Positions 1-64,000 of a stretch of DNA of 64,000 nucleotides are shown here, piece after piece. The stretch lies in NCBI GenBank assembly GCA_963575645.1, contig OY754469.1, positions 23,454,001 to 23,518,000 on the forward strand, given 5' to 3'. Below the pieces are notes generated by a model. The model made no database searches. It saw only the letters and a program-made list of their open reading frames with translations, and was not told where the DNA came from. Each line of letters opens with the position of its first letter. Position 1 is the stretch's first letter. This DNA comes from Xanthostigma xanthostigma. Its lineage: Eukaryota > Arthropoda > Insecta > Raphidioptera > Raphidiidae. Made by a program: the position numbers and the translations under genes.

Positions 1-1000
1 TTTAGCACCATTAACGTCTGACAATACGTTGCTTTTGATTTATTGTAGTTCAAGTTTGATGATTGTATTAAACCAAACAACATCTGAATAACTGTATAAT
101 ATGAAGCCAGATCTGAAAGTGTATTACAAAGAAAAAAATTTAATATGTCGACATTCTTTAGAAATATGTAAATATTACAAAAATGCAATTTTTATCCTCT
201 AAAGTCTAAACAATAGTAAATTATGAATTATGTTTAAGAGATAACATCTAAATAGAGTGCAATTGAGGAAATACTTTCATCACTTTTAATTCCCTAAATA
301 TCAAGCATTCTGCGCATATAAAATAATTAATGCAATCATTTTAAAATTCATGTATTTTCTTTCTAAATTGAAATATGCTTAAATTTGAATAGCTTGTTAA
401 AATCTGTCAACCATGAAAAAATTTGTAATTGAAACACTTTAATTTTTCATAATTAGTATTATTTTAGCCAGACACTCATCTTTTGTTTGTTTTGTTTCAA
501 TCCAATGTTTTTCGGATTCTTATATGAGATACAATTTATGAAGCATGAATAGAAAATATGATTGTTTGAAAATAATGTGTTTTTTCTGTACATCTTTTAA
601 TAGTTTTTCCAATTTACATACAACATTATGAACTGCAGAAAATGCTTTTTGGTAGTACCTACCCTAGAAAGTCGTTAAAAAAATAGCTCAGTTTGGTTTC
701 GCTTGTCAGTTGTGACAAGGAAATGTAGAAATGATTGACGTTTGAGTTTTGACCCTTCGATGACCTGTAGTTCAATTTAGATCATTGGCTTTACTTTTTC
801 TTTGTTTAAAACCAAAATAGCTATTGTTTGTAAAAAACAAACTCGTATCCTAAATGAATAATTTTGTTGCTTTTTTAGCATTCCTAACCACTCAGAATCA
901 TTATTAGAAGCTTTTATTTAACTTCACATGTTTGTCAGTTTGAGTCAGATATTGCAAATAAAATTTAGACTAGATCTAAACAGTTAACTTCGGTGACAAT
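1..1000. other. AT-rich sequence without recognisable gene
   Basis: No open frame with coding character, splice-bounded exon, RNA gene or recognisable transposon was seen here on either strand. Confidence 0.5.
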
Positions 1001-1003
1001 GCA

Positions 1004-1300
1004 TCAATCCAATATGGGTGGCTCTCTACGGTGGCGGATTTCCTTTTTATTCACAACCCTCTTAACATGAGTATTAAATGAAAGAGTTTGACGAGTGGAA
1101 TAAAATAAGCTACACGACGTCATTTTAAATCCAATATGGTGGACGCATCAAGATGGCGAATTAGCTTTTTCTTTACAACTCTCTTGACATTGATATGAAA
1201 GAAGTTGACGAGTGAAATACGATAAGCTATGAGAAATCATTGTACTTAAACCCAATATGGCGGATCCGCATATCCGATGGATGCGAAATATTGTACACAT
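1004..1300. repeat. Tandem repeat of about 121 bp (two and a half copies)
   Basis: The motif CCAATATGG recurs at 1009, 1131 and 1252. Each is followed by a GATGGCG/GGTGGCGG-type segment and then by a diverged stretch with CTCTTRACAT and GACGAGTG. The spacing of 122 and 121 bp defines the unit. The copies are diverged, so the array is old. A short related motif (CCAATATGGCG) recurs near 57566. Confidence 0.7.
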
Positions 1301-1563
1301 ATGTACTCCCGATAGCAATGCATGAATCAATCGTTTTTTAGAATTTTATAGAACTAAATAATCAATAATAAGTTTGTGTTTTAATTATAACAATTTTTAA
1401 AGACTAAAAACAAAACATAAAAAAATAGTAAAAAACACTTTTTAGACACTCTATTATTGAAATGTACTAAAAAGGGGGAAAAATTTTTAAAATTTAGGGT
1501 CTTAATTATAAAAACGTAGATTTTGATTAATAAACCATGATATAATTATGAACCTAAATTATT

Positions 1564-2443
1564 GAAAACTATTTTTTCCGATGAAGGGAGTTTTTTTGGT
1601 TGAGGATCATAAGTAAATAAGTTTTACCGATGTTTCGCTAGTGGCCAACGTTTCAAAAAATTTATTTTCATCTTCAGGGCCTATGAACATGTATATATGC
1701 CTATATTAATTAGATCATAATATTATATCCAACAGTTACAATAAGTTTTTTTTATTAGAGCTACTATAGGTACTTATATAAAAAATCTACTATATACCTC
1801 AAGCTGGTCGAAAGGTGGTAAATTATTAAAACAACATACATGATCATATTAATATGGGTTAAAAATTATTAATATGAACATCTTTTATAAAAAAAACATT
1901 AAAAAAATTATTAAAATTTTATAAAAATGTCACGCAGTAAAAAATTTATTGAGATATTTGTCTGACAATATATAACCAAAAAGCACTTTCTGTGGACTGA
2001 TATTTGATACTGATCAGACAAATATTTCAATAAATTTTTTACTGCGTGACATTTTTATAAAAATTTAATAATTGTTTTAAAGTTTATTTATAAAAGATGT
2101 TCATATTAATAATTTTTAACCCATAATAATATGATCATGTATGTTGTTTTAACAATTTACCACCTTTCGATCAGCTTGAGGTATGTAATAGATTTTTTCA
2201 CTATTATATAGTAGCTCTAATAAAAAAAAACTTATTGTAACTGTTAGAGACAATATTATGATCTAAATATAAACATATATACATGTTCATAGGCCCTGAA
2301 GATGAAAATACATTTTTCGAAACGTTAGCCACTAGCGAAACATTGGTAAAGCTTATTTACTTATGATCCTCAACCAAAAACCTTCCTTCATCGTAACATT
2401 CTATTGGATCAACACTACTTTATACTGAAGACTGTTTTTTCCG
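1564..2443. mobile_element. Foldback element with hammerhead-like core at the arms
   Basis: Two arms of about 390 bp (about 1577-1970 and 2010-2394) are near-perfect reverse complements around a short spacer at about 1985. The right arm reads CTGAAGA (2296-2302), then a possible hairpin (GAAAAT paired with ATTTTTC), then CGAAACGTT (2319-2327). This is the order of a hammerhead ribozyme core. Beyond the right arm lies an unpaired tail of about 33 nt. The arms plus tail are bounded by imperfect 17-bp repeats ending in TTTTTTCCG (1561-1577 and 2427-2443, two mismatches), possibly the target duplication. No coding capacity. Confidence 0.65.
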
Positions 2444-2715
2444 TTTTAGTGTATACATTTCAATAAAAGATTGTCTTTTTATAATTTACTTGTCAGTTTA
2501 TCACCGTTCCATATTTTCTAAAATTTACAACCGATTTTGTTAAAATTACGTTTTGATAAGATTTCATGTCTTTTATATTCGTAATATCTACAAAAGTCTT
2601 AAAGAAATCGCAAAACTATTTTTAAGCAACCTCCTCATACATGATTAAGTTGAAAAACAGCGTTTTCGCTGAACTTCGCCCATTGTATCGATTGTAACAT
2701 TGATGCAATAGCGGC

Positions 2716-2717
<2 letters not shown>

Positions 2718-2770
<53 letters not shown>
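2718..2770. repeat. (ATT)n microsatellite
   Basis: Uninterrupted ATT trinucleotide run of about 17 units, ending in ATTACTATAC. Confidence 0.95.
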
Positions 2771-2775
<5 letters not shown>

Positions 2776-2849
2776 ACATGATACGTCACAAGTATATTAT
2801 CAAGTAACATAATATACATTTTCAATTTTTTTGCTTGCTTCCTCATTAT

Positions 2850-3000
2850 CCTTTTACAATTTACGAAAATAGGAGTGGTGGAGAGGGATGAAGAGGCCAA
2901 CGTTCCTTTTCGTTGGGGAGTTTAAACTAATGTTCAGTATGCTAGAAAATCCCCTATAAAAATGTGCCAGGCGTCTCACATTTACATAGAAGTTGAATTA
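2850..3000 (+). repeat. Dispersed repeat, copy 1 of 3
   Basis: Segment with GGAGTGGTGGAGAGG, GGGGAGTTTAAACTAATG and AAAATGTGCCAGGCG. It recurs inverted at about 4885-5030 and in part, same strand, at about 25690-25800. Non-coding; family not recognised. Confidence 0.6.
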
Positions 3001-3009
3001 GTAAAAATT

Positions 3010-4880
3010 TTCCCGCCCTCTTAATGGTGGTGAATGTTTAGAAGTCAGAAAATCATAATATAGGTAATTCATAACAATATTAATAAAATAAATCAATATA
3101 CGCGAAAAATTAAGTAAAAAGTTATGAAATAATAAGGAAATATACTGAAGTGCATTTTTAGTAGGTTAATGTGGACACATATAAATAAATATTGACTTAG
3201 ATATTATTACATTTTTAAATCATGTATGAATCTCTAAAGACGAATCATTCATTGAACTATTGAACATTAATATTAATGATTTATTATATAATAATACACA
3301 AGACCGGTAGTTGTGTAGATTTTGTGGGTCAGTTTAATTAAAGTATTATATCATTCAGGAAAATATAATCAGAATAATTTCTTTATTACGTTCAATAAAA
3401 CCGGTTTGTATTTAACTTGTAACAGAATTTGTCAATGGGATTGGGTGTTTATTTGTTTATTAATGATCATATTATTTGTGCAAATAGTTGTTCAGATGAA
3501 CACTAAAAGACCGCGCACACCTATCAAGCACGACCAGCACAGCACGGACCAGAAAAGTTTGTTCGTGAAATTGTCAATGTTATCTAACTGAGTAGCGCAC
3601 ATTAGACGAGTATCTGCTACCAGCAACAACTATCAGTAGGTTGCCTGCAACTTCTGTCTAGCCGAGCTGAACCGATCCAGTGTCCTAGTGATGTGTCGTT
3701 TTCATTAATTGAAAAAATATTCTCGGCCAATTACATCTTACGGCCGCTAAAGGATTCTACTGCTGTTTGAAAATGCTTCACAAAATTGTGCTTGTTGCTT
3801 AAAATTTCAAAAAAAATATTTTCTTCCGAAAATTGTATCAAATAACGTCTTTTTTGGAAATATTTCAACACGAGATTTCAAATTATCGGAAGTCTAATTA
3901 TTATCATTTTGAAGTTTTTTTTCTACAAATGTGCACTAAAAATATTGAAAAATTTAGCTTGTTCATTTTAAATTTATTTTTATACTAAATTAATTTTTTT
4001 TGCATTTTTACCACATTTCAAATTATTTATTTAGATCAGATAACATATTAAAATATGGCTCAAAGTCATACGGAAATAAAACAATATCATCAAGGTTTAA
4101 ATAAGATTTCTCATAGAAATTAGAAATTTCAAAAACGTTAGTGTATTTTGTATGCACATACATACCCATGCGGTAAATAAGGGGGCATATTTGATGAACA
4201 ATCATCTTAGAAAAGTTACCTTTTCCAAAATGTTGAATCTATCATAGTCATAAATAATGATTATCTGACAACTTGTTAACACTTAGTTCAGACATACCAC
4301 AAGGTGATTTAACGGTTGATTAGCTAGTTATGATTTTATAAATATATAACATCGGTAAAAAACATACAAAATGATAATCAATAAAGTTGGTAGATCGGAA
4401 TAATGGTACTTACATATAGAAAGTTTAGTAAGTACTATTGCAAGCATTTCTCATTTATGGGACAGTTGGTAGTAGTTTGCATATAATATTGAACGTCAGT
4501 CGACATCCGATTAAAGGTCTGTTTACACTTTAATGGTGACAGATTTGTATTGAAAGAATTTAATTTATATTTCAAAATTTGAAAGAAGATTCGCTCGCGT
4601 TAAAATCGGTTTTCACAAGTCTATCTTAGCCTAAACGAACTTAAGTAAAAAGTGCCTTAAACTTTAAATTTTGGTATCAATTGTTTGAGATCTCTGGCTA
4701 TTTGCTTGTTAAAGCAGATACCGAAATCAAAATATAATTTTATGTTTGGTTTGATTGGGTATACCTCAACAGATTCTAGTTAATCACGTCAAGTAAATGA
4801 ATAAACGAGTAGTGACTTATTTGAACTTTCATCTGTCTCGAAAACAACTGAACCAATTTTTATTAATATCATTATCTACC
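3010..4880. other. No recognisable feature
   Basis: AT-rich DNA. A short GC-richer patch at 3505-3740 could belong to a leader exon or an old repeat, but nothing in the window confirms either. Confidence 0.4.
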
Positions 4881-4884
4881 AGTG

Positions 4885-5030
4885 ACGCGAGCGCAACTTC
4901 GAGGCCTCTGGCACATTTTTATAGTAAACTCCTTAGCATATACTCAAAATTAATTTGAACTCCCCATCCAAAAGAAACGCTGTACAACCGCTCCACCTCC
5001 TTGTCTTCTTAAATTATGAAAAAAATTTTA
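4885..5030 (-). repeat. Dispersed repeat, copy 2 of 3
   Basis: Reverse complement of the 2850-3000 repeat: GAGGCCTCTGGCACATTTTT, then AACTCCCCATCC and CCGCTCCACCTCC. Diverged copy. Confidence 0.55.
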
Positions 5031-5252
5031 TTCCAAGATGTCTACAATAGGAAGCAAGGAAAAATTTGAAAACAACTAAATTAGAACAAAACTGTTTTCG
5101 ATAGATTTGAAATTAATAAACACTTCTGTTGAGTAGTGCGCTGTACATCCCACTTATTGTTTTAACTTGTCAGTCCGGTCATCCTGTAGAGACGCCACTG
5201 TTATCTACTGATACCCTAAACTTAAAATAAAAAGTACTTCTTACCAACTACT

Positions 5253-5668
5253 AGTGATGAACAAAATCGTCTTGGTCTTGGTCTTGCTTTTTCGCAAGAC
5301 CTAGACCATACTTACACTAGCAAGAACAAGACCAAGATCGAATAAACAATACCAAGATCAAAACCAAGACCCAGTATGCACGACCAAGATCAAATGCGCA
5401 AGACTAAACTAAATTCTGTTAGAATTATGAGTTAGAATATTTGTTATAACGAATTCAATATAATATATGCTTTTCTCGGAATAGAACATTTTGTTTAAAG
5501 TAGCAGGTTAAATCAGCAAGACCAAGACTGAAATGCATGAACAATACTAGAAGTATTTGAGCACGAACAAGACCAAGACTAGAAGTATTTGAGTAAGAAC
5601 AAGACCAAGACCGAATAAGGAAGACCAAGACTATCTCAGTCTTGGTTTTGGTCTTGGTCACTACCAAT
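5253..5668. repeat. AAGACCA short-unit repeat block with inverted ends
   Basis: About 400 bp in which AAGACCAAGA-type units recur many times at irregular spacing (for example 5329, 5364, 5517, 5571, 5600, 5620). It begins with the inverted form CGTCTTGGTCTTGGTCTTG (5269-5287) and ends with GTCTTGGTTTTGGTCTTGG (5639-5657). A sub-unit AGAAGTATTTGAG is duplicated (5550, 5580). The block could be a foldback with minisatellite arms. Any reading frame through it is repeat-driven. Confidence 0.7.
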
Positions 5669-5971
5669 TACGTTTGGTTTAAGACAAGGTTTCTGTTAAA
5701 GACTCATAGTGGTATAATATGAATTTGATAAACAATAATTTACTGTTCGCTATAATTGATTGTTACAAATCGATACACTATCAATACGAATTGCATTGAT
5801 TTTCGGCTCGATTGTATTTAAAATTTAAAGCAGTTACCTCAGTACGGTGTCCGGCATTTCATAATAGGCGCGTCTATATTATTTACACACACATAGTCAC
5901 ACATATAAACTGGGAAAGTGAAAGCACGCGTGTCAATATGTATGTATTAACTAACTTCTTGAACATATATA

Positions 5972-6208
5972 TGTCGTAGCCAGATCGTGAAATTAGACAT
6001 TTCGTGAACTGTCTAGACAGTTCATGAAATGCAGCCAGATCGTGTAATGGTCGATCAGTTACACGAAGTGGCTAAAATTTTTAGACAGTTCATGAAATGC
6101 AATTGGGCCTTAGACAGATCGTGTAATATTTCAGAATTACATGAAGTGTCTAAATTTTTTAGACAGTTCATGAACTGTCTAACAGCTGTTTTGCCGATCG
6201 TGCAATAT
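5972..6208 (+). repeat. Left 237-bp terminal inverted repeat of Ginger element
   Basis: The repeat contains several internal copies of AGACAGTTCATGAA and its inverse, plus copies of AGATCGTG. Clustered sub-repeats like these are probable transposase-binding sites (inference). Confidence 0.9.
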
Positions 6209-6331
6209 CTAGATACTTTAAATCATTGTAAGGAGTCAACTGTAAAAACATTAAATAATTGTCGAAGCAGCTAAAACTAAAATTTCATTTTTATTTCATT
6301 TACAAAACATAAAATATAATTCGTCCTTTTT

Positions 6332-8062
6332 TCATTTATTCACACACGGTAAACTTGAGTGACACCGGCTGTTACATAAAACGTTCGCTTTTTTGCATGC
6401 ACATCTTTTAGTAGTACATTGCACGTCAGAAGCTCTGCATGAGCATTGAAAGAAGCCTTGTCCTCCACTGCAACCTTTAACAGCTTCTCTCAGAGAGAGG
6501 AGTTTATTTGAGTCTATTTCGTCCCGTGTAAAAAACTGAGACCCAGCTGGAACAAGATTTTCGGGTCGGAACCACCCTTTTATAACCCCATTTCGAACGC
6601 CCACCTGATTAACTTCTTCTCTTTGATCTGTGATGACACAGACAATGTTCTGTGGATCGCTAGGGCCACGGTCGACTTTTGGTATCGAAAGAAGTACGCA
6701 ATCTCCAATTTTATACTCAGGGAGCTTTTTCTTAGTAGAAGAAAGCATTTTTTCGGCCGCTGCGACCATTTTCATCTTTGAGTCAGCTCTCTGTTGTTGA
6801 ATAGACACCTCTTTACGGCACAAATTACAAAAATCAATGTTCACTGAGTATCTTGCATCAAATACACTACCACATTTGCTACACTGATGTTCATATGCGC
6901 TAGTGGAAGTAGTAGAAGTTGTGGTCGTATTATTATTATCGATTACTAAATTTTCCAAGTCTTCCTCAGCTTGCAAGTTTTCAGTTAACGCCTGTGGAAT
7001 GTTAGAGGTAGCAAGTCCAAGCTTGGGATCACATCCAAAGAGCGCTTTGTATGGAGACCGACCAATAGTTCGGTGATGGGAACTATTTTTTTGCCACTGT
7101 ACAAAATTTAATCCAACAGACCAACGTTTACTGCCTGTATCAGCCATCCAAGCTCTTAGCATGTTTTCAATATCTTGATTCGATCTCTCAATACTACCCT
7201 GACTTTGGGGATGTCTGGGTCTTCCGTGAACAATCTTCGACTCAGGCCACATTTTATGAAGATCTTCTATTACACTATTAACAAACTCCCGGCCGTTGTC
7301 ACTTTGTAGTATTTTCGGAGCACCAAACAAGAGGAAGATAGATAATAGTTCCGATGCTATTCCTTGAGCACGTTTAGAAGTTAAGGGACGCAAAATCACA
7401 AATTTAGTTGAATGATCCTGATAGTTTAATATCCATTTATAATCACCATCTTGCAGAGATTGAAAGTCTATCAAATCAATTTGTCCTCGCTCACAAAAAT
7501 CACTTGATAAAATAGGCTTAACAACCAATTTCTTCGGTAAATTTCTCTTTTCGTTACAGGATTTGCAGCCAGACAAAAAAATTTCAATCGGTGGTCGAGG
7601 AATTTGAAATTTTTCAGCAAGAGCAGATTCTATCTTGCATCGTCCGCCATGGCCAGTCTTATTCACATGGAAGTCGTGAATTTTATCGAATAACTCTTCA
7701 TACGGAACAACAAACTGTATAATTGCTGAATCAGCGTGTTTCTTGATTAAATATGATTGATTAGCGACACGCATAACATTATATTTACTTAACAGGTTGT
7801 ACTCTCGCCTCGTCTTTTTAATGCTAAAAAAACAATAAATAGTTAATTAATAATTAATAATAATAAATAAAAATAATTAATATTATAGCCAAATAATTTA
7901 AACTTACGATTTATTTTTTGCTGCCTCGATTTCAATAATCATTGAGTCAATCTGGTTTTTAACAAATGGTTTTTTATTTGGTTTTTCGGCATAATAACTG
8001 TCTAGACTGACATAAAACTGATCTTTGTGGTTAAAACTTGAAGTGGTGCACTCACTGTCCAT
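6332..8062 (-). CDS. Ginger transposase / integrase, KRBA2-like, two exons (548 aa)
   Basis: Spliced on the minus strand: exon 1 is 8062-7908, an 84-bp intron follows (GTAAGT donor, TTTTTTTAG acceptor), and exon 2 is 7823-6332. The junction keeps the frame and joins a 51-codon leader to the long downstream frame. The protein would cut and join the element's ends in the nucleus. Visible domains: an H2C2 zinc-binding motif (His104, His110, Cys138, Cys141), an rve integrase core with Asp168 in GQID, Asp227 in QSDNGREF and Glu264 in GSIERSN, a CxxC zinc ribbon near residues 366-388, and a Cys-rich tail like a CXC domain near 510-545. No stop or frameshift is seen, so the element may be active. 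The whole architecture resembles vertebrate KRBA2, a domesticated relative. Starting at the downstream Met (7774) would lose the leader. Confidence 0.88.
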
Positions 8063-8249
8063 TATGCCAAATTATTATTAACAAAAAATTATTATTAACG
8101 AACAGCTGATACTGAGTTGTGTCTATTGCATTATGTCACATCAATATGCGCAACTCACTATGCGCAACTCTTTATGGTGAACGCGCATGAAACTGTGTAT
8201 TGTTGGGCGCGAAATTTAACTTGTTTCCAGATATTTATTTCCTTCACAA

Positions 8250-8486
8250 ATATTGCACGATCGGCAAAACAGCTGTTAGACAGTTCATGAACTGTCTAAA
8301 AAATTTAGACACTTCATGTAATTCTGAAATATTACACGATCTGTCTAAGGCCCAATTGCATTTCATGAACTGTCTAAAAATTTTAGCCACTTCGTGTAAC
8401 TGATCGACCATTACACGATCTGGCTGCATTTCATGAACTGTCTAGACAGTTCACGAAATGTCTAATTTCACGATCTGGCTACGACA
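8250..8486 (-). repeat. Right 237-bp terminal inverted repeat of Ginger element
   Basis: Exact reverse complement of 5972-6208 by reading. It lies upstream of the transposase start at 8062, so the promoter is expected in or beside it. Confidence 0.9.
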
Positions 8487-8585
8487 TATATAACCTCAGT
8501 GAGTATATGCACACATAGATATTTAAATAATAATACATGATATAAAGCTTAGAAATATTAGGTGCGAACAACAATTATCATTAAC

Positions 8586-8806
8586 ACCATAATATCAAAT
8601 CTTTGATTAACGTCTGATTAGAACTCTTCAATAAATAAAATTATCGACCAATTTTTCAGACAATATATTAACAAAAAATATAATATTTATTAATACATTA
8701 ACGATTCGATCCGGATCGAAACGTTCATGTATTAACTATATTTTTTGTAAATATATTGTCTGAAAAATTGGTCGATAATTTTATTTATTGAAAACCATAA
8801 TATCAA
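8586..8806. mobile_element. Asymmetric foldback retroelement, copy 1 (13-bp TSD)
   Basis: Element 8599-8793 lies between direct repeats ACCATAATATCAA (8586-8598 and 8794-8806). It has a unique head of about 32 nt with TTTGATTAACGTCTGA, then a left arm (8631-8683) and an inverted right arm (8738-8791). The centre has CGATCCGGATCGAAACG, which keeps the GAAACG box but has lost the CTGAAGA part. Same family as 37341-37532 and 59818-60201. Confidence 0.85.
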
Positions 8807-8849
8807 CTTAAGGGTACCTATATTGCGCTGCTTCAAAAGCTTTCCTACA

Positions 8850-9225
8850 CTCGTCATCTCAAAACACCTAAAGACGATTGCACCCTCCCCAAGCCACTTC
8901 TAAGAAAGTGGATTAATGATCATAAAACCACTTTCTTAGGAGTGGTTTCGGAAGGGTGCAATTGGTCAAAAATTTTTGCAGCTGGTATTTCCCGGTCACT
9001 TTTGGCTCTAACAAAACCTAAAAACGAAGCGGTAGAATTTTTTTTAATTCCTACTCTTTTTTTACCCCCTTTGAACTTTTTTACCCTCCCTCACTTAAAA
9101 TAGATCAGATTCCGCCTATGTATCATAGAAGAAAAAATGCTCTAAATAGCTTATGTACCAAGCGGCAGAAGGTTGGGACGACATGCTTTTTTTATGCGTC
9201 AGCTCCCTGACTACTAGGAATCGTG
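8850..9225. mobile_element. Degenerate foldback, shared with 56880-57348
   Basis: It shares long stretches with 56880-57348: CAATTGGTCAAAAA, GGTATTTCCCGGTCA, CCTAAAAACGAAG, AAAAAATGCTCTAAA, and a GCGTCAGCTC...ACTACTAG end. An inner hairpin (AGAAAGTGG/CCACTTTCT) is present. No coding capacity. Confidence 0.65.
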
Positions 9226-9558
9226 TCCATAAACCACGTAGCTCGGGCAATAGGGGGGGGGGGGTAGGTCGAAAGCTACGCTGAGCTACGTAAGGAGTTG
9301 GAGGGGGTAAGAGTTAAGCTACGTAATTTTCTTCATGCATTTTATTTGGCACAATATATATAATATACATACATTATACAACAAATATTAGTCTTGTTCA
9401 TTTAAAATAAAATAGTTTGTTAACAGAAAACGCAAAATATCTTCTGGACTTGGTAGTAAAAAACTACGTTTTGTCTGGATTGAGAGGGGGGCATAGGAAA
9501 GACTACGTAAGGTTACATGGAAGAGGGAGGTTCCAGAAGAGCACCACGTGGTTTATGG
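9226..9558. mobile_element. MITE with CCATAAACCACGT inverted ends
   Basis: GTCCATAAACCACGTAG at the left and CACGTGGTTTATGGAC at the right are inverted repeats around a filler with several CTACGTAA motifs and G-tracts. A convincing target duplication was not found. Similar in style to the MITE at 62287-62808. Confidence 0.65.
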
Positions 9559-9564
9559 ACGCTC

Positions 9565-10310
9565 CCCTATAAGCGACTATAAAAAAAGTTGACTACAGAT
9601 AAATGATTACGTAATTTTATCAATTTTTCGCATGTAGGATCTATCTATAAATTAATTATAATATAAAATCCTATGAAATATAGGTTATGCCGTACGCACG
9701 CTTTTTATAAAATTTTTTTGAGTTCATATAAAATAGTACCGCGAACACTGTCTGTTATTTAGTTTTCTTGCGGGTTTTTTGATTTTGAGAATTTTGTGAA
9801 TGTCGAGATGTGAAAATGTGTTTTCAAAATTTTTGTCTATGTTATTCGAAACCATTTGAATGGATTTTGGTAAAAATAAATGTACTCTCAACTAGTATCC
9901 AAAGTTAAAATATAGTGTACTTTTTATCCAATTTAAAAGTATTGATAAGGCTGGAAATAGTTACACCGGTATTTATAAAATATGTTGAACACGCCTATTA
10001 AACAACTGGCTACTATATAGTCCGTACAGCAACAAAATGTGTATTAGTTTAAAGTCAACTGACCGTGGCAACGTCAAATAACCAACTAAAGATCACGAGG
10101 TCAGACGGATCCACAAATTTAGGTCAAACAAAATATTATACTCAACAGCAAGTGTTTTTTAAGCAATGATAGTAATCTATTAAACAACATATTTCATTCA
10201 TATAAAGTATGTTTTAATCCCTGATGCAAAAAGGGCACTGTAGTTCCAAATATTCAATTTATACGGTTTTCGTAATATCTGCAAAAATAATTTCCAGATA
10301 AATCTACTAC
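9565..10310. other. No recognisable feature
   Basis: AT-rich, non-coding on both strands as far as can be read. Confidence 0.4.
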
Positions 10311-10313
10311 TAA

Positions 10314-10751
10314 TGCTGGGTTCCAGAAAGGATTGTCAAAAAAACTGATTTGACGATGACCTTAGATTGTGGTCATATAATAAAAGTTTCCATAAATCAG
10401 GAGCAGTCTAATGTCGTATTGAAATTCCCTGTCATCTAGATTCTAGAACATTAAATTGTACTCACACAAACACAAATGACTATTTTATATAGAAAAAGAC
10501 CGCTAATTTCTAGTTAAATTTTGATCAAAATACCCAAAAAAAGTTGTTTCGAAGTAGAAATTGTACAAAAAACGATGCTATATACTTGTATACACTGTTT
10601 AAGAAAAATATCGTTTTAATCGATCAACTATTTTTCGAGCAGGATCGATTTGAAACTCTACAATGCTTTTCATATGAAGAAATATGTATGTTCACGATCT
10701 AATCTCGTTGTCAAATAAGATTTTTTGACAATAATTTCTGCAACCCAACAT
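10314..10751. mobile_element. MITE with TGCTGGGTT inverted ends
   Basis: TGCTGGGTTCCAGAAAG with ATTGTCA at the left is mirrored by TGACAATAATTTCTGCAACC at the right. A diverged copy lies inverted at about 27280-27660 in intron 3 of gene 1; shared stretches include ATCGATCAACTATTTT and AGAACATTA. Confidence 0.65.
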
Positions 10752-10895
10752 AACTGCTCCATCTATTTATCATAATCTAATCTTTTTCGAAATAGCTCTG
10801 AATACACGACTTTAAAATACTATAACTGTTTTTCTACTGACATGAAGAGATTACCATTTCCCTTTAGAAGACAATTTACTGTTAATTAAATCTTT

Positions 10896-11631
10896 CACCA
10901 TTCCAACCCACAAGTAGGAAATATCTTTCCGTTTTGAGGTCCCCCGAATCCAAAAAACATATTTTTGAAAAAACTCTGTGCGTCTGTTTGTGAACCCGAT
11001 ACAGGTCAAATGGATGAGCGGATTGAAACCAAATTTTGGGAGGATGTTTGGTATGCAAATATGAAGAGCCCTATTGTTTTTGGGGAAAATCGGCGCATGC
11101 GCAGAGGAGTTATATGCTATAACGGTGTTTTTTATATAAAAAAATTGGTTGTCTGTAAAGTCGGTTTACGGACGATAGTTTTACGTGATAACGTATTCCG
11201 CTCGAACATCACATTTAATAATCACGCACAGGGTCAGGCGGAACGTTAGGAACGTTACACTTTTTCGTGCATGCAGCCGGTGTTTCATCTTTTTATATTG
11301 ACGTGATTCATCAATTTATAAGACGTTATCACGTCAATAATGGTGTACTTTTGATAACGGATTATTATTTTATTTATTTTTTCATGAAAGTTTCGTTAAA
11401 TTTTTTTTTCTAAACTTTATAGTTTCGGAAATTTTTTGAAAATAAAAAAAATCAGCCGCTATTTTGTTTTATGAATCTGTCAGAAATAAACTAGTTCGGC
11501 ATGCTTATGACGTGGAACATATGTAGATAATCATGGCAACGAATAGCAAATATCATATTGAATACTAGCCATTACCCGCGTCACCTCACATTATTATAAT
11601 CAAATGTCAACATTTTTTAAGTTGGAATGGT
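10896..11631 (-). mobile_element. ACCATTCCAAC-ended element, copy A
   Basis: Bounded by ACCATTCCAAC and GTTGGAATGGT. The interior has GGTATGCAAATATGAAGAGC and GGCGCATGCGCAGA. It matches copies at 14873-15592 and 36950-38020 in the opposite orientation and a 100-bp internal fragment at 34893-34992. A second element is inserted at 11144-11338. Non-autonomous; superfamily not assigned. Confidence 0.7.
11144..11338 (+). mobile_element. TTGGTTGTCTGTAAAG element, deleted copy, nested
   Basis: Starts ATTGGTTGTCTGTAAAG and ends ACGTTATCACGTCAA. Longer copies are at 18369-18936 (+) and 28165-28906 (-), with the same CACGCACAGGGTCAGGCGG and GTGCATGCAGCCGGTG blocks. The ends carry an inverted CGTGATAACG motif. 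Inserted in the surrounding ACCATTCCAAC element. Confidence 0.7.
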
Positions 11632-11639
11632 CCCGTCGC

Positions 11640-13710
11640 CCAATTGGCTGGAATTTTTTATATTCTGATAATGAATTTACCTGGTGTATTTTTTAATGTA
11701 ATTAATTGACGAATCCTGCGCTAGCTGTTTCAGATAATACATTTATTATATTCTTTTCTTTAAAGTATGAATTAAAATTTTCCTAAAAATTAAAAAAAAC
11801 GGACACTAAAAACTGCTAAAAGTTAAAAAATAATTAATTTTTACAATACATCTCACCCGGGCTCTCTGAGTATTTCTTCGTTTGGATGAAATATTTAATA
11901 CATAAATGCATCGAGGATCGCCGAAACATTGTTTTTGTCATTTTACAATGATCTCCATAACTGGGATGCAATTCATTGAGATCAATTGGTAACAATTACA
12001 ATCTGCACACGGGGCTCGTGGACCGGCGCCAAACACGCAGCTGTTAGGTTAGGTTTCCTTTGTTTTTTCTACTAAAATTTTGAAAACTGCCGCTCGAAAA
12101 TATTTTTGGCACCCATTTAAAACTTAATATTTTTATAGAAGACTTTCATGGAAAAAATCCATCTAACTTCAAAATTATATTATGATATTTGTAATATGTA
12201 TATTACAACACATTCTAAAAATCGTATCTAGTAAAAAGGGTATAAATAAAATTATGGGCTCGTTGGAAATTCCAAGCAATGACGCTGTATTTTATTAAGA
12301 TGCATTTTTATTGTACCTATAAAGTGTAGACTTGAAAGAATGCTCAAATAATTTACTGTAAATAAATTATTAGAAAACGAATAATTTATATACCTTAAAG
12401 AATTGAAAGAAAAAACAAAAAACCTCACTACTGCTAATAAGTTCAGTAAATAAAGTTGTAGAGTGCGTGAGCAGGAACCTAAACGATTGCTTCAGAAACT
12501 TGTTCAGGGTGCTTAGGAAGTGAGCATATTAAAAGTCCTGACGTCTGGAGGTGAGCCGAAGGGAGGGAGGCGCAAAGAAGGTACCACTTTTGGGTTTTTA
12601 GTTTAGATCTCAAGAAACGGATCGTCGTAGCGAAAAAAATTTTGACGCGAAATGAAAGCTCATAAATTTTCTATAACTTTCTTTCTATACACTTTTTTCA
12701 AATTTTCAACCGTTTCAAAACTTTCACTTTTCTGGAATGCTCCAGAATTGCTCCGGATATTGAAAAGGTTTTCACCAATAGATAGAACGATAAACGAGGA
12801 AGGTTTGGTCGTTTTCAACATATCTAGATTTCAGGGTTTATTCACATATACTCTACTTTTTAAATAACTTCAAAGGAAAAATCTGGAGCTGACAGTTCTT
12901 GAAATTTTGAGAATCAAAAAATGATACAGCGGTGACTGAATTAAATTGAGTGAACTATTCAACACAAAAACCCTAAAGCGGGCATTGCTTGAGGACACCA
13001 TATTGTTTTGAATTTATTTAGGTCCAAAATAAGCGTCAGTGAAAGAAAGTATTATTTTTAGTATTAAATATGTTGTCATCGGAGTAAAATTTATCAGTAT
13101 TTAATGTTGCTCTCTTGAATTTGTTCATACTTCTTCATCCTTGCAATCAACATTTCAGAGAAACAATTGAAAGCTAAATGTAAATGATTAAATAAGAAAT
13201 TGCTCCAATGTATTACAATAATAATACTAGCATGTTGGTGCCTATATAGTTCCAACATATTTAAATGTAAATGTAGACCATTATAATAACAAAACAACAA
13301 CGCAACAATGCCATAATGATGCATCAACTTTTTTTATAGTTAATAGGTGTGTCGTCACTTTACTATTATTTTTTAAGCAAGTGTTAACAAATTAGTTTTG
13401 GCCGAGACCTTCGAAATTTTATTACGAAACGACACAAATATTTAATATATCTGTAATATTTTTGTTTTTAAGTAATAGGTACAGTAACTCAAGATCTTTT
13501 TCTTCTTTTTATTTCGGGGGTAACGTCGATTTTTCCCGAAAATTCTTAATGTTAAACTTCGATTCGTCCCACAGATTCGCTCGCCAGAATATATTATCTT
13601 TTAATGGGACGGTTATCTTATCCCGAAGGTGGCTAAAATTTGTAAGTGTACTTTAATCAAATCATAGCTGTTTGCGAATGATTTTATATATACATCCTGC
13701 ATGTGGACAA
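11640..13710. other. No recognisable gene
   Basis: About 2 kb with no splice-bounded coding exon that could be supported on either strand. Confidence 0.4.
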
Positions 13711-13712
13711 AT

Positions 13713-13815
13713 CATGAAAGAAACAATTTTATGCAGCGTATGGCATTATTGTTATTGTTATTGAGTTTAACAATAACAATAATGCCATACGCTGAATAAA
13801 ATTGTTATTTTCATG
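13713..13815. repeat. Near-perfect palindrome
   Basis: CAGCGTATGGCATTATTGTT is mirrored by its complement (AACAATAATGCCATACGCTG) around a 13-nt centre, with the outer AACAATTTTAT also paired. A second inverted pair, ATCGGATGGCATT and AATGCCATCCGAT, follows at about 13856-13924. Confidence 0.8.
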
Positions 13816-14329
13816 AGTTTTGGGGGGTGGCTAAATAGGGGTAAATTTAATCGAAATCGGATGGCATTGATACACACTATTATTTGTACTTAGGACAGTA
13901 TAAATTTCGAATGCCATCCGATTTGAACAATTTTTAGTGTGTTTTTTTACTTATTGTTGAAAAAATCGAAAAAAGGGTTTTTCGGCGACTTTGAGGGGTT
14001 GTTTCTCCGAAACTGCCCATCAGGATCGGATGGCAATTTTTTCCCAACGTTTGGTGGTGTCAATAAGTATGCTCACTAATTTTAAAGCGGTTCCCTTTTC
14101 AGTTTTTTTATATTATATATTTTATAATATAATTAGGGTATTTCCTTCAATGCAACCGCATTTTTATTCAAAAATTTTTCGATTTTGCCCCACCCCCATA
14201 TCGCCGCCCCTGTCCATTTGGGGTCACTTTGGCCGCTACCAGGGGGCTCTGTACCACTCAAAGGCCCAGATTACCACTCGCCATCCGGTTGCCTCTCCGA
14301 CACCGGATTGACGTGCCATTGCTTTGAAT

Positions 14330-14517
14330 AATAGGTTTCTTTATATTTGCGTATCAAACATACTCCCGTTTCAATCCGTTCGTCCGTTGACAGAGTTATT
14401 CCAAAAATATGTTTTTTGGATTCGGGAGACCTCAAAACGAAAAAATATTGTAAAAGTTTGAAAAGTAAAATTTGACTTAAACTAGCACCATTCCCCACTT
14501 TTGGGTTGGAATGGTAA
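14330..14517 (+). mobile_element. ACCATTCCAAC-family 3' fragment
   Basis: Only the end of the family is present: TTTCAATCCG, ATATGTTTTTTGGATTCGGG, then GGGTTGGAATGGTA. The left part is missing. Confidence 0.65.
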
Positions 14518-14872
14518 AAATGTTTATCAAGAGTGCGAAATTCTTACTAGAAACTTCTTTCAGTTCAATAAATTCAGCGACAAATCATTACTAATTATTT
14601 ACCGGTATGCTTATATAATTAAAAAAAATGATCATATTATTTAAAGATGAAATTATGTTCATTAAAGCTGGATTCACAACAGTCGTCTTAATAACATCGC
14701 AATTATAATCTGTACACACAACATTGCGATCGGATCGCGGCGATCGTTTCACAGCATTTAAGACGCAAGCGTGGCCGTGGCCCTAACAAGTACTTAGTAA
14801 ACATTATACAACTATTTGCAACCTAATATCTATATATTTGAAAAAATTCCAGCCAATTGGGCGACAGGACCA

Positions 14873-15592
14873 TTCCAACTTCAAAAATGTTGACATTTGA
14901 TTATAATAAAGAAAATAAAATATCTGATATCACGTGAGGTGACGCGGGTAATGGCTAGTATTCAATATGATATTTGCTATTCGTTGCCATGGTTATCTAC
15001 ATAATATGTTCCACGTCATGTAAAAATTAATCAAAGCACGCCGAACTAATTTATTCCTGACAGATCCATAAAACAAAAGAGCGGCTGATTTTTTTTTATT
15101 TTCAAAATGTTTCCGAAACTATAAAGTTTAGAAAAAAAAAATTTAACGAAACTTTCTTGATAAAATAAATAGAATAATAATCCGTTATGAAAAGTATACC
15201 ATTATTATATAAAAAACACCGTTATAGCATATATCTCTTCTGCGCATGCGCCGATTTTCCCCAAAAACAATGGGGCTCTTCATATTTGCATACCAAACAT
15301 CCTCCCAAAATTTGGTTTCAATCCGCTCATCCGTTTGACCTGTATCGTGTTCACAGACAAACAGACTAACAGACTAACAGACTAACAGACAAACAGACTA
15401 ACAGACTAACAGACAAACAGACTAACAGACAAACAGACAAACAGACTAACAGACAAACAGAGTTTTTCCAAAAATATGTTTTTTGGATTCGGGGAACCTG
15501 AAAACGGAAAGATATTGTAAAAATTTTGAAAACTGATTTTTGACTTAAACTAGTACCATTCCCGATTTGTGGGTTGGAATGGTAAAAGTATG
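14873..15592 (+). mobile_element. ACCATTCCAAC-ended element, copy B
   Basis: Starts ACCATTCCAAC and ends GTTGGAATGGT. It contains GACGCGGGTAATGGCTAGTA, a GCGCATGCGCCGATTTTCC block and the tandem CAGACTAA array at 15356-15460. It is the clearest full-length copy in the window. Confidence 0.75.
15356..15460 (+). repeat. Tandem CAGACTAA/CAGACAAA octamer array
   Basis: About 13 octamers alternate between CAGACTAA and CAGACAAA. The array lies inside copy B at the point where copies A and C have one or two units, so it has expanded locally. Confidence 0.9.
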
Positions 15593-15612
15593 CTTGAGAC
15601 TCTCGTGCGTTA

Positions 15613-15885
15613 GAAGTGAAACTTCTTAGATTCTAGCATTTGTTGACGATATTATTATTTCAGGATGAAGAAAATGGAATTTGTTACTGTGGCTAGAGAA
15701 AATGCTACGTATACACATAGTATATGCACTACGCGTGTAGAGTCCGCATGGCGCTTTGACAGAGACAGTATAGAAACGATTCTCCCACTCTTCCTCTTCA
15801 ACTACCGGTTAAAGTATGTGAAGGGTGAGCGTTTCACTTATCGTCTGATCCAGGCCTTACGCGCCTAAAAAAGTTTCACTTAAAA
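15613..15885. mobile_element. MITE with AAGTGAAACTTCTT inverted ends, copy 1
   Basis: Left AGAAGTGAAACTTCTTAGA pairs with the right end CGCGCCTAAAAAAGTTTCACTT. A second member lies at 30525-30676. The open stretch inside (from the ATG at 15665) is not supported as a gene because it runs into the right terminus. Confidence 0.6.
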
Positions 15886-15889
15886 AAAT

Positions 15890-17340
15890 GTTGGATAATT
15901 ATAATCATAAGTATCTAATAACATAAAAGAATACAATCTGTAACTTCCAAAATAATTAGTAATGATATATAAATAAAAGCAATTTTGAATCACCATTTAT
16001 GGTAATTCTTTTGCTTCTGTTGTAAGTTATTGAATATTAATTTTTTAATAGCATATATCCGTTAAACCAAATATTTGACATTTAAATTTACGTGTAAGAA
16101 AAATACCGAATAAGCACTAATAAAACTTGATCATTTGTTAATTGTTTCATTTGTTTTTATATGGTTTTAATGATATTAACTACATCCGGTGAGAAGAGGA
16201 AATGATATATTTTTGAGACAGGAAACAAAATGTTACCATTTATGAAACATAAAGCCTGTCGCTAGATGCATATTAAAACAATCATGAGTGATGTTGAATT
16301 ACAAATTAATAATTCATTTATTTTGTTTATTTAATCGAACTACTTGTTCTTAAACAAAAAATTGTTATATAATGTTTTAATAATTACGCGTACCTATATG
16401 AATTCTGAATTACTGATATCCGTTGACTACAACAAGCGTTGAACTTTTTCCAAAGGAAACAAGTTGTGTGGTCCACTTCACATAAAACATTTTTAGGAGT
16501 CATAAATAATACGATTTTTTTGTGCAGTAAAAAGTCAGACGATATTAAAAGATCACTGAACGTCGATCTGGAACAAAAAACTTCGAGTTTTCAATAGTTG
16601 TTTCTATACTCGTTGATCGATTTTAGAGTTCCGTAGCCAATTGGCAAAAGAACGAAACCCTTATTATTTCGTCATGTCTGCCCGTCTGTCTGTCTGTCAG
16701 TATGTCGCAGTCTTATAACTCCACCATCTTTCCATCGATTTGGATGAAATTTTACAGGTAGGTGTCATATATGAACCGCCATACAAATGTGTATTGAAAT
16801 TACAAAAAAAAATAAATAGGGGTAGCTTTTCAAACATAGAACTGAGAGATGAAGACTTCTTACACCCCATTGCATAGGATATTACTTCAATGATAATTAT
16901 ATTGAACAAAATATATTAACAAATTGTAGGATTCTTTACAGTATATTTTATATGATTGTCATATTTCTAATATTAAGCGAAGACAAAACACGATTCTATC
17001 CACTACTATACATATGTCAATATTCATTAGAACTACTTAGTTTATAGAAGACCCCAAATGTATTTTAATAGTGCAACTAATTAACTCATGAATACTCGAC
17101 TTGTTCTTAGTTACGAAAAAAAGAGTATTTTTTGACAGTAGTGTTTAATTTATTTTATAAAACAAATGTTACAAAGGTATTATATTATGTTTTCAATTCA
17201 TTTGACAAAACGAAAATAAAAGTATTTATTGCAGACCATAGTATCGCCATATTTTTTGGACCCCGTCCTACAAGTCGTATTTTGCTGTGACCATCATAAT
17301 ATTTTATTAATAAATAAACTTCCGACAAATGTTTCAAAAA
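15890..17340. other. AT-rich region with a short dispersed repeat
   Basis: 16631-16780 contains AGTTCCGTAGCCAATTGGCA, then a CTGTC-rich tract (16680-16703) and ATCGATTTGGATGAAATTTT, a pattern typical of widespread insect repeats. Nothing else was recognised. Confidence 0.5.
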
Positions 17341-17348
17341 TTTTAGAA

Positions 17349-17386
17349 TGAAAAATTACTAATTATTAATAATTAGTAATTTTTCA
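17349..17386. repeat. Perfect AT-rich palindrome
   Basis: GAAAAATTACTAATTATTAA reads into its complement ending AGTAATTTTTC; it would form a hairpin without a loop. Confidence 0.75.
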
Positions 17387-17689
17387 ATAACAAATTTTTG
17401 AAAAAAAAATAATTTAAACAAATTTTAGTTGCCTATTTACAATACTAATAAATAAAATTCGTTTTTTATATTTTTTATATTATTTAGCATAAATAATTAT
17501 TAAGATGTGTACTGACACGTAAATTGGTTATTGTTTTAATAAAGATTGTTTGAAAAAATTAGTCGGAAATTTTATTTATTGTTATGCTACAAAGATTTTA
17601 ATAACATTTTAGTGGTTCATCCAAAACTAATTAAACATAGAAAAATCACTAGTTTAATGGTTGATCTAGTGCCTGATCGAAGCTTTTAT

Positions 17690-18145
17690 TATTTAACTAG
17701 CGGTCTCGCCCAGTTTCACCCGGGCGCAAAAGAACGAATGGGGAAGGTAGGGACATGAGTACGCACATTCTTCTTAGTTTACCGAGATGAATGTTGTGTC
17801 CAAACTTCATAATGATCGGCGTTACCGTTCAAAAGTTTTTGTCGTTAAAAAACAGTATTTATACTTTTTTTAAGTAATAAATGTCTTTTAATATAATAAA
17901 TATTTAATTGAAAACACTGTAGGAAAATAATTCTTATATAGGTGCTTATAGTTGTAACAGTTTTCAAATGAGCTCTTAATTAGATTTATTTACTTTTAAT
18001 TAGTCGTAATAAAATTTAAAAAAATTGAAATGTAAGCCTTAGCCTTGAGTTACAGTGATCGCCGACTTTGAAAACTTAGTTTCGATGTATAGAAATGTTA
18101 ATAATTATATTTACTTACACCGAGTCTTCTGTTCCTGGTCCATAT
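17690..18145 (+). repeat. Dispersed repeat (AAAGAACGAATGGGG block)
   Basis: 17705-17840 matches 57620-57745: CACCCGGGCGCAAAAGAACG, GACATGAGTACGCAC, TTTACCGAGATGAATGTTG. 18045-18142 resembles 35680-35772: GTGATCGCCGACTT, ACCGAGTC, CCTGGTCCAT. Probably the 3' part of one old retroelement family. Confidence 0.5.
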
Positions 18146-18368
18146 GAATTGATGTGGAAGCTTCTAGGATATCTACATCGCATTCTACCTTCCCCAGTGT
18201 TCTCATTAGCGCGTTTTTCTGCCACCTATACACTCTCAGAATCAGCTTTTTCAGCGCACCGATGAGCATTGAGTCAGAGAGCCCTTCAGTAATTGTGGGA
18301 TATCTCGAAACTATTAATTGGATTTTCAAATATCATCATACTTTAAGAAAATGCAGAATAAAAAAAAA

Positions 18369-18936
18369 ATTGGTTGTCTGTAAAGTCGGTTTACGGACGA
18401 TAGTTTTACGTGATAACGTATTCCGTAATACATAACCTAAACCTCCCAAAATTTGGTTTCAATCCGCTTATCCTTGGTGTCGGAATGATAAGAAATGTCA
18501 AAAGTGACGTTTGCAACTGTCAAAGTATTATGTTCTAATAATAATTAGTTATTCCAATACTTAACTTAGAAGGCGTTGCATTTCACAAAATACTAATGTC
18601 AAAAAATTGAATTAAACATTAGAAATGCAGCCGTTTTCATGTTGCATTTATACAGCTATTTTTCTATATAAATTTGTATAAAAAAACTGTTTAGGCAAAT
18701 TCTGTTATACGAAATCTATGTAAAATGTTCTCCTCTTTCGTTTAAGACTGGTTTCAAACCGATCTGATTTAAATTGAGCGAGAAATTAGCAAAAAGCACG
18801 CACAGGGTCAGGCGGAACGTTACGCGTTACGAACGTTAGGATTTAGGAACGTTACACTTTTTCGTGCATGCAGCCGGTGTTTTATCAATTTATAAGATTG
18901 GTGATTCATCAATTTATAAGACGTTATCACGTCAAA
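18369..18936 (+). mobile_element. TTGGTTGTCTGTAAAG element, longer copy
   Basis: Starts ATTGGTTGTCTGTAAAG and ends AGACGTTATCACGTCAA. It carries the middle part (about 18440-18780) that is missing from the copy at 11144-11338. It is the reverse complement of 28165-28906. No coding capacity. Confidence 0.7.
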
Positions 18937-18939
18937 AAA

Positions 18940-19610
18940 CAATTATTTAAAAATCCTAACTACCCTCAACTCCTTAATAATCTACAAAACAGTATCAACA
19001 TATTGCAGTGACGTATTCCTAGGTTAGGGTATGATATTTGTCAAACAACGATTTCGACTCTTCAAAAGCCGATAAATTACTTCATATGAACACAACGGAA
19101 CAATATCATGTGTGTGTCCAACACGCGCTTGGTCGGTTTTTATGTGATCACATTATATTGAACATCACGAACTTAATTATTATGAAACAAACCTCTAATT
19201 AGTAATAGTATACTTGAGTACCTATCCATACAGATTTAAACACTGAACGTCTAGTCAGTAAACGTATTCAATAATTTTTATTCAATACTTTCACGCGACT
19301 ATCATTCTTTTTTTTACAAAACCACAATCAAAGTAGTTGCGGTAAATAATCAAGTTGATTGTTTTAAATTACTGATATGAAATCATTTTCCAAACAAAGA
19401 TAGTATTGTGGCATCTCTCACTTTAATTTTGCAATGATATAATTATTATATAAATATTTTACATTTACACGTCCCCTCAAAAAAAAAACTGGAACACTAT
19501 ACGTCCTGATATGGTGCATAAAATTTATTAACTATTATTATCATCAAAAACAGTAGTTTTGTACTGGCATTTTCATTGGCAAAAAAGGAATTTTATTTTA
19601 ATACTGACAA
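18940..19610. other. No recognisable feature
   Basis: AT-rich, no gene or repeat recognised. Confidence 0.4.
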
Positions 19611-19612
19611 TA

Positions 19613-20590
19613 CAGGGTGTCCCATTAAGAATGGGACATAGAACAACCGCAGATTCTCCAATTCAAAATAAAACGATTAAGCGAAATATGCTTAGATAAA
19701 ATGTTGCTCGTTTCCTAAATATTTTGAAATATTTTCCTAAATTATTTTGAATTGGAGAATCTGCGGTTGTTCTATGTCCCATTCTTAATGGGACACCCTG
19801 TATACGATATTTAAATATAGCGGATGTTTTTTGAAAACTTTGAACGTTTTTCTTTAAAAAATAACGGGTTGAATAAAGAAAAAGTTCGAACGAAAGTTTC
19901 GAGGAGGAAATCGTTTGGATGCAATAGCCACCTCCAACACTTTACCCCTTAGCAGGGGAGGGGGTGGCTTTTCTTTTTAAATGGGAACCCTCATTTTTTA
20001 TCATCGAATTTTTTTTGGTATGTGAAAATGAACACCTCTTGTCAGTACTTTTTTAAAAATAACTTTTAGTTTTTTGCAAATCGCTAATAATGATTTTTTT
20101 AAATGAAAATTTTTGTAAGTGGGTTGCATCGCAGTACTGAGTCATTCAAGCCAGAGGTGCAACGGAGGGAACAGGATGACCTTTGTTTTTTAAATAAGAT
20201 ATTGTTAAATCGGATATTGTTTTTTTGTGAAAAAAAAAAAACATTTTTTGTCTGAACTTATCTTCAATTCGGCTCGTAGTTTTTTACCAAAACGCTCGTT
20301 AAAAAAACATTATTAGCGATTTGCAAAAAAACTAAAAGATAAATTTAAAAAAATCAGACAAAAGATGTTCATTTTCACATACAAAAAAAACGAAGATAAA
20401 AATGGGGGTTTCCATTTAAAAACAAAAGTCACCCCCTCCCCATGTATAGGGGTGAAGTGGTGGGGATGGTTATTGTGTCCAAACCATTTCCCCCCGTCGG
20501 AACCCAACAACTTTTGTTCGAACTGTTTTTATTCAACCCGTTGTTTTTTAAAGAAAAACTTTCAAAGTTTTCAAAAAAACACCCTGTATA
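19613..20590. mobile_element. ACAGGGTGT-ended foldback element
   Basis: 19613-19670 and its inverse at about 19744-19801 form a pair of about 58 bp beginning ACAGGGTGTCCCATTAAG. From there to ACACCCTGTATA (20579-20590) runs a larger imperfect inverted repeat: GGTATGTGAAAATGAACA (about 20017) against TGTTCATTTTCACATAC (about 20364), with paired G-rich and C-rich tracts. Two foldbacks of one family may be joined here. Confidence 0.7.
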
Positions 20591-20949
20591 TGATAAAATG
20601 AGTTGATCTTAAAATTGTTAATTGATTTTCCTTAAGATATAATTACTTTTTAGTTGCATGTTGACCTTAAGTGGATCATTACTGTATAATAAACAACAAT
20701 TCACGAGCAAAGAATACATACAATAGATATTATATATGTAAATATGGAGAAGAAATGGTGTTTACAACGCATTAACATTGACAATGCATGGGCATGTAAC
20801 GACAGATCATTCATTCGTATATTTAATATTTAATAATCTCACTGACATAAAGGAATTAGAAAATTATTAGCGACTAGATTTCCGAATCGACTTCGCCCGG
20901 GGGATTTCATTTTGACAACGAAATAATCAAGAGCAACAAATTTCTCATA

Positions 20950-21022
20950 TATAGTCACTTTAAAATCTTTGATTAACATCTGATTAGAATTCTTCAATAT
21001 TTATTGAAGTATAGTCACTTTA
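20950..21022. mobile_element. 47-bp minimal copy of the asymmetric foldback (13-bp TSD)
   Basis: 20963-21009 is flanked by direct repeats TATAGTCACTTTA (20950-20962 and 21010-21022). It consists only of the family's head (AAATCTTTGATTAACATCTG) followed by an 18-nt hairpin CTTCAATATTTATTGAAG. The long arms and the core seen at 59818-60201 are absent. It fixes both boundaries of the family. Confidence 0.85.
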
Positions 21023-21179
21023 CTTGTATCCTAAAAGCGGGACTTCACCAACTGGACTAAGCCGGCGCCAATTGCTGCCATGCCGCCGGCATAGAATTCA
21101 GCGGCTTTAACTCAGTTGCAACGGCTTTACCGCAAAGTTAATTCGACTACACCAAACGAACTTAGCAGTTGCATATACT

Positions 21180-22530
21180 GTCAATGGAATTTTCTGTGGT
21201 CTGTTCAAGGCTTTTGATTGCGTATCACATGAAGTACTACTGTCTAAACTAGAACATTACGGTGTCCGGGGATTGACATTAAATCTTATTTTTCCAAACG
21301 CTTGCAGTGTGTTCAAATAAATAATATACAGTTCAATATGATACAATACAATACAATACAATATAGCAGGTATAAATTGAGTCAATATAAGATCAGATAC
21401 AAAAAAAAAATATACAATCAGATATAAATGCTGAATTAATATAAAAACGTAATTACAATAAAAACTACTTTATTCGAAATTTAAAAACTCGTTAATAGAG
21501 TAAAAACAGCCTGCCACTAAGAACTTTTTTAATTGTCTTTTGAATTTATCAATACTATCTATTTTCTTTAATTCATCTGGCAATTTATTATACAATTTTA
21601 AAGCGCAACATAATGGACCGTCATTACAAAATGAAAAGTGCTGTTGGGGAATTAATAGTGCTTCTCTGTGTCTTGTTTCATAACTATGTCTGTCTCCAAC
21701 TATTAACTATTTACATAAATGAATTGCCTGTTACCATGAATCCCTCCCATACTACATATCTTTTTGTAGATGATCCTACCATACTATCGACTTACAGAAC
21801 TTCATCTGATGCTCAGTCAAAGGCTCTGGAGTGATATACTTATGTAGATAAAACAGAAAGAATAACATTTAAATTAAAAAATAATGACGTAAACAATACC
21901 GTTAAATTCTTTGGATTTATTTTTGCCTAAAATGGGGCAGTCATATTAAAAATTTATGCAATCAGTTATCTTCCACAATTTTTGCCACTAGGCGTGTCGC
22001 AGAAACTTCTTCAATAGTGGCTTCTCAGACGGCATACTCTGGCTTAATACATTTTTGCATACATTATGGAATTCTAGTCTGGGGAGCTGCGCCTTCAGCA
22101 GAACGTGTTTTTGTATTGCAGAAAATGGTCCTTCGAGCGATTACCAAAGTTCCACATCGGACCCATTGTAGACCTATCTTGTCTGGACTCAAAATAATGA
22201 CATTACCATCTTTATTTATATTTTCAAATCTGATATACGCCAAAGAGAGTGATGATAAGATTCATAAACAGCTGACTTTCATTCGCATGATACAAGAAAT
22301 AAAACAATTATAGTGCCACTCAAAAAAGTTTAAGTTATTTAGTTTTTAAATTTTACAATAAACTACCTGAAAGTATTAAAAGACAAACCTCAAAAAATAT
22401 AAAAGATCATGGTCAAAACGCTTCTATTAAGTCACTATTTTTACTATACAAATTAATTTTTAAATTGTGCTCGATTTGTCACATTTTTTGTGTAATAAAT
22501 TTATTATTATTTGTATTTATTTTTGCAGAT
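21180..22530 (+). pseudogene. Broken Jockey-like non-LTR retrotransposon (RT fragment)
   Basis: Frame-shifted remains of a reverse transcriptase. 21180-21288 encodes the motif A region ([19 protein letters not shown]). After an insertion, 21695-21835 encodes IYINELP and LFVDDPTIL, the YADD-box region. 22017-22313 encodes the conserved C-terminal part (HYGILVWG, RVFVLQKMVLRAI, HCRPIL, LPSLFIF), and later frames give FYNKLPESIK. At least two frameshifts plus a nested element make it non-functional. The order and wording of these blocks are those of Jockey-clade elements. The 5' end is missing. Confidence 0.85.
21318..21697 (-). pseudogene. 5'-truncated Jockey-like 3' end, nested in the previous element
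   Basis: On the minus strand 21697-21470 encodes the last part of a Jockey-type RT protein: SYETRHREALLIPQ, LKLYNKLPDELKKI, CFYSINEFLNFE and a stop at 21470-21472. It continues into a 3' UTR that ends in a (TTGTA)n simple repeat (the CAATA array at 21340-21363 on +). A tail of short repeats and 5' truncation fit target-primed insertion. It interrupts the + strand element. Confidence 0.8.
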
Positions 22531-22741
22531 AATTATTTTTGATGTCAAAAATATTCTATTAAAAAGCCATTAGCAACGTTAAAAAAAATCAAGAATATGC
22601 AGGTTTTGTGTACTGCCTAGTTTAAATAACCGCGTTTGAAAGTGAACTTATAAATCAATAAAGAAGAAATGACCATGGTTTAGTGCTTAGTGAATCATTT
22701 ATAAGAAGCTCTTTTTTTAAATTTTAATCGAATGAGTGCTA

Positions 22742-22963
22742 TAGGCGTAGCCATGATTTTATCCTAGGGGGCCAAATTTTCAACTCTACTTACCATTACC
22801 AGCTGATACATAATTTGAAAACTGTTCATAGAAGCGAAATCGGTCAACACGACATTCTGGAGAAATTTCACTACAAAGATAATATGTAGATTATCATATA
22901 CGTGAACAATTAACATTCTAGGATAGGCTAGATCCATCTGCCCCCCCCTCTAGCTACGCCAAT
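22742..22963 (-). mobile_element. GGCGTAGC MITE, copy 1
   Basis: Ends GGCGTAGCCATG and CTAGCTACGCC. The interior ACTGTTCATAGAAGCGAAAT and GTGAACAATTAA are shared with copies at 23116-23357 and 35804-36050. Confidence 0.7.
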
Positions 22964-23115
22964 GATGAGAGCAATAGATTTTGAGTAACTAATTTGCATG
23001 ATTGGACCAACAATTGCGAAATTAAATATAACTTATAGAGTAAACCGCAGAAATGTTTTTGATCTTTACCGACATTTGGCCGATAGAATTATATTGACAA
23101 TATATCGACGGCTCA

Positions 23116-23357
23116 AGCCTATTGGCGTAGCAAGAGGGGGGCCAGGTGAACCTGGCCTACCCTACAATATTAATTGTTCACGTACAAATAACAAAATAAA
23201 TCTACAATAATCTATGTTTTCTTTGTCGTGCAGAAAGTCGTGTTGACCGATTTTGCTTCTATGAACAGTTTTCAAATTATGTATAAGTAGCAGCTGTTAA
23301 TGGTAGATAGAATTGAACATTTGGCTCCTCCTAGGATAAAATCCTTGCTACGCCTAT
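23116..23357 (+). mobile_element. GGCGTAGC MITE, copy 2
   Basis: Starts GGCGTAGCAAGAGGGG and ends TTGCTACGCC. Inverted relative to copy 1 about 150 bp away, so the pair could itself form a large hairpin in a transcript. Confidence 0.7.
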
Positions 23358-23843
23358 GCTAAAGCCGCCAACTTATACGGATATTTTCATTTCAACGTTT
23401 CTTTGGGAAATTCCGACAGACTATACCGCCGGCACGAGTCGCCGGATTAGCCCAGTTTGGTGAAGTCCCGCCTTATAAACCATGGGTCTCAGAATTTACT
23501 TGCGGAATTCCCGACTTATATTCATATTTTCACCTCCTTTTTCCTCAACGGAATAATATGCAGACGGATTTCCACTAGGAGGCGAAACATGAAAAAACGT
23601 GTTTGGGATTGGAAGCGTAACATTTTCACTGACTTTTTTCGGTTATTGAACTTTGACGCCTGAAAAGCTTTCGAATTATACTTGGAACGTTTGGACTATT
23701 GTTTATGGAAGTCCGTGTTTACCGTCATGTTTCTACAACCGCCCTACCTCCCATCAAATAAAATTGTGCATACGCCGTTGCTGACAATGTAGGCAATTTT
23801 TTGACCATTCAAAATATTAAAAACATGTTTTATATTGTTTCAG

Positions 23844-23969
23844 ATCATGGTGGCCACTTTACTCGAAAGATGTGCGATTCTGTTTTTGATCACTGCCTGC
23901 ATTGCAGTTACGTTACAAAATAATGAAGACTACACAAGTTTCAATGGAAATCAAGTTCATTCACATCAG
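23844..23969 (+). CDS. Gene 1 exon with start codon and signal peptide
   Basis: The acceptor TATTGTTTCAG ends at 23843, three bases before the ATG (23847), so a leader intron precedes it. It codes for MVATLLERCAILFLITACIA and the start of the propeptide, and ends in CAG before GTATTT at 23970. Confidence 0.85.
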
Positions 23970-26900
23970 GTATTTTACTACAGTAAAACCTCGTTAACAC
24001 GAACTCGTAAAAATCAGGCAAAAAGTTCGTGTTATGTGGGAGTTCGTGTAAACCGAGTATGGCATAAAATACAATCATTTTTTAAGTGTCAAATCATGAT
24101 TTATTTTAAGTAAACATTGAATAATTATTTATTATAAATTATTTAATAACATTAATTGTTCTTAAATATTATCTGAGTTTGAAAGTTTGTTTTTATTTGT
24201 TTACAAAATACATTTCAATATTGTTTTGACGATAAGTTGGTCGGAGTTTCTGTGCACATTCAAAATTTTGAGGTATGTTTCTATTTATAGGATTTCGAGT
24301 GAATTTTTAATCTCTCAGTCCTTTGTCTATTTTTAGAATGTGAGTTAATTACTTTTGTAATCCCTTAAGCGAATCTTTTCTTTTAGTTGTATTGTAGGTA
24401 TATGCATTGACCAAAATGATCAAAATATATGATTTGAGAATTTTTGTAGTTCGTATTATCCGATAATTAACCGTGAAGGGACGAAAATGTTGTTCGAAGT
24501 TCGTATTAACGAGGGTTCGTGTTAACCGAACATAATTACATTAAAGCTTATGTGACCATTGTCGAGAGCAAATTTTTGTTCGCGTTAAACCGAAATTCGT
24601 GTTAACCGTGTTCGTGTTAACGAGGGTTTACTGTAGTTCAATGTCCTTTTTACCTTCGCTAAGATTTTAGGAATGAATAGTACCAAAGAAATAAGGATAA
24701 AATATGTTCATTCGATTTAAAGGACCCCTGAGCATTAGCGACTTTTAGGTGGTTATTAGACACAGCCTACACTACCTAGAAATCGTTTTCAATATTAAGA
24801 AGTTTAAAAAGGTATACATCCGGTCGACATGAAAATATTATAGGCCTAAATCTTAATATTACGAAATTACATTTATTGCGATATTTCGAAATTATTTTTC
24901 AGTTAAACTGAAGTTCACAGAGATACATTTTTCTATTTACCATTTTTTTTAATCGAACACATTTTATTAATGCTCCTCCATGTACTTACAAAACCTCTGG
25001 TGACTATGATAAATCACACAATATTGTATGTAATATTATTATTGTTGTTTCTTTAAACACAACCAAGTCATTCAACCAAAACCTAACACAAGAGTAACAA
25101 AAGTTGCCTGCACGACAACGCATTGTTGTAAAAAAAGAAAACAGTCAATGTATTATTTATACTAATATAAAGTAACTTTGCAACAGTCTTTTTAAATCTT
25201 TCATTTTCTTGTTTTGAGAGCCCTCCTATCGCCAGAATCACTGCAGCCTCTAGAACTTATTGTGCTAAACATCTTTCATTTTCTTGCGAATGTTTTAGAG
25301 TCTTAGGATATGTCGTGTGATACCTAAATGAGAAAATCCCATTCCAAAACTTGTTTTGCATTAGAGAAGTAGTTGTGATTATGTAAATTTCAGACTACTG
25401 ACTTAAATATTGCTAAATAAATAAAATCTGCCGTTATAATACTTGTAAACGGATTTGCATTACACAAAGCCTTTGAATCGCTGTACTGCCTGACCGTAGC
25501 TAGAAGGGAGAATAATACTATTTCAAATTTCTGATATCCTATTCATGGGTTGAAAAGCCTGGGCCCTCGGCTTTGGGACCTATCACTCGACAAATATTTG
25601 CAAAGAGTAGCAGGTTATATAAAATGCATACATCCGCCCATTGCTTCATGTTTTTCACATCTCGGAATTTTTGTTGTCCTTCCACTAATTACGAAGATAG
25701 AGAGTGGATTGAGTTAGAGGAAACGTTCCTCTTTGTCGAGAAGCTCAAATTAATATTCAATATATGCTAGAGGACTCAACACAAAACTGTGCCAGGAGCT
25801 CGAAATTTATAGTCATGCCACTTACATAACCGTTTGGAAAATAATTTTTTAAATGTTTTTATTAAATAAATGTTTGTGTATATTTCAGAAGGAGCGTCAA
25901 AATGAAGATAGAGAAAATTCGATACCATATCGAGAAAAACGGTTTATTAAAAAGCGCAAGCCAGGCTTTTTTTCGATTGTGGGACGGTTATTATACGAAG
26001 TATAAACAAAAAAATCATATTTAAATTACAATTTTCTGTAAAATATCGTTTTTTTGTAGAATATATCTCATTTTTGTTGTGTTTTAGCAAATAAATGAAA
26101 CCACAAGTGCCTACAGACAAATTAGTAAGCTGGTTAACCAAAATTTTGCGGATTCAAATGAGGTAATGTTTTATGGTACTGATTAAATAATTTAATGTTA
26201 GGAATGTTTATTGCTGTTGTATATACGATCTCACTTAAATGACATTTTTAAATACAATTCTAATTTTAATTTAAAATTTACTAAAAACTAGTGTGTATAC
26301 ATATGATAAAGTAAAGCTAGCAAAAATTGTGCTTTAATGCTTACTACTCGACTCAATTTTTTTAAAGTTTCTTGTATTGTCTGACTGAAGGAAGTGCATC
26401 TAGCAAAATTACATGCATAGGGTTCCTTATTTAGAAAAAGCGGTATGAAAACTAACGTACGATTTGTAGCTAATATATGTTAAGTTATACAAGACGTTAG
26501 ATTCACATTGATACAATGTAATTTGGGGCATTTCTTATGCAATATCTAACAGTGTCAATGCTGGCTGTTGATTCATAGATGCAGCTGAAGTATCAATATC
26601 AGGAGTGAATTGACCGAACTTGTAGTTAATGAGGTTTGTTGTGTCAAATATATATGATATGATAGGTATTTATTTAATCAGTTGAGACAAAAAATCAGAA
26701 AACACCAGGACAAGTGTTAGAAAATATTAAGAATATACTATTTGCAACAACAATTTTCCCATGACGATAATCGTATCACCCACTATGCAGGAATACTTTC
26801 TTCGCCTATTATTTCGCATAATTTTAGCTATTATACGCGACTACAGTACTTTCGCTGGTCACACAGTACTACTAGTTACTTAGTACCTAATTTGTACACC

Positions 26901-29780
26901 CTACATTCACACAAATTTTCAGCAAGAAAAATACGAAATTTCTCATTTATCTAGGAGAGCAGAATAGTTCTATGGTCATGATTTTACATATCGTTAATTA
27001 ATAATTTGATATTTTGTGTTTTAGATCTTTATCTTTTAAAACTTTTACAAATTCTGTTTACAGCGAAATGTGTTTTTGTTTTGTTTATATGTGAGCTTTC
27101 GAATATTAAATTAACTCTAGGAAGAAGGCGAATGTTAAAGTAACTCTAAGATGGTATACCTACAACTAACAAGTTTAACGTACCACGCTAGATCTGTAAT
27201 TTTAGAATTAAACGCGTCGCTATTGGAATTTGACATATTATGAGCGGAGCCATTTTTCATACACATTGAAATTCTAATGCTCGGTTGCAGAAAGCATTGT
27301 CAGAAAATCTAAATTTGACTTAGATTACGAGCACACATATTTCTCCATAACAAAAGCATTATTGTATTTTTAAGTCGATTCTGCTCTTAAAATAGTTGAT
27401 CGATAAAAATATGTCTTTTTTTAACAGTGTATGCATATCATTCTTTGAACAGTTTCCACTTCGAAACATTTTTTTTCTACGCATTTTGGACAAAATTTAA
27501 CTCAAAAAGCGATAATTTTCTATGTAGATAATTCATTTGTTTTTGTGTAAGTGCAATCTAATGTTCTACACACAGAACAGTCTGTTCTGTGGTTCTACAT
27601 GACAGACAGTTTCACAGCAACACTAAACTGCTCCTGAATGTATAAAATCTGTCATTGTCAATCAAAATGTAATGTGCTTATGATCTAAACATTCTAAATT
27701 ATCACTAGACGTATTGTTTTATGTCAAATTCCAACGCACTGAACGATGTACAAATAATAGCAACTAATTTCGTTTTCAAAAATAAATAACGTTTAAACAA
27801 AATTTGTTTTCAGGCTGTTCAGTCAAGCACAGTGAGTGCAGATCCGAACGCAACAACCACCGAGGCACCATTTCGAATCACTAGAGAAGAACTCTTTGCT
27901 ATTTTAAGGCGAAACGTTCGTGGATTAATCAGATTATTTAGACTCGAATTGAATGACGCATTAAACGTATGTTTCTTATAGTGAAGTATCAAACATTCGA
28001 ATTTCACATTCTAAGTGTTCAGTGCTTAGTCTCTTTGGTACCTACTTTAGACATTCTCAGTTTCTTGTTGACGATACTCGAAAGTTTCCCAGTCTCGTCT
28101 CGGCAATATTTTAACTTTCTCGATCTCGTTTTCTTTCGAGCTCTTTTTGACGAGACGATACTTATTGACGTGATAACGTCTTATAAATTGATGAATCACC
28201 AATATTATAAATTGATAAAACACCGGCTGCATGTACGAAAAAGTGTAACGCGTAACGCATAACGCATAACGCGTAACGTTCCGCCTGACCTTGTGCGTGC
28301 TTTTTGCTAATTTCTCGCTCAATTTAAATCAGATCTGTTTGAAACCAGTCTTAAACGAAAGAGGAGAACATTTTACATAGATTTCGTATAACAGAATTTG
28401 CCTAAACAGTTTTTTTATACAAATTTATATAGAAAAATATTTTATACAAATTTATATAGAAAACAAACGAACACAATCTCTCACCCTAAACGCATATACA
28501 TGCCTCCGTTCCGTCGTGGGTAAAAAATAGCTGTATAAATGCAATGTTGTCTAATGCATGGCGCGACGCGGTCGGTTATCTTTGTTTGCCGTACATGGAA
28601 ATTAGAAGCAAACGTATGTCTTGTCTTAACATGAAAACGGCTGCATTTCTAATGTTTAATTAAATTTTTTGACATTAGTATATTGTGAAATGCAACGCCT
28701 TCTAAGTTAAGTATTGGAATAACTAATTATTATTAGAACATAATACTTTGTAAGTTGCAAACGTCACTTTTGACATTTCTTATCATTCCGACACCAAGGA
28801 TAAGCGGATTGAAACCAAATTTTGGGAGGTTTAGGTTATGTATTACGGAATACGTTATCACGTAAAACTATCGTCCGTAAACCGACTTTACAGACAACCA
28901 ATTTTTTATTTAAAAATATCATGTCAATATCGAGACGATAATTTTTCTATTGGCTGAAATGTATAAATATACATTTTTACAACAAATTACAAAAAATAAA
29001 AATAGATATAAAATCAATTGAACATTTCCTTGATGAGCAGGGGTGTATTTGTCATGTGATTTATTATTTTGATCTGCATATAAAATATAAATCATTTGTA
29101 CCAAAAACATCGATTTTGTTGAAATAAATTGAAATGATGTTTTATACGGTATCTACAAAGAAAACTACAAGAAAATAACCGATCAAATGCTCTTCTTTCT
29201 TTGTCAAAAGACCAAGAGTCGAGATAATATTATCAAAAATCGGGTCTCGTGTAAAGTAGTCGTGGACTTATTTTTAAGATATAAAATATGATATATCCTA
29301 TAATATATAATGGTCAAAACGTCAATTTAATTTAACTCAATCTTAAAACCACGAAGTCTGTAACCAGGAGACCAGTTTGAGCGTAGCGCTGAACTGATAT
29401 CTGTTGCATGAACCAATATGGCGTCAGCTATTTGGTAACACACACACGCTCATAGCTTGCATGTGTGTAGTGTCTGTGAAGTTAAACAACTTTCATAACT
29501 ATGGAGAAAACAGGTGGAAAGAATCGAAGTTTTCCTAGGTAGTGATAACAGCGCCATCTCGCGTGCGCCAGAAAACGGTCCGTCTCGAAACACAGCAAGC
29601 ATAGGAAGCAAGGTCTCCTAGTTACAAACTTCGTGCTTAAAACATTTACCCGTTGAATTGATCGAAACTACATTGAAATGTAAAATATTAATTCCGTTTT
29701 CATGTTTTTAGCAATCAAGCTATACCTTTCAAGATTACCGTAAAGAAGCCTCAAATCAAATAGCAAAAGCACTCGGATGA
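23847..29780 (+). CDS. Secreted basic proprotein, gene 1 (five coding exons, 176 aa)
   Basis: Coding exons are 23847-23969, 25889-25999, 26088-26162, 27814-27966 and 29712-29780. All introns are GT...AG and in phase 0, and no stop appears before the TGA at 29778-29780. Lengths are 41, 37, 25, 51 and 22 codons. The protein starts with a signal peptide (hydrophobic residues 9-22). A furin consensus R56-E-K-R59 follows. The chain after it opens with a basic amphipathic stretch (FIKKRKPGFFSIVGRLL) and has no cysteine. Sequons are at Asn81, Asn115 and Asn154, the last spanning an exon junction. Residues 122-154 look like an amphipathic helix rich in Arg and Leu. I do not recognise the family. Secretion and processing are inferred; a peptide precursor or a structural secreted protein is possible. 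An AATAAA at 30162 is a candidate poly(A) signal. Noncoding leader exons must lie upstream. Confidence 0.85.
23981..24633. mobile_element. pogo/Tigger-type MITE in intron 1
   Basis: Ends CAGTAAAACCTCGTTAACAC and TTAACGAGGGTTTACTG, flanked by TA on both sides (23979-23980 and 24634-24635). CAGT ends with TA duplications mark Tc1/mariner elements of the pogo branch. The interior repeats GTTCGTGTTAACCG-like motifs near both ends. It begins 11 bp beyond the first coding exon's splice donor. Confidence 0.85.
25690..25800 (+). repeat. Dispersed repeat, copy 3 of 3 (intron 1)
   Basis: Partial match to 2920-3000: AACGTTCC, CTCAAATTAATATTCA, TATGCTAGA and TGTGCCAGG. It ends about 90 bp before the acceptor of exon 2. 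Confidence 0.45.
25889..25999 (+). CDS. Gene 1 coding exon 2 (furin site)
   Basis: The acceptor ATATTTCAG ends at 25888; the donor is GTATAA at 26000. 37 codons, acidic then basic, with REKR followed by FIKKRKPGFFSIVGRLLYE. Confidence 0.85.
26088..26162 (+). CDS. Gene 1 coding exon 3
   Basis: An 88-bp intron separates it from exon 2. Acceptor TGTTTTAG, donor GTAATG at 26163. 25 codons with the sequon NET and a predicted helix (AYRQISKLVNQNF). Confidence 0.83.
27280..27660 (-). mobile_element. TGCTGGGTT-family MITE, diverged copy (intron 3)
   Basis: Reverse complement of much of 10314-10751, including TCGGTTGCAGAAAGCATTGTC at its left end and AGTTGATCGATAAAA inside. Confidence 0.55.
27814..27966 (+). 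CDS. Gene 1 coding exon 4 (Thr-rich linker and basic helix)
   Basis: Acceptor TTTGTTTTCAG, donor GTATGT at 27967. 51 codons: a Ser/Thr-rich linker with the sequon NAT, then REELFAILRRNVRGLIRLF, an Arg/Leu amphipathic helix. Confidence 0.85.
28165..28906 (-). mobile_element. TTGGTTGTCTGTAAAG element, 742 bp, in intron 4
   Basis: Reverse orientation relative to 18369-18936: starts TTGACGTGATAACGTCTTAT and ends CTTTACAGACAACCAAT. This is the longest copy and carries an extra segment at about 28440-28620. No coding capacity. Confidence 0.75.
29350..29635. mobile_element. hAT-type MITE with 8-bp TSD in intron 4
   Basis: The ends CACGAAGTCTGTAACCAGGA and CTAGTTACAAACTTCGTG are inverted repeats. 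Flanking direct repeats CTTAAAAC (29342-29349 and 29636-29643) are exactly 8 bp, the hAT signature. It lies 76 bp before the last coding exon's acceptor. Confidence 0.88.
29712..29780 (+). CDS. Gene 1 last coding exon
   Basis: Acceptor CATGTTTTTAG. 22 codons (QSSYTFQDYRKEASNQIAKA and two more residues), then TGA. The first codons complete the N-Q-S sequon begun in exon 4, which supports the join. Confidence 0.8.
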   Translation, partial: QSSYTFQDYRKEASNQIAKALG

Positions 29781-30520
29781 CAATGAGATAAAATCAAATA
29801 GAGAACTCTGTTTTTGCTGTGATATATTATTATATTAGCATACAGCGATATTTTTGTCTGTCTTATTCCGGTGATTCAGTAGCATACCCAGAAAAAAATA
29901 TCACGTTAAGTAACAATTGCTATATTTTTAGTAACTAACATTAATTTAAAATGAATATGATTATTGAGACGGTTCATTTCATTGCCAGTTTCTAGTATTT
30001 CTTTTATAAATGTTGAAAAACTTTCTTTCGATTGATTTGTCGTTTTGAAATTTCTATTCTAAAAATTATTTCAGTTTTTTTCTAAAAACACGTGATTATT
30101 TATATTGAATGTTAAAAATATACAAATCGTATCATTGTATTTTTCTTCGTCTTTAGTAAGGAATAAAAATCTACAAGATGGATTTTAGGATCTAAAATTT
30201 AAAAAAAACTCATTACGGAAAATCTCCGAAATACAGACAAAAGTATGCATATACCGTACCAAGTGCGAGAGAAATAACTAGTTTTTCTCTTGCCTTCATT
30301 ATATTAGTAAGTATAATTAAATGAATAAATTATTAAAAAAACATTTTCATTTAGAGATTAATGTTGGTATTTTTTTATAATTTTACTGTATCTGTTACGA
30401 GTAATTATAAAAATTCCCTAATAATAAGGATAATTCGACTAAGTGGTGCTCATCAAGGTAAGCGACTGATATTTTGTAGAAAAATATAAATCTTAAATAT
30501 ACGCAAATAATATTTTTGAA
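29781..30520. other. Presumed 3' UTR and downstream flank of gene 1
   Basis: AT-rich, non-coding. The first AATAAA after the stop is at 30162-30167. Nothing else recognised. Confidence 0.35.
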
Positions 30521-30524
30521 GTGA

Positions 30525-30676
30525 AACTTCTTAAGCGGCGTATCTATTTGAAATTTTCTGTAACGTTATAGGGGAAATGATTCAACGGCGTGGAAATGTA
30601 AAAGTAACCTTGATAACACAAAATTGAAAACGCATCAATGAAACCAATTCATAACTCTAAAGAAGTTTCACTTCCC
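30525..30676. mobile_element. MITE with AAGTGAAACTTCTT inverted ends, copy 2
   Basis: GAAGTGAAACTTCTTAAGCGG at the left is mirrored by AAAGAAGTTTCACTTC at the right. About 150 bp, shorter than the copy at 15613-15885. Confidence 0.7.
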
Positions 30677-31825
30677 TCGTGAGCTTATGTGGCTGAAGCT
30701 GATACACGTTGAAAACTAATATCATGATATTATAATGTTATCAAATATTTATTTTACGTACTTATATCCGAAAATCATCATAGTATTTATATTTATACTA
30801 AATTCGTTTTCAGAGGTACATTTTATACGACTTCATATGGATTTTAATCACTTTCTTGTACCCTTTTAACTTCTGTTCGACGCAACATGTACCAAAATTT
30901 TCAGCAATATCCAAGACGTGTTAGTGTGCTTCAAAATAGCGACCATTTAAAACTTATAAAACCATAATTTCTGTTCAAGACATCGTAGAACAATGAAACG
31001 AATACCGAATTGCTTAGTTGCCTTTGAGGAGCATTCTTAGAGAGATTATCACCCGGAAAATATTTTTCTTTATAACAAACAGTACGTAAAATTTATAAAA
31101 AAAAGTGTTTATTTCCTAAGATTTGCTATTGGCATATCTAGTCTTATAGTAAAACATTTTTAGTGTGTAGTAAACATTTTTTACTCCATTAATTTTTAAG
31201 AATATTCATAATTAAATAATTTCTAAAACACACGCTAATATAATTTATAAAAAAATATGACTGATACATTTAAGATTACAATAGTATATTATTTCAGTTT
31301 ATGATTATAATCAATATAAAATATATTTTTGGACGATTCCCTTTAAAATAACTGCTTTCCATGCCTTTGTAGAGGTTGCAAAAAGGCTTATTTTCGCACT
31401 AATGCGTAAAGTAAAACAAAAGTAATACGATATTACCAATTCAATAGTGATATCTTTGTCAGATGTCATCTAATTCCATATAAACAACATTCCGGATGAA
31501 CATAGGTTTATATGGTTTATATACTAATTATCGCGTTAAAATAAAAACGGTGACAAATTACAAATTCGGCGGAAGTCGGACTAGTCAGAGTGCCCGTCGG
31601 CAAAAATTTTATTGACACATACTCTCCCAAAACTTTGTATATGGCTTCATTAGGCCTAGTCTGACACCTATTTCCTCTATGACTTTTCTTGATTTTGGGG
31701 CGTTCTCCCTCTAAATTTTCCGAAAGATGTCGTTTTGACGACATGTAAAAATTTATAGATACTGTTTGTTTTTTTAATTGGGTAGCTTAAAAACTTCAAA
31801 CATAACGCTAAAATAATGTTCTCTG

Positions 31826-31919
31826 ACAAATAACATGAACGATTTAAAATGTAAGACACCTCGAATATGTTCGACATATTCGAGGTGTCAGACATTTTAA
31901 ATGGTTTATGTTATTTGTG
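31826..31919. repeat. Long hairpin
   Basis: Two arms of about 45 nt, with perfect inner part GACACCTCGAATATGT / ACATATTCGAGGTGTC and few mismatches outside, almost without a loop. 31401-31440 and 31930-31985 carry sequence related to the repeat at 53385-54640, so the hairpin may be the core of a larger element. Confidence 0.75.
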
Positions 31920-32174
31920 CCGGAATGGGTTGTTGCACGTACTTCCTATAATATAGCTGCTTTCAAAATCATTTCCTTTGTTGACCATTCACTTTTGAGC
32001 TAACGTCATTCTTATAGTAGGTTTTAATAGTAGGATAGAAAAAAACATTTAAAAAAATACAACGCAACAAGTTTTGTTTTACTCACATATTTTTATTCTA
32101 TACCGAGCATAGAAATAAAATCGCAATCGAACCTTTATGGTGCGAAGATAGGTATATTTCTGTCGTTTTTTAAA

Positions 32175-32276
32175 CCGTAAGCATTGGCGTACCCCGGGGA
32201 CAAAACAAGCACGGGTGACCCGGCTTAAGAAATTTCTAATTTGCCCCCTCCTGGGCCCAAAGCTGGGTACGCCCAT
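32175..32276. mobile_element. Small MITE with TGGCGTACCC ends
   Basis: TGGCGTACCCCGGGG and CTGGGTACGCCCA are inverted around about 75 bp. No clear target duplication. Similar in style to the GGCGTAGC MITEs. Confidence 0.5.
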
Positions 32277-32795
32277 GTTAACGTCATAGAAAAAGACAAA
32301 GTATGCAAGTACATCAACCAATCCTATCATCGGAGAAATCAGGGAATTACATCGAAGAAAGAGACGCAGATATATTTTCGATACGCTTTGTTGCGTTCAC
32401 TCACCGCACATTGAGTAGATTGACAATAGTTCATATAGTTAAATAGATATATGGTTTTACTTTACTGCAGCAGCACGTAATGGGTTACTTTTTATGCCTA
32501 TATTAAAACATATAAAGCAGTTATTATTTAGGGGGTAATGCAAAAATAGTTTAAGTGCATTGTACCTTCTTAAGGTACTCCATATTTTAAGACAGCTTTA
32601 TATTATTAAACTTCACATTAATGATTTATAAATAATAATTGCGACAGCAATAGTATATTGTGCGACTAGTGAGAGAAGGAGAAGATTCAATGAGCGTGAA
32701 ATTTGCCGCACGAGCGTAGCGAGTGCGGTAACACGCACGCGAGTGGAATATTCTCCTTCGATCAATGGTCGCACACAATATTTTATTCAACTAGC

Positions 32796-33122
32796 ACGAG
32801 TAATATGTAATCGGGGCCCTGATAAAAGAGGGGAAAATAATAAATCACTTCATTTTTTGACGTACTCATCGCCCGCGATGCTTACAAGATGACCCTGACT
32901 TTTACTGAATTGCGATGCTGTTTTCATATATACAATACCGCCTACCACGTTCCTATTGGTCCAGAAGCTGTGCAGTTTTTTTTCATTATTTAACTGCAGA
33001 AAATTCATTATCTCACGGTACGGCGCTTATTATTAGCACTCTACGCGTCAACATGAAGTAATTTATTATTTCTCCCGAATTTAGCAGGGCCCCGAAATTA
33101 CATATTACTCACGCGTGTTGAA
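32796..33122. mobile_element. Foldback with GGGGCCCTG arms
   Basis: AGTAATATGTAATCGGGGCC (about 32810) mirrors GGGCCCCGAAATTACATATT (about 33092). The arms are about 70 bp with a GC-richer interior. Just upstream (32700-32740) is a smaller inverted GCACGAGCGTAGCGAGTGC motif. Confidence 0.65.
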
Positions 33123-33129
33123 TAAAATA

Positions 33130-34700
33130 TATTTATAATACTAGACTGTGTAACCACAGTGCCGAAATACCTTTAGAAACTATGTATATATTTATAATTA
33201 CTTATCATATTTTTTAGAATTATCACAAAAAGATTTTAGCTAATGAAATATTACTCGCTATAATTTATTATTTATAACTCTGTTTGCTCAAATATCTATC
33301 TGATACCATAATAAGCTATTTCTGTACTTCTATAATGTATTGAAATATATTTATTGTACATAATATCATGGAGTCTAATTATTTACACAGATTGCAGCTT
33401 TGTTTACAATCTATATTATATTCATATAAATATAAAAAAAAGCTATAAATATTAAAAATGATTATAGCTACCAGATATAATACCAGTTATTTTTTTTAAA
33501 TAGTAGAAATGCAATAGGTTTCTTTTTATAAACACTTAGAAATTTTGATGATTTTATTTTAGCAGTAAATGACAAATTTGTGGCTGTAACGAGAAGTTCG
33601 GTATAGGTCTTTATTATATCGCTACATGAGAACTTAATACTTAGAGAACTTAGCGTCAAGATGTTTCCATTTTTAGTCGCTATTTAAAAAAAAAATGCTT
33701 CTGTAGGGTGGCCGCGAACAATGATTTATAATTTTTCTACACAGTTGATTAGCTCTTGGAAAGGTCTATAATCCCTACTTGGGAATAATGATACTTATTC
33801 ACACATTTTATTAGAGAACTTCGCGTCAAGTGTTTCCTTTTTTTTGTCAGAAACTACTATCTAAAAAACGCTTTGTAAGGTAGCCGCTTTGATTTTTTCT
33901 AATTGTTTTGAGGCACTTAGATAGTCCATCAATAGGTCTATAACCTTGATGTGAGAATTTAATATTTCTTTAACACTCTTCATACTAGAGCATTTTGATT
34001 AAAAAGGGCTTATATCCAACATTTCAAGATACGTGCAAAAATGCTGAAAATGTATTGGACCATTTTGTGGGAAATTTAATGTAGATACTTTAATGATGTA
34101 CACAGTAATGTAGGCTCGACGTAGGATGGTTTCCAAGATATTTGCAACAAACTTATATACAACTTACTAATCTGACACCCTTCCTCCTTCCCCTCTCTGA
34201 AACCCGTCTTTCTGCGGAGAATTTTTACCACATTTAGAGCAAAGGGTAATAAACAATTTGTGGCACTCAAACCTTTGTTTGCTCCTTTGGAACTAATTTT
34301 ACTACACTATATTGCCATATCGAATTTATTTGTTTTGTTATGTGTAGGTATACTATTTTGTTTTATTTTTTAATGTTCCGTTCCTAAAAATTGCCTAATT
34401 TTTAACCCTAAAAAAGTAGAATTCCCCAAAAAGCACACATACACATCCGTTTAAGGAAACATCCAATTAACTTCATAGAAACGATTGCTCATAAGTCATA
34501 ACTTATTAATATTGCTACCTAATGCTATAACTATTAGAAAACTATTAATTTAACCTTGATTTAGTATTTTGAAAAAAAAAAAACTTTTTTTATTATAAGT
34601 TGCTTATTGCTTGTTAGTAAAAACTTCTAAATAACTAAAAAAATAGCAGTTTCAAAATTATAAAAACAAATGGTGACAAATATAAGGTATCTACAATTCT
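33130..34700. other. No recognisable gene
   Basis: AT-rich. A weak direct repeat is present: GAGAACTTAGCGTCAAGATG (33643) and GAGAACTTCGCGTCAAGTG (33812), both followed by TTTCC, a T-tract and a GTAGCCGC / GGCCGC motif. Confidence 0.4.
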
Positions 34701-34892
34701 ACATTATACAATTTCCTATTCTATATCTGTCTGCCCAACTGTCTGTCTGTCTGTCTTTCCAGAAGGCCACAGGAGAGAAAGGAAGTTGAAATTTGACACA
34801 CTTATAATATAGGGCATGGAACAGATCCTAACGAAGGCGGATTTTTGAATTTTGGTCCCAGATGGGAGCAAATTGAAAACAAAAAGGTGTCT

Positions 34893-34992
34893 TATTTTTG
34901 GAAGGATGTTTGATATGCAAATATAAAGAGTCAAATTGTTATTAGGGAAATTAGGCGCATGTGCAAAAGAGATATATGCTATAACGTTGTTT
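34893..34992 (-). repeat. Internal fragment of the ACCATTCCAAC family
   Basis: GAAGGATGTTTGATATGCAA and GGCGCATGTGC match the interior of copy A (10896-11631). Confidence 0.5.
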
Positions 34993-35089
34993 AGTAAGTT
35001 GAAATTGACAGGGAGCCAGATTTTCGATTTTCTCCCGAGGACTGAAATAGGGGATTTTCTTTGAAAAAACTGAATCCATATATATTATA

Positions 35090-35772
35090 GTCGCGTCAAT
35101 GTAGCCTTTTATTTCGAAGTCTGCAAAAACATTTTCGATTTTCATGATTTTTTTAAATTTTGCTTTTTCTATTATTGAAAATCAGAAACCTTCTGGAGCG
35201 GGGAATGAATTATTTATATTGTTTAAGGGGATAAGGGTAATCAGAGGCATGAAAAAATGTTTAATAAGACTTTTTCGACAAAATTTAATTTGTTTTATAA
35301 AGCTAATGATATTTCAACTTGACTTCACTAAATTTTCAAAAGAAAAAATAATTTTGGACGAAGTTATAGCTTTGTTAGACCCCTCTCACAAGTAGGTAAT
35401 GCATTTACGGTGACCATCGTAACTTTGAGCTGGTAAATCCAAAATCAATAAAACAAAGAAGTCTTTAGTTTAAGTAATCTAGGGCTTAATCGAAGATTTT
35501 TTTTTTTGAAAATTAATAAAATTGCGGCTTCTAAAAGCTTACACCCGAATTTGCAAGGACAGATTGTTAAAAAGGTCAGTTTTCAACGAAAACAAAAATC
35601 CTTCGATGAAGTCCTTGTCTTTTATGCTTTCAATAAGCTGTAAAAATTTCATTTAAACCCATTGAGAGGTTTTTGAGTTTCAGTGGTCACCGACTTCGAC
35701 AACATATAGTTTCGAGAAAAACGCGTTAAAAGTTTTAGTCTTACCTATACCGAGTCATCTAATCCTGGGCCA
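35090..35772 (+). repeat. Dispersed repeat, shared with 46958-47331
   Basis: TAGTCGCGTCAATG, ATTATTGAAAATCAGAAACC, CAGAGGCATGAAAAA and CCCTCTCACAAGTAG recur at 46958-47331. The right part (35680-35772) resembles 18045-18142. The short open frame inside is present in both copies but differs in length and frame, so it is not a supported gene. Confidence 0.6.
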
Positions 35773-35803
35773 TATAATAATTATCTCGGAAACTATTTAT
35801 CAT

Positions 35804-36050
35804 TGGCGTAGCAAGAGGAGGGCCAGGTGGTCCTGGCCCAACCTAGAATATTAATTGTTCACGTACAAATAACAAGATAAATCTTCAATAATCTACACAT
35901 TTTCTTTGTCGTTAAATTTCTCCAGAAATTTGTGTTGATCGATTTCGCTTCTATGAACAGTTTTCAAATTATGTATCAATGGCAGCTGGTTATGGTAGGT
36001 AGAGTTGAAAATTTGCCCCCCCCCCCCTAGGATAAAATTGTTGCTACGCT
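35804..36050 (+). mobile_element. GGCGTAGC MITE, copy 3
   Basis: TTGGCGTAGCAAGAGGAGGG to ATTGTTGCTACGC. Same interior as the copies at 22742-22963 and 23116-23357, with a C-tract of 11. Confidence 0.7.
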
Positions 36051-36117
36051 TTCTACAAGAAAATGCAAAAAAATAAATCGATTTTTTTTTTAAATCTTGA
36101 CTATCTCTAACCCCTTA

Positions 36118-36260
36118 AACAATATCTATGCTATTTCTTTAAAAAAATGTTTTCATACGATATTCATTCAAAACTTATAAATACCTACATATTTTTTACA
36201 AGTTTTGAATGAATATAGTTTGAGAACATTTTTTTTACATAAATAGCATAGATATTGTTT
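36118..36260. repeat. Foldback, arms about 60 bp
   Basis: AAACAATATCTATGCTATTT (36118) mirrors AAATAGCATAGATATTGTTT (36241), and GATATTCATTCAAAACTT mirrors AAGTTTTGAATGAATAT. Spacer about 22 nt. Confidence 0.8.
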
Positions 36261-37074
36261 ACACTGAGATACTAAACAGGTCAGTGTATCTTACACTTTT
36301 GTATAAAAAACACAATGTGTCAAAAGTGTTAACACTTTTTACAGAACCACGACACCAAAACACCGATTATACAGTGGCGTAACAATATGATGGCAGAACG
36401 GGCAAAATGCCACGGACCCGAAAGGCAACTAGGACAGGAGGAACCTAACATTTATTACAAAATTTGGTAAGAAATATTAATTTTGTATTTAATCAATTTA
36501 AGTTGGGTAAACTCAAGAACGTACACGAATTTTACAAATATCTACTTTACTTCGTGATTTCTAAAGATGACACTACAACTTTTTTATATTAAGGAAGGAC
36601 CCCATCCGATGAATTTGCCACGGCCCTAGGTGGTATAGTTACGCCACTGCGAATATACGTCATGTTTATACATTTTTATATCTTTCGCAATATGTATTAA
36701 ATACCTCACTACGTTGAATGATCTTGCCCTTTTTCCACACTAAGTACAGTTATTTCTGTGTAGTTTTAAACCTTTTCAAAACATCCGCTTTGGGTTCATC
36801 TAGACTTATTCAGTTTACCTCATTCTTTTCACTGTTGATAATTGAACTTCAATAAACGTTATATTTAAATTGAATACATTTTTTTTTATTTGTATTAAAT
36901 ACTAGAAGTCAGAATATGTTTAAAAAATTCCAGCCAATTGGACGACGGGGCCATTTCAACTTCAAAAATGTTGACATTTGATTATAATAAAGAAAATAAA
37001 ATTTTTGATATCGCGTGAGGTGACGCGGGTAATGGCTAGTATTTAAGATGATATTTGCTATTCGTTGCCTAGGT

Positions 37075-37318
37075 CAGTGGTTCCCACATAACAGGTAATC
37101 GTGGACCCCTAAGTGAACTAGCTAAGTAGTCGGGGACCCCCAAATACCGGGAGGTCTGGGGGGTATGGAATACCCGGGAAAATTTGCAAAATTACACTTA
37201 AATTGGCACGTTTTTAGCGTATCTGAGCATGTTTTTTGAAAATTTTTTTACTGTTTTATTTTTTACCGGCTAGCCGCGGACCCCTGGAGGTCCGCGAACC
37301 ACCTTTTGGGAACCACTG
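37075..37318. mobile_element. hAT MITE with CAGTGGTTCCCA ends and 8-bp TSD
   Basis: The ends CAGTGGTTCCCA and GGGAACCACTG are classic hAT termini. Direct repeats GCCTAGGT (37067-37074 and 37319-37326) are perfect 8-bp target duplications. The interior has no coding capacity. Confidence 0.93.
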
Positions 37319-37325
37319 GCCTAGG

Positions 37326-37547
37326 TTACCTACAGAATATTCAAATTTTTGATTAACATCTGAATAGAACTCTTCAAATAAATAAAATTGTCGACCAATT
37401 TTTCTCAGACCAATATATTGACAAAAAATAAAAAAATAAATCAATATAACACAAGATGACGTTTCGATCCGGATTTTATTTTTTTTTTTTTGTCAAAATA
37501 TTTGTCTGAGAAAAATTGGTCGACAATTTTATTTACCTACAGAATAT
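37326..37547. mobile_element. Asymmetric foldback retroelement, copy 2 (15-bp TSD)
   Basis: Element 37341-37532 lies between direct repeats TTACCTACAGAATAT (37326-37340 and 37533-37547). It has the same head (TTTGATTAACATCTGAATAG) and arms (GTCGACCAATTTTTCTCAGA) as copy 3. The centre keeps GACGTTTCGATCCGG, the inverse of the GGATCGAAACGTC box. It interrupts copy C of another family. Confidence 0.9.
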
Positions 37548-38039
37548 GTTCCACGTCATGTGAAAATTAATCAAAGCATGCCGAACTAGTTTATTTCTGT
37601 TCTGACAGATCCATAAAACAAAAGAGCGGCTGATTTTTTTTTATTTTCAAAATATTTCCATAACTATAAAAATTATAAAAAAAATTTACGAAACTTTCTT
37701 GAAAAAATAAATAGAATAATAAGCCGTTATGAAAAGTATACCATTATTATATAAAAACACCTTTTTAGCATGCGCCGATTTTCCCCAAAAACAATAGAAG
37801 TCTTCATATTTGCATACCAAACATCCTCCCAAAATTTGGTTTCAATCCGCGCATCCGTTTGACCTGTATCGTGTTCACAGACTAACAGACGCACAGAGTT
37901 TTTCCAAAATTATGTTTTTTAGATTCGAGGGACCTCAAAACGGAAAGATTGTAAAATTTTTGAAAAGTGACTTTTGATTTAAACTAGTACCATTCCCCAC
38001 TTGTAGGTTGGAATGCGTTTTGATGATATTTTTTTATCC

Positions 38040-38690
38040 ACACCCGTTAATAAAAGTTGATTTCTGGCAAAATTTAAATTCCCTGACATTTTATAAAATA
38101 ATCAAAAAAAAAACTTGCTTATTTTAATGGTCACTAGCACATTTTGGTATCTCTTTTAATTTGGTAGATATGGCTATTTAATTTTTCGTAAATGACTATA
38201 GAAAAATTATATTTTTAGTTGATCGACTGCCAGGGTATAGGTATTCAAATCCTATTACATTTAATATTTCTTACTTATTATTATTTTGAAAATTCAGTTG
38301 ATATTCTTACCACCTCTCAAATAAAACGAAATTATAAAAAAATTTAACATAATAAAATAATAAGCAATATTCATTACCTTTTATTATGAAATTCTAATGA
38401 TGTAGGTATTGAAATTGCAAAAACAAAATAGATTCCAGGTATGAAATTTATAATCAGATATCACATTTCTGTGAAAGTGAAGTAGTGAATTTCAGATTAA
38501 GTAATTAATTAAGATAATTTATTGTATTTTAACTTCCATGAACACGGTTGATGGTGCAAGTTGTTATAAATTCATACAGTAGCGGATAATGATTTTTTGG
38601 GAAGTGATTGATGTAAATTATTTTTGGAACCTCCTGAGTCAAACGTAGTGAGAAGTGGTACAAACATCTAAGCTTGCTTATATAAAAATA
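38040..38690. other. No recognisable feature
   Basis: AT-rich. At 38699 a fragment AGGGTTCCGTACATCCGATG begins, related to the element at 44724-45258. Confidence 0.4.
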
Positions 38691-38826
38691 TTTGTAGGGT
38701 TCCGTACATCCGATGAAAAACCGGAATCACTCTCATGTCGGTCTGTCTGTCCGTTTGTCGCAGGTTAATTTCTCCGAATATACTGGATGAAAAAAGTTAA
38801 AATTTAGTGCATATGTTACGGTCTAT

Positions 38827-39557
38827 ACCTGAATTCGGTCAATGACCGAAATAAATGCGCAAAAATAGTTTTGACCAACGAATATTGACCAAACCCGAAA
38901 TCAACGAGTATTGACTGTTATAAAACGAGCAATACTAGTTTTGCGCATTTTCAGTTGGACAAAACTAGTTCTGTCCATTTTTGAACGGACAATACCAGTT
39001 CTGCTTGTTTCATTCAATCAACGTGCGAACCCGAATAAAAGGAGGGTTATGTTCTTGTTTACTTATTGAATTGTTCTCCTGAATGTTATAATTAATATAA
39101 TGGTGGGATATTCAGTGTAATAATTAAGTAAAAATGCAAGGTGAATTCGAGTCTCAACTAGTTTGGCTATTGGAGACTTCTGAAACATAATTTTATGACG
39201 AAACATAATTACCTTACTACACTAAGTGAGGCTAAGAAAAATAACTTGTTGAAAGCTGAACTAAAACCTCTGTCAGCTAAACAATACAAAAGAATAAATC
39301 GCTTTGATGTAGTACCTAAGTATCAGTAATGTGGAAAAGTTAATTAAAAAATGCAAAGAAGATTCCGGTGCCATACTAGTACTGTCCATTCAGAAATTGA
39401 CAGAACTAGTTTTGTCCAATTGAAAATGCGCAAAACTAGTTTTACTCATTTTATAACAGCCAATACCCGCTTAGATGTAAGATTTCGGGTCTGGGCAATA
39501 TTCGTTGGTTAAAACTAGTTTTGCACATTTAATTCGGCCATTGACCGAATTTGGGTA
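38827..39557. mobile_element. Foldback with ACTAGTTTTG sub-repeats
   Basis: The left arm from ACCTGAATTCGGTCAATGAC is mirrored by the right arm ending GGCCATTGACCGAATTTGGG. Both arms contain several AAAACTAGTTTTG or GCGCAAAACTAG units. The centre (about 39010-39380) is unique. Clustered palindromic sub-repeats could be transposase sites. Confidence 0.75.
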
Positions 39558-40070
39558 TATGACGCATATTATATAGAGCTAGATAAACCAATTCCGGACG
39601 CATAGCGTATATAAATAAACGAACTTCGATTTCGGGGAGTAAATTAGAGAAATAAAAAAAAGTATTTTTCAAGTGCATCAAATGAAATGGCGCGGTATGA
39701 GAAATATAACTACTTTCTTTTTATAATTTTAAAATACATATACATAATGTAAAAGATATTAAAGAAAGTGGTATACAAAAATGAAGCAAAAAAATAAGGA
39801 ATATACACTCATAGTTTACAGGAAAATCTAAACGAAAATCGTAAATCTTAACGTTCTCGCAGAAAACAAAATGGTATGTAATCCTCTCCACGCGAATTTG
39901 GTTCGCACTTGACCAGTTTTTTTAATATTGAACCAATTTTTTTCTTAAGTTAATGTAGCTGAAATGTTTCACCTGTCGTAAGGGACTTCAAAGTATTGAA
40001 AAGTTTCTATGTTCAGCTTTGATTATTATTATTAATGTAGGTTTTACTACCAGACAAACATGTTTTAGAG

Positions 40071-40462
40071 CAGTGATGTCAAAGATACGGCCCCGAGGGC
40101 CACATCCGGCCCTCAAGCCATCTCAATACGGCCCGCATCCAGTGAGGATTTTAGACCACAGAGATATAAGTAACTAGAGTACGCTAGCGGGTATGCTTTC
40201 CATAAGTGAACGTGTCTGCTGTTCAGAGAGAGAACGCTGCAAACGTTCCGTATCATTATATATGTTTACTCGAATCAGCATCGTTTTGTATCATTAGTTA
40301 CCATAGAGATAAAGAACTTTTCTCTATCTGAATTGCAGACACTTTCACGGCCCACTCGCGTACTCTACTATAATATCTCTATGTTTTAGATACCTGACAA
40401 TCAATTGGCTTATCAAAAACAAGAGACCGCAGGTGTCTGGATCCTCAAGTCAGACACCACTG
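40071..40462. mobile_element. hAT MITE with CAGTGATGTC ends
   Basis: CAGTGATGTCAAAGATACGG at the left and GTCAGACACCACTG at the right. 8-bp flanks TTTTAGAG and TTTTAAAG differ by one base. The GGCCCCGAGGGCC stretch is typical of hAT elements of the CAGTGGTGTCAAAC type. Confidence 0.75.
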
Positions 40463-40799
40463 TTTTAAAGCATTCTTAACTTTGTAGCAATCTGAAATTA
40501 CACTTTTAAATTTTACAAAGAATAAAATTGAAACAGCCAAGAGTTTTCGATGCGGTTCCGTCAAATAAATTAAAAACCCAAACAAAACTCTATTGTAACG
40601 ACAATTTAGAATACTAATGGCAATGCATAAAGTTATAACATTAATGTTCATTAATGTTAAGGTCTTCGGTTGCAACATAGATCCGCCACTGAATCCGCAC
40701 CTATTCGACCCACTCACAAATTGCATATTGCAACTAGCCTGCCAACCTGAAATGTAGAACACTTTGCACAATATTCAGAAACATAACACAGCACATATG

Positions 40800-41140
40800 A
40801 AAACATACGTATGTCATACTGCCATTTTATAATATTATATTAAAATTATGAAACAAAACTGGATTATTAACAAATCCATGCGGTCATCTACCGCTAATGC
40901 GAACGCAAGACTTAATAATTATATGTGGTCGCCAGTTCGTGAAATTGCTATTTTAATATAAAAATATACCTATCAAAAGTACAGTACATCCATGTTTATC
41001 TGCAGTATATATATATTTTTTTAGAAAATCTAAGTGTTTTGAATAGCTAACTTTAATAAACCCCGAAAACATCATACTTCATACGTAACTTTTATTAATT
41101 ATATATCTCCTAAATGGTAACTTCCAATTTTATTGCGAAT
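40800..41140. other. No recognisable feature
   Basis: AT-rich, nothing recognised. Confidence 0.4.
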
Positions 41141-41159
41141 TCGGCACTGAATCCGAAAT

Positions 41160-42540
41160 TGCAATAAAAATTCAAGTTCCCATTTAAGAATTCAAAATTG
41201 CCCCCCCCCCCCCCCTCTCCGCATCCTCCAGGATGGTGTATAGTGTTATTGGATAACTTTTCAAATAAGTGGTGTAAATGTCTTTAGATTTTCGGGTGGT
41301 ACGTGCGTAATCTGATGAAGAAATAATAATTTTTAAAATTTCAACAAATTATAGTTAGAAGACGGTGACAGAAATGGTCAAAGAGTACTTGGTGACAGAA
41401 AAGCTCTCTTTCGGGTATTTTGAGCCCCCCTATACAAATCCGCTTAGTGGAGTAGGGATCTAGCGCTCTACGATACGTCGCTGGGGCACTTAAAAAAAAA
41501 CCACAAAATTCAAAATTTCACTACTAAATGGCAGAAAAAGACTGAAAGGCATCTGGGGAGACCTCCTAGTTGAAAAAAAATATTTTCTGCCAATTTACTC
41601 CCTGCAGAAACCTTCAAAATCCCTTCAAAAAATCTGGCAAAACGTCAAAAAAATAAAAAAAATTGAATTTGAAGTTGAAACTTGACGATATGGTTGATTG
41701 GGTGACCCGGAATACAAGAAAAAAATTTCGAAGCTACAAGTGACCTCACTTCCTTTCGATGATTTTTTAAAATTTGCACAGACAAAAATTCGTAAAATCC
41801 TCGCGGCAGAAATTCTTACCAGACTTTCTATTAGTAGCCAAAAAGTTCGAAAATAATTATTTGCTAATTTTGTCACCGCCAGATCACAATCTGCCAATTT
41901 AATATACTTGTCATTAATGCTTTACCTGATAACCATGTTAAACTTTCCGCGAACATGACGTATTTTTGCAAGATCGATTTTGGCAGAAAACTGTACCTCG
42001 CGGGATTCTCTACAAGAAGACGAACGATTTATCTCGGTTTCACTCACCGAGCTTTTTTTTGTAAATTTATTTAGTTTGTATTTATTTATTATACTGACAG
42101 TCTCTGCAGGGGGTAAATTGCCAGAAAATATTTTTTCTAGAGCTAGGAGGTCACCCCAGATGCCTTTCAGTCTTTTTCTGTCATTTAGTAGAGGAGTTTT
42201 GAATTCTGCCGTTTTTTTTAAGTGTCCCAGCGTCGTATCGCATCGCGCTAGAGCCCTACTCCACTAAACGGATTTGTAGAGGGGGACTCAGACTACACAA
42301 AAGAGAGCGTTTCTGCCACCAAGTAATTCTTGACCATTTCTGCCACCGCCACTATTAGAACAAAAACTTGAAAAACTGTTTCAGACAAAACTTAAGTATT
42401 TTGATGCAAGGAATCAGAATCTGCAATAAAATATAGAGAGTTCCCGTTTAACATTTTGAAGTTACCTCCGTCCTCACCACCAGATGATGGGGTGGAGGTA
42501 CCATTTAAAAGCTTTTCAAAAATTATTAGACACATATTTT
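41160..42540. mobile_element. Old foldback flanked by direct repeats
   Basis: 41370-41600 and 42105-42345 are diverged inverted repeats, for example GGCAGAAAAAGACTGAAAGG (41529) against CCTTTCAGTCTTTTTCTG (42162), and TCCGCTTAGTGGAGTAGGG against CCCTACTCCACTAAACGGA. Outside them, 41165-41280 and 42425-42520 are weak direct repeats (GCAATAAAA, AGTTCCC, CTTTTCAAA). The open stretches inside run across the arms and are not supported as genes. Confidence 0.6.
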
Positions 42541-42559
42541 TTCTTTTCCCCTTTATCGA

Positions 42560-43320
42560 TGAACTTTCATAGATATTAGGGGGATACGGGTAGCCTGAGA
42601 CACCCTACATTATATTAACGCCATCAATATAAAAATTAAAATTCAAACCGCCTTTGCTTTACGTTCTAAGGTACTTACTACATCGTCTGTCTCACGAACT
42701 TGGCGATCTATTGATCATCCAGATTTAACATTATTTTAAAATAGTATTTTGTATATAAACAATTTGTATCCGCGGGATATATTGTATACTATAATATAAA
42801 AAGTACTGGGCTTAAAACCCGATTCAGGTAGAAGTGTCATATAAGAGTGTTTTTCTATCTTTCGCCAAGATCCCTCATCATCTTGATAATAATCGAGATG
42901 GTTCCTTATACAAAATCCCGGCATATTACCTAACTTCCGTACTCACAAATTAAATACTTTATCAAAACGCACTTTAATAATAATGGATTTTTTACTTAAG
43001 AGTATATTATACTGCTTATAAATTACCTGCACTTTTCATCTTAAATCCTTTTACCCTCATTTAACAGTTCTCTCGGCGTTTTATTTAAAGCTAAAAAGTT
43101 CGGGTAAACGCCAAAGAATTGCACTACAGATCCTCCAGGAAAATTTAATAATAATAATGCGTTTAACGTCCGTTTCTCGACTTTATGTCATAACAGACGC
43201 CATTCGCACCATTACTATTTTTCATCTATCACACTTCCTGTTATTTTCTACATTTTTAAATTTCAACTAATCAATTGCAATGAATTTTAGGATATTAGGA
43301 TAAGGTAGGCAAATTTTCAG
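42560..43320. other. No recognisable feature
   Basis: AT-rich, no gene or repeat recognised. Confidence 0.4.
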
Positions 43321-43324
43321 CATA

Positions 43325-43555
43325 AGAGGTCGACAGGTAATCGGCCATGGCCTTAAACCATCTCCATAAATTATTATCTGGAATTATTGAGGGAAACTAT
43401 GGAAAACCTCAACAATATGGCCGATACAGGAGTTACCATTTCTCGGCAAGAGGCAGGAAAAAGTCCCAGCCACATCCGCCTCCGTCGGGATTCGGAGCCG
43501 GTACTTCCCGAATGCGAGTCTAGTGCTCTCACCGCTATGCCAAACCGCTCGGTAA
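43325..43555 (-). mobile_element. tRNA-derived SINE
   Basis: On the minus strand, from 43552: a tRNA-like head with box A-like GGCATAGCGGTGAGAGC and box B-like GGCTCCGAATCCCG. The body follows with GGTTTTCCATAGTTTCCCTC and TTTAAGGCCATGGCCGATTA. This head-plus-body layout is familiar from insect SINEs. The open frame on the + strand is incidental. Confidence 0.65.
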
Positions 43556-43810
43556 AGTCTCCCGGCGAATTTAAAAAAAAGGTTTTGGATACGTGTTAAA
43601 AAAACGTAATTTAAATATTTTTTAAGTTAAATATGATTCTTGGTCCTTCATTTAACATTTAATAAGTGAAACCATTATCTTTAAAAGTAGCGTCCGCAGA
43701 GATGTAACCGTTTTTAGGTGAGGGGAAAGAATTTGAGATGAAGAGAGCGGGAAGTATTTGTAGGTAGTATATAGTAACTGTTAAATAATAACAACTATCA
43801 TCACTTAATT

Positions 43811-43882
43811 TATATTTTCAGTGCACGTGCAAAGAATCTCGTTTATACCGAATCCTACGTGACAACGTCAACGTTCGATAAA
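43811..43882 (+). other. Possible orphan exon (unconfirmed)
   Basis: After a TATATTTTCAG acceptor-like site, one frame runs CTCKESRLYRILRDNVNVR to a stop. A second acceptor-like site TCTATTTCAG lies near 43997, followed by about 25 open codons. No matching upstream exon was found within the preceding kilobases, so this is only a candidate. Confidence 0.2.
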
Positions 43883-44723
43883 ACTTATTGTTCCTAGAAA
43901 AAGTTTAAATTCATTATTATCCACTATAATTATACTATAAAAGTTGTTGTATATTATAAACTGATGTTATTATATTTTTATTTATATCTATTTCAGGTTT
44001 AAGAAGTGATCCACCTGCACAGTATTTGTTAAATAGTTGCACAATAGAGAGTAGATCGGACAGTAGGGTCTAGGCTAGTTTAGAAATATCAAAATGAGTA
44101 CAGTGCGTCTAATTAATTAATGTGTGTGAATGTGATCTACTGAAAGTATTCTTTAATATTATTTTCATGTTCATTAATAACCTAAAATAATATTTTTATC
44201 TGATAATTATTATTGGAAAACATTAAAATTTATCAAATGATATAATAACTAGTTTTTGTTCGCAGCTTTACTTACGTGAAAGGTTATTTTACTCGCAGAA
44301 ATTTCTATTTTAATTCAAATAATAACTAATTGTGTACCTTAAATCACATAAAAATTTGTCCAGTACGTTGTTAGACAAACAAAAGTTTTCGAAACGTGTT
44401 TTCTTTTATAAAAATATCCAAAACTTACTGGCAGAGGTTCAGAAAATATGTTACTTACGTAAATATTGATTACCGTGTTCATTGCAATTAAAAAGTGTTA
44501 AAATTCGATCCTAATTATATTTATAATGTGTAATCTGACAGCTTCGATTGTATAGCCATCTTGCTGAGCATCCTTTACTTCCAAATTGTTTCTCGTGTAC
44601 AATATTTGTTTTCCATAATGATAAGATTCAAGAACGCTGGTGGCAGAGAATTGGTAAGTGTATTCATTGTTTAATTATATTGCACATATTATATTGTATC
44701 AACTGGCATTTCTCTACATTATT

Positions 44724-45258
44724 AGGGTTTTGTACCCGAAAAGTGCCCAACAGAACCCTATTACTAAGCCTCCGCTGCACGTCCGTCCGTCAGCGGGTTG
44801 ATCTCATGCGTCGTAATGAGTTATAATTTTCCCAGAGTGTGTATTTATTTTGTCGCTATAACAACAGTTAATAATGAAAAACCAAGATGGCGAATTTAAA
44901 AATGGCCGCCATACAAATTTAAAAAATCTCCGATTAAGCTGACATTAAGCATGCGTGTTCAGTCCTATGAACATGAGACGAAAATGAAAGAAAAAAAATG
45001 GCGAATTTCAAAATGGCTGCCTTACAAATTAAAAACAAATCTCCGATTAAGCTGATATTGGACATGCATGCGTGTTCAATCCTATTAAAATTACACGTGA
45101 ATGAAAAATAAAACCAATACAGCAAATTACAAAATGGCCGCCATGTAAATTGAAAAAAAATCAATTGAGCTGGTATTGGTCATGCGTTTAAAAAGTACGT
45201 GGTGTTATATCTTTTACGATGGTACGGAACCCTTCGTGTGCAAAGCTGACTCGGGTTT
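44724..45258 (+). mobile_element. AGGGTTYYGTACC repeat element with internal tandem array
   Basis: The left end AGGGTTTTGTACCCG is mirrored by GGTACGGAACCCT (45221-45233), and a CGTGTGCAAAGCTGACTCGG tail runs into a T-tract. Inside, an AATGGCYGCC motif recurs at 44901, 45012 and 45133, defining three units of 111-121 bp. Related pieces: 38699 onward (+) and about 46015-46102 (-). The family is widespread in insects. Confidence 0.65.
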
Positions 45259-45325
45259 TTTTAATTTAATATGATATATTTCTGGGCCGATGCGTTGTCT
45301 TCTAGTTATACATAAACAAAAATTT

Positions 45326-46005
45326 AAAGGACCCCGCACGGAACATATGGGAATCGGCCCTCGGTTAAAATCTTCCATACTCGGGGATATTATCCAAAAA
45401 TCGACGCTGATCAAAAGTCTCCATGGGCACGAAGTCCGGAAATGCGATCCCGGGGAGTTATTATTATTTTGATTGCAATAAAAGTATACTTTTATTGCAA
45501 TCAAAATAGGGAAAATGAGCAAATTCACCCGTCTCCTTGTGATATTCTATTATAGACATATCTACATCACATAGATATATCATATACAGTATATATGTCG
45601 CCGGGATATTGTCAAATCCGTGATTTTGTAATTTCACTAGTGAAATTACAATATCACGATTGACAAAAATTCGTGATATTATAATTTCACTAAGTGAAAT
45701 TATAATATCACGGGTTTGACAATATCCCGGTGACATATATACTGTATATGATATATCTATGTGATGTAGATATGTCTATAATAGAATATCACAAGGAGAC
45801 GGGTGCATTTGCTCATTTTCCCTATTTTGATTGCAATAAAAGTATACTTTTATTGCAATCAAAATAATAATAACTCCCCGGGATCGCATTTCCGGACTTC
45901 GTGCCCATGGAGACTTTTGATCAGCGTCGATTTTTGGATAATATCCCCGAGTATGGAAGATTTTAACCGAGGGCCGATTCCCATATGTTCCGTGCGGGGT
46001 CCTTT
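45326..46005. mobile_element. Very large nested palindrome / foldback
   Basis: The 680-bp stretch is almost fully self-complementary: AAAGGACCCCGCACGGAACA at the left and TGTTCCGTGCGGGGTCCTTT at the right. Arms are about 300 bp. Each arm carries its own perfect 40-bp palindrome (45468-45507 and 45827-45866, centred on AAAAGTATACTTTT). The centre holds two further hairpins (AATTTCACTAGTGAAATT and AATTTCACTAAGTGAAATT) flanked by GATATTGTCAAA-type repeats. Long frames read on both strands are products of the symmetry. Confidence 0.88.
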
Positions 46006-46109
46006 CTAAGGTCAATCGTATTTAAAAGTTAGAGGCGTGTAACTGACAGCCAGACGGACAACGAAGTCTTATTGTTATCATCTGGGTATGGAACCCTGAA
46101 AAATACCTT

Positions 46110-46585
46110 TATCATTAGAAGTTACAAAAAAATCAATTTTGCAATTGTACTAGCTTTAGCAAAATCCTTGAACTACAGAAGCCATTAAGTACATAAGGAA
46201 GATACATCATGGAAGTATTGTAACCCATTATTAAAATATTGGTATTATTATTATTATCTCAACACGAAACTATACAAAAAATTTTAAACTTACATTTAAC
46301 TTGTAATTAGTTTAAACATGACATTATTTATTTCTCAAGTGTCGGTAAATAACATAAATTACTGTAGGTTTGTAAAAATTAATTTTAAGCATATTTTAAT
46401 ATTCTGGATATTTGGATTTACACATAAAATAAAAATGTTATTTTTTAATTATTATGCTCAAATATATAAATGATATTGATTTAATCATTTATTAATCAAT
46501 ATTAATTATTATTAGTGTCCTAATTGCATAATTAGCAAACATAAACAGATTTATGCACATTTTATTAGTAACAAAATAATTTTTA
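46110..46585. other. No recognisable feature
   Basis: AT-rich, no gene or repeat recognised. Confidence 0.4.
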
Positions 46586-46589
46586 ATTA

Positions 46590-46647
46590 CTTCATTCTTA
46601 TTTTCTTTAACACAAGTAGTGTTAGTCTAAAGAAAATAAGAATGAAG
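46590..46647. repeat. Hairpin
   Basis: CTTCATTCTTATTTTCTTTA and TAAAGAAAATAAGAATGAAG are exact complements separated by 18 nt. Confidence 0.8.
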
Positions 46648-46957
46648 AAATTTTGGACCTATCCAAAATGTACATCCTTTAAATCAATTATTATGTAAAG
46701 AATATATAAATGGTGAAAGTATCAATTAGATTTTCAATTGATTACTAAAAAAAAATAATTAATTAATACCAAACCTAGGTGTTACCTGGTATTTGTGTCC
46801 ATAAAAATCACTGGTTAAAAAATAGCTGAGTTAGTATAACAAGGGTGTAACCAGAATTTGCACTAGAGAGGAAAACTTCGTAAAAGGGGGACAGGGGAAA
46901 TGAAGCACGATTTCTTACAAAATAAAACTCAACACTACTGGAAAATAGATCATATTA

Positions 46958-47331
46958 ATAGTCGCGTCAATGAAAACATAAAAACAGGAAAGAAACGCTT
47001 CGATTTTGATGATTTTTGTTTAAAAACAGAGTTTTTTTATATTATTGAAAATCAGAAAACTTTTGGGGCGGGGAACGAATTATTAATATTGTTTAAGGAG
47101 CGCGGAGTAGTCAGAGGCATGAAAAAACTTTTTTTTCAAAAAATTTAATGTATTTTATAAAGCTTATAATATTTCAACTTGACTTCACTAAATTCTCAAA
47201 AAAAAAATATAATTTTGGACGAAGTTATAGCCATGTGTTGGATCCCTCTCACAAGTAGATAATGCTTTTCGGTGACCATCATAACTTTGTGCTGGTTCAT
47301 CCAAAATCAATACAAAAAGAAAAGTCTTTAA
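46958..47331 (+). repeat. Dispersed repeat, second copy of 35090-35772
   Basis: Shares TAGTCGCGTCAATG, ATTGAAAATCAGAAA, GGGGCGGGGAACGAATTATT and CCCTCTCACAAGTAG with the other copy. The open frame starting at 46900 is lineage-specific noise. Confidence 0.6.
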
Positions 47332-47340
47332 GACTTTAAT

Positions 47341-47550
47341 AAAGAAATTTAAAATATAAAAAACCGTGGTGTCCGACTAGATTAAAAGATATTTGATAAA
47401 AAAGATCAGCTTTTCAGGAAAATTATCTTGCGTTTGGTCTGCAGTGTTGTCGGTTTGTTTCAGACAAGCTAATTTTCCTGAAAAGCTGATCTTTATTAAA
47501 TATCTTTTAATCTAGTCGGGCACCACGGTTTTTTTATTTTTTTTAATTTC
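47341..47550. mobile_element. Foldback with CCGTGGTGTCCGACTAG arms
   Basis: AAACCGTGGTGTCCGACTAG (about 47361) mirrors CTAGTCGGGCACCACGGTTT (about 47512), and AAAGATCAGCTTTTCAGGAA mirrors TTCCTGAAAAGCTGATCTTT. The arms are about 80 bp around a 45-nt GC-richer loop. Confidence 0.85.
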
Positions 47551-47819
47551 TATATTAATGTTTTAACTTTTAAATAGATAGTTTTTTTTTCATTTTCTTC
47601 GACAAATTTGGGTAAAAATTATTAAAACAAGTCGCGGATCTGTCGCTTTGCCATAAGACCAAAATTAACTATGCTTACTTTTGAAGTCAGTTATTTATTT
47701 AAATAACCGGTTAAACCTCCTCAAATTTTCAGAAACTGTTTAGGCGAATTTAAACCACGTACAAAAAAATAATCAAGTCTTTTTTTGGTACCGTGCTCGT
47801 ACTTCCGTTTTGATTTTTT

Positions 47820-48010
47820 TTTTTTGCAAAAATAGGTAGAAAATAATTTTGATCAGAAACATTTTTAACATTTGTAAAAAGAAAACCATTGGGTACTCAT
47901 AAAAACAGCAACAGTACCTACCTAATATTTTATGAGCGTCCTATGGTTTTCATTTTACAAATGCTGGAAATTATTTTGATCAAAATAATATAATATTTTC
48001 TAATTTTTAG
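47820..48010. repeat. Imperfect inverted repeat
   Basis: TAGAAAATAATTTTGATCAG and AACATTTGTAAAAAGAAAACCA at the left pair with TGGTTTTCATTTTACAAATG and TTATTTTGATCAAAATA at the right. Confidence 0.65.
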
Positions 48011-48265
48011 TGTAAATGAAAACCATTTTTAAATGTTTTTTAAATTTATTTTATTTTTAACTCTGTAGTCTTAATTATTTTTTTATTCGAATAATTTACG
48101 TTTTCATTGTTTTTCTCCAAAGCTTACAGTTTACTGTTAAATACACTATTTTGAAACGGTAAATAATATATTTAAAGAAATGAATGTTAATTTCATACAA
48201 TTCAAAAATACATTAATTTTTTTCAGTTTACAAATATGAAAACCATTGGAAAATATAATTATTCA

Positions 48266-48321
48266 TTCAATCCTGCGATTACGAGTATCATGCTCTACCG
48301 ACCGAACTATCCAACCCTGCC
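48266..48321 (-). pseudogene. tRNA-like fragment (D-arm and anticodon arm)
   Basis: On the minus strand: GGATAGTTCGGTCGGTAGAG fits a D-arm with box A, followed by an anticodon-arm-like CTCGTAA loop. No convincing T-arm or 3' acceptor strand follows. It is a truncated tRNA relic or the head of a SINE rather than a working tRNA. Confidence 0.45.
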
Positions 48322-48717
48322 TGTAGAGTGCCGTATTCCTGTATATCAGTTTCACGTTCGGTCTAAATAATTAGAAAAAATATTAATCATAAATTCTAAA
48401 AACGATTGCGTCATATAGTTTCTTCGGGTATACATACGTATTTAATGAGAAGTGGATCATATTTCAAAAACTAAATTTTAATTTGACCCATACAGACATA
48501 CAAATATGGTTTCAAACTTAAGAAAACTGAAAAACCAACAAACAAATCGCCAGTTTCCAGGCTCAAATTGGGGACTGTTAAAAGAATCAGTTGTTTTTTC
48601 ATTCAAAAGTGAACCTTAGCAAATGATTGTAGTATTACATAAATGGTAATGAGACTACATCCATGAAAGGTTTCGGGGATATCTCAACATACAAACAGAT
48701 TATAATATACAAAAAAC

Positions 48718-50745
48718 TTAGCCATTTTGAAAAACCTTAAAAATAAAGATTGCTTCTACTTAAAAGCTGACAAAGGAAACACTGTTGTGATTTTGGATAA
48801 ACAAGACTACTTTAATAGAGGTAATAAATTACTCCAAGAAGGACCGTACATCAACATTCCCAAGAACCCACTTCCAAAATTCGTTAACAATGTTAAAAAT
48901 TGTTTAAAACAATGCCCCTTATTGATACGGAAAAAAGACGTATCAAAATTCGTGACCTCAAAACCAGTTTTACCCAAAATGTACTGTTTACCTAAAATCC
49001 ATAAACCGGGCAAATTAATGAGACCGATCGTTAATAACATCGACTCCCCTACCTATATTTTATCTAAATGGTTAACTACGGAATTTAGTAAAATGCAGCA
49101 AATCCATGATCAGTTTTCAATTAAAAACAGCTTAGATTTAGTAACCAAGATCAAAGACATAAAATTAAAAAGTAGCGAACTATTAGTTTCTTTTGATGTC
49201 TGTGCTCTCTTCCCAAGTATCCCTATAGAGATGACGCTTAAACACCTCAAAAACTTTCTTTTGTTAAATAATATTGACCTTGATAGTATTAATGAATACA
49301 TAAAATTAACTGAAACTTGCATGTACAATAACTTTTTTCAATTCAACGGTAAGTTTTATAAACAACACTCTGGTACGGCTATGGGTAATTGTCTTTCCCC
49401 CTTTATTGCAAACTTATTTATGTGCAACTTAGAATCAGAAATTAAAAACGACCTTAAATATTTCCCCCGCGTTTGGTTTAGGTACGTTGATGATATTTTT
49501 GCCATCTTCGATACTAATAAGTACGATATTAATAGCTTCATTGATGATCTCAACAGTCGATATCCATCCATTAAATTCACTCATGAAATTGAAACCAACA
49601 ATAGCATACCTTTTTTAGACCTCATGATCCACAAAAAAATAGACTCATTAGAATTTGACATTTATAGAAAACCGACGAACAATAACAGATATATTATGAA
49701 CCATTCTAATCACCCCCTAATACACAAACAAGCGACCTTCCAAAGTATGATACATCGACTGTTAACTATTCCTCTTAACAAGCATCGTTTTGATCATGAA
49801 TTACTTAATATAATTAATATAGCTGAATTAAACGGTTATTCTAAAGATATGGTTTTGAATATTCTCAAAAAGAAAAAAGTAAAGTTAAATTTTAGAAATA
49901 GTACGACACTAATTACAGATAATCCCCCATTAAAATATATTGGCCTAACATACGATCCCATTCTTACTAAAGGCTTAGATAATATATTCAAAAACGTTAA
50001 TTTAATTAAAGCCTTTAAAAATGAAAACAGTATTAGTAAACACCTAGGTAACCCGAAAGACAGCACACCCACTTTAGAAAAGTCTGGTATATACAAAATT
50101 AATTGCGGTACGTGTGACAAATTATACATAGGACAAACCCGACGTCAAATAGCTACCAGATGGAAAGAACACTTCTCCCATATAAAATTTTGTAGACCGG
50201 ACAAATCCAGCGTAGCTAACCATATTTTAGAAACTAACCATGACATTAGTATAAATAACTTAAGTTTGCTAAAAACAGTACATAATAAACAGCAGTTGGA
50301 TAGTTTTGAAAGTATATACATAGCCAAGAGTGACACACAGAAACTTTTAAATTCAGATAATGGCCCTATACCTTTTTCAGCATTATTCGATCTTTTGTAA
50401 CCGAAGTTCGTTAATTTTTGTGTTTTTTGGTTTTGTTGTTTCCTTTGTTTTTTACAGAATTTTCATTGACATGGACCAGCGCTTGGTTGACATTGTTTCA
50501 GGTATATTTTGGATATACCAGATTGACGTTACCTGACTTTTCATAAGTCAATGGTTAATTTTTAGTACCTGTATTATTATTTTAATTTATACCTGTAATT
50601 GCTATATAATGTAAAGATTTTTGTTTATGAACTTAGTTTAGTGTATTGCTAAAGATGTAAGCATAGCTCTCGAAATGTACATCCACTAATAAACTTGTTG
50701 TGGTAAGAAGTAACTATTCTATTTTTTATTAGATTATAATATAAT
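48718..50745 (+). mobile_element. Penelope-like retroelement, 5'-truncated
   Basis: Consists of the RT plus GIY-YIG frame (48727-50400) and about 340 bp of 3' sequence. The 3' sequence contains CTAAAGATG...CTCTCGAAATGTACATCC (50650-50687), the position of the hammerhead-like motif in Penelope-like elements, and ends near TTGTGGTAAGAAGTAACTAT. No start codon or conserved N-terminal segment is found upstream; an in-frame stop lies at 48703-48705. Confidence 0.88.
48727..50400 (+). CDS. Penelope-like reverse transcriptase with GIY-YIG endonuclease (557 codons, N-terminus missing)
   Basis: The protein copies the element's RNA into DNA at a nick made by its own endonuclease. Residue numbers count from the TTG at 48727; the frame is open back to 48706 without an ATG, so the true N-terminus is lost. 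Order: LKADKGNTVVILD (12-24), LPKIHKPG (88-95) and RPIVNNI (99-105), RT motif A FDVCALFPSIP (156-166), motif B SGTAMGNCLSPFIANL (215-230), the catalytic YVDD (253-256), IPFLDL (294-299), YRKPT (313-317). The C-terminal GIY-YIG domain has GIY at 454-456, YIG at 467-469 and the conserved Arg in TRW (478), with Glu529 a candidate metal ligand. No stop or frameshift interrupts 1.67 kb, so this copy is young, though probably dead because of its truncated start. Confidence 0.9.
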   Translation: MKNLKNKDCFYLKADKGNTVVILDKQDYFNRGNKLLQEGPYINIPKNPLPKFVNNVKNCLKQCPLLIRKKDVSKFVTSKPVLPKMYCLPKIHKPGKLMRPIVNNIDSPTYILSKWLTTEFSKMQQIHDQFSIKNSLDLVTKIKDIKLKSSELLVSFDVCALFPSIPIEMTLKHLKNFLLLNNIDLDSINEYIKLTETCMYNNFFQFNGKFYKQHSGTAMGNCLSPFIANLFMCNLESEIKNDLKYFPRVWFRYVDDIFAIFDTNKYDINSFIDDLNSRYPSIKFTHEIETNNSIPFLDLMIHKKIDSLEFDIYRKPTNNNRYIMNHSNHPLIHKQATFQSMIHRLLTIPLNKHRFDHELLNIINIAELNGYSKDMVLNILKKKKVKLNFRNSTTLITDNPPLKYIGLTYDPILTKGLDNIFKNVNLIKAFKNENSISKHLGNPKDSTPTLEKSGIYKINCGTCDKLYIGQTRRQIATRWKEHFSHIKFCRPDKSSVANHILETNHDISINNLSLLKTVHNKQQLDSFESIYIAKSDTQKLLNSDNGPIPFSALFDLL

Positions 50746-52765
50746 ATAATATATATAATAGCCCATATAAAATGCACAGATTATCTGTAGGCAGAACCCA
50801 TATAATCTTATAGATATATACTCTAGGTACTTTCTTCCTCCGGTTAACACGTGAGCGACCACATGTGAAAGCAAGCAGAACGGGTTCATTGGCTCGGAGA
50901 AAGGCGTTCGTCATAACAACACAGTGTTGTTTGACCGTGTGGTGTGTTGTACTAGGTTCACAACGACGCTAACGTGCTGTCACATCAATCAATTTACCCC
51001 CAAATAATCTGTTAATATACCTACCTTGTCTACCTGACTCTCACCAACCCACAAGTCAACATAAAACCATATTGAACTCGTATTAGTTTAGATCTGTTCT
51101 GACGAAGTGTTAACGTTACTGGTTGTTTACTTTTTTTAATCCAAAGGTCAGTTGTATTATTTTTTTTATTTATATTTTGTATATTGTAAACCGCACAACT
51201 TTTTTAAACTTAAAACACAGTAATTATATTTAAGTATAGTTAAATTAATGTTTATTCACACCGGCAATTTAGACATTTTTATCTTAATGGTTAATGGTTA
51301 TTTATTGTTAAATCAAAAGATCAAATGTATTGTATTTTATATGTATATTAATAATAATATTTTAGTATCTACTGCATCTAGTACGGGGATTCCTTTTAAT
51401 GTCTCTGTTATTTTTTCAGTTCCGTACATTTTATTTATAACTGTTACCCACGATTTCGTCCGCATGGGTTTAATTTTTTTGCGCGTAACCCTAATTATTT
51501 TTCTAAAATAGAAGTAGCCTAAATTACTTCTTATAACATCAATTATCTGCCAGTGAAAGTCCCGTCAAAGTCGGTCTAACAAACAGACAGACAGACAAAA
51601 ATTTTAAAAATTGTTTTTGTTATAAGTCCCTACCCTATATATACTTACCTATGCATTTAGGAAAAAACTGTTAATTTATGTTACAAATAGTCACTTCAAT
51701 TTTATTTATTTGTATAGAAAAGTTTATGTAATATTTGGAAACAATTCTTAACTACTTTATAATACGACAAGCGGTCCGGTCTGGCTTCGTCCTAATTTGT
51801 AGATTGCACGTTTTTTTGTCGTCTTCCGTTGCAAAATTTTTCTCCAGGAAAAGTTCTTTTATTTTAACGCGATATTATTTAGCCAATGTCCTTCCAGAAG
51901 GTCCATTCTAAATATTGGTGAAAAAAAATTAGAAATTGGATGAGTAGTTTCGGACAATAGAATATAGAATATTAGTGTAGATGAGTGTCGTCAATGGCTA
52001 GACATGTATTAAGAATGTTAAAATAACATATTTTAATAGTAAACTAGTAGCACTAAACATAGATCCAAAAAACGAATTATATGGTTTGTCCTGGCGAGGA
52101 CGTCATAACTTGTTTAATATTCCAAAAATTAACAATAAATAAATTAGATGTAAAATGAAGATAAATGTTAAAAATAGCAATAATTAATGTGAAGTTGTTA
52201 AAACAGAAAACGCTCGAAATAACATATTAAAAAAAAAACATATGTTATATAATCACCTGATGACGTCCGTATTAGAAGAAAACTAATTGTGATTCATTAA
52301 TAAATTATTTTTTGTCTGTTTTTGTCATTGTTTTATAATTAACTTAATTTTTATACACACCGGCATCTATTTTTAACATAATCGTTACTTGTTGTCTATT
52401 TTGTGACAAAAAGTTGTTATATTTCAATCAACAATATATGCAGTTGTGATAAAATGACGTCAATGTGTGATTTAAACCATAATATGTTTTTTACAATTCA
52501 CAAAAAAACCACTAAACTCTAATCGGTTTGTCATAACTCTAAAATGTGGTTCATCTATTAAATGTTGCCACTTCTGAAATAACAGAATCCATAAATACTT
52601 TATATACCAAACACAATTATAATTCCTTCATACTACAGTCTGCGTCATTTCTTAAAAATATTTTTGTGTTTGGTACATGAGGGATCCCCCGGAATCCATT
52701 TAGTATTTGGTAAAAAATCAATAAACATAGTTTAATCGTACCGAATATTACAATTATCTTAAATT
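50745..52765. other. Mostly unannotated, with SINE-like tails
   Basis: 51550-51600 (GTGAAAGTCCCGTCAAAGTC, then an ACAGACAG run) and 51770-51985 (CGGTCCGGTCTGGCTTCGTC ... ATGAGTAGTTTCGGACAATA) look like 3' ends of old non-LTR or SINE elements. No host gene recognised. Confidence 0.4.
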
Positions 52766-52769
52766 ATTC

Positions 52770-53045
52770 CAGTAAAGTGGTACGAGATACAAGGCTACAA
52801 AATTTTAAATCAATTTTTATTCACTAAAACGTTCTTTAATGGCCAATGTTCGGCAATATTTTTTGCTTTCCTCACGACCTTAAAAATGTAGCGAGAAGTC
52901 ACAGCTTTAAAACACAATTTTTCGCTAATTTTTTTAAGATTCTGAGGAAACAAAAATATTTCCGAAACGTTGGCCATTAAAGAATGCTTTAGTGAATAAA
53001 AAATGTTTTAAAAATTTCGAGCCTCGTATCCCGTACCACTTTACC
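52770..53045. mobile_element. Foldback with GAAACGTTGGCC core
   Basis: Ends CAGTAAAGTGGTACGAGATA and CGTATCCCGTACCACTTTA. The right arm contains CTGAGGA (52940-52946), a helix II candidate GGAAA...TTTCC and GAAACGTTGGCCATTAAAG (52965-52983). The left arm carries the diverged inverse (CTTTAATGGCCAATGTTCGG). Same layout as 1564-2443 but a different sequence. Target duplication not found. Confidence 0.65.
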
Positions 53046-53384
53046 ATATCATTAAAAACAAGTTGTCTTATTTTATTATAGCAAATTACATTCTTCTAAT
53101 GCACACCGGCATATCAGACACAATTCCCCAAATTTTTTCAAAGTTTTTAGGCCCGAATTTATTTTTTCAACCCATAAAATGGTCCTATTGCATTCAGTTT
53201 AAAAAAGCTTTGCATGGTAATAGATTCGAAGACAAAAAAAGACACTAGCTTTCGGCTCGGCTTCGTCCGGGTAGATTTCGCTTTGGCCACTCAATATCCA
53301 AGACCAACTTTTTCATAGCTATGCTGAATTTTTAACAATAACCCAATGGCTTTTGGAGGTAGTTCCATGTACCAAACACAACCC

Positions 53385-54640
53385 CTCTATAAAATAGCTT
53401 CCTTACATGCGTGCAGTATACAGGCATGTATCGTGACACATTACGCACTAGTGCGATAAAGTAAAACAAAACTGGTCGTACTATAAACCAATATTAAAGT
53501 AAATCACTGATTTTTATCAGTCGTTTATCTTTTATAACCTATTATATTAGAAGTGACGTTTATTCCAAAGTGAACTGTCAAAAATTTTGAAAATTAAGTG
53601 AAAGGCAGCTACTTTATAGGATGTGCGTTCAAAAATACCATATACTCGTATATCTCGTGTGCGACGCTGATGACCTCAGTTATTTAGCGTCTATAATCTA
53701 CAATCTCTCTCTCTCTCTCTCTATATATGTAGTGTGTGATAGTATTACTTCTCATGTGGTTGAGTCTCGTTTTAAACATAATGTCACACCTCGCCGTAAT
53801 ATAAACTATTACGTCATTAGATATGCTATCTACTACTTCTTCGTCAAATCATATAATATAGATAAAATGGATATATGTAATAAAAAAGTGAATTTATTGG
53901 GACTAAGTGAGTCATTATTTATAAAATATCAATTTCCTATATATATTGTTATGCCAAAAATAATTTTATATCCCGCATACATATTAATTATGTATGAACC
54001 TACTCTTATATGTCAAATAAATAATTATCAGTTCAAATACAATAGTTACTGCTCGAAACAATAGACTTTATCAACCTGTATACATACAAAACAGTATCTA
54101 TACTGACCATGAGTAAATTATTGTATAGGTATTTGACTTGCAAAATTTGACTTTCGTAATTATAAAAAAAAATAAAAGATTCGACCACGGCTAACTCGGA
54201 AGTATAAAACGAGCATAAACTGTTATTTCACAACTAACATAATTTCGAATGTATTTTCACACTCCCTATAAAATATGGCTACTTTTCAGAGCTGTAATAT
54301 AGCTGCTGTGAAATGACACATTTAACATTAGTGCTGTAAAGTTGCGTAAAGAAAAATAATCGTAGTCGTACACTACAATTTTTATAATAAATCATTATCT
54401 AGTCGCATAAAAATTGAACGCGCATGCCTACAATGATTTGAAGAGATCTTGCTGAAAATTGAACTATCAAACATTTTGGAAGTTAGATGAAAATCAGCTA
54501 TTTTTAAGGGATAGGCACGTGCAAAAACAACTGCATATATCTCGTGCGTAAATATTTTAAAACCTGTGTGACTGTTAGAACTTGCTGGGCTCTCGTTTTA
54601 CCATAATGTTACTCTGCGTCATAAAATAGTTCATGCACTT
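53385..54640. repeat. Two direct copies of a dispersed repeat
   Basis: 53385-53830 and 54265-54640 share TATAAAATAGCT / TATAAAATATGGCT, CACTAGTGCG or TTAGTGCTG before TAAAG, TGAACTGTCAAAAATTTTG / TGAACTATCAAACATTTTG, and GCATATATCTCGTGCG / TCGTATATCTCGTGTGCG. The 147-codon open stretch starting at 53621 begins inside the first copy and is not supported as a gene. A short (CT)n run is at 53707-53722. Confidence 0.55.
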
Positions 54641-54649
54641 GATACATAG

Positions 54650-56870
54650 CCTACTATTTTTCAATTATGTGTCACTATTTCATTAATTAATTCATCGTTT
54701 TATATTTTACTAAAGGGAAAGCTACCGAACTCAGTTAACGAGCGTCTATAATCTACATTTTATCTGTGCAATGGAAACTAAAGTGTAGGTAGAATAAACG
54801 CGTCAATGCATCAACAAATTACAATCAAATAGGTACTTAATACATAATCTATAAATAGAAATTAATTGTTTATTTTTTAAAGTTAAATTCGATTGAGTAA
54901 TTAATAACATTTAAAAGCATACAACAAACTCGTAACCGTTTGTGTAAAAAACTAAATGCGTGAAGGACAATAATATTTTTTCCATAGTTTTATATTTTTG
55001 AGAACGCTTAACTCTTTGTGATTGTTGCCTCAATACCTATTCGGCGCTTCGCAAATAATTAGTTGTCGAGTTGTAAAAATAGAAAAATGTTTTTATGTAG
55101 TTTTTTAAAATGTCATTAATACGCGTGTTTACCCATATTGCTTAATTAACACATTTTTGTAATAAATTTTTACAATCCATAAAGAATTAATGAAACTTAT
55201 TGCATGAAAATGGTTACTCAATCATATGTTTTACAACTTAAATTTGAATAACAATCATCAATCTATTAATGTTTATAACCTGACATTTTTTTGTACCTAT
55301 GTGTGTTTTAAAAATTCCAATTGCAAATAGCACCTTTCTTGCGGTAACAAGACAGTTCCATAGTAATTCCTATACATAAGGAAGGTTTTAGTCATATTAT
55401 TAAAACCTGCTTACAACCGGTGAGCGAAATCAGTTTTAGACTGGCTGTTCACATTAAATATTGAAAATAATTATTATAGTTGCTGCAAAATTAGTCAGTT
55501 TTAATATACAAGGCAAATATAAAGTGACCAATTTATCGCGAACACGTGTTTTTTTATTATAAACTTTACTAATAATTTATAAGCGTTACAATTCAAATAT
55601 TTATATTTCAGTACTTAAAATTAAAGTGTCAATAAAATTCCTTTGAAAAAAGATAAAATACGCAATAGTATAATGAACTCCGACGTAAATAATATATGTA
55701 CATATTTTTTTATATTTATGTATTATAATATATAACAGATTGTTATTATAGTGATTATAAACAAAAGTCTGCAAGGCTTATTCAGTACAATTTTTAAACC
55801 GAATGAAACGAGAGTTATTATTAAATAAATGAAAGTGGCAGTGAAATTGAATTGGGTGTAAACATCTTCTATCTTTCAAATCAAGCAGCCTTTACGTGAT
55901 TTGACGTAATAACATTACTTCGTTTATTGTTGAGATTATTTATAAAGTATTTGCAGTAATAATGGATAAGGTATTTGACATTTTATTGTTGATAATGAAA
56001 GTGAATACACGACACTCTTAGATGCAGTTCTCTAAATTCAATTATAATCAACTTATTAAGAAATTAGCCTTTACTCGCGTATTAGCTCGGGTTACTTGCA
56101 TATTTTAAGCTACTGCTCAGTTCCCATTTACTAAAACAGAGACGATATTGTAATGTTATAGTTAGGGATTCCCTCAGTGCCGGATTGACTTCTTGACTCC
56201 TTGTTGTCCTAAGCATTTCTTGCCTATGGGTCTAAAAAAATCTATAAATATTATCTGCATTTGCCATGCTAAGTTTATAATTTTTTTTCAAATTTTGAAT
56301 ATCATAAGCTTAAAATTGATAGAAAAAAATTCAAAAGCATAGAATTTTAGGAATAAAATTGAATTTTATAATCAACACTCTCGTTGAAAATTTGACTGTC
56401 TATAAAATCGGTCCTTAGCCATTTTTATATAGTTTATTGAAAAAAAAGTTTTTCAAGATCAAATTTTTAAAAAGATAACAAGAAAACAAATTTTGTTGAC
56501 ACGGTCTGCAGACGTACCTACTTTCCATTTCCGAGTTTTTGTTTTTTGATGCCCCTGAGACGTAATACCCTAAGCAGTTGCTTACTTCGCTTATAGATTA
56601 ATCCGGAACTGGATTCCTTACCGGAATATCAAGATTTCGGAATTTCGGACAAAATTTTTAAACATCAATTCCTAAATAAAAAACAATTAACAGAATTGGA
56701 TTTAATGAAAAAATTAAAAATTGACAAGTTTTGGTGTACACGTTGACCAGAAAGTAGGACTATACATTTTTAGCAATTATTGATGATCCTTCTAGAGTTA
56801 TTTAAAGTGTAAGTGATTTTGAAGTTTAGTATTCGAATTGTTCATTATCGTTCCTACAGTTAGAGTGCTA
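54650..56870. other. No recognisable gene
   Basis: 2.2 kb of AT-rich DNA. 56170-56620 has a little more complexity but no frame, exon or inverted repeat I can support. Confidence 0.4.
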
Positions 56871-56879
56871 AAGCGCAAA

Positions 56880-57348
56880 AAAGCATGCGTCCCAACTTTC
56901 TACCACCTGGTATATAAGCTATCTAAGTAATTTGGAGTATTTTTTTGTTATAGGATATATATAGGCGGAATCTGGGCCCATTTTAAGCTAAAAAAAAGCT
57001 TAAAAAAATTTATGCCGCTTCATTTTTAGGTTGTAAAAGTGGATTTATGTTCATAAATCTACTTTCATAGGAATGGCTAGTGGGGGGGGGGGGGTTCAAT
57101 TGGTCAAAAAGTTCTGCCACTGGTATTTCCCGGTCATTTAGTTCTAACAGAACCTAAAAACGAAGTGGAAGATTTTTTTTAAAATTTGAACCATTTTTTA
57201 CCATCTTTGACAATCTTTATCATTCTTATCTTAAAATGGGTCCAGACAAATAAGAAAAAATGCTCTAAATTACTTAAATAGCTTATGTATCAGGCGGCAG
57301 AAACTTGGAACGACATGTTTTTTTGCGCGTCAGCTCTCTAACTACTAG
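56880..57348. mobile_element. Foldback, sister of 8850-9225
   Basis: The arms GCGCAAAAAAGCATGCGTCC and GGAACGACATGTTTTTTTGC are inverted, as are TATATAAGCTATCTAAGTAA and TTACTTAAATAGCTTATGTA. The interior has a G-tract and GGTATTTCCCGGTCA, shared with the sister copy. Confidence 0.7.
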
Positions 57349-57599
57349 TAAATATTTTTGTTGTTGTTGTTGTTTTTTTTTCTAATTACTGACTCAAAAA
57401 CTCTTTTTTAATATTTTCTCTTTCATTAAACAAACAATTTTTAAAAAGATGTGTTTCTCCTACATGCAATACGATTGAACACCTTTTTTGATATCAGAAT
57501 CACTTTTGAAATTCCAAAACTGCGTACCAAATATCGAAACCAATTCTGAAATTGAAGATGATCCAATATGGCGTGTCCGATTCCCTGATGTATAACAAT

Positions 57600-57955
57600 C
57601 GCTAGTGAAAGTGCGGTTCCGGCCGGTTTTACCCGGGTGCAAAAGAACGAATGGGGGAGGGACATGAGTACGCACGTTCATTTTCGTTTACCGAGATAAA
57701 TGTTGTGTTCAAACATAATCATCGAAGTTACCATTCAAAAGTTTTGTTGGACGGACAAATTTTGAGTTATATTTTGCAACATTTTTCATTGATGCCCCGC
57801 TTCTATTGGTCGTAGCGTGATATTATTCAGCCTATAGCCTTCATCGAAAAATGGGCTATCCAACAAAAAACAATATTTTTCAATTCGAACCAGTAGATCC
57901 TGAGATTAGCGCGTTCAACCAAACAAACAGACAAGCAAACAAACTCTTCAGCTTT
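57600..57955 (+). repeat. Non-LTR/SINE-like 3' end
   Basis: Matches 17705-17840 (AAAGAACGAATGGGG, GACATGAGTACGCAC) and ends CCTGAGATTAGCGCGTTCAA followed by a CAAACAAACAGACAAG run and CTCTTCAGCTTTATA, the typical tail of a common insect retroposon. Confidence 0.55.
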
Positions 57956-57969
57956 ATATATTACCAATA

Positions 57970-58685
57970 CAGTGAAACCTGGTTAAGTGGGACCTGGATA
58001 AGTGAGAAACCTCTATTATTGAGAGTTGCAGTGAGGTCCCGGTTCTTTTTCATTAAATTACCTCTGTTAATGGGACTTTTTGAACCTGGTTAAATGAGAT
58101 TTGAATTCTAAGACTTTTTCCATGTTTACCTCTATAATTGAGACTCTGTAGCTCAATTACCTGCATAAGTGAGACAAATTAATCGGGATTTAACACGTAT
58201 TGACATGTTTGTTTACATACATTTCGCGTCGTCTTTCGCGCATGCTTTGTTTGTCAGTACTATCTCAAGTTTTGACCTAAAAACAAGGAAATAAAAGTTT
58301 ACAAATGGTACATATAAAACGTTATCAGTATCTGAAAAATTAAAACTTCTATCAGATTATGATTTTGGAAAGTCGCGTGATGAACTGTGTAGGGAGAATA
58401 ACATACCAAAGTCAACCCTGTGTAGAATTATTAAAAACAACGAGAAAATTCGGTCTCAGTGTATTATTGGAAAAGGAAAACTCAAACGAATACGCATTTT
58501 TATTAACATTTCCACCTCTAAAAATGGTATAACGGCACATTTCGACCTCTGTAAGCGGGGGCCTCTGTAAATGAGACAACTTTAATTTTAAACCTGCTTA
58601 ATTGGAAAACTGGATTATTGGAAACCCTCAATAATCGGTACATATGTCTTGGTCCCTTGAGATCCCAATTAACCAGGTTTCACTG
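57970..58685 (+). mobile_element. Tigger/pogo element with partial transposase
   Basis: The ends CAGTGAAACCTGGTTAAGTG and AATTAACCAGGTTTCACTG are inverted, with TA on each side (57968-57969, 58686-58687). Sub-terminal AAATGAGA and ATAAGTGAGA motifs are repeated inside. 716 bp is far below a full pogo element, so it is an internal deletion that kept the N-terminal coding part. Confidence 0.9.
58295..58570 (+). pseudogene. Tigger transposase N-terminal fragment (CENP-B-type HTH)
   Basis: Without a start codon in frame, 58295-58570 reads TLSVSEKLKLLSDYDFG, SRDELCRENNIPKSTLCRII and KNNEKI. This is the first helix-turn-helix of pogo/Tigger transposases and CENP-B, which binds the element's ends. 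The reading then leaves the family and runs into the right terminus. The second HTH and the DDE catalytic domain are gone, so it cannot transpose alone. Confidence 0.8.
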
Positions 58686-58689
58686 TAAT

Positions 58690-59225
58690 AACTTATAATT
58701 TTTAATAATGAATTGAATTACTGATTGATATTTTCGGCAGTTCTCAAATAATTTGAGCAGATCCTGAAATTCCATTAAGAAAATAATTCCCATTTTATTA
58801 TATTTAGTATTTTTATGCAGGAAAAAGGTGAAATAATAATAAAAGTACCTACTATGTAAATTGGAGTTTTTTTTAAAAACGCCGGTTTACGGTGACGCAA
58901 ATCCACGTCATCCGGAAAAAAACAGATACCTAATTTATGTAAGCCTGCGTAAGCACACATCCTGCAATTGATATAAGTTCTCGCGTTTGCATCTCTGAAC
59001 TGCATCAAAAGTGCAATTTTTTCTTCAGCAATTAAAAATTAAATCATTTTCATATGAAAAATGTTTTTTAATGTATTTTACAATATATGCAGTACGTATA
59101 TGGTCTTTAAAAAAAATATCTACAAAACTATATGGGTCGTATACCAATAACTATTTTAACAGGTAGATTGTACTAATAAACCAACTAATAGACATATTTT
59201 GTATTCTCAAAGAACATATAGTGCT
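58690..59225. other. No recognisable feature
   Basis: AT-rich, nothing recognised. Confidence 0.4.
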
Positions 59226-59229
59226 ATTA

Positions 59230-59763
59230 GTCCAAGAGACGGCTGCAGAAAATGTGTCGTCATAAGGTGGACGAACGAAAAAATTAGAGATGATAGTTAA
59301 GATGAAAACACGGTTTTTTCAATATTTCTTTGAATCTTTAAGGTTATGTGAAAAAGTTATATTCATAAAAGTTGTAGATCCTTTTAATACCTACAACATT
59401 GCCATACAACATTTTTCGATTGGAGGTCAACTTTCGCCGGAAATAACGAAAAACCGCGTTTGACCCCTAAAATGCACCCCTACAGCCCTCCGGCCTTTTA
59501 CGCATTTGATTTTTTGGTTTCTGTATTTCTGACGGCAGTTTCTTCCCTTCCTCATCATTCGTTTTCTGTTATTAATTTTGTCCTTGTCAAAAGCTAACTT
59601 AAATGGTCTATTAACTGATAAACAAATTAAAAAAACATTGTTTCGGCAGGATTTTCGCAGGCAACCTTAGCGATCTTTCTTAATTATGGTCTTAACTATC
59701 ATCTCTAATTTTTTTCGTTCGTCCACCTTATGACGACACATTTTCTGCAGCCGTCTCTTGGAC
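59230..59763. mobile_element. MITE with GTCCAAGAGACGGCTGC inverted ends
   Basis: The ends are inverted over about 75 bp: GTCCAAGAGACGGCTGCAGA and TCTGCAGCCGTCTCTTGGAC, continuing through TGTGTCGTCATAAGGTGG. Flanking TA (59228-59229, 59764-59765) fits Tc1/mariner-type insertion. The interior is non-coding. Confidence 0.85.
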
Positions 59764-59804
59764 TATATTTGATGTTTAAATCGGCCAGTACTTTAATAAT
59801 AATA

Positions 59805-60214
59805 ATATTAAACTATTAAAATCTTTGATTAACGTCTGAATAGAACTCTTCAAATAAATAAAACTGTCGACCAATTTTTCTCAGACCAATATATTGACAA
59901 AAAATAAAAAATAACAAATCAATACAACTCAAGATGACGTTTCGATCCGGCTTTGGAGCTTTTTCAGAAAAATCTAAATATATAAAAATTAATTAGTATT
60001 AAATTATTAATTATTATTAATTGCACTTAGATAATAATTAAGAATTTAATACTAATTAATTTTTATATTTTTAGATTTTTCTGAAGAAGATCCAAAGCCG
60101 GATCGAAACGTCATCTTGTGTTGTATTGATTTGTTATTTTTTATTTTTTGTCAATATATTGGTCTGAGAAAAATTGGTCGCCAATTTTATTTATTTAAAA
60201 TATATTAAACTATT
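59805..60214. mobile_element. Asymmetric foldback retroelement, copy 3 (13-bp TSD, best hammerhead-like core)
   Basis: Element 59818-60201 lies between direct repeats ATATTAAACTATT (59805-59817 and 60202-60214). The head is AAATCTTTGATTAACGTCTG, then a left arm and an inverted right arm of about 170 bp. The right arm has CTGAAGA (60080-60086), a helix II candidate GATCC-AAAGCC-GGATC and GAAACGTC. The left arm carries the same core with CTGAAAA. It is the longest member of the family. Confidence 0.9.
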
Positions 60215-60226
60215 CATTAGACGATT

Positions 60227-60525
60227 TAACAAGGACAGAAATATATCCTATTTCATTTCTTTTTGGTTTTTGACAATTAATTCAATATGACTGCTGTGTT
60301 ATTGATCGCATGTAAATTTGGTTATTAGGTATAATTATTCCAGAAAATTGCAAAGTTCGGATAATCTTTATTTAAATCATGAACAACTTAAGTTTTTGAC
60401 AAGGAAAGAAATATATTCTATTCCATTTCTTTTCGGTTTTTGACAATTAATTCGATATAGCTGCGTTATTGATCACATCATAGAGGAATCTCTACCCTCC
60501 ATAGATCACATGCTAATTTGGTTAG
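60227..60525 (+). repeat. Direct duplication of about 110 bp
   Basis: GGTTTTTGACAATTAATTC with flanking AGAAATATAT and GTTATTGATC occurs at about 60227-60335 and 60397-60525 with several mismatches. A minus-strand head of the foldback family (TCAGATGTTAACAAAGATTT) lies at 60580-60599. Confidence 0.6.
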
Positions 60526-60954
60526 TACGAAAGATTATCTGAAAATCAGTCAGAAGTCTTATTTATTATATAATATAATCAGATGTTAACAAAGATTTGA
60601 TTATTGTTTTGTTTTCATCAGCGTGAAAAAGATAAGATATTTAGGGATATTTCATTTTACCTGATATCCACTGAACAACTTACAATTTATAATAAGAACA
60701 CGAATCTTAACGAGACAATAGTTATATATTTGACAATTTTGCTTCATGAATACCAACTTTCCTTATTGGTTCAATAACAGTTAACGATTCAATAACTATT
60801 GAGAAATTTAACAAGTCTTTATGAACACGGCCTATAGATCTATTAGATAAATAAAATTGGAGTGTCTGATTGTAGGTAATGTCAAATAACAGCTTTTTAT
60901 TTAATGCTTATAACGGTATATATACGGTGCTTATAACAAAAAAACAATTTTTAA

Positions 60955-61380
60955 AGTTTTTGTCTGTCAGTCTGTGTCTGTCGGTCTGTTTGTTGCGGCT
61001 AGTCTCCAAAACGACTGGACCGATTTTGACGGGACATTCACTGGCAGATAGCTGATGTTATAAGGAGCAACTGAGGCTATTTTTATTTTATACTAACTGC
61101 TCCTCACGGCTCCGCACGCAAATGTGATGAAATTCGCTAGTGACAGCAGTAGTGGAGCTTTCGCTTATATATTATAAATATGTATATAAAATAAAAGCCT
61201 ATGCTACTCCGTAGCTGTCTGCCACTAAAAATCCCATCAAAATCGGTCCAGTCGTTTCGGAGATATAATATATAGCACTACTGTTGTCGCTACCGTGTTT
61301 CTTCATAATCGCGTGCGGAACCGCGTGGAGTAGCCACTATTTAATATAATATAAAAGTTTGTTCGTCTGTTCCTAACTTT
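60955..61380. repeat. Two inverted copies of a short retroposon
   Basis: 60955-61170 (CTGTCTGTCG-type tract, CGACTGGACCGATTTTGACG, ACTGGCAGATAGCT) is mirrored by 61185-61345 (CTGTCTGCCACTAAAAATCC, CATCAAAATCGGTCCAGTCG). Both have the CTCCKCACGGCTCCGC or GCGGAACCGCGTGGAG block. Confidence 0.6.
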
Positions 61381-61439
61381 AGTGAGTTGTGCTCACGCCC
61401 GCGAAGGTTCATGGTAAAGTAAATTAAGTGTGTAAAAAT

Positions 61440-62280
61440 ATTGTATTTTAACTGCTATATGGTAGAGCTCCGCCCCGCGCGGCAAGACTGTAATACGGTG
61501 GAGCAGTATGGGGCTAAGCTTGTAATAGGTTGGAGCCGACGGCTCAATTATTATTATTGTCGTTGCCGGGTTACATCTCAATCGCATCCGAAGCGACGGG
61601 TAGCGATTAGTAATTATAACAAAAACATAGAAAATAGGCTTTGACTTTGACTTCAATACTGGCGGATGATTTTTCCCAAACCGCAATATTAATGTATAGC
61701 GTTAAATATTTATATAAATGTTATTTATGTTCATCAATAAACTACTCTGATTAGAGACAGTAGGTGGAAAATAAAAAGCCCTGAGGAAATCCCTAAAAAT
61801 CGTAAGTTTAAAATTTGGTTTCGATCTGTGAAACGGTGTGTCAACTAGGTATATCTTCACACATTATGAATAATTTAACAAACTCACTTTTTGGTACGCA
61901 GAGATCATCTGATGTAGGATGAACTAATATGTTCCTTGTCGATACGACTAATATAAATCTACATTTATATTCAAATTCATTAACCAATATTTGTCTGATT
62001 GATGTTGATGTTGATACCAGCCGTGTTTGTACCAATTATGTAAATCAACCTCTAATGCACTTTCCAAACCAGTTTTAAATGCACCAATTAAGAACAGTTG
62101 TTAACTCAGCTCGTAAGCTGACTGCACTTACTAATTGTTAGAAAAGCCAAACCCCCAGATCCAAAATAAAAAGTACAAAATTTAATAAACGTATCGGCAG
62201 TTGGTCTAGAATCTCAATGTTTGGGGTCGCTTTAAATTTTAAGACGGTATACTCGTAGATAGCTTGCACTGGATTTAGAT
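61440..62280. other. GC-richer patch, then unannotated
   Basis: 61455-61605 is clearly richer in GC (GAGCTCCGCCCCGCGCGGCA, GTTGGAGCCGACGGCTCAA), suggesting an old retroposon, but I cannot name it. The rest is AT-rich without features. Confidence 0.35.
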
Positions 62281-62286
62281 ATGTTG

Positions 62287-62808
62287 GAGGGCGTCCACAA
62301 ATTACGTGAGGCGTTTAGGGGGGGGGGGGGGGGCTCGACCTGCACCTTTCCCAATCTCACGTAGAGGGGAATGGGGTCTCGGCAAATATTACGTAATTTT
62401 TTCCCCGCAGGAAACAGTGTAAAATTGCGAGAAAACTGGGTTAAATTAAATAAAAAATGTTTCTCCACTAAAATATGGCTAAATCATATGCAATAATATT
62501 TATCGCGATTAATAATATATTTCTATGATTCTAGACTTCGTTCTTTAGGAAGTCTTTAAAATACTAGTCTTAAACTAGTCTTACTAAATAAAAAAAATTA
62601 AGCAAATTATGTTCTTTAAAAAAATCGAAAGCAATCAAGCATAGATTTACGGAATTACATTTTAAAAATACGCATTTTGAAAAATCTCACGTGAGATTAG
62701 AGGGCGGGGGGTCGTCGAGCAAAATTTTACATATTACCAAGGGAGGAGGGGTGGGTTGAAAAATCTCCAAATTTGCGTCACGTAATTTGTGAACGTCCCC
62801 TTGCTGAC
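62287..62808. mobile_element. MITE with GGCGTCCACAAATTACGT ends
   Basis: GGCGTCCACAAATTACGTGA at the left and GCGTCACGTAATTTGTGAAC then GTCC at the right are inverted. Further inverted blocks are present (CTCACGTAGAGGGG; TCACGTGAGATTAGAGGGCG). G-tracts lie next to both ends. Confidence 0.75.
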
Positions 62809-62993
62809 AGTAGACCCTGCAAGATGAGTCATGCACGGTAGCTATTTCCTTGCCCACATTTCTGTCACAGAAAATGCTGTAGGTATCACTGCGAGCTTAA
62901 AAATATTATATTATATTATTCGGCTGCAATATCGCCAATAGTTATTTTTTTTAAGAACATAGAAATATAATGTGTATTTCCGATTGTTTGCAG

Positions 62994-63131
62994 ATGTATT
63001 TTATTTACCTGATGGACCGATTCGTGTGGCTATTGCTGTTCACTGTATTCACAACCGCAGGATTACAGTTCGCAGGTGTCGTTGCTACGAACGATGTCGC
63101 CGCCCCACTTGTTCCACCTGTTAATACACAG
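62994..63131 (+). CDS. Gene 2, first coding exon (signal peptide; rest outside window)
   Basis: The acceptor CGATTGTTTGCAG ends at 62993, directly before the ATG, so the 5' UTR is spliced. 46 codons start MYFIYLMDRFVWLLLFTVFT, a clear signal peptide, continue with TAGLQFAGVVATNDVAAPLV and PPVNTQ, and end in CAG before the donor GTAAAT (63132). Translation could also begin at the internal Met (63012). Phase-0 exit after Gln and a leader intron touching the start codon are the same as in gene 1, suggesting a related gene, but the sequences are not evidently similar. The family is not recognised and downstream exons must lie beyond 64000. Confidence 0.72.
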
Positions 63132-64000
63132 GTAAATTGTTTAAACAACGTATGTGCAAAATCTTTAGTAGATTTTTATGCTTAAAATATACAGTGTGTT
63201 CTTCAAAAGTGGTAATAGTGAATAATTCATGTATGCTACTAGATACAAAAAACACTAATAATTTTATGTCTCGAGATTTACTGTCGGAAATTGCTGACGT
63301 AATTTTTTTGTACTTCAAACTCAACCGAAAGTGTATGTGCATTTTTTTTCAAATGGCAGAATATGTTTTTATTAGATTTTAGAAATTTCTATTTTTTTCT
63401 GTATAAACTCATAAAATGTGTACTGTATGTGTGGTTCCAGCCATTTTTTGTTTAAAGAAATAGACTGCATAAAAGTGTTTTTCTGTACGAAATCTCGCGA
63501 ATAAACAATGATATCGACTTCGTTAGGTCAATCGAAGGGTATTTACTATTAACGTCTGTGTGATCCAAAAGAAATAGGATAAGCGGTACGGTTGGTATTT
63601 TTTTTTTTTGTTTTAACAAAAATACTGCCAAACATGTGAATTTTATTCTTAAAAAGATTTTGTTCTTTTAAATACCTATCAAATAGTTCTACAGAGCTTA
63701 ATGACAATACTTAATAATTTCACCCAGACCTGCATTTATATAAGTTAATCTTATTAATAAAAACCATAATCATATTTTATTATTAAATGTATTGATAAAA
63801 ATCAATAAATATATTCCTGTTATTAATATTAATTCATATTATTCGATATTCATCATCCTGGGAAGTTGGTCGTGTGAACACCAAATGTGGCACTTGTAAG
63901 TCCTATAATGCACGATCCACCTCACGGCTTGTTGTTTTGTTTAATATTTGGCAATCCATCCACCGATTTTTCACTTGCTGTCAACAAACTACTAAAACTG
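63132..64000 (+). other. Intron of gene 2 (to end of window)
   Basis: Begins GTAAATTG. No further coding exon with matching phase was recognised before the window ends. An incidental open stretch (63137-63382) runs straight from the donor and lacks coding character. Confidence 0.5.

What the first reader, a model, noticed from the sequence alone, without database searches (positions are those of the whole stretch)
59805..60214. Hammerhead-like cores in foldback elements with long target duplications
Three long copies (8599-8793, 37341-37532, 59818-60201) share a single-copy head of about 33 nt, inverted arms and direct flanking repeats of 13, 15 and 13 bp. DNA transposons give short fixed duplications (TA, 4 or 8 bp, as elsewhere in this window). 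Duplications of 13-15 bp fit target-primed retrotransposition. The right arm of the longest copy reads CTGAAGA, a GATCC/GGATC stem and GAAACGTC, in hammerhead order. Hammerhead motifs are established in Penelope-like elements. The inference is that these are non-autonomous, ribozyme-bearing snap-back products, perhaps mobilised by a Penelope-like enzyme such as that at 48727-50400. Helix I pairing is weak in these copies, so activity may be lost.
Basis: partly seen in the sequence, partly recalled or inferred. Interest (0 to 1): 0.78.

Follow-up and report, generated by a model that had tools for sequence, protein, structure and literature searches.

The report
Truncated Penelope insertions, folded back
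The repeats are cut-short insertions of a Penelope-type jumping gene that seem to form when both ends of a broken chromosome site each copy the same stretch of its RNA, which leaves thousands of small inverted copies with a ribozyme-like motif.

Summary
In detail: three foldback inserts with a 33-nt single-copy head and 13/15/13-bp target duplications, plus a 47-bp fourth copy. They are not a separate non-autonomous element. Head and arms lie just upstream of the ORF of a GIY-YIG Penelope-like element (PLE) elsewhere in this genome, a different family from the PLE at 48706-50400. The head is the known PLE 'tail'; it has about 16,800 hits in 623 Mb. Of 104 tail-bearing rows, 82 have a second arm: 69 end at one fixed site without tail, 2 (one element) with a tail, 11 elsewhere. 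Arms of one copy often reach unequally far (46 of 69). Target duplications of 10-17 bp occur in 46 of 69 (mode 13). A full-length copy obeys the same end rule, as do 10 of 13 foldbacks of other PLE families. This argues against snap-back and for two separately primed cDNAs, one from each of two start sites about 33 nt apart, then joined. The hammerhead is real as a PLE motif (stems I and II co-vary over 15 representatives; no Rfam hit), but stem I is weak in the subfamily of the given copy, and insert ends do not gather at its cut site.

The parts
59805..59817 (.). left target-site duplication ATATTAAACTATT (13 bp) of the given copy
59818..59852 (-). head = Penelope 'tail' (sense on the minus strand), single copy, subfamily A; inner boundary approximate
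   Evidence: same sequence upstream of PLE ORFs
59853..60014 (-). left arm: antisense pLTR cDNA, maps to about 197 nt from start site 1; boundary approximate
59936..59967 (-). hammerhead-type core on the minus strand, changed (CTGAAAAAGCTCC)
60027..60201 (+). right arm: sense pLTR, ends at start site 2 without tail; boundary approximate
60081..60112 (+). hammerhead-type core CTGAAGA-A-GATCC/GGATC-GAAACGTC
   Evidence: (not recognised by Rfam)
60202..60214 (.). right target-site duplication
8586..8806 (-). foldback copy 8599-8793 with 13-bp duplications; subfamily B; arms meet at the palindrome TTCGATCCGGATCGAA
37326..37547 (-). foldback copy 37341-37532 with 15-bp duplications; subfamily A; arms of unequal reach (137 and 103)
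20950..21022 (-). 47-bp minimal copy 20963-21009 (tail plus a few bases of each arm) with 13-bp duplications TATAGTCACTTTA
48706..50400 (+). PLE ORF fragment (RT + GIY-YIG) of a different PLE family; not the source of the foldbacks
50649..50677 (+). damaged hammerhead-type core downstream of that PLE ORF (family form CTGAAGATGAGAGC ATA GCTCTC GAAATG)
1572..2443 (+). foldback of a third PLE family (1581-2434) with two hammerhead-type cores head to head (1649-1677 minus, 2296-2324 plus), extension on the right only; its 9-bp direct repeat TTTTTTCCG is near chance level

Best explanation
Each foldback is one integration of RNA from an autonomous GIY-YIG Penelope-like element. Shown: tail, pLTR and core lie directly upstream of PLE ORFs; inserts have 10-17-bp target duplications; one end starts at site 1 (with the 33-nt tail), the other mostly at site 2 (without); the two arms copy the same template region to different depths; both arms come from like templates. 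Inferred: the enzyme cuts both target strands with a stagger of about 13 nt, each 3' end primes its own cDNA inside the same RNA region (one at each start site), and the two like-sense cDNAs are joined end to end, at a template palindrome where one is available. Full-length copies result when the tailed cDNA runs through the ORF; foldbacks result when both stop early. The hammerhead is carried along as part of the pLTR.
For: The tail before PLE ORFs: in 5 of 18 upstream pieces examined (4 with 0 mismatches, 1 with 1), two of them with the hammerhead core; the open frames there are 765-837 aa, 32-33% identical to the window PLE. Of 104 tail rows (99 of the 100 hits listed, one further tail inside a fetched locus, 4 in the window): 69 second arms end at site 2 without tail, 2 rows (one element seen from both sides) have a tail at both ends, 11 end elsewhere, 22 have no second arm found. 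Genome-wide 28,957 arm ends against 15,866 tails, ratio 1.83, by 22-base patterns with 1 mismatch; one tail per insert predicts about 2. Reach: second arm longer by more than 15 nt in 28, equal in 23, shorter in 18 of 69; among the 46 with duplications of 10 or more, 19/18/9. Subfamily of the two arms agrees in 68 of 69 (50% expected), and own arms are more alike than swapped arms. Full-length copy on C6 (3286 bp): 14-bp duplication TAATAATGGTATAC, 5' end a 34-nt inverted tail-less piece, 3' end at site 1 (read by eye). Other families: 10 of 13 HHR-paired foldbacks have a flanking direct repeat of 10-17 bp (swapped flanks: 5 of 156) with an extension of 21-52 nt on one side only. PMC11167929 (section 3 read): a purified PLE protein cuts and extends both strands and starts at two adjacent internal RNA sites whose interval is the tail.
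Against: PMC11167929 saw no difference in start site between the two strands in vitro, so the pairing seen here is not explained by that assay. Equal reach is commoner than chance (23 against 12.0 shuffled, 1 of 5000 shuffles as high), and three copies are near-perfect palindromes (154, 72 and 46 bp), which self-folding would also give. 22 of 104 rows have no second arm found and 11 end elsewhere; the simple model does not explain them. 23 of 69 have repeats of only 4-9 bp. Junction microhomology in unequal copies is not above a synthetic null (24% against 23%); the primer microhomology test was inconclusive. In 27 of 69 copies more than 5 nt lie between the mapped arms. The genomic sample is the first 8.4 Mb of one contig and, but for one row, perfect tails only; the mapping consensus was built from some of the same copies.
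Confidence: 0.72

Rival explanations
1. Snap-back: a single cDNA starts at site 1, folds back on a palindrome and copies itself; long palindromes later lose their centres. This is the first reader's reading and close to the self-priming idea in PMC3846280 (passages).
For: Equal reach is in excess; junction palindromes of 10 or more in 19 of 69 against 90 of 941 control windows, among them perfect ones of 154, 72 and 46 bp; own arms are alike.
Against: Copying back along the first cDNA should run through the tail to the target, but 69 of 82 second arms stop at site 2 and only 2 rows (one element) show a tail there. In 28 of 69 the second arm holds template absent from the first. The 3286-bp C6 copy would need some 3 kb to be copied and then lost.
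Confidence: 0.13
2. Template jump: one cDNA starts at site 1 on sense RNA, jumps to an antisense RNA whose 5' end lies at site 2, and copies it to its end.
For: Explains the missing tail and the independent reach; PMC3846280 argues for antisense templates (passages).
Against: Needs an antisense start at site 2 in each of several families. Two primed strands and two start sites are already shown for a PLE protein. No transcript data were at hand.
Confidence: 0.09
3. A non-autonomous foldback or retrozyme-like lineage that moves as its own element.
For: Very many copies (16,785 tail hits); sizes of tens to hundreds of bases.
Against: Turn-round points differ from copy to copy. Seven best matches to the given copy do not share one junction: the middle piece lies the other way round in L004 and L005 (by eye). 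A full-length PLE copy has the same ends.
Confidence: 0.05
4. DNA transposon with terminal inverted repeats (MITE or Foldback type).
For: Inverted arms and high copy number.
Against: Duplications of 10-17 bp without fixed length, a one-sided single-copy end, arms of unequal reach, identity with sequence upstream of a retroelement ORF.
Confidence: 0.01

Closest known systems
Canonical Penelope-like elements with inverted pLTR and 'tail' (Adineta vaga Pen2a, PMC3846280, passages)
   Same: pLTRs in inverted pairs, a 31-bp tail at one of the inverted pLTRs, short variable target duplications, palindromes at the inverted junction.
   Different: Here most sampled inserts are pLTR only and the tail has some 16,800 hits; in the sample nearly every insert has its tail on one end only; arm lengths show that many arms were not copied from each other.
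PAc, Poseidon of Anolis carolinensis (PMC11167929, section 3 read)
   Same: Internal starts of reverse transcription at two adjacent sites that bound the tail; both target strands cut and extended; hammerhead in the pLTR; ribozyme cutting not needed for insertion.
   Different: In vitro no difference of start site between strands was seen; here the two sites are divided one to each end. In PAc transcription starts 111-118 bp inside the ORF, here the tail lies just upstream of the presumed ATG.
Minimal type I hammerheads of PLEs (reviewed in PMC6155905 and PMC7761336, passages; primary papers not held)
   Same: Core without helix III, found in pLTRs and scattered by the thousand in non-coding DNA.
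   Different: One unpaired base between CUGAAGA and stem II in the motifs read here (the primary alignments were not seen, so this may not be new); the scattered copies are explained here as truncated insertions.
L1 twin priming (recalled; not read here)
   Same: Two cDNAs primed at the two sides of one staggered break and joined in inverted orientation.
   Different: As recalled, the second primer in L1 anneals inside the RNA at no fixed place; here both starts are fixed sites.

Membership tests
Penelope-like element insertion | same sequence as the pLTR and tail of an RT + GIY-YIG ORF element | tested here: met
   the domain scan was run on the window PLE, the source family is known by 32-33% identity to it
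Penelope-like element insertion | tail of 30-40 bp at one inverted pLTR end | tested here: met
   (69 of 82 rows with a second arm; 2 rows with tail at both ends, 11 elsewhere)
Penelope-like element insertion | short target duplication without fixed length | tested here: met
   46 of 69 with 10-17 bp; the other 23 gave only 4-9 bp
Penelope-like element insertion | codes its own RT/EN | tested here: not met
   the three window foldbacks have no such frame; they are insertion products, not whole elements
Hammerhead ribozyme, minimal type I | conserved core CUGANGA ... GAAA ... UH | tested here: met
   60081-60112; 15,143 hits of the core pattern genome-wide, reversed control 3
Hammerhead ribozyme, minimal type I | stem II with compensatory changes | tested here: met
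   pairs 2-4: 42 of 45 own against 21.8 swapped, 0 of 20000 permutations; several of the 15 representatives look related, so they are not fully independent
Hammerhead ribozyme, minimal type I | stem I next to the core with compensatory changes | tested here: met
   first 3 pairs: 41 of 45 own against 20.1 swapped over 15 representatives; subfamily A (the given copy) has only 1 of the first 3 pairs, B has 3. A duplex-energy test of the same flanks gave mean -3.9 against -2.6 for shuffles, with A and B not better than shuffles
Hammerhead ribozyme, minimal type I | match to an Rfam hammerhead model | tested here: not met
   no positive control with a known PLE hammerhead was run
Hammerhead ribozyme, minimal type I | self-cleavage | not testable with these tools
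   needs RNA assay
Metazoan retrozyme | tandem direct repeats of a unit with a stable hammerhead | tested here: not met
   arms are inverted; of 19 neighbouring core pairs within 600 bp among the 100 listed hits, 18 are minus-plus, 0 plus-minus, 1 plus-plus
MITE / Foldback DNA transposon | target duplication of fixed length and symmetric termini | tested here: not met

The most novel reading that the evidence does not exclude
Penelope-like elements insert by an obligate two-primer reaction: a staggered cut supplies two primers, each is used once at one of two start sites about 33 nt apart on like RNA, there is no DNA-templated second strand of the usual kind, and the element is closed by joining two like-sense cDNAs. 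The 'tail' and the inverted pLTR are both by-products of this one step. The rule of one tail per insert holds over several PLE families in this genome.
Probability: 0.55. Interest if true: 0.7.

Novelty: new member of a known kind. Interest (0 to 1): 0.56.

Why it matters
How Penelope-like elements, kin of telomerase, finish an insertion is open: PMC11167929 leaves the steps after first-strand synthesis unvalidated. A genome with some 16,800 tail hits, each a frozen event with a start, a turn and often a target duplication, turns that into a counting problem. It also offers a source for the minimal hammerheads scattered in non-coding animal DNA and warns that such foldbacks may be mistaken for MITEs or for ribozyme-driven elements.

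Tried and rejected
Rfam scans found no hammerhead. The search for Rfam family RF00163 in the own genome did not complete. Primer-template microhomology at the two ends was dropped as inconclusive: the duplications were extended to their longest, which inflates the measure. Junction microhomology in unequal copies did not exceed a synthetic null. A peak of insert ends at the predicted ribozyme cut was not seen (8 of 138 arm ends within 3 nt; 62 arms run more than 10 nt beyond it; no formal null was computed). A shared junction among close relatives of the given copy was looked for and not found. Two early mappings (with lenient scoring, on 57 rows) were replaced. A duplex-energy test of stem I was weak over all and gave nothing for subfamilies A and B; the position-wise test replaced it. 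The idea that the window's own PLE is the source was dropped. Of 13 paired foldbacks of other families, L161 gave no flanking repeat and two (L157, 8 bp; window 1581-2434, 9 bp) gave repeats near chance.

Full report
What was seen. The three copies are as described, with exact target duplications of 13, 15 and 13 bp, shared head and inverted arms. A fourth, 47-bp copy at 20963-21009 has the head, a few bases of each arm and 13-bp duplications. Similarity search of the window's own genome (623 Mb, 28 contigs, unnamed) gave 1624 first-look candidates, of which 40 were scored, and the head pattern with up to 2 mismatches 8396 + 8389 hits, against none for the reversed control.

What it is. The PLE at 48706-50400 has RT and GIY-YIG domains but belongs to a family with another pLTR. 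Searching its protein found further PLE families; of 18 pieces taken from upstream of such ORFs, 5 hold the head sequence, 4 of them without mismatch, shortly before the presumed ATG. In one 3286-bp copy on contig C6 the order can be read: 14-bp duplication, 34 nt of inverted pLTR end without tail, the last part of an ORF, pLTR with hammerhead core, tail, ORF (835-aa frame), pLTR, tail, duplication (order by eye; the middle of the ORF was not fetched). So the head is the Penelope 'tail' and the arms are pLTR pieces. Foldbacks are 5'-truncated insertions of this PLE.

How copies differ. I took 99 of the 100 hits listed (all perfect matches, the first 8.4 Mb of contig C1; one, at 2760972, was not fetched), one further tail that lay in a fetched locus, and the 4 in the window. 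Of these 104 rows the second arm ends at site 2 without tail in 69, carries a tail in 2 (one element counted from both sides), ends elsewhere in 11, and was not found in 22, the 47-bp copy among them. In 68 of the 69 the second end lies 25-37 nt from site 1. Target duplications of 10 or more occur in 46 of 69 (13 bp in 22, 14 bp in 12), against 0.27% of swapped flanks. The reach of the first arm ranges from 43 to 238 nt and that of the second from 50 to 443. The second is longer by more than 15 nt in 28, about equal in 23 and shorter in 18 of 69; equal reach is commoner than in shuffled pairs (12.0), and junctions sit at palindromes of 10 or more bases more often than control windows (19 of 69 against 90 of 941). 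Both arms are of one subfamily in 68 of 69; the odd one, L141, is short and mixed. Own arms are more alike than swapped ones. The one-tail rule is not an artefact of choosing tailed copies: patterns of equal length give 28,957 arm ends and 15,866 tails in the genome. An independent choice of start at each end would, at that ratio, put a tail on about half of all second ends, not on 1 of 70 elements (69 and 1).

Mechanism. Snap-back fits poorly because the second arm mostly stops short of the tail at a fixed point and often holds sequence that the first arm lacks. Two separately primed cDNAs fit, and a PLE protein is known to cut and extend both strands and to start at two sites that bound the tail (PMC11167929, section 3). 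That both arms come from like templates suggests one RNP, but one RNA cannot be told from two of the same source. A jump to an antisense RNA with its 5' end at site 2 is not excluded. Thirteen foldbacks of five other families, chosen for paired cores, were examined: 10 have a flanking direct repeat of 10-17 bp (swapped flanks: 5 of 156) with an extension of 21-52 nt on one side only; two have 8 and 9 bp, near chance (swapped: 50 and 20 of 156 at those lengths or more), also with a one-sided extension; one had none.

The hammerhead. The pattern CTGAAGANGN{6,24}CGAAAYGT has 15,143 hits, reversed control 3. Over 15 representatives, several of them related, stem I pairs 41 of 45 in its first three positions (20.1 when partners are swapped) and stem II 42 of 45 (21.8), with 0 of 20,000 permutations as high. 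Most representatives were picked by the core pattern, which fixes the first stem II pair. Rfam recognises none of the 12 pieces given and nothing in the window. Insert ends do not gather at the predicted cut (8 of 138 within 3 nt), in line with the finding for PAc that cleavage is not needed for insertion. In the list, neighbouring cores within 600 bp are 18 minus-plus, none plus-minus and one plus-plus, that is, head to head.

What is known. Inverted pLTRs, tails, variable duplications and minimal hammerheads of PLEs are in print (PMC3846280 passages; PMC11167929 section 3; PMC6155905 and PMC7761336 passages). Searches for PLEs with hammerheads (22 papers listed), with pLTR, inverted and target duplication (65 counted, 25 listed), with twin priming (3), with foldback or non-autonomous forms (12 counted, 10 listed) and with target-primed transcription, GIY-YIG and tail since 2020 (1) showed no title or abstract start that states the one-tail rule or the unequal arms; beyond the papers named here (and passages of PMC7229834 and PMC10085705) only listings were seen. 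The library holds open papers only, and the primary papers on PLE hammerheads were not held. So the rule may be in print elsewhere.

Noticed in passing
window 1572-2443: Foldback of a third PLE family with two hammerhead-type cores head to head, one-sided extension and a 9-bp direct repeat TTTTTTCCG that is near chance level.
   Followed up: partly
L028, L029, L036: Three insertions whose second arm is followed by the same unrelated sequence (CAACACGCGTGAGTAATATG...); L029 and L036 show direct repeats of 11 and 8 bp some 710-720 bp apart, so other sequence seems to be carried along, or the target is a repeat.
   Followed up: no
L054: Between two 50-nt arms lie 64 nt that read as antisense GIY-YIG coding sequence, as if the first cDNA had skipped part of the RNA (by eye).
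   Followed up: no
L025: A single-arm insert of about 236 nt with a 9-bp direct repeat and no inverted arm, one of 22 rows without a second arm.
   Followed up: no
window 17361-17581: Inverted repeat whose ends resemble the pLTR end of the foldbacks (AATAAATAAA...TTTTATTTATT), perhaps a further PLE family.
   Followed up: no
window 52942-52969: A further hammerhead-type core CTGAGGAAACAAAAATATTTCCGAAACG.
   Followed up: no
L037 and L021: Two insertions whose 14-bp target duplications share ATTAGTATAGAT, perhaps the same host repeat.
   Followed up: no
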